Source: Candidatus Gastranaerophilales bacterium
GTDB taxonomy: Bacteria > Cyanobacteriota > Vampirovibrionia > Gastranaerophilales > Gastranaerophilaceae
Direction: 5' to 3'
Length of the DNA stretch: 32,755 nt
Assembly (NCBI GenBank): GCA_944323335.1
Contig: CALUSB010000020.1
Location: 1 to 32,755, forward strand
Positions within the stretch are counted from its first letter, which is position 1. The number at the start of each line of letters is the position of its first letter. Below the pieces are notes generated by a model. That model was not told the DNA's origin, did no database searches, and worked only from the letters and a program-made list of their open reading frames with translations. Below, piece after piece: positions 1 to 32,755 of the stretch. The translations under genes were made by a program, and so were the position numbers.

Positions 1-510
1 GAGGGGGATTTTGAATACAAAAAAGAAACCGTACAAAGCGCCCCTAAAAAACAGTACAGTGAAAAAGACCTAAAAGACGGGCTTTTGCTTGATGCACCTC
101 TTGATGACCCGTTATTTTTAGATGTAATAATTAAAAAAGACAAAAACTCGGATTATGTTAATGACCTTGTAAAAATCAAAGAAACTCTTGAAAAACTGAG
201 AGAGTGCATAAACAATAACTCCTCTATTCAGTTTTTTAACGCAAATGTCAATGTGCTTGACCTGCAGACAAGAAATCTTGAGCGAAAATACCAATACACT
301 TCATACGCACAGACAAACAGTTACTACGCTATAAGACATGTAAACTACAGTGCAAAAATCCTTGGTAACTTAAAATTTGATGCAAATTTCTACTCGCGCT
401 ATATGCCCCTGCAAGATAGCATCTACACTCCTCAAAATATAAAAGCACAATCAAACGCATTACTTGAAGAAATAGACAAAACAATATTTGAAATAGGCAA
501 TGCCCAATAG
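1..510 (+). CDS. Unrecognised protein, 5'-truncated by the window edge
   Basis: The reading frame is open from base 1 to the TAG at 508-510, giving 169 residues with no start in the window. A TTG at codon 29 could be mistaken for a start, but the frame continues upstream, so the gene is best read as partial. The visible part begins with a charged, Lys/Glu-rich linker, then an aspartate- and leucine-rich stretch, a short predicted helix (about residues 55-72) and a Tyr/Asn/Gln-rich segment containing the 'Y-Q-Y-T-S-Y' pattern. There is no membrane segment. I do not recognise the family. It lies 39 bp upstream of the exported repeat protein on the same strand, but that gene seems to have its own promoter, so co-transcription is uncertain. 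Confidence 0.6.
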   Translation, partial: EGDFEYKKETVQSAPKKQYSEKDLKDGLLLDAPLDDPLFLDVIIKKDKNSDYVNDLVKIKETLEKLRECINNNSSIQFFNANVNVLDLQTRNLERKYQYTSYAQTNSYYAIRHVNYSAKILGNLKFDANFYSRYMPLQDSIYTPQNIKAQSNALLEEIDKTIFEIGNAQ

Positions 511-537
511 GGCGATGAAAATTATTTTTGATAACTC

Positions 538-543
538 TATTTT
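538..543 (+). promoter_or_regulatory. -10-like hexamer 6 nt before the 550 start
   Basis: TATTTT (4 of 6 to TATAAT) ends six bases before ATG 550. An ATGAAA lies 17 bp further upstream (515-520) and could be a weak -35. No Shine-Dalgarno is present. This matches the spacing seen at other leading genes in the window; on its own it is weak. Confidence 0.3.
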
Positions 544-549
544 TAAGTT

Positions 550-1425
550 ATGAAAAAATTAATTTTATGTTTAACACTCATAACTACCATACAGTGCGCA
601 TTTTGTGAGATTGCATTTGATAATCTGCCCGAACTAAAATATCGAAACCCCGATGGAACAGAGTTTGTACCAAACAGTGCAAGCTACCCTAAGATTAGCG
701 AGATAGAAAGACTAACCTTTAATAAAACCTTTGAAGATGAGCCCATTGAAATAAGGTTAAGCAGGCTTGAGAGTAAACTGTATAAAAAAGACTACTCCCA
801 AAATTCACTTGCCCAAAGGGTAGAGACCATAGAAAATACTCTTGATGAAAAATGTATAAGTAACAAAGAAAAAAACACTCTTGCTTCACTTGAGAAAAAA
901 ATATTTAACCAAACCTATTCTAATCAAAGCGCCAAAGAAAGGGTTGAAAGGCTTGAAAAATCAGTACTGGGAGCAAATCAATGCGGAGATTTAAACTCTA
1001 GAATCGCAACCCTTAAAACCGCAAGCTCATCTCTTGAAGACCAATCCCGACAACTTGCAAACATGCAGCAGTATAACTTTCAAAATGACCCCTATAGGCC
1101 GCAAAACGGGCTAAAAAATATGGTGAAAAATTTCTTCTCGCCATTCTCCGGCGGCTCAATGACAGGCTTTAGCCCTCCTGTGACTTCAAGCCCTTATTAT
1201 CAACCATACAGTGCATATCAAAACCCCGCACAAAATATGTACAACAGAGCTTGGAATAATATAAACACAAATCAACCTTACACAAATCCGCAAGGAGCAA
1301 ATAACACATTTTACAGAGATATTTTTCAAGATAACGGCGGGGATGAAATGTACTACACTGACGGACAGTACTACAAAGACTTAAGGTCAACTTCAGGCGG
1401 CTGCGGTGTAACAATAATTAATTAA
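550..1425 (+). CDS. Exported protein with tandem Leu-Glu 'RLERLE' repeats
   Basis: 291 residues. The N-terminus has two lysines and a hydrophobic run (about residues 1-19), consistent with a Sec signal peptide. Residues about 50-140 hold three repeat units of roughly 24-45 residues. Each follows the pattern L-E-x-x-(L/I)-(F/Y)-x-(K/Q)-x-(F/Y)-x-(D/N)-x-x-x-x-x-R-(L/V)-x-x-(L/I)-E, for example 'LEKKIFNQTYSNQSAKERVE'. I associate this repeat with secreted proteins of cyanobacteria and their relatives; that is memory, not a search. The C-terminal half is rich in Asn, Gln, Tyr, Pro and Gly and low in charge, typical of a disordered surface-exposed region, and ends in a Gly-Gly-Cys-Gly motif. A cell-surface or periplasmic role is likely; the function is unknown. 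Initiation appears leaderless, since no Shine-Dalgarno precedes it. Confidence 0.75.
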   Translation: MKKLILCLTLITTIQCAFCEIAFDNLPELKYRNPDGTEFVPNSASYPKISEIERLTFNKTFEDEPIEIRLSRLESKLYKKDYSQNSLAQRVETIENTLDEKCISNKEKNTLASLEKKIFNQTYSNQSAKERVERLEKSVLGANQCGDLNSRIATLKTASSSLEDQSRQLANMQQYNFQNDPYRPQNGLKNMVKNFFSPFSGGSMTGFSPPVTSSPYYQPYSAYQNPAQNMYNRAWNNINTNQPYTNPQGANNTFYRDIFQDNGGDEMYYTDGQYYKDLRSTSGGCGVTIIN

Positions 1426-1430
1426 TTTGT

Positions 1431-1436
1431 TATAAT
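1431..1436 (+). promoter_or_regulatory. Putative comEC -10 box
   Basis: A perfect TATAAT lies 25 bp upstream of the GTG at 1462. With 17 bp spacing the -35 would be GTAACA (1408-1413, 4 of 6 to TTGACA). Transcription would begin near 1443, just ahead of the hairpin at 1451-1487. Confidence 0.4.
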
Positions 1437-1450
1437 TTGAATAAAAATTT

Positions 1451-1487
1451 AAAATGGTCTTGTGGAAACAAACTACAAGACCATTTT
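1451..1487 (+). terminator. Perfect 13-bp hairpin overlapping the comEC start
   Basis: AAAATGGTCTTGT (1451-1463) is the exact reverse complement of ACAAGACCATTTT (1475-1487), separated by 11 bases. The A-rich 5' arm and T-rich 3' arm look like an intrinsic terminator for the gene ending at 1425. However, the GTG start of comEC (1462) lies inside the 5' arm and the 3' arm is in the comEC reading frame, so it could instead control comEC expression. Confidence 0.55.
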
Positions 1488-3930
1488 AATAATTACGGTA
1501 ACTATATCTTACATTCTTGGTATTTGTTCATTCATCACAACACACGGTGAGATGTATGCAATTTTGTGCGCACTAATCTTATGCGCTTTTATGTTTTTAG
1601 GGTTAATAAAGCCAAAACACGCACTTTTTGTTTTTCTTATTTTTATAGCAGGTTTTATAAACACAAAACATTCAATCAAAGAAACAAACGAACTTGCCAA
1701 CACTCATGCAAATAACGTCTGCCTTTACGGCAGAGTAACATCAATTCCTACTAAAACAAGGGAAGGCACAAGGGCAAAATTTTACCTTGATGTTGATAAG
1801 GCGCAAGTTTATCAAAAAACGTATAAAATAAATAACTCCAAAACACTTGTAACAATAAATGACGACAACAAAAGTTTTAATGAAATTCAAATTTCAGATA
1901 AAATAAAAATCTGCGGAAATTTAAGAGAGCCAAAGGCTGCGACAAACCCCTCTCAATTTGACTACGCTAAATACCTAAAATACCACGACACATTTTCTGT
2001 TTTGTATTCAAATGGCAAAAATTTTGAAATTTTAAACAAAGCAGACAGTTACAAAAACCTTGAAGAGTTTTGGTGGTACATTCTGAATAAAACAGACACC
2101 GCAAGAAAAAAGATAACAGATAAGCACGCAAAATATGTAAAAAGCCCGCAGCTTGAAATACTTGGCGGGATAGTTTTCGGCAACGAAGCAATAAACCCGC
2201 CCGATGAAATAAAACAGAGCTTTATAAACTCGGGACTTTTACATCTTTTGGCTGCAAGCGGATTAAATGTTGCGCTGATTTTTGGAATTTGGTGGTTTTT
2301 GGCACAAAATCTCAGACTTCCATACACTATTTCTATCTGGGGCGGTATAGCTTTTGTAGTGCTGTATACTTTTATGACAGGCTTTCCGCCATCTGTTATA
2401 AGAGCCTCTATTATGCTTCTTTTTGTACTGTTGGGTAAATTAATCGACAGGCAATCAAAACCTGTGGCTCTTATTTTCTTTGTAGGGTTTATTATGTTGA
2501 TATTTGACCCAAAAATGTTTCTTGACGTAGGTTTTCAACTTTCATTTATCGTAACTATTGGTCTTATTTCATCAATTGAACCAATAGTACAAAAAGCAAG
2601 TGCCTTGCAGAAAGATTTTATTAAAAGAATTAAGGACTATCCTAAAGCTCTTAAAATTCCTCTTATGATAATATCGCCAAAATCACTGTTTGCAATGGTT
2701 TTAGTCCCACTATGCGCGCAGCTTTTTGTCTGCCCTTTACAGATGTATTACTTTAACACTTTTACACCTTGGAGTCTTTTTGCAAACCTCTGTGTTGTAC
2801 CTTTTATAGGGATTATAAGCTTTCTTGGTTTTATAAGCTCGATTTTAGGCTTTATTCCCTTTGCAGGAATAAAATTTATAGCATTTTTTGATATTGTTTC
2901 TAACCCGCTTTTAGTTTTACTTGTTAAAATATCAAAATTCTTCTCGACTCTTAAATACTCAATAATCACAACGCCATCGCCAAATATTGTTCAAATGCTT
3001 TTATTTTGGATTATGCTTATTTTAATTGTTCAAAATATAAAATTATCTTTCAAAAATAAAAAGATTTTATACGGACTTTTGGTTTGTGTTTTTGCATTTT
3101 ATTTAACTTTTATCAAACTGCCTGAGGGTGACTTTGAAATACTTGCTTTTGATACCGGAAATTCCGATTGCACGTTGATTAAGACACAAAAGAACAAATA
3201 CATAATGATAGACACAGGCAAAATGCCCTACAAAGGACTATCTGATGCAAAAATCATAACAAGCGAATACCTTAAGGATAAAAACATAAAAGAAATAGAA
3301 ATTTTAATCATAACTCACTTTGACTCAGACCACTGCGGCAGAGCAGTCGATATTTTAAATGATTTTAAAGTTAAAAAGGTTTATCTGCAAAACTCTAACC
3401 CGGATGAACCTATAGGAAAAAGGATTTTAGAAAAGTTAAATAAGGAAAATATAGAATATAAAATAGCCAAAAACAATGAAGTTATCTACAAAGAGGATAA
3501 TCTGGAGTTAACAACATATACGGCAAATTTTAATAATGTGGCGAAAAACAAAGCGGATAATGAAAATTCTATAATAACCCTTGTAAAATCCGACTCTACA
3601 CGTGCACTTTTTATGGCAGATGTGAGTGCGGATACTTTTTCTAAAATAAAAGAATTACACAAAAGTGTTGATATTCTAAAAGTAGGTCACCACGGCGCAA
3701 GATACTCAGTTAGCGAGGATATGCTTAAAATATTAAAGCCAAAGTACTCAATAATTTTAAGCGGATACAATACCTACGGTCACCCATCTTATGAAACCGT
3801 TAAGCTTCTTCAAAAATCAGGTACAAAAGTGCTTCTTACAAGAGAACTCGGGGCTATAAAAATTTCAAACCCCATAGGCAAAACCTACAGGGTTGAACAT
3901 TTTAATAACGGTTTTAAAGAGCTAAAGTAA
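1462..3930 (+). CDS. comEC: ComEC/Rec2 DNA-uptake channel
   Basis: 822 residues, the full family length. ComEC forms the inner-membrane channel that passes single-stranded DNA into the cytoplasm in natural transformation. In order: N-terminal membrane segments and the DUF4131 region (about 1-190), the multi-membrane competence domain (about 225-510) with the family motif 'HLLAASGLN' at 261-269, more membrane segments (about 515-555), and a C-terminal metallo-beta-lactamase-like domain (about 560-815). That last domain keeps its metal ligands: H619-x-D621-x-D623-H624, then G742-H743-H744-G745 and a later 'YGHPS'. It is therefore the full ComEC form with a nuclease-like domain. The GTG start is chosen because it keeps the first membrane helix; an ATG at 1552 would remove it. 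No Shine-Dalgarno is visible, and the start lies within a perfect hairpin. It converges on yebC with one base between stop codons. Confidence 0.93.
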   Translation: METNYKTILIITVTISYILGICSFITTHGEMYAILCALILCAFMFLGLIKPKHALFVFLIFIAGFINTKHSIKETNELANTHANNVCLYGRVTSIPTKTREGTRAKFYLDVDKAQVYQKTYKINNSKTLVTINDDNKSFNEIQISDKIKICGNLREPKAATNPSQFDYAKYLKYHDTFSVLYSNGKNFEILNKADSYKNLEEFWWYILNKTDTARKKITDKHAKYVKSPQLEILGGIVFGNEAINPPDEIKQSFINSGLLHLLAASGLNVALIFGIWWFLAQNLRLPYTISIWGGIAFVVLYTFMTGFPPSVIRASIMLLFVLLGKLIDRQSKPVALIFFVGFIMLIFDPKMFLDVGFQLSFIVTIGLISSIEPIVQKASALQKDFIKRIKDYPKALKIPLMIISPKSLFAMVLVPLCAQLFVCPLQMYYFNTFTPWSLFANLCVVPFIGIISFLGFISSILGFIPFAGIKFIAFFDIVSNPLLVLLVKISKFFSTLKYSIITTPSPNIVQMLLFWIMLILIVQNIKLSFKNKKILYGLLVCVFAFYLTFIKLPEGDFEILAFDTGNSDCTLIKTQKNKYIMIDTGKMPYKGLSDAKIITSEYLKDKNIKEIEILIITHFDSDHCGRAVDILNDFKVKKVYLQNSNPDEPIGKRILEKLNKENIEYKIAKNNEVIYKEDNLELTTYTANFNNVAKNKADNENSIITLVKSDSTRALFMADVSADTFSKIKELHKSVDILKVGHHGARYSVSEDMLKILKPKYSIILSGYNTYGHPSYETVKLLQKSGTKVLLTRELGAIKISNPIGKTYRVEHFNNGFKELK

Positions 3931-3931
3931 A

Positions 3932-4726
3932 CTACAGATTTTTACTCACTTCAGCAATTAAATCATCATCAGCCTCAAAGTTAGAATAAACATTTTGCAC
4001 GTCATCATGCTCTTCAAGCTTATCTAAAAGAAGCAAGATTTTTCTTACTATAGCAGCGTCAGTTACCTCGCATGAGTTAGATGGAACTCTTGTAAGCTCT
4101 GAACTCTTTAGCTTGTAGCCAAGCTTCTCAAGACCTTCAACGGTATTTTGAAAACCCTCAACAGTTGTTGTAATTTTATATTCGCCGTCTTCTTCAACAA
4201 CGTCTTTTGGGTCAAATTCCATACAATCTTCAAAAAGCTCATCAAATGTGAACATTTTTACAACTTCTTTGGATTTTTTATCCGGCTCTTTTGGAACTTC
4301 TATAACAATTTCGCCCACAGGTTCAAATATCCAGCCTACACAACCTGTTTCGCCTAAGTTACCGCCAAATTTTGTGAAATAACTTCTGACATCACCTGCG
4401 GTTCTGTTGCGATTATCCGTTGCAGCCTCAATAAACACGGCAACACCGCCTGCACCATAGCCTTCGTATGTGATTTCTTCATAGTTTTCCGTAGATGAGC
4501 CGCCTGCGCCTTTTTCAATCGCTCTTTTAATTGTATCATTTGGCAGACCGCCAGCTTTTGCTTTCTCTACCGCAGTTCTTAATCTAAAGTTACCGTTAAT
4601 ATCTGCCCCGCCAATTTTAGCGGCGATTATTATTTCTCTTGAAAACTTAGCAAAACTGACACCTTTAGCCGCATCTGTTTTTGCTTTTTTATGTTTAATA
4701 TTTGCCCACTTAGAATGTCCTGACAT
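3932..4726 (-). CDS. yebC: YebC/PmpR family regulator or translation factor
   Basis: 264 residues, slightly longer than the usual 240-250. The N-terminal signature 'MSGHSKWANIKHKKAKTDAA' is diagnostic, followed by the conserved 'GG(L/A)PNDTI-RAI-KG-G' region and 'YEGYGPGG'-like motif (here Y-E-G-Y-G-A-G-G), then the acidic middle domain with 'GCVGW-F'. Family members have been described as DNA-binding regulators and more recently as ribosome-associated factors relieving stalling at proline runs; which applies here cannot be told from sequence. A short charged insertion (about residues 145-152) explains the extra length. The start has a good Shine-Dalgarno (AAGGA, about 7 nt upstream). It is a single-gene unit, divergent from the TPR gene at 4769. 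Confidence 0.93.
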   Translation of the reverse strand: MSGHSKWANIKHKKAKTDAAKGVSFAKFSREIIIAAKIGGADINGNFRLRTAVEKAKAGGLPNDTIKRAIEKGAGGSSTENYEEITYEGYGAGGVAVFIEAATDNRNRTAGDVRSYFTKFGGNLGETGCVGWIFEPVGEIVIEVPKEPDKKSKEVVKMFTFDELFEDCMEFDPKDVVEEDGEYKITTTVEGFQNTVEGLEKLGYKLKSSELTRVPSNSCEVTDAAIVRKILLLLDKLEEHDDVQNVYSNFEADDDLIAEVSKNL

Positions 4727-4754
4727 ACTATTTCCTTATTTTCCTTATTTGCTA

Positions 4755-4760
4755 TATAAT
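4755..4760 (+). promoter_or_regulatory. -10 box 8 nt before the 4769 start
   Basis: A perfect TATAAT is separated from ATG 4769 by only eight bases. Transcription would be expected to start at about 4767-4769, giving a leaderless or nearly leaderless mRNA. No convincing -35 sits at 17 bp (TTCCTT). Confidence 0.5.
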
Positions 4761-4768
4761 TAAACCAT

Positions 4769-5230
4769 ATGAAAAACGAACTTTCAAGAATAGATTACAT
4801 AAGAGAGCTTATTAAAGACTGCAGGTACGACGAAGCACTTGAAGCGCTTGAAGTTGCGCAGGCAAAAGAGCCTGACAATTGGGAATTGTTTTATGAATTT
4901 GCAAGGCTGCAGTTTGAACTGGGTGATTATGCAAGCGCTGTAGCCAACTATGAAGAGCTCATTGAACACCACCAAAGTGCAATTATTTACTATAACTTAG
5001 GTGAAGCGTATGAATGCAACAATCAGCTTGATAAAGCAATAGGTTCATACCTTAGAGCCCTTACGGTTAATGAAAAATTTCCTTTCGCATATAAAAAACT
5101 CGGTATGCTTTTTATGGCAAGAAACGACATGGAAAGCGCAAAAGAATATTTTGAAGACTATCTGAAATTAGACGTGGCGCAAGATGAAAAAGAAAGCGTA
5201 GAAAAAGTTCTAAAAAGGATAGAAAAATGA
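4769..5230 (+). CDS. TPR-repeat protein
   Basis: 153 residues, all-helical, with about four tetratricopeptide repeats. Recognisable units include 'ALEALEVAQAKEPDNWELFY', 'GDYASAVANYEELI', 'YYNLGEAYECNNQLDKAIGS' and 'PFAYKKLGMLFMARNDMESA', with the canonical small and aromatic residues in place. There is no signal peptide or membrane segment, so a cytoplasmic protein-protein scaffold is likely. The partner is unknown. The stop codon overlaps the start of the glutaredoxin gene (ATGA), so the two are translationally coupled and probably functionally linked. There is no Shine-Dalgarno; a TATAAT eight bases upstream suggests leaderless initiation. Confidence 0.85.
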   Translation: MKNELSRIDYIRELIKDCRYDEALEALEVAQAKEPDNWELFYEFARLQFELGDYASAVANYEELIEHHQSAIIYYNLGEAYECNNQLDKAIGSYLRALTVNEKFPFAYKKLGMLFMARNDMESAKEYFEDYLKLDVAQDEKESVEKVLKRIEK

Positions 5231-5478
5231 ATGTAGAAATTTATACCGTTGATTACTGCCCGTACTGCAAAAAAGCACTGGCATTTTTAAATGAGCATAA
5301 TGTTGAATATACTCAGCATAAAATCGACAAAGACGAGGCGCTATGGAGAGAAAAACTTGCTCATATGTATGATATTAAAGGCGATGTCACCGTTCCTCAG
5401 ATTATTATTGACGGCAAAAGAATAGGCGGCTATAGCGACTTAATGGAAGCATACAACAGCGGCTGCATTAAATTTTAA
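5227..5478 (+). CDS. grxC: Glutaredoxin (dithiol, CPYC)
   Basis: 83 residues, typical for a GrxC-type dithiol glutaredoxin, a small cytoplasmic thiol-disulfide oxidoreductase that reduces protein disulfides and glutathione mixed disulfides. The active site C11-P-Y-C14 sits after the first strand. The cis-proline motif 'TVPQIIIDG' and the C-terminal 'IGGYSDL' glutathione-binding loop are intact. The ATG overlaps the TPR stop by four bases and is preceded by AAGGAT at 5215-5220 with six-base spacing. This is a clear operon-internal ribosome binding site, in contrast to the leaderless-looking gene in front. No terminator follows; a small ORF at 5567 may continue the transcript. Confidence 0.92.
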   Translation: MNVEIYTVDYCPYCKKALAFLNEHNVEYTQHKIDKDEALWREKLAHMYDIKGDVTVPQIIIDGKRIGGYSDLMEAYNSGCIKF

Positions 5479-5488
5479 TTGTAAATTT

Positions 5489-5499
5489 TTTGTAACAAA
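5489..5499 (+). repeat. Dyad motif TTTGTAACAAA, copy 1
   Basis: An 11-mer with 5-bp arms around a central A, lying between the glutaredoxin stop and the small ORF. The same motif recurs, in one or other orientation, at 6221-6231 and 31125-31135, all between genes. It could be a regulator site; low complexity makes chance possible. Confidence 0.25.
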
Positions 5500-5566
5500 A
5501 TCAAACGCACTCTAAAGTAAAAAAGCGCATGTGTCGATATTTTAGGCATAGGATAAGGATGTGTTT

Positions 5567-5722
5567 ATGCTTAAAAAATTATCAAGACCGATGAATAATT
5601 CTCTCGAGTGCGTTGATTTAATGCTAAAAGGTGCTAAAAAACGCCGCAGACTGGCATCCGCTGCAATAAACTCTGCAAATACGGGTCTTGGTTTTGCGCC
5701 AAACATAAAGCTTGTAAAATAA
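5567..5722 (+). CDS. Small basic 51-residue protein, unrecognised
   Basis: A short ORF from ATG 5567 to TAA 5720-5722. It is preceded by AAGGA at 5555-5559 with seven-base spacing, an almost ideal ribosome binding site. The protein starts MLKKLSRPMNNSLE, carries a strongly basic patch (K-K-R-R-R at about residues 24-28) and ends in a Gly/Asn-rich tail. It has no membrane segment or signal peptide. The reading frame fills the gap between glutaredoxin and the convergent divisome gene exactly, ending one base before it. The function is unknown; the basic patch would suit nucleic acid or ribosome binding, but that is speculation. An in-frame GTG at 5561 is too close to the AAGGA to be the start. 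Confidence 0.5.
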   Translation: MLKKLSRPMNNSLECVDLMLKGAKKRRRLASAAINSANTGLGFAPNIKLVK

Positions 5723-5723
5723 G

Positions 5724-6182
5724 CTAAAGAGGGCTGTTTTCGTTCAGCATAAATTTGCTCGCAACTTTTTGTTCAAAAAAGTAAACAACCTTTTCCCTAA
5801 AAGTTTTTGGCACAACTTTTTCTTTCTCGGGTTCGTTTATAATAACCAGAACCTCGTTTTTTGCAGCCATTTTAAGGTTGTTTCTGGCTATTGACTCTAC
5901 TTTTTCCATAGAGTTAAAATTCTCAACTTCTTTTTTTAGATTTTTATTTCTCTTTTGAGCCACCTCAAGCAAATGACGGGATTTTACAATTTTGCTTTGG
6001 TATATAACAATTTTTGAAATATTTAAAAGCGCACTGTAGCTTATCTGAAAAACGCACAACATAAGGACAATGGTCAAAAAAGAATGATAAAAGCGAACTT
6101 TTGTATTCTTCTTTTTTTGATTTTTTTGAACCTTTTGCTTAAGGTTGTCCTTGCTTAATGTTTTTACATTTTCCATCTGCAT
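5724..6182 (-). CDS. FtsB/DivIC-like septum formation protein
   Basis: 152 residues. A Lys/Gln-rich cytoplasmic N-terminus (1-30) is followed by one membrane helix (about 33-55), a coiled-coil (about 60-92) and the motif 'VESIARNNLKMAAKNEVLVI' (95-114). That motif matches the 'IE-IAR-LGM-PGE-VV' end of FtsB/DivIC/FtsL-type proteins. These bitopic proteins form the FtsQBL complex that activates septal peptidoglycan synthesis at midcell. I cannot decide between FtsB/DivIC and FtsL by eye. A C-terminal tail of about 35 residues is longer than usual. Two ATGs (6182, 6176) are possible; there is no Shine-Dalgarno, and a TAAAAT six bases upstream of the first favours leaderless initiation there. 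Confidence 0.75.
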   Translation of the reverse strand: MQMENVKTLSKDNLKQKVQKNQKKKNTKVRFYHSFLTIVLMLCVFQISYSALLNISKIVIYQSKIVKSRHLLEVAQKRNKNLKKEVENFNSMEKVESIARNNLKMAAKNEVLVIINEPEKEKVVPKTFREKVVYFFEQKVASKFMLNENSPL

Positions 6183-6188
6183 AGACTG

Positions 6189-6217
6189 ATTTTAGCGCGG
6201 TTAAGGTTTTTTTTCCA
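6189..6217 (-). promoter_or_regulatory. Promoter of the FtsB/DivIC-like gene
   Basis: On the minus strand TGGAAA (6217-6212, 4 of 6 to TTGACA) is followed after 17 bases by TAAAAT (6194-6189), and then after six bases by the ATG at 6182. This spacing predicts a leaderless transcript. It lies in the 42-bp gap after the asparaginase gene, so the divisome gene need not depend on the upstream operon. Confidence 0.45.
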
Positions 6218-6220
6218 CAC

Positions 6221-6231
6221 TTTGTTACAAA
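6221..6231 (-). repeat. Dyad motif TTTGTAACAAA, copy 2
   Basis: The reverse-strand copy of the 11-mer. It sits four bases upstream of the putative -35 of the divisome gene and overlaps the last codons of the asparaginase gene. Confidence 0.25.
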
Positions 6232-7169
6232 AAAGAAAAATTGCAAAAATATTCGCCTACTTTTTTGCCCCAATCGTTAAAAAATGAGCTTGGTGAGGGG
6301 TTTTTATCTATCCAAGAGAGTTGATAAAGCGCATTTAGAGCAATTATTCTCCTTTGTACGTTATTGTTTTGCGACATTTTTATAATCAAAATCTTATCTT
6401 CTTTTATATTATAAACAAGCAAAAATCCGCCTGCACCGACTTTTGCCACAAGGTTTTTATTACCCAGTTCAACTATTTCGCTATCCAGCCTGTCATATCC
6501 GCCAAAAACGTAAGGGTTGTTGACAATCGCTTCTTTAATAAAAGAATATTTTTCATCATTAAAAAAATTAAAAAACATTCTTGCAATTTCATCAATTCTA
6601 AGTGCAAAAACAGGCGCACCGCAACCGTCAAGAGAAACTTTAATATCGTCTGCACCGCTTAAAAACAAATGTCTTTGTTTAATTAGCTGCTGCAAGGGGT
6701 GCTCAAAATCTAAATAATCATCCAAACTCCAGCCCCTTGCTTTTGATATACAAAGCATAAGGGCGTGTTTTGCACTGCAGTTGTGATAAATTTCTTTTTT
6801 ATCCTCGCCAAAATCTCTTTTATCAAGAGCAGTAGCTTTTGGACATTTTAGATACGATTCGTCAAGCCCTGCTTTATTTAAAATGGATTTGACAAGCTCA
6901 CAATGCCTTTTTGTACCGCTATGTGAGGCACAACAGATTGCAATTTCTTCCTGAGTAAGACCTAAAACATTGTGCAGATTAAAATCCTCAATAAGACTGG
7001 CCTGAATTGGCTTTGAAAGCGACCTGAGGTAAAATCGCGCATTATTATCGTCACCAAAAGATTTTAACCTTTTAAAATTTTCATATAAAAAAATAAAGCC
7101 AAAATACTCTTCGTCAACCACTTCTTCTCTATAAGAAGACAAAAGAAGATTAGGGGAAATACTGCGCAT
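6225..7169 (-). CDS. Asparaginase II family protein (PF06089-like)
   Basis: 314 residues, matching the family length. This family hydrolyses L-asparagine to aspartate and ammonia in characterised members and is unrelated in sequence to the E. coli AnsA/AnsB type. Family blocks are visible in order: R49-S-x-x-K-P-x-Q near the N-terminus, A-S-H-S-G (81-85), 'HNCSAKHALMLC' (129-140), 'HP-Q' (157-160) and 'DGCGAPVFAL' (181-190). There is no signal peptide, so it is cytoplasmic. It follows the 7172-7924 gene with two bases between them, and its Shine-Dalgarno (AAAGGA) is formed by the end of that gene, so the two are co-transcribed. Substrate is inferred from the family only. Confidence 0.85.
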   Translation of the reverse strand: MRSISPNLLLSSYREEVVDEEYFGFIFLYENFKRLKSFGDDNNARFYLRSLSKPIQASLIEDFNLHNVLGLTQEEIAICCASHSGTKRHCELVKSILNKAGLDESYLKCPKATALDKRDFGEDKKEIYHNCSAKHALMLCISKARGWSLDDYLDFEHPLQQLIKQRHLFLSGADDIKVSLDGCGAPVFALRIDEIARMFFNFFNDEKYSFIKEAIVNNPYVFGGYDRLDSEIVELGNKNLVAKVGAGGFLLVYNIKEDKILIIKMSQNNNVQRRIIALNALYQLSWIDKNPSPSSFFNDWGKKVGEYFCNFSFL

Positions 7170-7171
7170 AT

Positions 7172-7924
7172 CTATCCTTTAATATTTAAGAGTTTTCTAA
7201 GTCTTGATTTTAAAATTCTGTTTTCATGCTCAAGACGCTTTAGCTCTCTTTGCATATTTTGATAAACCTGAGCCACTGTTGCCTGTTTTTCCATTTTTAA
7301 TGAAGCAAGCCCTAAACCCATAATAAAGCGTTTTTTAGACTCTTCTTTAAAGAGCAGAATGATTTTGACATCCTTTTCGGTTATATAGCCAAGCTCAATC
7401 ATAACGTCAGCTATTCTTATATTATTACCGGCCTCAACTCTTCTTTTTTGCTCGCGAATAGCAGCCTCAAGCTGGATAACATCAATCTTGCCGAGTCTTT
7501 TTAAAAGTTCGCCTGTTCTAATTTTATTTGCCAAGAATTGTATGATTACATAGTTTCTTTCACAATCAGGAATTTCAATAAATTCCTTTTCAACCGCACG
7601 AACAAAAATAGCTGAAGTTTCAGATAATGTCCAAAAATTCCTTAGTGTAATTTCAAATATATCAAATTTTTCAATGCAATTTTCAAGAAAAATATAAAAC
7701 TGTTCACTAAAGTTATGACTTCTTTCTTCAAGCTCTTTTTTGCCTTTGAAAGTAATTTTAGGAACAACAAACTGCAGAGGTTCTTTCGGGTTCAAAAGTT
7801 CCAAAAAATCATCCAGCTCTTCAGAGAGCTTTTGTTCAGTTTTAATATAGACAACCTGTCTAACCCACAAAGGAAGCGCATATACGTTATTAAGAAAAAG
7901 TTCCGAATTCTTTTGCTGTTCCAC
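7172..7924 (-). CDS. GspE/MshEN-like domain protein with coiled-coil tail
   Basis: 250 residues. The N-terminal half (1-135) is unrecognised. Residues about 138-190 read 'GELLKRLGKIDVIQLEAAI ... IADVMIELGYITEKDVKIIL', which strongly resembles the N-terminal domain of type II secretion/type IV pilus ATPases (GspE_N/MshEN). In some proteins that domain binds cyclic-di-GMP. No ATPase domain follows; instead there is a C-terminal coiled-coil (about 212-245). It is therefore a stand-alone regulatory or adaptor protein, possibly a cyclic-di-GMP reader given the GGDEF/HD-GYP genes nearby. The start is GTG at 7924, with AGGGG seven bases upstream and TATAAT further up. It is the first gene of a two-gene operon with the asparaginase homologue. 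Confidence 0.65.
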   Translation of the reverse strand: MEQQKNSELFLNNVYALPLWVRQVVYIKTEQKLSEELDDFLELLNPKEPLQFVVPKITFKGKKELEERSHNFSEQFYIFLENCIEKFDIFEITLRNFWTLSETSAIFVRAVEKEFIEIPDCERNYVIIQFLANKIRTGELLKRLGKIDVIQLEAAIREQKRRVEAGNNIRIADVMIELGYITEKDVKIILLFKEESKKRFIMGLGLASLKMEKQATVAQVYQNMQRELKRLEHENRILKSRLRKLLNIKG

Positions 7925-8006
7925 TAAATAACCCCTATAAATACAGTATGATTATAGTTTATAATAAAAATAAATAAAATACACCATTTAATTTATAACA
8001 AAATTA

Positions 8007-8015
8007 TGCGATAAT
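8007..8015 (+). promoter_or_regulatory. Extended -10 promoter of the flagellar cluster
   Basis: TGCGATAAT (8007-8015) is an extended -10 (TGN plus GATAAT). A weak -35, TTTAAT, lies at 7987-7992 with 17 bp spacing. The CGATAA core also resembles a flagellar sigma-28 -10, but no matching -35 is present. The leader is about 25 nt. Confidence 0.4.
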
Positions 8016-8047
8016 GTAAAATATATCTGTAAGACGGAAGAGTTACC

Positions 8048-8476
8048 ATGGGACTCGATGGAATTTCTCTAAACCAGTTAAGAATAACTCAAGAAAATAC
8101 TTCAAAAGAGAATACACTTAATTCTCAAATGCTTGCTAACATTGGAAGCGGCTCAAGAAGCGTCAATTCTCTTGATAAAAAAGGTGCAATAGACACCGAC
8201 GACAAAGAAAATACATCTTTTTTCGGCGGCGACAGTTCAAGCGAAGAAGAACAAGAAGAACAAAAAGAAGAAACCGAAGAAAAGCTTGATTTTTCTAAAA
8301 TTGACCTTTCAAATAAAGACCTCTATGAAATAAAAGTAGATGAAAACAAAGGATGTTTGTCTATATACAACAAGCAAGAAGATAAAACCGTACAGGAAAT
8401 AACTCCGCATGAACTTTCTTCGCTTGTGGACAGCCTCAAAAATCCAGGTGGAATTCTTATAAACAAAAGGATATAA
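8048..8476 (+). CDS. FlaG-like flagellar protein
   Basis: 142 residues. Residues about 1-85 are polar and disordered with a Glu-rich run. The C-terminal part (about 92-142) has the FlaG pattern: a 'Y-E-I-K-V-D-E-N-K-G' strand, 'L-S-I-Y-N-K', then 'V-Q-E-I-T-P-H-E-L' corresponding to the usual V-I-R-Q-I-P-x-E, and a closing Gly-rich segment. In characterised bacteria FlaG influences filament length and is encoded beside fliD and fliS, as here. The long acidic N-terminal extension is not typical. The start has GGAAG about seven bases upstream. The next gene, fliS, begins six bases after the stop. The FlaG call rests on C-terminal pattern and context. Confidence 0.65.
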   Translation: MGLDGISLNQLRITQENTSKENTLNSQMLANIGSGSRSVNSLDKKGAIDTDDKENTSFFGGDSSSEEEQEEQKEETEEKLDFSKIDLSNKDLYEIKVDENKGCLSIYNKQEDKTVQEITPHELSSLVDSLKNPGGILINKRI

Positions 8477-8482
8477 AACCAG

Positions 8483-8938
8483 ATGAATCAATACGTCAAA
8501 CAATATCAAAAAACGACAGTTGAAACAGCGTCCAATGAAAAAATACTCATTATGCTATACGATGGTGCGATACAATTTCTAAACAAAGCAAAAATTGCAC
8601 TGAATGAAAAAAACTATGAACAGTCACACAATAACCTTATGGGCGCACAAAGAATTCTTGAAGAATTCATAAACACGATAGATAAAGAACCAAATCCGGA
8701 GCTTGCAACAAATCTAATTAACCTGTATGAGTATTTCATTTCAAGACTGGTGCATGCAAATATTAAACATGAAATCGCACCTATAGATGAGGTTCTAAAG
8801 TTTCTAAAAGAACTTAAATCTACTTGGGAACAAGCTATTGTTATTGCACAAAAGGAAAGAGCCGAGCTTATTGCAAAAACAAGAGCTGTAAACAATAATG
8901 AGGATGATTTTGAAGAAGAAGACGATGACGACGAATAA
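8483..8938 (+). CDS. fliS: Flagellin export chaperone FliS
   Basis: 151 residues. FliS binds the C-terminus of flagellin in the cytoplasm, prevents premature polymerisation and delivers it to the flagellar export gate. The family pattern is clear: N-terminal 'YVKQYQKTTVETAS', then 'KILIMLYDGAIQFLNKAKIA' (21-40), 'LMGAQRILEEFINTID' and 'LYEYFISRLVHAN'. The last roughly 15 residues are an unusual acidic tail (D-D-F-E-E-E-D-D-D-D-E), probably disordered. Its coding sequence overlaps the next gene's start by 14 bases. An AAGGA at 8467-8471 precedes the start with 11-base spacing. It lies in a flaG-fliS-fliT-like cluster. Confidence 0.93.
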   Translation: MNQYVKQYQKTTVETASNEKILIMLYDGAIQFLNKAKIALNEKNYEQSHNNLMGAQRILEEFINTIDKEPNPELATNLINLYEYFISRLVHANIKHEIAPIDEVLKFLKELKSTWEQAIVIAQKERAELIAKTRAVNNNEDDFEEEDDDDE

Positions 8939-9299
8939 TAATTTTAACCACCTTATGCACCTGTATGACAGAGCGTATAAAATGTGCAAACAGGTAGAAG
9001 AAATAATACAGAACGGAAAAATTCAAGAGCTGGATGACGTTTTAAGAAATAAAGGAGAACTCTTAAAGAGTATTTTAAGATTTGAAAAAACGACAAAAAC
9101 AACTCCTCAAGAAGAAGAAAAAAGGCTTAAATTCAGAAAAAAAATTGAAGAATATGAAAAATCAAATATTGAACTTTTGAAAAGTAAACAAGAGCTGCTT
9201 AAAAGCGAACTTCAAAAGGTGGCAAAAGGCAAAAAAATAACAAAAGCATATCTTTCCAAGATGCCTGAAACGTACTCTACAATTGATATATTAGAATAA
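8925..9299 (+). CDS. Small coiled-coil protein, FliT-like by position
   Basis: About 124 residues from ATG 8925. The frame extends to an ATG at 8898, but 8925 gives the shorter overlap with fliS (14 bases) and places a GAAGAAGAAG purine run just upstream. The protein is almost entirely helical and rich in Lys and Glu, beginning 'NHLMHLYDRAYKMCKQVEE' with a heptad pattern and a long charged helix (about 65-100). Length, helical content and position directly after fliS fit the FliT/FliT-like export chaperones that bind FliD, but sequence similarity is too weak to assert this. The stop overlaps the next ATG by one base (TAATG), so translation is coupled. Confidence 0.55.
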   Translation: MTTNNNFNHLMHLYDRAYKMCKQVEEIIQNGKIQELDDVLRNKGELLKSILRFEKTTKTTPQEEEKRLKFRKKIEEYEKSNIELLKSKQELLKSELQKVAKGKKITKAYLSKMPETYSTIDILE

Positions 9300-10198
9300 T
9301 GACAGTAAAAGAATCAGCACAAGAAAAAAAATTTGGCGCAGCGGTATCTATAGTATCAAACACGGTTTTGATTTTAATTAAAGTACTGGCCGGGATTTTA
9401 TCCGGCAGTATAAGCGTGTTATCTGAAGCGCTTCACTCTTTTGCAGATTTAAGTGCCTCTTGTCTTGCTTATTTTTCCGTTTCAAAATCCGCAAAACCGG
9501 CAGACGATGACCACCCGTTTGGACATGGCAAATACGAAGACTTAGCGGGCTTTATTGAGGCCATTCTTATAATACTTACTGCCCTGTATATTCTTTTTGT
9601 AGCATGTGAAAAAATAATCACTCACGGCGGCAATTATGAAATACATACAACAATAGGTATTTTAATAATGTGCTTATCTGTTGTTGTAAACTGGGTCATA
9701 AGTTCTTATCTTGACAAAATAGCCAAAAAAACCGACTCTATAGCTCTAAAAACAGACTCGGAACACCTAAGAGCTGATATTTATTCATCATTAGGTATAA
9801 TTTTAGGCCTTATTGCCGTAAAAGTGACAGGGTTAAACATACTTGACCCGATTATTGCAATTTTTGTTGCAGCAATAATTCTAAGAACAGGTATAAAACT
9901 CACCAAACAGAGCTCAAATAATCTCCTTGACGGGTCGTTACCAAAAGAAGACAAGGAAAAAATAGATGAGGCGCTAAAAAGCTTTGGGGCACACGGAGTT
10001 ATAGGCGCAAAACAGATAAGAACATCAAAATCGGGCTCAAAAAGACTTATTCGGATGACTATTTTTCTGCCCTCCGGAATGACTCTTCTTGAAGCGCATA
10101 ATATTTGTGATGAAATTGAAACACAAATCAGAAAAAATCTTAAAAACTGTGATATAATAATACATGCGGAACCCTACTGCAAATGTATTGATAAGTAA
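9299..10198 (+). CDS. Cation diffusion facilitator (CDF) metal exporter
   Basis: 299 residues with six predicted membrane helices followed by a cytoplasmic domain. CDF proteins export divalent metals such as Zn, Fe or Mn by proton antiport. The transport site is visible as H46-x-x-x-D50 in helix 2 ('ALHSFADL') and H156-x-x-x-D160 in helix 5 ('HLRAD'), with the loop motif 'DDDHPFGHGKYE' (69-80). The C-terminal domain (about 210-299) ends in the family's 'H-A-E-P-Y-C-K-C', with two cysteines possibly binding metal. The His at the first position argues for a Zn-type exporter, but metal identity is not certain. It is translationally coupled to the FliT-like gene, an unexpected flagellar-operon member. 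fliD follows after 106 bp. Confidence 0.88.
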   Translation: MTVKESAQEKKFGAAVSIVSNTVLILIKVLAGILSGSISVLSEALHSFADLSASCLAYFSVSKSAKPADDDHPFGHGKYEDLAGFIEAILIILTALYILFVACEKIITHGGNYEIHTTIGILIMCLSVVVNWVISSYLDKIAKKTDSIALKTDSEHLRADIYSSLGIILGLIAVKVTGLNILDPIIAIFVAAIILRTGIKLTKQSSNNLLDGSLPKEDKEKIDEALKSFGAHGVIGAKQIRTSKSGSKRLIRMTIFLPSGMTLLEAHNICDEIETQIRKNLKNCDIIIHAEPYCKCIDK

Positions 10199-10304
10199 CA
10201 AAAAGTTACATTTCCTGTTTTTATACGATTATAAAAAAACTATTGTGGAATATACTAAAATATAAAAGGATTTATTTGTTTTTTATCGATAAGGAATCAA
10301 AAAT

Positions 10305-12053
10305 ATGAGTATACAGTTTAGCGGCCTGGGGTCAGGGCTGGATTTTAATTCTTGGATTGAGCAACTGGTAGAAGCAAAAAAACTCTCTACAGTAACTCCG
10401 CTCGAAACAAAAAAAACCGACCTTGAAAATCAAAGTAGTGCACTAAGCACAATAAAAACTTCTTTTACCGCTTTACAAAGTGCCCTTAAAAACTTTACAA
10501 GCGTTATAAGCGGCACAAGCAATGACATCTGGGGTAAAACAAATGTTACCTCAAGTAATGACGCATACGTTACCGCCACAAGTTCAAGCGGACTTGCAAC
10601 AGGTGATATTAAAATCTCTGTGGAACAGCTTGCAACAAGCACTGTTGCACAGGGTACGACCGTAGCAGGAAAATTAATAAGCGAAGACACTAAATACTCT
10701 GAAATCGGCAATAACCAAGCCAAAGGCGGGACATTCTCTTTCTATGTTGACAACAAAAGATATGAAATAGAAATAGACAAAGATAACGACACTTTAGGTG
10801 ACATCGCAAATAAAATAAATGACGCAGCAGGCGGTAAAGTCAATGCAAAAATAAATGACGACGGCACATTTGAAATTGCTGCAACAAACGGAGAAAAAAT
10901 TTCTCTGGGTGGTTTTTCTGACACCTCAAACTTTGCAAGTGTTATGAAACTCACAGAAGCTACAGATACAGGTTACAAAAGCGCCTACACACTTACTTCA
11001 TTCTTAACAAACAAGCCTTTAACAAGTGAGCAGAGCGGACTTAGTCAACCGATTAGCGAAGGTACAATAAAAATTAACGGTGTAGAGTTTGAAATAACAG
11101 AATCTACCGCACTTCAAGATTTAATCAATAAGATTAATTCAACAGAAGAAGCAAAAGTAAGTGCAAAATATGACACTCTAACTAACAAACTTATACTTAC
11201 ATCAAAAGAAACGGGTGAATTCAATATAAGCCTTGAGGCTGAAGGCACTAACTTCTTTGATGTATTTGGACTTACAAAAGACGGCGCACTTGCCGAGGGT
11301 TCTCAGACACTTGGTCAAAATGCTATAGTAACGGTTGATGGCAACAAAATAGTTTCATCATCAAACACTATAACGAGTGAATCATCGGGCATTTCAGGTT
11401 TAACCATTACTGCAAAAAAAGTAACCGACGGGTCTGATGAAGATAAAACAACAGAAGTTAACCTTAATGTTGAAAGTGACCTAACTGAAGTTAAAAATTC
11501 AATAAAAGAATTTGTTGATGCGTACAACAAGGTAACAGAACAAATAAAAGAAGCGACGGCTCAGGACGGATACCTTGAGATGGATATTAATCTAAGGGGC
11601 TTGCAGAGCGAGCTTAGAAACATGCTAAGTTCATTTGTAAGTGATAACGGTTCTTTTGGTATGTTATCTCAAATTGGTATTTCAACCGGTAAAGCGGGCT
11701 TATCAGTTGATGACAGCGCAACAACACTAAAATTTGACGAAGAAGCATTTGACGAAGCCTGGGCAAAAGATTCGACATCTGTCAAAAACTTAATTTCAGG
11801 CGGTTCAACAGGAAATAAAAACGGTATTTTCGACAAAATGGTTGAAAAAGTAAACAACGCCCTTGATGTAACCACAGGTATGTTTGCCGTTAAAAGTGAA
11901 TCATTATCAAGACTTATATCGACACAGGAAGATAGAATCACAAGAGCGTACGAAAGTCTTGATTCATACGAATCACAACTTACAAAACAATTTCAGTATA
12001 TGGATGAGATGATAGCTAAACTGCAGCAACAATATTCAGCATTTTTAAGCTAA
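10305..12053 (+). CDS. fliD: Flagellar filament cap protein FliD
   Basis: 582 residues. FliD is exported and forms the cap under which flagellin assembles. The N-terminal signature 'MSIQFSGLGSGLDFNSWIEQ' and the following coiled-coil 'PLETKKTDLENQSSALSTIK' are typical of FliD_N (1-100). Ser/Thr/Asn-rich repeated beta domains fill about 100-370, including two 'flagellin hook'-type segments. FliD_C occupies about 375-575 with 'LRGLQSELRNMLSSF' and 'LSQIGISTGKAG', ending in a helical 'QFQYMDEMIAKLQQQYSAFL'. There are no cysteines, as expected for an exported axial protein. The start has AAGGA about nine bases upstream. A strong terminator follows at 12082. Confidence 0.95.
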   Translation: MSIQFSGLGSGLDFNSWIEQLVEAKKLSTVTPLETKKTDLENQSSALSTIKTSFTALQSALKNFTSVISGTSNDIWGKTNVTSSNDAYVTATSSSGLATGDIKISVEQLATSTVAQGTTVAGKLISEDTKYSEIGNNQAKGGTFSFYVDNKRYEIEIDKDNDTLGDIANKINDAAGGKVNAKINDDGTFEIAATNGEKISLGGFSDTSNFASVMKLTEATDTGYKSAYTLTSFLTNKPLTSEQSGLSQPISEGTIKINGVEFEITESTALQDLINKINSTEEAKVSAKYDTLTNKLILTSKETGEFNISLEAEGTNFFDVFGLTKDGALAEGSQTLGQNAIVTVDGNKIVSSSNTITSESSGISGLTITAKKVTDGSDEDKTTEVNLNVESDLTEVKNSIKEFVDAYNKVTEQIKEATAQDGYLEMDINLRGLQSELRNMLSSFVSDNGSFGMLSQIGISTGKAGLSVDDSATTLKFDEEAFDEAWAKDSTSVKNLISGGSTGNKNGIFDKMVEKVNNALDVTTGMFAVKSESLSRLISTQEDRITRAYESLDSYESQLTKQFQYMDEMIAKLQQQYSAFLS

Positions 12054-12081
12054 CAACCTTATGCAATCCCATAAAAGCATT

Positions 12082-12110
12082 AATGCGCTCCGATTTGGAG
12101 CGCATTTTAA
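12082..12110 (+). terminator. Intrinsic terminator after fliD
   Basis: AATGCGCTCC (12082-12091), loop GATTT, GGAGCGCATT (12097-12106), then TTAA. It is a perfect 10-bp GC-containing stem that ends the flagellar transcript. It overlaps nothing and ends just before the converging rlmN stop, and may also act on rlmN transcripts. Confidence 0.85.
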
Positions 12111-12112
12111 AT

Positions 12113-13129
12113 TTAAGATTTTCCCGCCAACTGTCCGCAAGCAGCGTCAATATCCGCCCCTCGCTCAAGCCTTACGGTAACTTTTTTACCTTGAGATTCA
12201 AGCAAATATTTAAAAATCATAGTATCTTTTTTGTTTGGCTTTTTATACTTATCCACACCAATAGGGTTGTATGGAATAAGATTTATGTTGCATTTTAAAT
12301 CTTTAATGTAATCGCAGAGTTTTTGAGCCATTTGCTTGGTATCAGTCAACCCGCCGATTAAGATATACTCAAGAGTCACTCTTTTGCCTGTTTTATCGGT
12401 ATAATAAATAAGCGATTTTTTAAGTTCATCAAGCGAGTATTTATTCTCAACAGGCATAATTTGTTTTCTCACATCGCTGTCAGCACAGTGTAGCGATATT
12501 GCAAGCGTAGGAACAAAATCCGACTCGCACATTTTTTTGATTTTATCCGCTATTCCGCATGTAGATATCGTAATGCGCCTTATTCCTATGTTTAGATTTG
12601 TATTAATAGCCTCAATCGCACTAAAAACATTGTCAAAATTATTTAAAGGCTCGCCCTGCCCCATAAAAACAACATTTGTAACCTTTAAACCCGTATCTTG
12701 CTGGATGGTTAAAATTTGACTTATTATTTCATAGGGTTCAAGATTTCTTATAAAACCTCTTTTAGCAGTTGCACAAAAATCACAACCCATATAGCAGCCA
12801 ACCTGAGAACTTACACAGGCGCTAAGATTTGAGCGATTATCAAAACGCATAAGGACGGTTTCGGCACAATTGCCGTCAGAATATTCTATTAAATATTTTA
12901 TTGTACCATCTGCTGAGACCTGCTTTTTTTTGATTTTAGTATCTAAAATAACCGCATTTTCTTTTAATTTCTCTCTAAAATCTTTTTTTATGTCGCTCAT
13001 TAAATCAAAATCACACACTGACTTTGAATAAATCCAAGAAAAAAGCTGTTTTGCGCGAAATTTTTTTTCGCCCAACGACTCTACAAAATTTTCTAACTGC
13101 GACAAATTTAATTTAGCAAGTACTTCCAT
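12113..13129 (-). CDS. rlmN: Dual-specificity rRNA/tRNA A-C2 methyltransferase RlmN
   Basis: 338 residues. RlmN is a radical-SAM enzyme that methylates C2 of A2503 in 23S rRNA and A37 in some tRNAs. The [4Fe-4S] motif C112-x3-C116-x2-C119 is intact. The two further cysteines of the ping-pong mechanism are present: C105 in 'SACVSSQVGC' and C331 in 'DIDAACGQLAG'. Other family blocks include 'VVFMGQGEPLNNFDN' and 'SLHCADSDVRKQIMPVE'. The start lacks a Shine-Dalgarno; TAAAAT ends six bases upstream. It is divergent from the HD-GYP gene with 68 bp between the start codons. Confidence 0.95.
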   Translation of the reverse strand: MEVLAKLNLSQLENFVESLGEKKFRAKQLFSWIYSKSVCDFDLMSDIKKDFREKLKENAVILDTKIKKKQVSADGTIKYLIEYSDGNCAETVLMRFDNRSNLSACVSSQVGCYMGCDFCATAKRGFIRNLEPYEIISQILTIQQDTGLKVTNVVFMGQGEPLNNFDNVFSAIEAINTNLNIGIRRITISTCGIADKIKKMCESDFVPTLAISLHCADSDVRKQIMPVENKYSLDELKKSLIYYTDKTGKRVTLEYILIGGLTDTKQMAQKLCDYIKDLKCNINLIPYNPIGVDKYKKPNKKDTMIFKYLLESQGKKVTVRLERGADIDAACGQLAGKS

Positions 13130-13135
13130 AGTGAA

Positions 13136-13141
13136 ATTTTA
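13136..13141 (-). promoter_or_regulatory. -10 box 6 nt before rlmN
   Basis: On the minus strand TAAAAT (13141-13136) is six bases from the ATG at 13129, predicting a leaderless mRNA. No good -35 is visible at 16-18 bp. Confidence 0.4.
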
Positions 13142-13185
13142 GCACAATCATACAAATAACGTGTGTAATTTTTTAAAAATGCGGA

Positions 13186-13191
13186 TATAAT
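13186..13191 (+). promoter_or_regulatory. -10 box 6 nt before the HD-GYP gene
   Basis: A perfect TATAAT is six bases from ATG 13198. Its expected -35 region (13163-13168) overlaps that of the divergent rlmN promoter, so the two may compete for polymerase. Confidence 0.5.
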
Positions 13192-13197
13192 TTAGTA

Positions 13198-14187
13198 ATG
13201 ATAGTTGTATCCAGTGAAGAAATAATTTCACAAAAAGTGCTTCCATATGACCTATATGACGAAGCAGGCATAAAAATCCTTGAAGCCGGAGAAATACTTA
13301 CTCCGGGCAAAATTTTGCTTGTCAGAAACCACGAAGTACTTTATCGAAAAGATGAAAAACAAACCCAAACGGATACACCACGTAAGACGCAAAGCTACAA
13401 CAACAACGAAGCACCGCACTCGGATACAATAGAAGATGTAAAAAAATACGGCCCGCTAAATAAAAAATCTAAAATAGATTTTGAAACACAAATAGAGCTA
13501 AAATCAGGCTATATTAACGCGCTTAGCGTGTTTAACCAAAGTGATGTCAGCCGCGCCAAAGCTATGATACTTGAAGTGCGCGACAGAATTATAAAAGATT
13601 CGCAACTAATCAAAAAAAATGTACAGTTTTTCTCAGAGCTTAAGCTTCTTGGAGAGCATAAAAATATTCATCCCCTAAATACGGCTATCTTTAGTGTTTT
13701 TCTCGCAAACAAGCTGGAGTACAACGAAGTACAGATTATGGAAATTGCACTCAGTGCACTTTTACATGATATCGGAAAAATTAAGCTCACCGGCGAAACA
13801 ACCGATATTTCAAAGATGACAAAAGATGAAGAGGTGGCATACAGAAAGCATCCTCTTGTCGGCCACAGGCTAATTAAAACTGAACTTAAGTTAAGTGAAA
13901 ATATAGCCCGTGTAGCTCTTCAGCACCATGAGAGAATGGATGGCACAGGCTGGCCCTATGGCATTTCTTCAACAATGATTAGCGAATATGCTCAGATTAT
14001 TGCCGTTTGCAACCACTTCGACAACATGACATCATCTGCTACAAATCTTGAAATCTCAAACTTCAGAGAAGCCCTAAGAGCACTGCTTAAAGCAGGCAGC
14101 AGAGCATTTTCTCCAAAACCTCTCTACGCTTTTGTACATATGTTAAGCTATGGAGATACAACATCATTTGAGGAGCTTAAATTTTGA
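13198..14187 (+). CDS. HD-GYP domain cyclic-di-GMP phosphodiesterase
   Basis: 329 residues, cytoplasmic. HD-GYP proteins degrade cyclic-di-GMP. Residues 1-50 match the small N-terminal domain often found before HD-GYP ('V-L-P-Y-D-L-Y-D-E-A-G-I-x-I-L'), then a polar linker (51-95). The HD-GYP core (about 150-325) keeps its ligands: H158, H190-D191 in 'LLHDIGKIKL', H218, H243-H244 in 'HHERMDGTGWPYG', and D275. The GYP motif reads G-W-P, a conservative variant; catalytic competence is likely but unproven. It leads an operon with trmFO (TTGA overlap) and pepA. There is no Shine-Dalgarno; a TATAAT six bases upstream suggests a leaderless message. Confidence 0.88.
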   Translation: MIVVSSEEIISQKVLPYDLYDEAGIKILEAGEILTPGKILLVRNHEVLYRKDEKQTQTDTPRKTQSYNNNEAPHSDTIEDVKKYGPLNKKSKIDFETQIELKSGYINALSVFNQSDVSRAKAMILEVRDRIIKDSQLIKKNVQFFSELKLLGEHKNIHPLNTAIFSVFLANKLEYNEVQIMEIALSALLHDIGKIKLTGETTDISKMTKDEEVAYRKHPLVGHRLIKTELKLSENIARVALQHHERMDGTGWPYGISSTMISEYAQIIAVCNHFDNMTSSATNLEISNFREALRALLKAGSRAFSPKPLYAFVHMLSYGDTTSFEELKF

Positions 14188-15515
14188 GAGTAATTGTCGC
14201 AGGAGGGGGACTGGCAGGCTCAGAGGCAGCATTATATCTTGCAGACAATGGTATAGAAGTAGAACTCTATGAAATGCGCCCCAACAAAACCACAGGTGCG
14301 CATACAAGCTCAGATTTTGCAGAGTTTGTCTGCTCAAACAGTTTAGGTTCTATCGGCACAGCATCTGCCTCGGGCTTACTTAAAGAAGAGGCCAAACTCC
14401 TTGGCTCAAGGCTAATTAAAGAAGCGTTTAACAACAAAGTACCCTCGGGCAATTCTTTATCAATAGACAGATTTGGATTTAGCTCAAAAATAACGCAGCT
14501 AATCAATAATCACCCTAAAATTAAGGTAATAAGAGAAGAAATAAAAGAACTTCCAAAAAACGCTCCTGCAGTAATCACCACAGGGCCTCTAACTTCAGAT
14601 GAATTGTGCAGTGATATTAAAAAAATGACAGGAGAAGAGAACTTTCACTTTTTTGACGCTATAGCGCCCATTGTTAAAAAAGAATCAATAGATTTTAAAA
14701 AAGCTTTCTACGCTTCGCGCTGGGACAAGGGAGATGCGGATTTTATCAACTGCCCGATGAATAAAGAAGAGTATGAAAATTTTTACAATATAATAACAAC
14801 GGCAGAAAAAATCCCTTTAAAAAGCTTTGAGGCAAAATATTTTGAGGGGTGTATGCCAGTTGAAGTTCTTGCCTCAAGAGGAAAGGATACTCTTCGTTTT
14901 GGACCTATGAAACCTGTAGGGCTTTTTGATACAAGGACAAGAAAGCCCGAGCACAAAAACTACCAGTTCTATGCAGTAGTGCAGCTGCGTCAGGATGATA
15001 AAGAGGCAGATTTGTATAATCTTGTAGGTTTTCAAACAAATTTAAAATGGGGTGAACAAAAGCGTCTGCTATCATCTATCCCCGGGCTTGAAAACGCCGA
15101 GATTGTGCGCTACGGAGTAATGCATGCAAACACTTTTATAAACAGTCCAAAAATTCTAAATAAAACCCTGCAAACAAAAGCAAATCCCGATTTATTTTTT
15201 GCAGGACAAATAACAGGGGTGGAAGGATATAGCGAGAGCATTACCACAGGGCTTTTTGCAGGCATTAATATGCTAAGACATCTAAAAGGAGAAAAACTGA
15301 TTGAGCTTGAGCCTATATGCATGTTAGGTGCACTTTTAGAGTACATAACATTTGAGGGACATAAATCGCTTCAACCGATAAACTCTAACTGGGGGATACT
15401 AAAAAAACCCGAGATTGATAAAAAAATAAGAAAAAACAAAGAAGAGAAAAGTGCGCTGCTATCAGGCATTGCACTTGAGTACATAAAGGAGATAAGAAAT
15501 GGATATTTCTGCTAA
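14184..15515 (+). CDS. trmFO: TrmFO, folate-dependent tRNA m5U54 methyltransferase
   Basis: 443 residues. TrmFO uses FAD and 5,10-methylene-tetrahydrofolate to make m5U54 in the tRNA T-loop. The FAD-binding start 'V-I-V-A-G-G-G-L-A-G-S-E-A-A', 'CSNSLGS' and the catalytic-cysteine block 'CMPVEVLASRGKDTLRFGPM' are all present, as is the C-terminal 'GQITGVEGY-ES---G' FAD motif. The start is TTG at 14184: the preceding gene's stop overlaps it as TTGA, the family N-terminus begins exactly there, and GAGGAG (14170-14175) lies eight bases upstream. It overlaps pepA by 17 bases. RibF in this window could supply the FAD. Confidence 0.95.
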   Translation: MRVIVAGGGLAGSEAALYLADNGIEVELYEMRPNKTTGAHTSSDFAEFVCSNSLGSIGTASASGLLKEEAKLLGSRLIKEAFNNKVPSGNSLSIDRFGFSSKITQLINNHPKIKVIREEIKELPKNAPAVITTGPLTSDELCSDIKKMTGEENFHFFDAIAPIVKKESIDFKKAFYASRWDKGDADFINCPMNKEEYENFYNIITTAEKIPLKSFEAKYFEGCMPVEVLASRGKDTLRFGPMKPVGLFDTRTRKPEHKNYQFYAVVQLRQDDKEADLYNLVGFQTNLKWGEQKRLLSSIPGLENAEIVRYGVMHANTFINSPKILNKTLQTKANPDLFFAGQITGVEGYSESITTGLFAGINMLRHLKGEKLIELEPICMLGALLEYITFEGHKSLQPINSNWGILKKPEIDKKIRKNKEEKSALLSGIALEYIKEIRNGYFC

Positions 15516-16992
15516 AAATCAGGAACTGACAAGTATTTTAAGCAATGTGCTTGTCTTGGGCGTATTTGAAGACGACAAAAACTTAAACGCCGCACAGAAA
15601 AAAGTTGATGAGGCCCTTAATGGTCTTATTAGCGAGCAACTTATTAAAAAAGAGGGATTTAAAGCAAAATTTGCTGACAGTGTTACGGTTCACACTCAGC
15701 TAAAAATCCCCTCAGATAAGCTAATGCTTGTAGGACTCGGTAAAAAGAAAGAATTTGACTCAACAAAACTAACCGAACTTACATCAAAAATAATTAAACA
15801 ACTTGATAAAACCCTTGGCGCAAAAAACGTGTCTTTCGAGCTTTTAGGCTTAAACAGTAAAAATATGGACGTTGAACAATGTGCTTATTCGACAGCAGTC
15901 GGTATTTTAGTCGGTATGTATGACTATGACAAATACAAAAGCAAAAAATCCACACCTCAGATTAAAAAAATCCGCATAGCAACAGATAACATTAAAGATG
16001 AAAAAGCGGCAAAATCAGGTGTAAATAACGCCAAAATAATATGCTCGGCTATGGATTTTACAAAAGACCTTATTAACGAACCTGCACAAAATGCAACTCC
16101 TGAGGCTATAGCAGAAATTGCAAAAAACTTTAGTGAAGATTTGGGCCTAACTTTTAAAGTTTACAATAAAAAACAACTTCAACAGATGAACTTTAACGCT
16201 TTTCTCGCAGTAGGACAAGGCAGCGAGCGCGAACCCAAGTTTATTCATTTAACATATAAACCAAATAAACCCAGGAAAAAAATTGTCCTTATAGGCAAGG
16301 GTATTACTTTTGACTCAGGCGGTTTAGATATTAAACCCGCTAATTCAATGCTTACAATGAAAACAGATATGTCAGGCTGTGCTACCGTTCTTGGTGTTAT
16401 TCAAGCAATAGCAGCACATAAACCCGATATAGAAGTTCACGCACTTAGTGCCTTGTGCGAAAATATGCCAAGCGGAACATCATATAAACAGGGTGATGTA
16501 CTAACAGCTAAAAACGGCAAGACAATTGAGGTGGATAACACTGACGCTGAGGGAAGGTTAACCCTTGCCGATGTTCTGACATACGCCGATGAACTTGATG
16601 CCGATGAAGTTATAGACATTGCAACTCTAACGGGCGCTTGCATTGTGGCACTTGGGCAAAACATAACAGGCATTATGGGTAATAACCCCGATATGATTAA
16701 AAGAATAATCAAAAAAGGTAAAGAGTCAGGTGAAAATCTCTGGGAATTGCCGATTTATGATGATATGCAAGAAATGTTAAAAAGCGACATTGCAGATATG
16801 AGAAACACAGGCTCAAGATTTGCAGGCGCAAGCGTAGCGGGAAGATTTCTGCAAAACTTCACAAAGAGCAAAAACTGGGCTCATATCGATATAGCAGGAA
16901 CTGCCTTTATCGATAAACCATACAGAGAACTCAACAAAGGCGCAAGTGCCGTTATGGTAAGGACTCTGACAAATTATATAATGTCATTATAA
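15499..16992 (+). CDS. pepA: Leucyl aminopeptidase (M17)
   Basis: 497 residues. A cytosolic two-metal aminopeptidase removing N-terminal residues, normally hexameric. The catalytic C-terminal domain shows K267 and D272 in 'GKGITFDSGG', the signature N347-T-D349-A-E351-G-R353-L, and 'VIDIATLTGAC'. Residues about 1-165 form the variable N-terminal domain. The ATG lies inside the end of trmFO and is preceded by a strong AAAGGAG (15486-15492), so expression is assured within the operon. A terminator follows immediately. In some bacteria PepA also binds DNA; nothing here bears on that. Confidence 0.95.
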   Translation: MDISAKNQELTSILSNVLVLGVFEDDKNLNAAQKKVDEALNGLISEQLIKKEGFKAKFADSVTVHTQLKIPSDKLMLVGLGKKKEFDSTKLTELTSKIIKQLDKTLGAKNVSFELLGLNSKNMDVEQCAYSTAVGILVGMYDYDKYKSKKSTPQIKKIRIATDNIKDEKAAKSGVNNAKIICSAMDFTKDLINEPAQNATPEAIAEIAKNFSEDLGLTFKVYNKKQLQQMNFNAFLAVGQGSEREPKFIHLTYKPNKPRKKIVLIGKGITFDSGGLDIKPANSMLTMKTDMSGCATVLGVIQAIAAHKPDIEVHALSALCENMPSGTSYKQGDVLTAKNGKTIEVDNTDAEGRLTLADVLTYADELDADEVIDIATLTGACIVALGQNITGIMGNNPDMIKRIIKKGKESGENLWELPIYDDMQEMLKSDIADMRNTGSRFAGASVAGRFLQNFTKSKNWAHIDIAGTAFIDKPYRELNKGASAVMVRTLTNYIMSL

Positions 16993-16998
16993 AATTTT

Positions 16999-17026
16999 AG
17001 CGGGGGCTAAAACCCCCGCTTTTTTA
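16999..17026 (+). terminator. Intrinsic terminator after pepA
   Basis: AGCGGGGG (16999-17006), loop CTAAAA, CCCCCGCT (17013-17020), then TTTTT. It is GC-rich and is the strongest terminator in the window, ending the HD-GYP/trmFO/pepA operon. It abuts the end of the converging MscS gene. Confidence 0.9.
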
Positions 17027-17857
17027 GTTTTTATTTTCGGTAATAACCAGTTGATTAAACGGTATTTCAATATTTAACTCGTCAAATTTTTCTTTTATTC
17101 TAAGGTTAAAAACCCTCTTAATTTCCCACTGGTGGCGAGGAAGAGTCTTAAAGCGCGCAAGTATTGATATTGAACTGTCATTAAACTTATCTAAACCTAA
17201 GACCTCAATTTCACCAAGAATTTTTTCTCCGTACTCGGGCTCAGAGCGCAAGTCCTCACCAATTTGCCTTATAACTTCCATAACATATGAAATATTTTCT
17301 TTGTACGCTACGGGAATTTCAACAAGAGAATACGAATATCCCCTTGTATAGTTTGTAACCATATCCACCATGCCGTTTCTTATAAAATGTGCAGCCCCGT
17401 CAATACTTCTTAAAACAAGTATTGAAAGCGTCATTTTCTCAACCGTGCCGGTTACATTTTGAATTTCTACAACATCACCAACTCTTATTTGCCCCTCAAA
17501 AAGAATTATTAAACCTGAGATTAAATCCTCTACAAATCTTTTTGAACCAAAGCCTATAGCCACACCTAAAACCCCTGCAGCTGTTATAATCGGGCGAACA
17601 TCCACGCCAAGAAGATTTAGGATATTTATCGCGACAAATATAAAAACAATAAAATCTATTATATGAATTGAAATTACCTTCAGCGTGTCAAAGTTTTTTG
17701 CAGCTTCTATATCTTTTGAGCGGCTTTTTATTCTCTCAAAAAGATGCGTCATGAAACTCTTTGTAAATTTGAGAGCAACTGCAAAAAATATAAGGGTAAA
17801 AAATATGTTTAAAATTACCGGCCACTTGAGCGATTTGAGAAACAAAATAATATCCAA
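17024..17857 (-). CDS. MscS-family mechanosensitive channel
   Basis: 277 residues, the size of small MscS channels, which open under membrane tension to release solutes in osmotic downshock. Three membrane helices are predicted (about 12-32, 60-84, 90-115). The pore-lining third helix carries the Gly/Ala pattern 'AAGVLGVAIGFGSKRFVEDL', followed by 'ISGLIILFEGQIRVGDVVEI', the diagnostic beta-domain entry. The C-terminal cytoplasmic vestibule runs to the end. The start is TTG, chosen because AAGGAGG lies six bases upstream and the ORF opens there. It is a single gene convergent with pepA and divergent from a TPR gene. Confidence 0.9.
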   Translation of the reverse strand: MDIILFLKSLKWPVILNIFFTLIFFAVALKFTKSFMTHLFERIKSRSKDIEAAKNFDTLKVISIHIIDFIVFIFVAINILNLLGVDVRPIITAAGVLGVAIGFGSKRFVEDLISGLIILFEGQIRVGDVVEIQNVTGTVEKMTLSILVLRSIDGAAHFIRNGMVDMVTNYTRGYSYSLVEIPVAYKENISYVMEVIRQIGEDLRSEPEYGEKILGEIEVLGLDKFNDSSISILARFKTLPRHQWEIKRVFNLRIKEKFDELNIEIPFNQLVITENKN

Positions 17858-17994
17858 AATTGCCTCCTTATAAGATTTTTTAAAATTATAACAAAAATAA
17901 ACCTATAGATAATAAAAATTCAACCAAAAGGTTAATCTATTTTTTATCAAATAAACATAAACTAAAAATATATTAAAGGGATATTTGGCGATAG

Positions 17995-18759
17995 ATGGGT
18001 ATTAAATTTACAAATAGTGAAGAAAAACTGGAAAAATTCCTGCAGCCTGTTTACACGCGCGAGTGTGAGCACTTTAAGCTTGCAAGAAAATTTATGAACA
18101 AAAAAAACTACAGACAAGCTATCAAAGAATACCTTATGTCTATGATTTTCACTAAACCGGATACTCAGGTATACAAAGAAGTTTCAAAGGCGTACAAAAA
18201 AATTAAGTGCTACGACAAGGCTATAAACCACCTTGTAAAAGCAAAAACTATGAGTCGATTTGACTCTGAAATATACTATGAACTCGGGCTTAATCATCTT
18301 TTGAATGCAAATTCTGATGAAGCAAGAAAAAATTTTATCCGCACAATAAAACTCGACCCCGATAATGTTAACGCACAAATTCAGCTTGCTATATCACACG
18401 AACTTATGGAAGAGTACGATATGGCACTTAGCATTTATCAAAAAGTAATAGAAGAAAATCCAAGATACATCCCCGCCTACAACCACAAGGCAGGATTACA
18501 CATAACGCTTGAAGAATACAGAGAGGCATCAAAACTTTTTTATGAAATTTTAAAAATAAACCCCGCATACTATAGGGCAAACTTAGGGCTTGGCATATGT
18601 TTTGATAAATTAAACAAATTCTCAAGCGCTATAAGGTATTATAAAAAATACATAGCAAGAAAACCTCATTCAGACACGACTAAATCTCTTGTGGGCAGAA
18701 TTTATGAAATATATAACAAAAAAGAGATAAAAAAGGGAAATCTGAGGATTGTAAAATAA
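17995..18759 (+). CDS. TPR-repeat protein
   Basis: 254 residues made almost entirely of about six tetratricopeptide repeats. Clear units include 'YRQAIKEYLMSMI', 'CYDKAINHLVKAK', 'IYYELGLNHLLNANSDEARK', 'NAQIQLAISHELMEEYDMAL', 'YNHKAGLHITLEEYREASKL' and 'ANLGLGICFDKLNKFSSAIR'. There is no signal peptide or membrane segment. It ends in a basic tail. The partner is unknown. The start codon has AAAGGG about 14 bases upstream, which is far for a Shine-Dalgarno, so initiation is uncertain. It is a single gene bounded by a terminator. Confidence 0.8.
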   Translation: MGIKFTNSEEKLEKFLQPVYTRECEHFKLARKFMNKKNYRQAIKEYLMSMIFTKPDTQVYKEVSKAYKKIKCYDKAINHLVKAKTMSRFDSEIYYELGLNHLLNANSDEARKNFIRTIKLDPDNVNAQIQLAISHELMEEYDMALSIYQKVIEENPRYIPAYNHKAGLHITLEEYREASKLFYEILKINPAYYRANLGLGICFDKLNKFSSAIRYYKKYIARKPHSDTTKSLVGRIYEIYNKKEIKKGNLRIVK

Positions 18760-18760
18760 C

Positions 18761-18790
18761 AAAAAAGTAAGTTGTATAACTTACTTTTTT
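18761..18790 (+). terminator. Bidirectional terminator
   Basis: AAAAAAGTAAGTT (18761-18773) and AACTTACTTTTTT (18778-18790) form a perfect 13-bp stem with a GTAT loop. A T-tract ends the stem on both strands, so it can serve both the TPR gene (+) and the converging 677-residue gene (-). Confidence 0.85.
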
Positions 18791-18823
18791 AACACTTAAT
18801 AACATTTGTATGCATTTTGGGGG

Positions 18824-20857
18824 TTATTTCATTTTTCCTAAGAAATACTGATATGTTTGTTTTTCAATCGGTTTGAGATTGTTTAATATACTATAATCAG
18901 GTATTTGCACATCGGGATTTTGATATTTCTTTTGAAGAGTATTGTTATCCTTCAAGTATTTTCTTTTAATAATAAGTTCGTTTATTTTTGGCAAGCCAAA
19001 GCCTAAGAACGCTGTAACAATAGCCAAAGATACTGTTTCAAATATGGCATTAATCTTGTTGCCGAACTTAAGGAGCGGGTTCTTTTTCGTATCATTCAAT
19101 ACATTAAGCAGCTCGTCAACCGCATTTTTATCAATTTTGTCTGAAGAATCTGCAAGAACTTTTGCCAAATCATCTACCTTCAAGTCTTTTTTCTCAATGA
19201 CATCACCAAAGACTTTTTTAGCAGCATTGTACAACAATGGTTCTGAGCCCTTTTGAGGTTTTGCGTCAATGTGTAATAACTTGTAGAGATTTCCTTGCTT
19301 TTCTTGAGTATCTTTAAAGAATCTCATTAGTTCATCCATATTTGCAAAAGACGACATTTGAGCCGTGTTTTGTTTTTTAGACAACACCTGAACACCATGG
19401 TCGGGACTCAGGAAGTTTTTGAATTTTTGCACAAAATTTGCATTATCAGGTAAAATTTTATTTGTCAAAACAATACCGCTGCCCTTTGAAGCCTTATGCG
19501 CCATAACAGCACCAAGACCTTTCATGGCAAAAAGTATTGTAAGAATTGTTGTAACATCACGTCTTAAGTTATTTGCGGTTTCATCCCACTGTATAGGGCC
19601 GCCACTTTTCTTTGAACTTTCAATATCACGTTTTGTAGACTCAATTACACGCGGAATTAATGTAAAGCAAGTAATTAAAGTATAAAACATTGGACGGGCG
19701 ACATTTATCCAATCGCTCTCAAGATTTGCGGCAGCCTTTGATAATTTACCCGTAGCATCAGGGGAAACCTGCTTACCTAAGTCCGCCATCATTTTGGATA
19801 TTCCGCCGCCCGAGAAATTTACATCTTTTTTCTCGGTACTATCTTGCTTAACTTCACCCTTAAGTTCGCTTGCTTTTTGTCTTACAGGGTCGGTTTCAGG
19901 ATTTGTTTTACCTATTGTATAAATTTTTGGAATAAACCACATGGCAAGAGCTGTAAACACGCCCATTGCAATGTTTGTTGCAAATCTGCCGCCCATTCTT
20001 TTGTTGGTAAAGTTTTCAAGAAATTCAGACGACAATTCGCCGCCGGATTTTTTGAGCATATTATAAAAGTCATCCGAGTACTTGCCCATTCTGCCTATCA
20101 AATCATCAATAGGTATTTCATGTTTTGCAGCACTTTTGGCATCTGTTACATCAGTTATCAGAGCGCTTAAAAAGTTAGGATAACCTTTTGTGTTTGCTTT
20201 TTTGTCTTTTACAAAAGTATTAACAATACCCTGCAGTATTTCTTCCCTGCTCTCAGGCATTGATTTACCTGCAATGTTATTTATAAGCCCTTTTTTGGGG
20301 GCATTTTCCATTTTTATAATTCTTTTCACGTAGTCTGCAACATCAATTTCCTTACTTGGTGCATCAAACTTTGTGAATGCCTTGTTCAATACATTTGAAT
20401 AAAATGTTTCTTTAAATTTTTCTATAGAACTTGTATCAATTTTATCAATATTGTTTGAGATAATGTTACTGAAGTCTTTTATAGTCTGAACAGGCACACC
20501 GTTGGCTTTACCTGCGTATTTCATAGAACCGTACAGAACCGCACCGGGTACTACAAACATACTGGGGCCGGTTAAAAACTCTCTTAAACCGTTTTCCATA
20601 ACTGCAACCCAGTTATTTTTGCCGGTATATTCCTTGCCCACGTTCCTTGCAGCCCAAGTTCTCGGTATGTTTGTACCAAGCATATCTTGAACGGTAAAGC
20701 TTGCCGCAAGTCCGCCCCTGTCTACACCTTCCCAAAATTTAATAAGTCCGTCCGTTACACCTGTAAATGAGGTATCGGATTTTATGGTGTTCAAATACTT
20801 GTTGTTGTTGCTTTTTACGGCTCCATGTGCCGAAGTTTCAATGTTTCTAACTTTCAT
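18824..20857 (-). CDS. Large unrecognised membrane protein with F-T/S-G motifs
   Basis: 677 residues; I do not recognise the family. The N-terminus is Asn/Ser-rich with the short motif S-F-T-G (30-33), and N-F-S-G-G-G recurs at 347-352. I associate such F-T/S-G motifs with proteins of gut Melainabacteria, from memory only. Hydrophobic segments lie at about 98-115, 296-313, 388-403, 436-453 and 620-638, with long polar helical stretches (130-290, 320-385, 455-615) between them. It has no signal peptide. The start has AGAGG five bases upstream. It is a single gene between a bidirectional terminator and a 368-bp gap. Membrane remodelling or surface roles are possible, but nothing in the sequence decides. 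Confidence 0.75.
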   Translation of the reverse strand: MKVRNIETSAHGAVKSNNNKYLNTIKSDTSFTGVTDGLIKFWEGVDRGGLAASFTVQDMLGTNIPRTWAARNVGKEYTGKNNWVAVMENGLREFLTGPSMFVVPGAVLYGSMKYAGKANGVPVQTIKDFSNIISNNIDKIDTSSIEKFKETFYSNVLNKAFTKFDAPSKEIDVADYVKRIIKMENAPKKGLINNIAGKSMPESREEILQGIVNTFVKDKKANTKGYPNFLSALITDVTDAKSAAKHEIPIDDLIGRMGKYSDDFYNMLKKSGGELSSEFLENFTNKRMGGRFATNIAMGVFTALAMWFIPKIYTIGKTNPETDPVRQKASELKGEVKQDSTEKKDVNFSGGGISKMMADLGKQVSPDATGKLSKAAANLESDWINVARPMFYTLITCFTLIPRVIESTKRDIESSKKSGGPIQWDETANNLRRDVTTILTILFAMKGLGAVMAHKASKGSGIVLTNKILPDNANFVQKFKNFLSPDHGVQVLSKKQNTAQMSSFANMDELMRFFKDTQEKQGNLYKLLHIDAKPQKGSEPLLYNAAKKVFGDVIEKKDLKVDDLAKVLADSSDKIDKNAVDELLNVLNDTKKNPLLKFGNKINAIFETVSLAIVTAFLGFGLPKINELIIKRKYLKDNNTLQKKYQNPDVQIPDYSILNNLKPIEKQTYQYFLGKMK

Positions 20858-21151
20858 TTAACCTCTATCTGCCACACATCAGATACATTTTAAAAAAATC
20901 AAATAAAATAAAAATTGCTTTTTTGAGCCTATTTTATTTAGTTTTTTTACAAAATACGTGATATTGTGATGGGCTTGTTTAACTCTAGAATAACAGAGCG
21001 GAAAGTATTGTAACATTTACACCAAAACAATGCAAGATTTGTTAACTTATGTTAATTTTCAATTCTTATAGCCCAAACGGGCACTTCACATAATTTTTTT
21101 AAAGAATATTTTATTTATAGATTATTAACAACAGTCAAAAAGGAGACATTA
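20858..21151. other. Intergenic region with AT-rich inverted repeat
   Basis: This gap between the divergent 677-residue gene and the small ORF at 21152 holds an AT-only inverted repeat (AAATAAAATA 20901-20910 with TATTTTATTT 20930-20939) and a tiny GCCC-AAAC-GGGC hairpin (21071-21082). It also has short TTAA-rich repeats. No recognisable riboswitch or RNA gene is seen. Promoters for both flanking genes presumably lie here but cannot be placed. Confidence 0.4.
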
Positions 21152-21235
21152 ATGAGTATTTCTAAATTTTGCGGTGCGTATATTTTATACTGCTATATAT
21201 TATTTTTTGTGCTCACAAATTTAATTTTAAGATAA
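21152..21235 (+). CDS. 27-residue hydrophobic small peptide ORF
   Basis: ATG 21152 to TAA 21233-21235, preceded by a textbook AAGGAG (21140-21145) with six-base spacing. The peptide begins MSISKFCGAYILYC and is a single hydrophobic stretch (about residues 8-25) ending Leu-Arg, as in small membrane peptides. Its stop overlaps the converging ribF stop by nine bases. No homologue is known to me. It could be a small membrane regulator or a type I toxin-like peptide; no antitoxin RNA is identified. The strong ribosome binding site is the main support; the ORF length alone could arise by chance. Confidence 0.4.
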   Translation: MSISKFCGAYILYCYILFFVLTNLILR

Positions 21236-22138
21236 TCTTGCAAGTTTTCTGACTGTTTCAACATCTTCTTCTATTTGTTTTTTTAGAGCTTCGACGTTAG
21301 GAAACTTCATTTCTTCTCTTATTTTCATCAGAAACATAACTTTTATAATTTTGCCATAAATTTTTGAATCAAAGTTTAGAATATGCGCTTCCACAACTTC
21401 TTCACTGTCATCGTCAAAAGTCGGTTTAACACCCCAGTTAATAACGGCCGGATAAGTTTTATCCACTACAACATAACCGAAGTACACCCCATGGGGCAAA
21501 TGTATAATGTTATTTGGCCAATAAATGTTTGCCGTTGGAAAACCTAAAGTATGAGCTATCTGATTACCCTTAACGACATTATTTTTCAAAGAAAATGAAT
21601 GCCCTAAAAGCAGATTTGCATTTCTGATATGCCCGTTTGCAATCATTTCTCTTATGTTTGAACTGCTGACAAGGCAGCTTTGTATTTTTTGAGCGGAAAG
21701 TTCTATAAATTTATAGTTAAATTTTTCCGAATATTTTGCTAAAAGATTTGTATCACCCTGTCTGCCCCGTCCAAATTTATGATTAAACCCTGTTACAATG
21801 CAGCAGGGAGAAAAAGATTTTACAATTACATCCTGAAGATACTCGAGCGCTTCCATCTGCATGAATTCTTCAAAGTCAAGCATATAAACAAAATCCACGC
21901 CAAGAGCTTCAATTCTCTCAAGGCGCTCCTCGTTTGCCGAGACATTTTGAGTTTTCTCTTTTCTAAAATAATTTGACGGATTTGTTTCAAAAGTAATAAC
22001 GGCAGATTTTTTTCCGTTTTGCTGCGCAAATTCTACTGCTTTTGAGATGAGTTTTTGATGAGCCAAATGAACACCGTCAAAAAACCCTAATGCAAGGGCC
22101 AAATCAGGGTTATGATTTATGCTTTTAAATACCTTCAT
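21227..22138 (-). CDS. ribF: Bifunctional riboflavin kinase/FAD synthetase
   Basis: 303 residues from ATG 22138. RibF phosphorylates riboflavin to FMN and adenylylates it to FAD. The N-terminal nucleotidyltransferase domain has 'ALGFFDGVHLAHQKLI' (about 18-33) and 'GFNHKFGRGRQGD'. The C-terminal flavokinase domain has 'NVVKGNQIAHTLGFPTANIY' and the 'H-L-P-H-G-V-Y-F-G' and 'NWGVKPTF' motifs. The frame is open upstream to 22264, but that would lie almost wholly inside relA; 22138 begins at the domain and overlaps relA by 14 bases. It is co-transcribed with relA, and its FAD may serve TrmFO. Confidence 0.93.
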   Translation of the reverse strand: MKVFKSINHNPDLALALGFFDGVHLAHQKLISKAVEFAQQNGKKSAVITFETNPSNYFRKEKTQNVSANEERLERIEALGVDFVYMLDFEEFMQMEALEYLQDVIVKSFSPCCIVTGFNHKFGRGRQGDTNLLAKYSEKFNYKFIELSAQKIQSCLVSSSNIREMIANGHIRNANLLLGHSFSLKNNVVKGNQIAHTLGFPTANIYWPNNIIHLPHGVYFGYVVVDKTYPAVINWGVKPTFDDDSEEVVEAHILNFDSKIYGKIIKVMFLMKIREEMKFPNVEALKKQIEEDVETVRKLARLS

Positions 22139-24365
22139 TTTTCTTTTCTCTGTTAACGGGTTTGTGTTTATGCTGGTGTTTTTTTGGCTTTGGACCAAAG
22201 TTTTGGTCTTTTTGCTGCAATCTTCTAACCGAATATACATCGGGAATAGATTGAATATTGGCAATAACTTTTTTAAGTGTTTCTATATTATCAAGCTCAA
22301 TTCCTAAATCAATTATACCGAATTTTTTATTTTTTGAGTAACTGTTAGCATAAGTAATGTTTGTATCAGCTATTTTTAACAGTACATCTTTCAAAAGCCC
22401 TACTCTGTCTTGAGTTTCTATTCTGATATGAGCAACATATGTGCCTTTTGATACTTTATCCGCCCATCTTATATCCATCATTCTCTCGGGCTCAACATCA
22501 TAGAGACACTTACAGTCAAGCCTATGGACAGAAACACCTTTAGAGCGGGTAATAACACCAACTATGGGTTCACCCGGGATTGGAGTGCAGCACTTTGCAA
22601 GGCTCCAGAGCATATCTTCAAGTCCCACGATATCATATTTTTTAGAGTCTTTTTTCTTCTTTTGCACATCTTGTTGAGTTTTATCGGGGATTGAAGTTAC
22701 ATCAGGCGCGATAGCTTGCGGTCTTTTGAGCTTATTTGCAACCTTGTGCAGAGTTGTTTCGCCATACCCTATTGCTGCAAATAAATCGTCTTGGCTTTTA
22801 TAGTTCATTTCGCGCGCAGCACGCTCAACTTCACCTGATTTTAAAAGCTCATCAAAAACAGGTTTTGTAACATATATTTCAAGATTAGCTCTGCCTATTT
22901 CAATGTTTTCTTCCCTGTTATATTTTTTGAACCAGAGTCTTATTTTTGAAATAGCGCTTTTTGTAACAACAAAGTTCAGCCAGTCAATTTTTGGCATAAA
23001 TTGCTTAGATGTTAAAATCTCAACAATGTCGCCGTTTTTAAGCTTTGTATCGAGCTGGGCTATTCTACCGTTAATTAGCGCACCAACTGTTCTGTGTCCG
23101 ACTTCCGTGTGAATACGATACGCAAAATCAACAGGGGTCGAGTTTGCAGGCAGGTCAATAACATCCCCTGCAGGAGTAAATGCAAATACTTGGTCTGAAA
23201 AAAGGTCTATTTTAACACTTTCTACAAAATCTTTAGCATCGGATGAGTCTTTATCTATTTCCATCATTTTTCTCATCCAAGAAAATTGCATGTCGTATTT
23301 GTTGTCAGATTTAACAGAGCCTGATTCTTTGTAGCGCCAATGTGCCGCAACACCGTATTCTGCTACCTCGTGCATTTCTTTTGTTCTTATTTGAATTTCA
23401 ACGGGTTTATTTTTTGAGCCTATGACAGATGTATGCAATGAACGGTACATATTACCCTTGGGCATTGCAATATAGTCTTTAAACCTACCGGGGATTGGTT
23501 TAAAGTGCGAGTGAATTATACCTAAAACCTCATAGCAGGTTTTTTCATCATCCACTATGACCCTTATTGCACTAATATCGTAAAGCTGGTCAAAAGTGAC
23601 GTTTAAGCGCTCCATTTTTTTATAAATACTGTAATAGTGCTTTGCCCTGCCGTTAATTTGAGCATGTATTCCGTTTTCCTCCAAACTTGCTCTAATGTTG
23701 TCAATAAAAACGGAAATTGCAGCGTCACGGTCGTTTTTTGTCTGAGCTACAAGCTTTGCTATTTCATAATATTTCTCAGGATTTATATATCTTAGGGACA
23801 AATCTTCAAACTCTGCTTTTATTTTCCCGATACCTAATCTGTTTGCAAGCGGAGCAAAAATATCAAGGGTTTCCTGCGCAATTCTTTTTTGTTTATTTGC
23901 CGCCATATACCCCAGAGTGCGCATATTATGCAGCCTGTCTGCCAACTTTAGAAAGATTATACGAATATCTTGTGCCATAGCGATGAACATTCTTCTAAAG
24001 TTCTCCGCCTGACGCTCTTCTTTGGATTTAAACTGATATTTTCCAAGCTTTGTAACACCTTGAACAAGCTTTAGAACATCTGCGCCAAAGTTTTGTTCAA
24101 TCTCTTCTGGCTTTGTATCGGTGTCCTCTAAAATATCATGCAAAAAGGCAGCTATTATACTGTCTTTATCCGCCTTCAATTCGGTTAAAATCTTTGCTAC
24201 TTCAACGGGGTGAACAATATAGGGCTCTTCTGAAATTCTATATTGCCCCTCATGCAGTCTTCTTGCAAATTCAAAAGCGCGCACAATATCTGCAATATCA
24301 CTCTCGGAGCGATTTTGACTGTGCAGAAGTTCTTTTAATTCTTCAAAAATTACAAGATAGGACAT
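22125..24365 (-). CDS. relA: RelA/SpoT bifunctional (p)ppGpp synthetase/hydrolase
   Basis: 746 residues, long Rel form. It makes and degrades (p)ppGpp in the stringent response. The hydrolase HD domain (1-190) keeps H52, H76-D77 ('FLHDILEDT') and D143 ('ADRLHNMRT'). The synthetase domain (about 225-350) has R294-F-K-D-Y-I; RxKD is the signature of bifunctional Rel/SpoT rather than synthase-only RelA. TGS follows (about 390-460), then a helical and conserved-cysteine region ('AKCCTPIPGEPIVG') and ACT (about 665-735). The tail is Lys/His-rich. Both activities are therefore expected. No Shine-Dalgarno is seen; a TATAAC lies five bases upstream of the start and a TATAAT thirteen. Confidence 0.95.
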   Translation of the reverse strand: MSYLVIFEELKELLHSQNRSESDIADIVRAFEFARRLHEGQYRISEEPYIVHPVEVAKILTELKADKDSIIAAFLHDILEDTDTKPEEIEQNFGADVLKLVQGVTKLGKYQFKSKEERQAENFRRMFIAMAQDIRIIFLKLADRLHNMRTLGYMAANKQKRIAQETLDIFAPLANRLGIGKIKAEFEDLSLRYINPEKYYEIAKLVAQTKNDRDAAISVFIDNIRASLEENGIHAQINGRAKHYYSIYKKMERLNVTFDQLYDISAIRVIVDDEKTCYEVLGIIHSHFKPIPGRFKDYIAMPKGNMYRSLHTSVIGSKNKPVEIQIRTKEMHEVAEYGVAAHWRYKESGSVKSDNKYDMQFSWMRKMMEIDKDSSDAKDFVESVKIDLFSDQVFAFTPAGDVIDLPANSTPVDFAYRIHTEVGHRTVGALINGRIAQLDTKLKNGDIVEILTSKQFMPKIDWLNFVVTKSAISKIRLWFKKYNREENIEIGRANLEIYVTKPVFDELLKSGEVERAAREMNYKSQDDLFAAIGYGETTLHKVANKLKRPQAIAPDVTSIPDKTQQDVQKKKKDSKKYDIVGLEDMLWSLAKCCTPIPGEPIVGVITRSKGVSVHRLDCKCLYDVEPERMMDIRWADKVSKGTYVAHIRIETQDRVGLLKDVLLKIADTNITYANSYSKNKKFGIIDLGIELDNIETLKKVIANIQSIPDVYSVRRLQQKDQNFGPKPKKHQHKHKPVNREKKNEGI

Positions 24366-24424
24366 AGTTTGTTATATAATTATATAATATATGAATTCTA
24401 CAACTTTGATTGAGATTTTACCAT

Positions 24425-24736
24425 ATGCTAAATGATGTAAATGAAAATAATATCCCAAAAGACTTAGAGCAAATGATAAACACAATTAATAAAAATCAAA
24501 ACGGGATAAAGTTTCAGATTAAAGTTTGTGCTAACTCAAAGAAAAACTCTATTGAGTTTAGTGAAAATTATATAAAGCTTAAAATATCCAAACCCGCAGT
24601 TGACGGCAAGGCAAACAAAGAGATAATAAATTTTTTAAGCGATATTTTAAATTTGCCTAAAAATAATATTAAAATTCTTAACGGAGAAAAATCATCTCTT
24701 AAAATGTTACTTTTTACGCCCAAAACTTTACAATAG
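24425..24736 (+). CDS. DUF167/YggU family protein
   Basis: About 103 residues. The core (about 35-100) has the DUF167 pattern: 'IKFQIKVCANSKKNSIEF', 'LKISKPAVDGKANKEIINFL' with the invariant P-A-V-D-G-K-A-N, and 'V-x-I-L-x-G-x-x-S'-like 'IKILNGEKSSLK'. The function of the family is not established. The start is uncertain: TTG 24410, ATG 24425 and ATG 24473 are all in frame, none with a clear Shine-Dalgarno, and the core does not need the first 30 residues. A 14-codon ORF (24391-24435) in another frame overlaps this start. It is divergent from relA. Confidence 0.8.
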   Translation: MLNDVNENNIPKDLEQMINTINKNQNGIKFQIKVCANSKKNSIEFSENYIKLKISKPAVDGKANKEIINFLSDILNLPKNNIKILNGEKSSLKMLLFTPKTLQ

Positions 24737-24768
24737 TAACAAATACACTTCATATTTTAAAAAAATTA

Positions 24769-24777
24769 TGTTATAAT
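24769..24777 (+). promoter_or_regulatory. Extended -10 promoter of the GGDEF/HD-GYP gene
   Basis: TGTTATAAT (24769-24777) is a TGN-extended perfect -10. The leader to GTG 24853 is about 70 nt. No clear -35 is seen at 17 bp, which extended -10 promoters do not need. Confidence 0.5.
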
Positions 24778-24852
24778 TCGTTACAAAAGAGCAATTATTA
24801 ATCTGTATTCGATTTATAAATATCAAGTGAAGAATTTTTTCGGAAGGTTGAC

Positions 24853-26715
24853 GTGAATTTTTACAAAAATCCCCATAATCCAACCAATCAGACGGGTGAA
24901 ACAGATATAAAATCAGAAGATTCTAAGCTGAGTGTGCTTTTTTCAAACCCCATTACCGCTCAAAAAGCTATGCCGCAGAACAACAGAACAAGCGCAAACA
25001 GGCTGTATGGCGGCTATTCTTCAAATTTAAACACAAAGAATCTTAATATTAACTACAAGCAAACCCTAAAAATTATAAACGAAGTACTTATGCAAAAATC
25101 TGACATAGGTCAGCTCTTTTATATGCTGCATAACGTATTATCTGCAAACATGCAGGCAAACTTCAGTGCTATAGGGCTTCTAAATGCTCAATCAAACTGC
25201 GTAAATGTAAAATTGATTGATAAAATAGGTTCAATTTACAACACAAAAATTATGTTAAATGATGACACAAACCCTCTGATTAAGTCATATTTAACAAAAA
25301 CTATACAAACTTGTCAGGATAATAAATTTTTAAGAGCAAACTACCTAAGCAGCTCTCCTTGTATAATTTTACCCCTTGTATCTTTTGGAGAATGTCTTGG
25401 AGTATTTATCGTAGGCGATAATCATCTAAACAGCTGCACAGAATTGTATCAGTTCTTAGCAAATTATATTGCAATTTTTGCTCACAATAGAAATCTTGCT
25501 GAACTTGTGGATAAAAACACAGACATTGACTCACTTACGGGTCTTGCCAACCACAAGTGTTTCCAAGAAGAACTTATAAGACAAATCGAAAGCTGCAACA
25601 AGTCAAATTCACCGCTTTCGGTTTGTATATTTGATGTATTGAATATTTCTCAAATAAACAGAGAATTTGGTCACGCCAAGGGTGACGAGATAATAAAAAC
25701 GGTTGCAAAGAAAATCAAGCAAAACATCAGAAACACTGACTTTGCAGGTCGTTACGGCGGAGATGAAATAAGTATCATTATGCCAAATACCTCAACAGAT
25801 GAAGCAAAATACATTGCAGAATATTTATCTTACGCTCTTTCTTGCGTACTTATAGATGATGTAGGCCCTGTTAAATTAAGCTGCGGTATAGCAACATATC
25901 CGCAAACTTCAAAAAATCACGAGAAGCTCGTACTTCTTGCAGAACAGGCAATGTATATTTCAAAGAGCAAGTGTTACGAAAGCGGCGAGTGCGTGATTGT
26001 CACATCAGAAGACTACAACTTCTGGGATGATGAGGCTCTTAAATGCTTTGCGGAAGTATTAACCAAAAAACATGCACAAATTGGTGTGGACTTTGAAGAA
26101 GAACTTATCCACAAATTCCACAACGAACAGATTTTATCAAGCAAGCACATGCTTGAAGTTGTAACTTCTCTGGCGGGTACAATCGATGCTAAAGACCCAT
26201 ATACAAAAGGTCACTCGACACTTGTGTCACGCTACAGTGAGGCTCTTGCCAGAGCTATCAATCTGCCTGAGGCTGAAGTTGAGCGCATTAAACTGGGTGC
26301 ACTGCTTCATGATATAGGTAAAATAGGCATCCCTGAAAACGTACTTAGAAAACCCGCTATGCTTGATGATGAAGAGTGGGAAATTATGAAACAGCACCCT
26401 GTAATCGGTGCAGAAAAAGTTCTTGCTCCAAACGAATCACTTCGCGACTTAATACCTATGGTTAAATATCACCACGAACACTGGGACGGCACAGGCTATC
26501 CTTGCGGTTTAAAAGGAGAAGAAATACCGCTTAATGCAAGAATTGTGTCTATTGCAGATGCTTACCATGCTCTTGTATCAGACAGACCGTACAGAAAAGG
26601 CTTAAGCGTAGAAAAAGCTTGCGAAATCCTTAAACTCGGAGCAGGCGTACAGTGGGATAAAGAGCTTGTGAGACAATTTATTGTAATTGCACCAAGTTTA
26701 TCTACTACTGTTTAG
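24853..26715 (+). CDS. GAF-GGDEF-HD-GYP cyclic-di-GMP enzyme
   Basis: 620 residues. Residues 1-70 are polar; about 75-215 look like a GAF-type sensor. A GGDEF domain (about 220-370) carries R-Y-G-G-D-E-I (300-306) and an intact product-inhibition I-site R-N-T-D (293-296), exactly five residues before GGDEI. The HD-GYP domain (about 425-610) has H486-D487 ('LLHDIGKIGIPENVL'), H540-H541 with 'W-D-G-T-G-Y-P', and 'D-A-Y-H-A-L-V-S-D-R-P-Y-R'. Synthase and phosphodiesterase active sites thus both look intact in one soluble protein. The start is GTG with GGAAGG five bases upstream. It is probably a regulator of motility or attachment. The 3' end overlaps the converging glycosyltransferase by four bases. 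Confidence 0.9.
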   Translation: MNFYKNPHNPTNQTGETDIKSEDSKLSVLFSNPITAQKAMPQNNRTSANRLYGGYSSNLNTKNLNINYKQTLKIINEVLMQKSDIGQLFYMLHNVLSANMQANFSAIGLLNAQSNCVNVKLIDKIGSIYNTKIMLNDDTNPLIKSYLTKTIQTCQDNKFLRANYLSSSPCIILPLVSFGECLGVFIVGDNHLNSCTELYQFLANYIAIFAHNRNLAELVDKNTDIDSLTGLANHKCFQEELIRQIESCNKSNSPLSVCIFDVLNISQINREFGHAKGDEIIKTVAKKIKQNIRNTDFAGRYGGDEISIIMPNTSTDEAKYIAEYLSYALSCVLIDDVGPVKLSCGIATYPQTSKNHEKLVLLAEQAMYISKSKCYESGECVIVTSEDYNFWDDEALKCFAEVLTKKHAQIGVDFEEELIHKFHNEQILSSKHMLEVVTSLAGTIDAKDPYTKGHSTLVSRYSEALARAINLPEAEVERIKLGALLHDIGKIGIPENVLRKPAMLDDEEWEIMKQHPVIGAEKVLAPNESLRDLIPMVKYHHEHWDGTGYPCGLKGEEIPLNARIVSIADAYHALVSDRPYRKGLSVEKACEILKLGAGVQWDKELVRQFIVIAPSLSTTV

Positions 26716-27500
26716 ATGTGATAATACTCAAGCTCTTCATCAGGGTTTAGTTTTTTTGCGCCTTTTTCAAATATTTTTGACTTGTAAATACCTGTATTTG
26801 CAAGGAAATAATCAGTGCTCACCTTAAGTACGCCAAGACCGTATTTTAGCGAGCGCTTGAAGTTTATCGAGCTTGCGTCTGGAAAATACTTAGTAGGGCA
26901 AGATATTTCACCTATTTTAAATCCGTAATAAAAACAAAGCGCAAGCATTTCATTGTCAAAAATAAAATCGTCATCGCACTCGCTAAGAGGCAGGGTTTTT
27001 AAAACTTCGGCGCTAAAGGCTCTAAAGCCCGTATGATATTCGGATAAACTTTTACCTGATAAAACATTTTGAAAAGCGGTTAAAAATTTGTTTGAAACAT
27101 ACTTATACAAAGGCATACCGCCTTTTCTCGCCGAGCCCGTTAACATTCTTGAGGCAATAGCTGCGTCATACTCTCCAAAAGCAATCATAGACGCCATAGC
27201 GGGGATTAGTTTTGGCGTATATTGATAATCAGGATGCAGCATAATGACAATATCAGCGTTTTCCTTTAGCGCTGCAATGTAGCATGACTTTTGATTAGCG
27301 CCGTAGCCAAGGTTATTTTTATGAACAATTGTGGTGATACCCAAGTTTTTTGCTATTTCTTTTGTTTTATCAATTGAATTATCATCAACAAGAATAACTG
27401 AGTCTACAATACCTTTATATATCTCGGAAAATGTCTTTTCAAGGGTTTTCTCCGCATTGTATGCAGGCATTATAACTACGACTTTTTTGTTGTTTATCAT
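26712..27500 (-). CDS. Family 2 glycosyltransferase (dolichyl/polyprenyl-phosphate sugar type)
   Basis: 262 residues. N-terminal 'VVVIMPAYNAEKTLEKTF' and 'ILVDDNSIDKT' (about 36-46) bind nucleotide sugar; 'NLGYGANQKSCYIAAL' and 'IVIMLHPDYQYTP' complete the GT-A fold with the D-Y-Q metal-binding region. These are features of polyprenyl-phosphate mannosyl/glucosyltransferases, which load sugars on lipid carriers for surface polymers. There is no obvious membrane helix, so it would act as a peripheral enzyme. Donor and acceptor cannot be told. The start lacks a Shine-Dalgarno and lies six bases after TAAAAT, with TTGCAA 17 bp further up, so it is probably leaderless. Confidence 0.85.
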   Translation of the reverse strand: MINNKKVVVIMPAYNAEKTLEKTFSEIYKGIVDSVILVDDNSIDKTKEIAKNLGITTIVHKNNLGYGANQKSCYIAALKENADIVIMLHPDYQYTPKLIPAMASMIAFGEYDAAIASRMLTGSARKGGMPLYKYVSNKFLTAFQNVLSGKSLSEYHTGFRAFSAEVLKTLPLSECDDDFIFDNEMLALCFYYGFKIGEISCPTKYFPDASSINFKRSLKYGLGVLKVSTDYFLANTGIYKSKIFEKGAKKLNPDEELEYYHI

Positions 27501-27506
27501 ACATAT

Positions 27507-27558
27507 ATTTTAGTTGTAAACTTAATTAGTTGCAAATGATTAAATAAAAAAATATAAT
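27507..27558. promoter_or_regulatory. Divergent promoters sharing one palindromic -35
   Basis: TTGCAA (27530-27535) reads the same on both strands. Rightward it is followed after 17 bp by TATAAT (27553-27558) and, after seven bases, by ATG 27566. Leftward it is followed after 17 bp by TAAAAT (27512-27507) and, after six bases, by ATG 27500. One -35 hexamer therefore appears to serve two divergent leaderless genes. Confidence 0.6.
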
Positions 27559-27565
27559 AAAAGCT

Positions 27566-29248
27566 ATGAGCCCACAAGAAGAAAACTCTATAGATTACAT
27601 AAAAAAGTCCTTTGAACTAAAAAATTCAAAGTTATATAAAGAAGCAATTGAAATGCTCTATAAAGCTCTCGAGCTTGAAGAGGGCAGAGCAAATACTGAA
27701 ATTATCTCTCAAATAGGCGATTTGTATGTGCTTTTAAAAAACTACGAGCGCGCCATTGAAGAGTATGAAAAAGTTTTGGATATTGACAAAAAACACATCC
27801 ACTCGCTTGATGAAATGTCAAAAATATATTTTCTTATGGGCAATTATCCAAAAGCTCTTGAGGTGTCCAAAAAGCTCCTTGAGTCAACAAGTGAAGCAAA
27901 ATATTACATAAATCATTTTCAAATTTTATATAAACTCGGCTATTTTGATAAAATGCGCGAGCTGTATGAATCAATAAGCGAAAACTTAAAAAATCACCCC
28001 CATATACTATACCTTATGTCAAAAACCGGATTGTACCCAAAGGTAGAATTTCTAAAAAGAGCGGCAGATGGAGATAAAAACCTTGCTTGTGCTTATTTTG
28101 AACTTGCCATAGAGTATTTTAACGAAGAAAAATTCGATGAGGCAAAACCGCTTTTTAAACATGTAATTGAGTTAGAAAAAAATTCAAACGCATATTTTTA
28201 CCTTGGAATGATTGAGCATATTGAGGGCAATTTCTTTGATGCGATTGATGATTACCTTGAATGTATAAAGCTTGATAAAACAAATGACAAATGCTGCTTT
28301 GAACTTGCAAAAGCATACATTGACATTAACTGGCTTGAAGAGGCTCAAATTGCAATTAAAGGCTCTATAGGAATTTTAAAACTAAAAGACGAAAACTCTC
28401 CAAAACTTAACGAGCATCATTTTTTACTCGCTTGGATTTTATCTAAACAAGACGATACAAAAGGTGCGCTTTTGTATCTTGATTTAATAGATAAAGATTC
28501 AAAAATGTATCCTAATGCTCAAATTCTTAAAAATACCCTTAATTTAACAAGCGACAACTACATAAGCGCAAAAGAAGTTTTGGAAAATTATTACAATAAC
28601 AACCCCGATGATTCAAAAAACCCGATTTTAATAGAATCACTGGGCAAGATTTATAAAAACCTTAAACTATACAGAGACGCGATAAATCTTTACGAAAAAG
28701 CACTTGAGTTTTTCCCGAATTCTCTTTTTTATGCGCTTGAATTAACAGATATTTTAATTGATGACAAACAATATGACAAAGCTCTTGAACTTGCAAAAAA
28801 ACTTGAACATCAAGCACCCAAGTGCCCAAGCACTTATAATTCTTTGGCAAGAATATATTACAGACTAAAAAACTACGATGCTGCAATTGAAAATTTAAAA
28901 ATTCTAAATCAGCTTGACATAAATAACGCAGAGGGATTTTATTTCTTAGGCCTTGTACAAAATGACACCTGTCAAGCTCAGGCAGCACTTGAGAACTTCA
29001 AAATCGCCCTTACGCTTAATCCCATGCCCGCAAAATACTACGCTCAAACCGCAAGAGCATACGAAACTCTCGGCGATTATGAAAACGCTATGCTCTATAT
29101 AAAGGAAGCAATTGAAATAGCGCCCGAAGAGATTAATTACAAAAGGCAGGCAAAAGACATAGCCCAAAAAATGAACGACAAAGAAAAAGTCGACTTTTAT
29201 TCCTCTCAAATCAGCCGCCTTGAGCAGCTTTTAAGACAAAGGGGCTAG
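27566..29248 (+). CDS. Large TPR-repeat protein
   Basis: 560 residues, essentially all tetratricopeptide repeats, with perhaps 12-14 units. Examples are 'LYKEAIEMLYKALELEEG', 'NYERAIEEYEKVLDIDKKH', 'AYFYLGMIEHIEGNFFDAID', 'LYRDAINLYEKALEFFPNS', 'NAEGFYFLGLVQNDTCQAQA' and 'DYENAMLYIKEAIEIAPEE'. There is no signal peptide or membrane segment. It is the longest TPR protein of the three in this window, and a scaffold for multi-protein assembly is likely. The start has no Shine-Dalgarno but an excellent -35/-10 pair ending seven bases upstream. The stop overlaps the converging U32 gene by four bases. Confidence 0.85.
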   Translation: MSPQEENSIDYIKKSFELKNSKLYKEAIEMLYKALELEEGRANTEIISQIGDLYVLLKNYERAIEEYEKVLDIDKKHIHSLDEMSKIYFLMGNYPKALEVSKKLLESTSEAKYYINHFQILYKLGYFDKMRELYESISENLKNHPHILYLMSKTGLYPKVEFLKRAADGDKNLACAYFELAIEYFNEEKFDEAKPLFKHVIELEKNSNAYFYLGMIEHIEGNFFDAIDDYLECIKLDKTNDKCCFELAKAYIDINWLEEAQIAIKGSIGILKLKDENSPKLNEHHFLLAWILSKQDDTKGALLYLDLIDKDSKMYPNAQILKNTLNLTSDNYISAKEVLENYYNNNPDDSKNPILIESLGKIYKNLKLYRDAINLYEKALEFFPNSLFYALELTDILIDDKQYDKALELAKKLEHQAPKCPSTYNSLARIYYRLKNYDAAIENLKILNQLDINNAEGFYFLGLVQNDTCQAQAALENFKIALTLNPMPAKYYAQTARAYETLGDYENAMLYIKEAIEIAPEEINYKRQAKDIAQKMNDKEKVDFYSSQISRLEQLLRQRG

Positions 29249-31044
29249 TTTTCTTCTTTTATAATCATTTCACAGTTTTTGCAGTCAAACTCAAGCTTGA
29301 ATTTCTTTGAATTTTCATTCAGCAAAAATAGCTTCTCTTTTTGATTTGCACCTTTTTTAAGGCACATGTTTAATGCTCGCCTTATGCAGTGCTTTGTCCT
29401 CATAAGCTCAGCGCTTTGGACTTTTTTTGCTTCGTATGATTTTTCTTTAACATCAACTCCGCAATCCTTATAAAATTCAAGTGCTTTTGTGTTGTGAACA
29501 TTCAACCTGTAGTCATTATTTTTAATCGGAAATTTTGCGGGAGTAATAACTTTATTTTTACGACATGCGCGTTTTTTTTCGTATTCTTCAAGTCTGTTTT
29601 TTATAGCTTTATCAAAAAGCTCTCTTCTGTGTGCATTAATCTGCGCAACCCTTAGAAAAGGAATACTGTTTTCATCTTTAAAATCTATATTTTCGACATA
29701 AAAATCGCTCTCGCCGGATTTTTGAAGTTGTGATATATATGTTTTTTTAACAACATCAGGGTTAGTTGCACTTTGTGCGTCTTTAATTTCAACACTTGCT
29801 AAAATACCATCTTCATCAACAGAGGTTATTTTATCTTGATAAACAGTTATCTTTATTGCAATTTTTCTTTTTGTTTTTGAATTTCTTAATTTTTTTTCAA
29901 ATTCAAAATCTAAATTCCTATATATTTCTTGCCCTGTTTTTAATTCAGGCATTTTGTTGGGGTATACAAAATACCCGCCTTGCGTTTTTTCAACCTTATT
30001 TACAAGCATTCCGGACAACTCGCCTGCAAAAAATCCGCTCAGGCCATCCTGCGGGTTAATTTGAATTTTTGTTTTTACTTTAAAATATTTATTGTTCTTA
30101 AACTCAACCTTACCTATAAATTCTCCCCTGTTTTTTGGCGTATCGAGGTTAAAAATATCATCATTTTTGCCGCGAAGAAAATATGAAGTATAATCGCGAT
30201 TAAAACTTTTGTTTAAGTCCGGCGCAAAGTCGTAAAATACTTTTCCCGATGATATTCTTTTATAGTTTTTAAGCTTCAAATTATAAAAAGCAGTGACATT
30301 TTTTACATAATTTTCATCTTTTAAGCGTCCCTCAATTTTAAAAGACACAACACCTGCTTTTACTAAATCATCTATACAATCCTTGGCGCAAAAATCTTTA
30401 AGATTAAGCAAATGCTTATCTTTTACATAAATTTTTCCCTTATCGTTAATAAGAGTATATTTTTTTCTGCAAGGCTGCGCACACTCGCCCCGATTAGCCG
30501 AGCGAGCGCCTTGAGAACGACTCAAATAGCACTGACCGCTGTATGAAACACAAAGTGCACCGTGGATAAAAGTTTCTATTTCTATTTTTGAATTTTTACA
30601 TATTTCTTTTATCTCATCTAATGACAACTCCCGAGCAAGAATCGCCCTGTCAAAACCAAGCTTTTCAAAAAATTTAACCTTGTCTAAATCCCTTATATCA
30701 CACTGTGTGCTTGCCGAGATTAAAAAAGGAGGCAATTTGAGCTTTAAAATACCAAAATCTTGAACAATTACGCCGTCTACACCGATTTTATAAAGGTCAT
30801 CAAGCATTTTTTGCACTTGATTTATTTCACTGTCATCAAGTATTGTATTTAGCGTCACATACACTCTTGCAAAAAACTTATGAGCATATTTTGCAACTTG
30901 AGCTATATCTTCAAGACTGTTTGAGGCATTTTTCCTTGCTCCGTATGAGGGAGCACCTATATATACGGCATCTGCACCATATTCAATAGCTGATATCGCA
31001 CATTTTTTATCTTTAGCGGGAGAAAGTAATTCCAGTTTATTCAT
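29245..31044 (-). CDS. rlhA: U32 family protein, RlhA-like 23S rRNA hydroxylation enzyme
   Basis: 599 residues from ATG 31044 (a GTG at 31056 adds four). The N-terminal domain reads 'LELLSPAKDKKCAISAIEYG', 'ADAVYIGAPSYGAR' and the hallmark 'CVSYSGQCYLS-x-x-x-G-A-R-x-A-N-R-G-E-C-A-Q-P-C-R', which carries the conserved cysteines. The length and a C-terminal module (M-R-T-K-H-C ... C ... F-D-C-K-N-C-E-M) match the long U32 proteins such as E. coli RlhA (YdcP), needed for 23S rRNA C2501 hydroxylation, rather than the shorter TrhP (YegQ). Despite the 'peptidase U32' name, a protease role is doubtful. The exact substrate is inferred from length and domains. Confidence 0.8.
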   Translation of the reverse strand: MNKLELLSPAKDKKCAISAIEYGADAVYIGAPSYGARKNASNSLEDIAQVAKYAHKFFARVYVTLNTILDDSEINQVQKMLDDLYKIGVDGVIVQDFGILKLKLPPFLISASTQCDIRDLDKVKFFEKLGFDRAILARELSLDEIKEICKNSKIEIETFIHGALCVSYSGQCYLSRSQGARSANRGECAQPCRKKYTLINDKGKIYVKDKHLLNLKDFCAKDCIDDLVKAGVVSFKIEGRLKDENYVKNVTAFYNLKLKNYKRISSGKVFYDFAPDLNKSFNRDYTSYFLRGKNDDIFNLDTPKNRGEFIGKVEFKNNKYFKVKTKIQINPQDGLSGFFAGELSGMLVNKVEKTQGGYFVYPNKMPELKTGQEIYRNLDFEFEKKLRNSKTKRKIAIKITVYQDKITSVDEDGILASVEIKDAQSATNPDVVKKTYISQLQKSGESDFYVENIDFKDENSIPFLRVAQINAHRRELFDKAIKNRLEEYEKKRACRKNKVITPAKFPIKNNDYRLNVHNTKALEFYKDCGVDVKEKSYEAKKVQSAELMRTKHCIRRALNMCLKKGANQKEKLFLLNENSKKFKLEFDCKNCEMIIKEEN

Positions 31045-31124
31045 TTTATGGTCCACAAATACTATTAAAATATCTTATTTTTTAAAGGTCAATAATACAA
31101 ATATAATTTATAAGTATGTATCTT

Positions 31125-31135
31125 TTTGTAACAAA
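31125..31135 (+). repeat. Dyad motif TTTGTAACAAA, copy 3
   Basis: Here the symmetry extends to TTTTTGT-A-ACAAAAA (31123-31137). It lies upstream of the rlhA-like gene (-) and of the terminator-bounded stretch on the plus strand. Confidence 0.25.
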
Positions 31136-31150
31136 AATGTTTTTATAATA

Positions 31151-31287
31151 TTGTAAAATTTACACTTTTTATTTAACATACAAATATATTTTACAACTAC
31201 ATTGCCAATACTCCCCAAAACAAGAAAGATACGCAAATGGTTAAAAGTTATCGCGAAGCGTTTTCGCAAATAAAATTTAACAAATAA
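31151..31287 (+). other. Possible short transcript ending in a terminator
   Basis: A weak promoter (TTGTAA 31151-31156, 17 bp, TAACAT 31174-31179) precedes a stretch that ends in a good intrinsic terminator and contains no full gene. It holds a 16-codon ORF (ATG 31237 to TAA 31285-31287) that lacks a strong ribosome binding site. A small RNA or leader peptide is possible. The rest of the 31057-31425 gap is AT-rich and otherwise featureless. Confidence 0.3.
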
Positions 31288-31313
31288 AAGGTGGCAGTTT
31301 TGTCACCTTTTTT
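31286..31313 (+). terminator. Intrinsic terminator without an assigned gene
   Basis: AAAAGGTGGCA (31286-31296), loop GTTT, TGTCACCTTTT (31301-31311), then TT. An 11-bp stem with one G-T pair. On the plus strand nothing annotated precedes it within the gap; on the minus strand it would lack an upstream gene, since 31426 is plus-strand. Confidence 0.8.
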
Positions 31314-31425
31314 ATTATCAATAATTAATTTATTTGTTTGATTTATTTTCAAAAATTCTCCCCGTTTTGGTACAATACATATAAATATAATTGATATATA
31401 AAAGATAAGAAAGAAAACAGAGAAA

Positions 31426-32043
31426 ATGAAACAATACCTGCAAACACTAAGCATGTCGCCCGAGTTAAACGGAGCAGTCAGTTGTCTTTTGCTTTATATT
31501 TTTATGAAAATTTTCTTTAAAAAAGATTCAATCTCAAAAATTCAAAAAAGGCTTGATAATGATGAATATCTTATATGCGACATAACTCCTGTATTTTTCT
31601 TTGATTATTTATTATCTTTTGTATACGGTTTTCATTTTAAAAAAATCCTGACTGATATCAACTTAAATAACCCTTTATGTGTCATTCTATCGGTTATTTT
31701 TATTGCAGGGGGAGCGCTTTTGTTAATGGTTTTGGCTTCGCCTAAGACATTTATATCAAACAAAAGAATAATCTGCGAACCGGGATTTTTTCCGCTTGTT
31801 AAAAAAGAAAACAAAAGAAAGTATCACTACTGCAACATAACTAAATGCAGAGAAAAATGGACAATTTTTGGCAAGAAATTTATAATTGATTTTAAAACAA
31901 ACCCAAAATCTTGCGTCATGTATAAAATAACCACTTTTTACTACAATGTGGCAAGAAAAATTCTCCTAAGCGCCTATGAAAGCTCATATGAAAGCAACCT
32001 GATACATATTGAAAAAGAGCCTAAATATGCCAAAACAAAGTAA
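31426..32043 (+). CDS. Unrecognised membrane protein, possible PH-like domain
   Basis: 205 residues. Hydrophobic segments lie at about 15-30, 53-68 and 86-104. The C-terminal part (about 105-190) is beta-rich and polar: 'TFISNKRIICEPGFFPLVKK' then 'YHYCNITKCREKWTIFGKKF', reminiscent of bacterial PH-like membrane-associated domains in which a 'T-x-x-R-I' strand follows the membrane helices. The match is pattern-level only. The start has a purine-rich GAGAAA upstream and a TATAAT at 31386-31391. The 3' end overlaps the acetyltransferase start, so the two are likely co-expressed. Confidence 0.6.
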   Translation: MKQYLQTLSMSPELNGAVSCLLLYIFMKIFFKKDSISKIQKRLDNDEYLICDITPVFFFDYLLSFVYGFHFKKILTDINLNNPLCVILSVIFIAGGALLLMVLASPKTFISNKRIICEPGFFPLVKKENKRKYHYCNITKCREKWTIFGKKFIIDFKTNPKSCVMYKITTFYYNVARKILLSAYESSYESNLIHIEKEPKYAKTK

Positions 32044-32566
32044 TATGTTTGGACAATCACAAAGACTTATTTACAGAAAAATTACAATTGATGATTTTGA
32101 TGAAATTTATCAAATGATGAATACAAAATCTGTAAAAGAAGTCTGGGAGCAGAATTTTAGCAAAAAAGATATAATAAACTGGATAAAAAAATGTAAAAAT
32201 TCGTACTGCCAAGAGGGTTTAGGATTTTATATTATTCAAGATAAAGAAACTTCAAACGTAGTCGGACAAGTGTCTTTAAGTGACGATGAGATAAATGGAA
32301 ATATTTTTTATGAAATAGGCTATATTTTACATGAAAAATACACAAAAAAAGGCTACGCAACAGAAGCGGCAAAGTTTATGGCACAATTTGCATTCGATAA
32401 ACTCAATCTTGAAGAAGTAATATTTGAAATAAGACCAAACAATATAGCATCAATTAAAGTTGCAAAAAGGCTTGGTGCAAAGCAGGCGAGGAGTTTTACA
32501 AAACAAGTTAACACAAAAAAAATTGAGCATTTGATTTTTACACTAAAGAATCCAAAATACAAATAA
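32027..32566 (+). CDS. GNAT family N-acetyltransferase (RimJ/RimL-like)
   Basis: 179 residues from ATG 32027. The frame is open to TTG 32009; ATG 32027 is preferred because it has AAGAG about eight bases upstream and precedes the first strand 'RLIYRKITIDDFDEIYQMM'. GNAT motif A is visible as 'EIGYILHEKYTKKGYATEAA' (the usual R/Q-x-x-G-x-A acetyl-CoA loop reads K-K-G-Y-A-T), followed by 'IFEIRPNNIASIKVAKRLGA', typical of the RimJ/RimL group that acetylates protein N-termini or small amines. The substrate is unknown. It overlaps the preceding gene by 17 bases and converges on tRNA-Thr with two bases between. Confidence 0.85.
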   Translation: MPKQSNMFGQSQRLIYRKITIDDFDEIYQMMNTKSVKEVWEQNFSKKDIINWIKKCKNSYCQEGLGFYIIQDKETSNVVGQVSLSDDEINGNIFYEIGYILHEKYTKKGYATEAAKFMAQFAFDKLNLEEVIFEIRPNNIASIKVAKRLGAKQARSFTKQVNTKKIEHLIFTLKNPKYK

Positions 32567-32568
32567 AC

Positions 32569-32641
32569 TGCCGATGAGGGGACTCGAACCCCTGACCTGT
32601 CGATTACGAATCGACTGCTCTACCAACTGAGCCACATCGGC
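32569..32641 (-). tRNA. tRNA-Thr (anticodon CGT)
   Basis: The 73 bases fold fully: acceptor GCCGATG/CATCGGC, D-arm GCTC/GAGC, anticodon stem GTCGA/TCGAC with loop TTCGTAA, T-arm AGGGG/CCCCT with TTCGAGT, discriminator A. CCA is not encoded (GTT follows). The CGT anticodon reads ACG codons. Confidence 0.95.
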
Positions 32642-32655
32642 AAATTTATAAATAA

Positions 32656-32677
32656 AAGAGCTCTCTAAGGAGCTCTT
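32656..32677 (-). terminator. Terminator between the two tRNA genes
   Basis: An 8-bp stem AAGAGCTC (32656-32663) with GAGCTCTT (32670-32677) and a 6-base loop. On the minus strand it is followed by a TTTATTTATAA tract. It could end tRNA-Arg transcripts before tRNA-Thr, or separate processing of the pair. Confidence 0.6.
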
Positions 32678-32680
32678 ATA

Positions 32681-32755
32681 TGGCGCGCCTGAAGGGATTC
32701 GAACCCCTGACCTTTTGGTTCGTAGCCAAACACTCTATCCAGCTGAGCTACAGGC
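32681..32755 (-). tRNA. tRNA-Arg (anticodon ACG), truncated at the window edge
   Basis: The anticodon loop CTACGAA lies between TTTGG and CCAAA; the D-arm and T-arm (one G-T pair) fold normally. The 3' acceptor strand CAGGCGC, discriminator G and an encoded CCA (32681-32683) are present. The 5' strand shows only GCCTG; the first two bases lie beyond 32755. ACG is deaminated to ICG in most bacteria, reading CGU, CGC and CGA. Confidence 0.93.

Follow-up and report, generated by a model that had tools for sequence, protein, structure and literature searches.

The window analyzed here, a DNA stretch of 32,755 nucleotides from a Candidatus Gastranaerophilales genome (G000), carries on its minus strand an open reading frame (ORF, 18824-20857) that encodes, from an ATG start, a protein of 677 amino acid residues. 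The Gastranaerophilales inhabit the animal gut; they are related to cyanobacteria but do not photosynthesize, and many of their proteins have no known role. The protein has five 19-residue segments with a mean Kyte-Doolittle hydropathy of at least 1.2, starting at residues 94, 292, 383, 435, and 604, and exactly two F-[ST]-G motifs, F31-T-G and F348-S-G, referred to below as tags. The features of the locus are as follows.

18824..20857, minus strand: ORF, apparently the fused N+C form of a membrane-protein family; 269/286 genomes of the order match
20759..20857, minus strand: N-terminal leader, residues 1-33, with an MKVRNI start, a polar linker, and the candidate tag D-T-S-F31-T-G33; F31 nearly invariant
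20522..20578, minus strand: hydrophobic segment 1, residues 94-112, mean hydropathy 1.23
19928..19984, minus strand: hydrophobic segment 2, residues 292-310, mean hydropathy 1.51
19808..19816, minus strand: internal candidate tag F348-S-G350 at the junction of the halves; F348 and G350 nearly invariant
19655..19711, minus strand: hydrophobic segment 3, residues 383-401, mean hydropathy 1.22
19499..19555, minus strand: hydrophobic segment 4, residues 435-453, mean hydropathy 1.79
18992..19048, minus strand: hydrophobic segment 5, residues 604-622, mean hydropathy 1.90
18830..18856, minus strand: C-terminal peptide TYQYFLGKM behind a variable tail; related endings in most alignment rows, by eye
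18761..18790, no strand: A+T-rich inverted repeat with a T-run between convergent ORFs, a possible terminator, by eye

The upstream ORF on the same strand, which we take to be RibF-like, ends 369 bases from the gene, and the next ORF is convergent. The gene plausibly forms its own transcription unit, as the initial annotation of this stretch had proposed. A pattern scan did not report the inverted repeat at 18761..18790, and the promoter- and terminator-like sites that it listed were not in excess over shuffled sequences.

A clear match to a known family had been named as an outcome that would overturn the initial annotation; we found none above cut-off in Pfam and none in NCBIfam. The length, the five hydrophobic segments, the two motifs, and the lack of a known domain were all as described there. 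When all 21 rows of a profile of window-protein homologues (A1) were scanned against Pfam, with cut-offs given for the first row only, no consistent family was obtained, and the best match (E 0.00055) came from a single member. The best match in a PDB sequence search was no better than E 0.22. An AlphaFold model built from 11 close sequences had a mean pLDDT of 51.8 and a pTM of 0.36; Foldseek against the PDB gave nothing at E ≤ 0.001 (best 0.69), an outcome of little meaning because the model was so poor. Six candidate stretches were checked for viral relatives of the protein, and none was related. The best four hydrophobic segments averaged 1.61, compared with 2.02-2.75 in 31 polytopic proteins from the same sample, a contrast favored by the choice of those proteins for having four strong segments. 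Strong segments of the kind found in ordinary polytopic inner-membrane proteins of the same proteome were not observed in the window protein.

To describe the distribution of the family, single-sequence and profile searches were compared. The single-sequence search matched 269 of 286 genomes of the order Gastranaerophilales (E ≤ 0.001) and found one copy in the protein's own genome. The A1 profile matched 107 of 244 genomes of the phylum and, among the matches listed, every genome belonged to the order. Ten close relatives lay on contigs named Candidatus Gastranaerophilales (seven), Candidatus Galligastranaerophilus (one), and uncultured bacterium (two). The A1 profile also detected one remote paralogue in the same genome (G000:C2), with a weak E of 0.004. 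Comparison of the C parts of the two proteins gave an hhalign probability of 93% (E 2.8e-7; HMM E 7.2e-6), and comparison of the N parts gave 20% (E 0.0012). The paralogue family was present in 14 of 60 genomes of the class at E ≤ 0.001, including all 12 genomes of the order sampled, and several class genomes had two neighboring copies. A profile of the N half that included outgroup rows (A3, with rows from families f45 and f50) gave matches at E ≤ 0.01 in 23 of the 60 class genomes. These were every sampled genome of the order (12), of f45 (seven), of f49 (three), and of f50 (one). No match at this threshold was found in f8, f44, f46, f47, or f48, families from which A3 holds no rows. In the genomes that we sampled, this membrane-protein family is limited to part of the class Vampirovibrionia. 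The initial annotation had raised the possibility of an expanded lineage-specific family; lineage specificity held, as did the lack of a known family, whereas expansion did not, and the count of paralogues that it suggested gave one copy and one remote paralogue rather than a large family, which rules out an expanded paralogous family.

Two or more F-[ST]-G motifs were present in 3.5% of shuffled versions of the window protein, so their number by itself says little, and the evidence that counts is conservation. Alignment of 21 homologues revealed that F31, F348, and G350 were nearly invariant. At the N-terminal site, F-x-G was found in 14/21 homologues and F-G-[NAI] in 7/21 (F-G-N in five, F-G-A, and F-G-I), the window family being the least strict of the four tagged families described below. 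At the internal site, F-x-G was found in 20/21; the exception, L013, had S-F-G-M there, and its separate E-F-D-G was not counted. Loss of the motifs among homologues, also named beforehand as a refuting outcome, was thus not what the alignment indicated. The linker before the internal motif was somewhat more alike than shuffled sequence (0.48 vs 0.42). An E-F-[DEN]-G in the core of the C half was conserved in most rows and looks structural.

In several genera of the order, the N and C halves matched separate adjacent ORFs. In a member of another family of the order (L204), the N-half ORF (5025-6050) carried A-S-F-K-G, and the C-half ORF (6050-6928) had no F-x-G near its start. The free C half of L008 started MQINSI...NTSFKGG, and those of L022 and L030 had no F-x-G near the start. 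Outside the order, G462 (L120/L203) and G451 (L118) had four genes arranged as two divergent pairs, namely the window-type N and C halves and two paralogue-type parts. Among the eight proteins of these two genomes, four had a strict F-x-G near the N-terminus (IPRFQG, PVKFSG, TPRFQG, and VRFGG), three had a near form (PRFGL, PRFQA, and PRFGY), and one had neither. Since the halves are separate elsewhere, the internal motif of the fused protein corresponds approximately to the site of a second protein's leader. These findings suggest that the window protein is the fused form of a moderately hydrophobic two-part membrane protein which, in deeper lineages, has one gene per half, usually with its own N-terminal tag. 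A duplicate origin of the two halves from each other was unsupported (hhalign probability 5%). A diadenylate cyclase (DAC) gene adjoins the four-gene cluster in both genomes (L118:1986-8481 in G451 and L203:3092-9041 in G462), and the cluster of G451 also lies about 6 kb from FliO/P/Q/R genes.

We further examined, by eye, 26% of the G000 genome (420 called ORFs) for tagged leaders. Nine other proteins with such leaders were found (L043:2542, L043:6616, L043:13467, L045:12751, L046:9087, L048:13818, L052:9859, L054:2277, and L057:3459, the last with F-C-A). Three of them scored above the Pfam cut-offs, as an AAA ATPase, an SLT transglycosylase, and an HD-domain protein. Matches that stayed below cut-off were AAA-like (the second such case), MORN-like, and subtilase-like, and L043:2542, L046:9087, and L052:9859 had no Pfam match. 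In our reading only, the 1321-residue L046:9087 resembles a glycosidase. In the SLT protein (L048:13818), a signal-anchor-like hydrophobic stretch follows the tag and precedes the SLT domain; no homologue was found at E ≤ 1e-15 in 59 other genomes. The HD-domain protein (L057:3459) had homologues in 47/117 genomes, mostly matching its C-terminal half; its ORF, L057:3459-6539 (G000:C17), matches the end of very large ORFs elsewhere, with open frames of up to 3331 residues. Three tagged ORFs, that of the AAA ATPase among them, are found in about 12.4 kb at L043:2542-14951 (G000:C3).

The conservation of the motif was then compared among families, from which rows with at least 70% core identity to a kept row were excluded for the identity and residue counts only. 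F-x-G was found in 21/22 members of the AAA family (F at residues 38-66), the remaining one having A-F-G-N; in 14/14 members of the 1321-residue family with the N-terminus in hand (F at residues 12-32), a count that excludes L192 and L195, whose N-termini were not reached; and in 18/18 members of the paralogue family, the outgroup L095 and L096 being excluded. The linkers between start and motif were barely more similar to one another than shuffled sequence, with 0.373 against 0.352 in the AAA family, 0.407 against 0.352 in the 1321-residue family, 0.402 against 0.375 in the window family, and 0.382 against 0.351 in the paralogue family; core identity in the four families was 0.40-0.43. The residues around F were alike in all four: N was the commonest at -3, V/I/P/T were common at -2, S was the commonest or joint first at -1, and T/K/G were common at +1, while +2 was G by row selection in these counts. 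As judged from these alignments, the motif is kept within otherwise drifting linkers and is common to unrelated families, and in these respects it behaves like the candidate signal proposed in the initial annotation. The tag is approximately N-[VIPT]-S-F-x-G, a short linear motif in a disordered leader that often starts M-[KRQS]-[IV]-x-x-[IV].

To examine the tag across proteomes, motif counts were made in four genomes. The ratio of F-x-G in the N-terminal zone to that in the protein body was 0.91 in G000, 1.13 in G064, 1.25 in G451, and 1.37 in G295, the photosynthetic control, so the loose count does not show the tag. The following rules were tuned while the data were in view. The start pattern and F-x-G taken jointly gave p 0.052 in G000, and a refined pattern gave p 0.003 in G000, 0.015 in G064, 0.18 in G451, and 0.18 in G295. 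Comparison of the joint rule with internal Met controls gave 6/402 vs 5/1318 (p 0.025), 7/348 vs 3/1337 (p 0.001), 5/234 vs 7/829 (p 0.1), and 3/351 vs 3/843 (p 0.24). The six-residue core, defined without the window family, had ratios of 2.5 (p 0.06), 4.1 (p 0.02), 2.0 (p 0.28), and 1.1 (p 0.65). Tag enrichment across proteomes was nil to moderate, at best a weak to moderate signal, and perhaps about 2% of proteins are tagged. The case for the tag is made by conservation within families, not by proteome counts, and we consider it very probable that the tag is real.

Flagella have been described in this group (PMC3787301, in excerpt), and only a subset of flagellar genes was reported in six of nine early Gastranaerophilales genomes (PMC4040986, in excerpt). 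Matches to FHIPEP (FlhA/SctV) were present in 146/146 sampled genomes of the order, counting any FHIPEP match and not the second FlhA in particular; those of G045 and G122 were weak (E about 1e-47). In the genome of the window protein, a second FlhA has genes of the FliH and FliF families and an SLT gene as neighbors, and the homologous locus of G001 carries FliE (L225). A second FlhB, a second FliR, and a second-kind FliQ were found in stretches elsewhere in the same genome. Loci of this second, type III-like export apparatus include L200:11824-18440 (G000:C24), L242 (G000:C1), L058:17124-18227 (G000:C18), and L118:14472-17073 (G451). Some genomes, G001 and G064 among them, carry the second-kind FlhA and, by score, lack a flagellar one.

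In a tree of 41 FHIPEP proteins, made by a quick method and subject to a long-branch warning, the second FlhAs grouped as one clade with an SH-aLRT of 99. Its 17 rows belong to the order and to f45, f49, and f50; flagellar FlhA and the FlhAs of f8, f46, and f47 fall outside it. The second FlhA and the N-half family occurred in the identical 23 of 60 class genomes, 15 of these assigned by their place in the tree (each of the 11 from outside the order and 4/12 from inside) and eight by score and matched range. The 37 negative genomes comprised 13 that did not match FHIPEP and 24 that did; of the latter, 12 were included in the tree, where they fell outside the clade. Should these families be one branch of the class, the coincidence would count as one event, not 23. 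Tagged ORFs were not enriched at second-apparatus loci (5/226, compared with 4/246 at other FHIPEP loci), counted with a pattern that misses four tag-like starts at L228. There, at L228:1-3381 (G442), four neighboring ORFs near a second-type FlhA were seen by eye to have the starts LLFGG, ITFAG, PRFGQ, and PQFSG. L242:7097-8098 and L241:7223-8701 matched the C-terminal half of FHIPEP only (profile positions about 309-656). Each of the 12 genomes of the order in the class sample had such a match, with partial matches also in G425, G444, G416, and G463, and the protein is possibly a soluble FlhA-C-like receptor.

The tag was compared with known signals. Among the papers listed by literature searches, which for the most part did not extend to subscription journals and bioRxiv, none was concerned, judging by title and opening of the abstract, with such a tag or with type III secretion in this lineage. 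RxLR, PEXEL, and PEP-CTERM likewise combine a short motif with a variable stretch on unrelated proteins of one lineage; they differ in the motif itself, the tag of the window family also has an internal copy, and no processing enzyme has been identified for it. The recognition motif of the early flagellar gate has the form F-x-x-x-hydrophobic, and neither window tag shows it, since F31-T-G-V-T35 and F348-S-G-G-G352 have T35 and G352 at the hydrophobic place. In excerpts on the early flagellar subunit FlgD (PMC8983047), the second motif lies at residues 36-40, and 26 residues separate the two signal elements. The window leader is like those of early subunits in having a small nonpolar start (MKVRNI, compared with SIAV in FlgD), a variable stretch, a second motif, and an unfolded leader (PMC8983047, in excerpt). 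It differs in the internal copy of the tag and in the short separation of the 1321-residue family: set against a separation of at least 26 residues, F lies at 38-66 in the AAA family, at 31 in the window protein, and at 12-32 in the 1321-residue family. Type III-exported membrane proteins are reported to have moderately hydrophobic segments (PMC6110835, in excerpt), and the window protein resembles such type III/IV membrane-inserting substrates in carrying moderately hydrophobic segments behind an unfolded leader. Unlike them, the window family occurs nearly throughout the order instead of patchily, and its export would be a prediction. We know of no eukaryotic target for it, in which it again differs from those substrates.

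The conservation of N-[VIPT]-S-F-x-G and its presence on unrelated proteins suggest that it would act as a targeting or docking signal, which we consider likely. More tentatively, it may bring its carriers to the second type III-like export apparatus, our leading mechanism, which we hold at somewhat under even. It would do so perhaps through a chaperone or the soluble FlhA-C-like protein, and the window protein would be exported to, or work in, a membrane within that pathway. Export is favored by the shared distribution of the second-FlhA clade and the N-half family, by the presence of FHIPEP throughout the sampled order genomes, by segments that are only moderately hydrophobic, as in excerpts on type III-exported membrane proteins (PMC6110835), and by the likeness of the leader to early flagellar subunits as excerpted (PMC8983047). 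It is disfavored because one event may account for clade and family coinciding, because tagged ORFs are not enriched at the second-apparatus loci, and because a purely N-terminal signal leaves the conserved internal copy unexplained. Further points against it are that F in the 1321-residue family lies closer to the start than the separation given for FlgD (PMC8983047, in excerpt), that tagged proteins include cytosolic kinds (AAA and HD), and that the FHIPEP matches of G045 and G122 are weak; the nil to moderate proteome-wide enrichment also weakens it. The fuller proposal, in which the tag would be the address label of an undescribed Vampirovibrionia pathway read by the second apparatus, which even members without a flagellar FlhA would retain, with the window family and the paralogue as its membrane complex, is rather doubtful as a whole.

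Nearly as likely as export is docking without export, in which the tag would bring proteins of the cytosol and the inner membrane together on one shared partner at the membrane's inner face, with the window protein and the paralogue as scaffold; we regard this too as tentative. It accommodates the conserved internal copy at the junction of the halves, the tagged AAA and HD proteins, the signal-anchor-like stretch between tag and SLT domain in L048:13818, and the absence of tagged-ORF enrichment at the second-apparatus loci, whereas the partner was not found, the segments of the window protein are weaker than those of polytopic proteins in the same sample, and the distribution shared by the family and the second FlhA speaks against it. 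The motif might instead be structural, capping or packing against the following domain or remaining from common descent of the leader, with no receptor. The weak proteome-wide enrichment and the conserved, structural-looking E-F-[DEN]-G of the C-half core agree with this; it is nevertheless unlikely, as the following domains (AAA, membrane protein, and 1321-residue protein) have no visible similarity, the linker from start to motif is of very variable length, and the four families agree in the residues around F. It is very improbable that the two F-[ST]-G motifs arose by chance in an otherwise ordinary inner-membrane protein specific to this lineage: such a pair is not very rare in shuffles, but the motif is conserved among homologues and recurs in families unrelated to this one, which contradicts chance.

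A common tag, if real, would predict from sequence which unrelated proteins share a destination, and it would be a defined peptide for fishing out the partner. If that partner were the second export apparatus, a use would be given to the remaining "flagellar" genes in members reported without a complete set.

Two minor observations were also made. The endings of most members of the window family are alike by eye (TYQYFLGKM, TMAGFLNK, and similar) and are possibly another short motif. Elsewhere in the window, at 8048-8476, a long polar stretch in an ORF of 142 residues is followed by N-T-S-F-F-G-G, which may be a tag; the ORF just after this one is presumably FliS-like.
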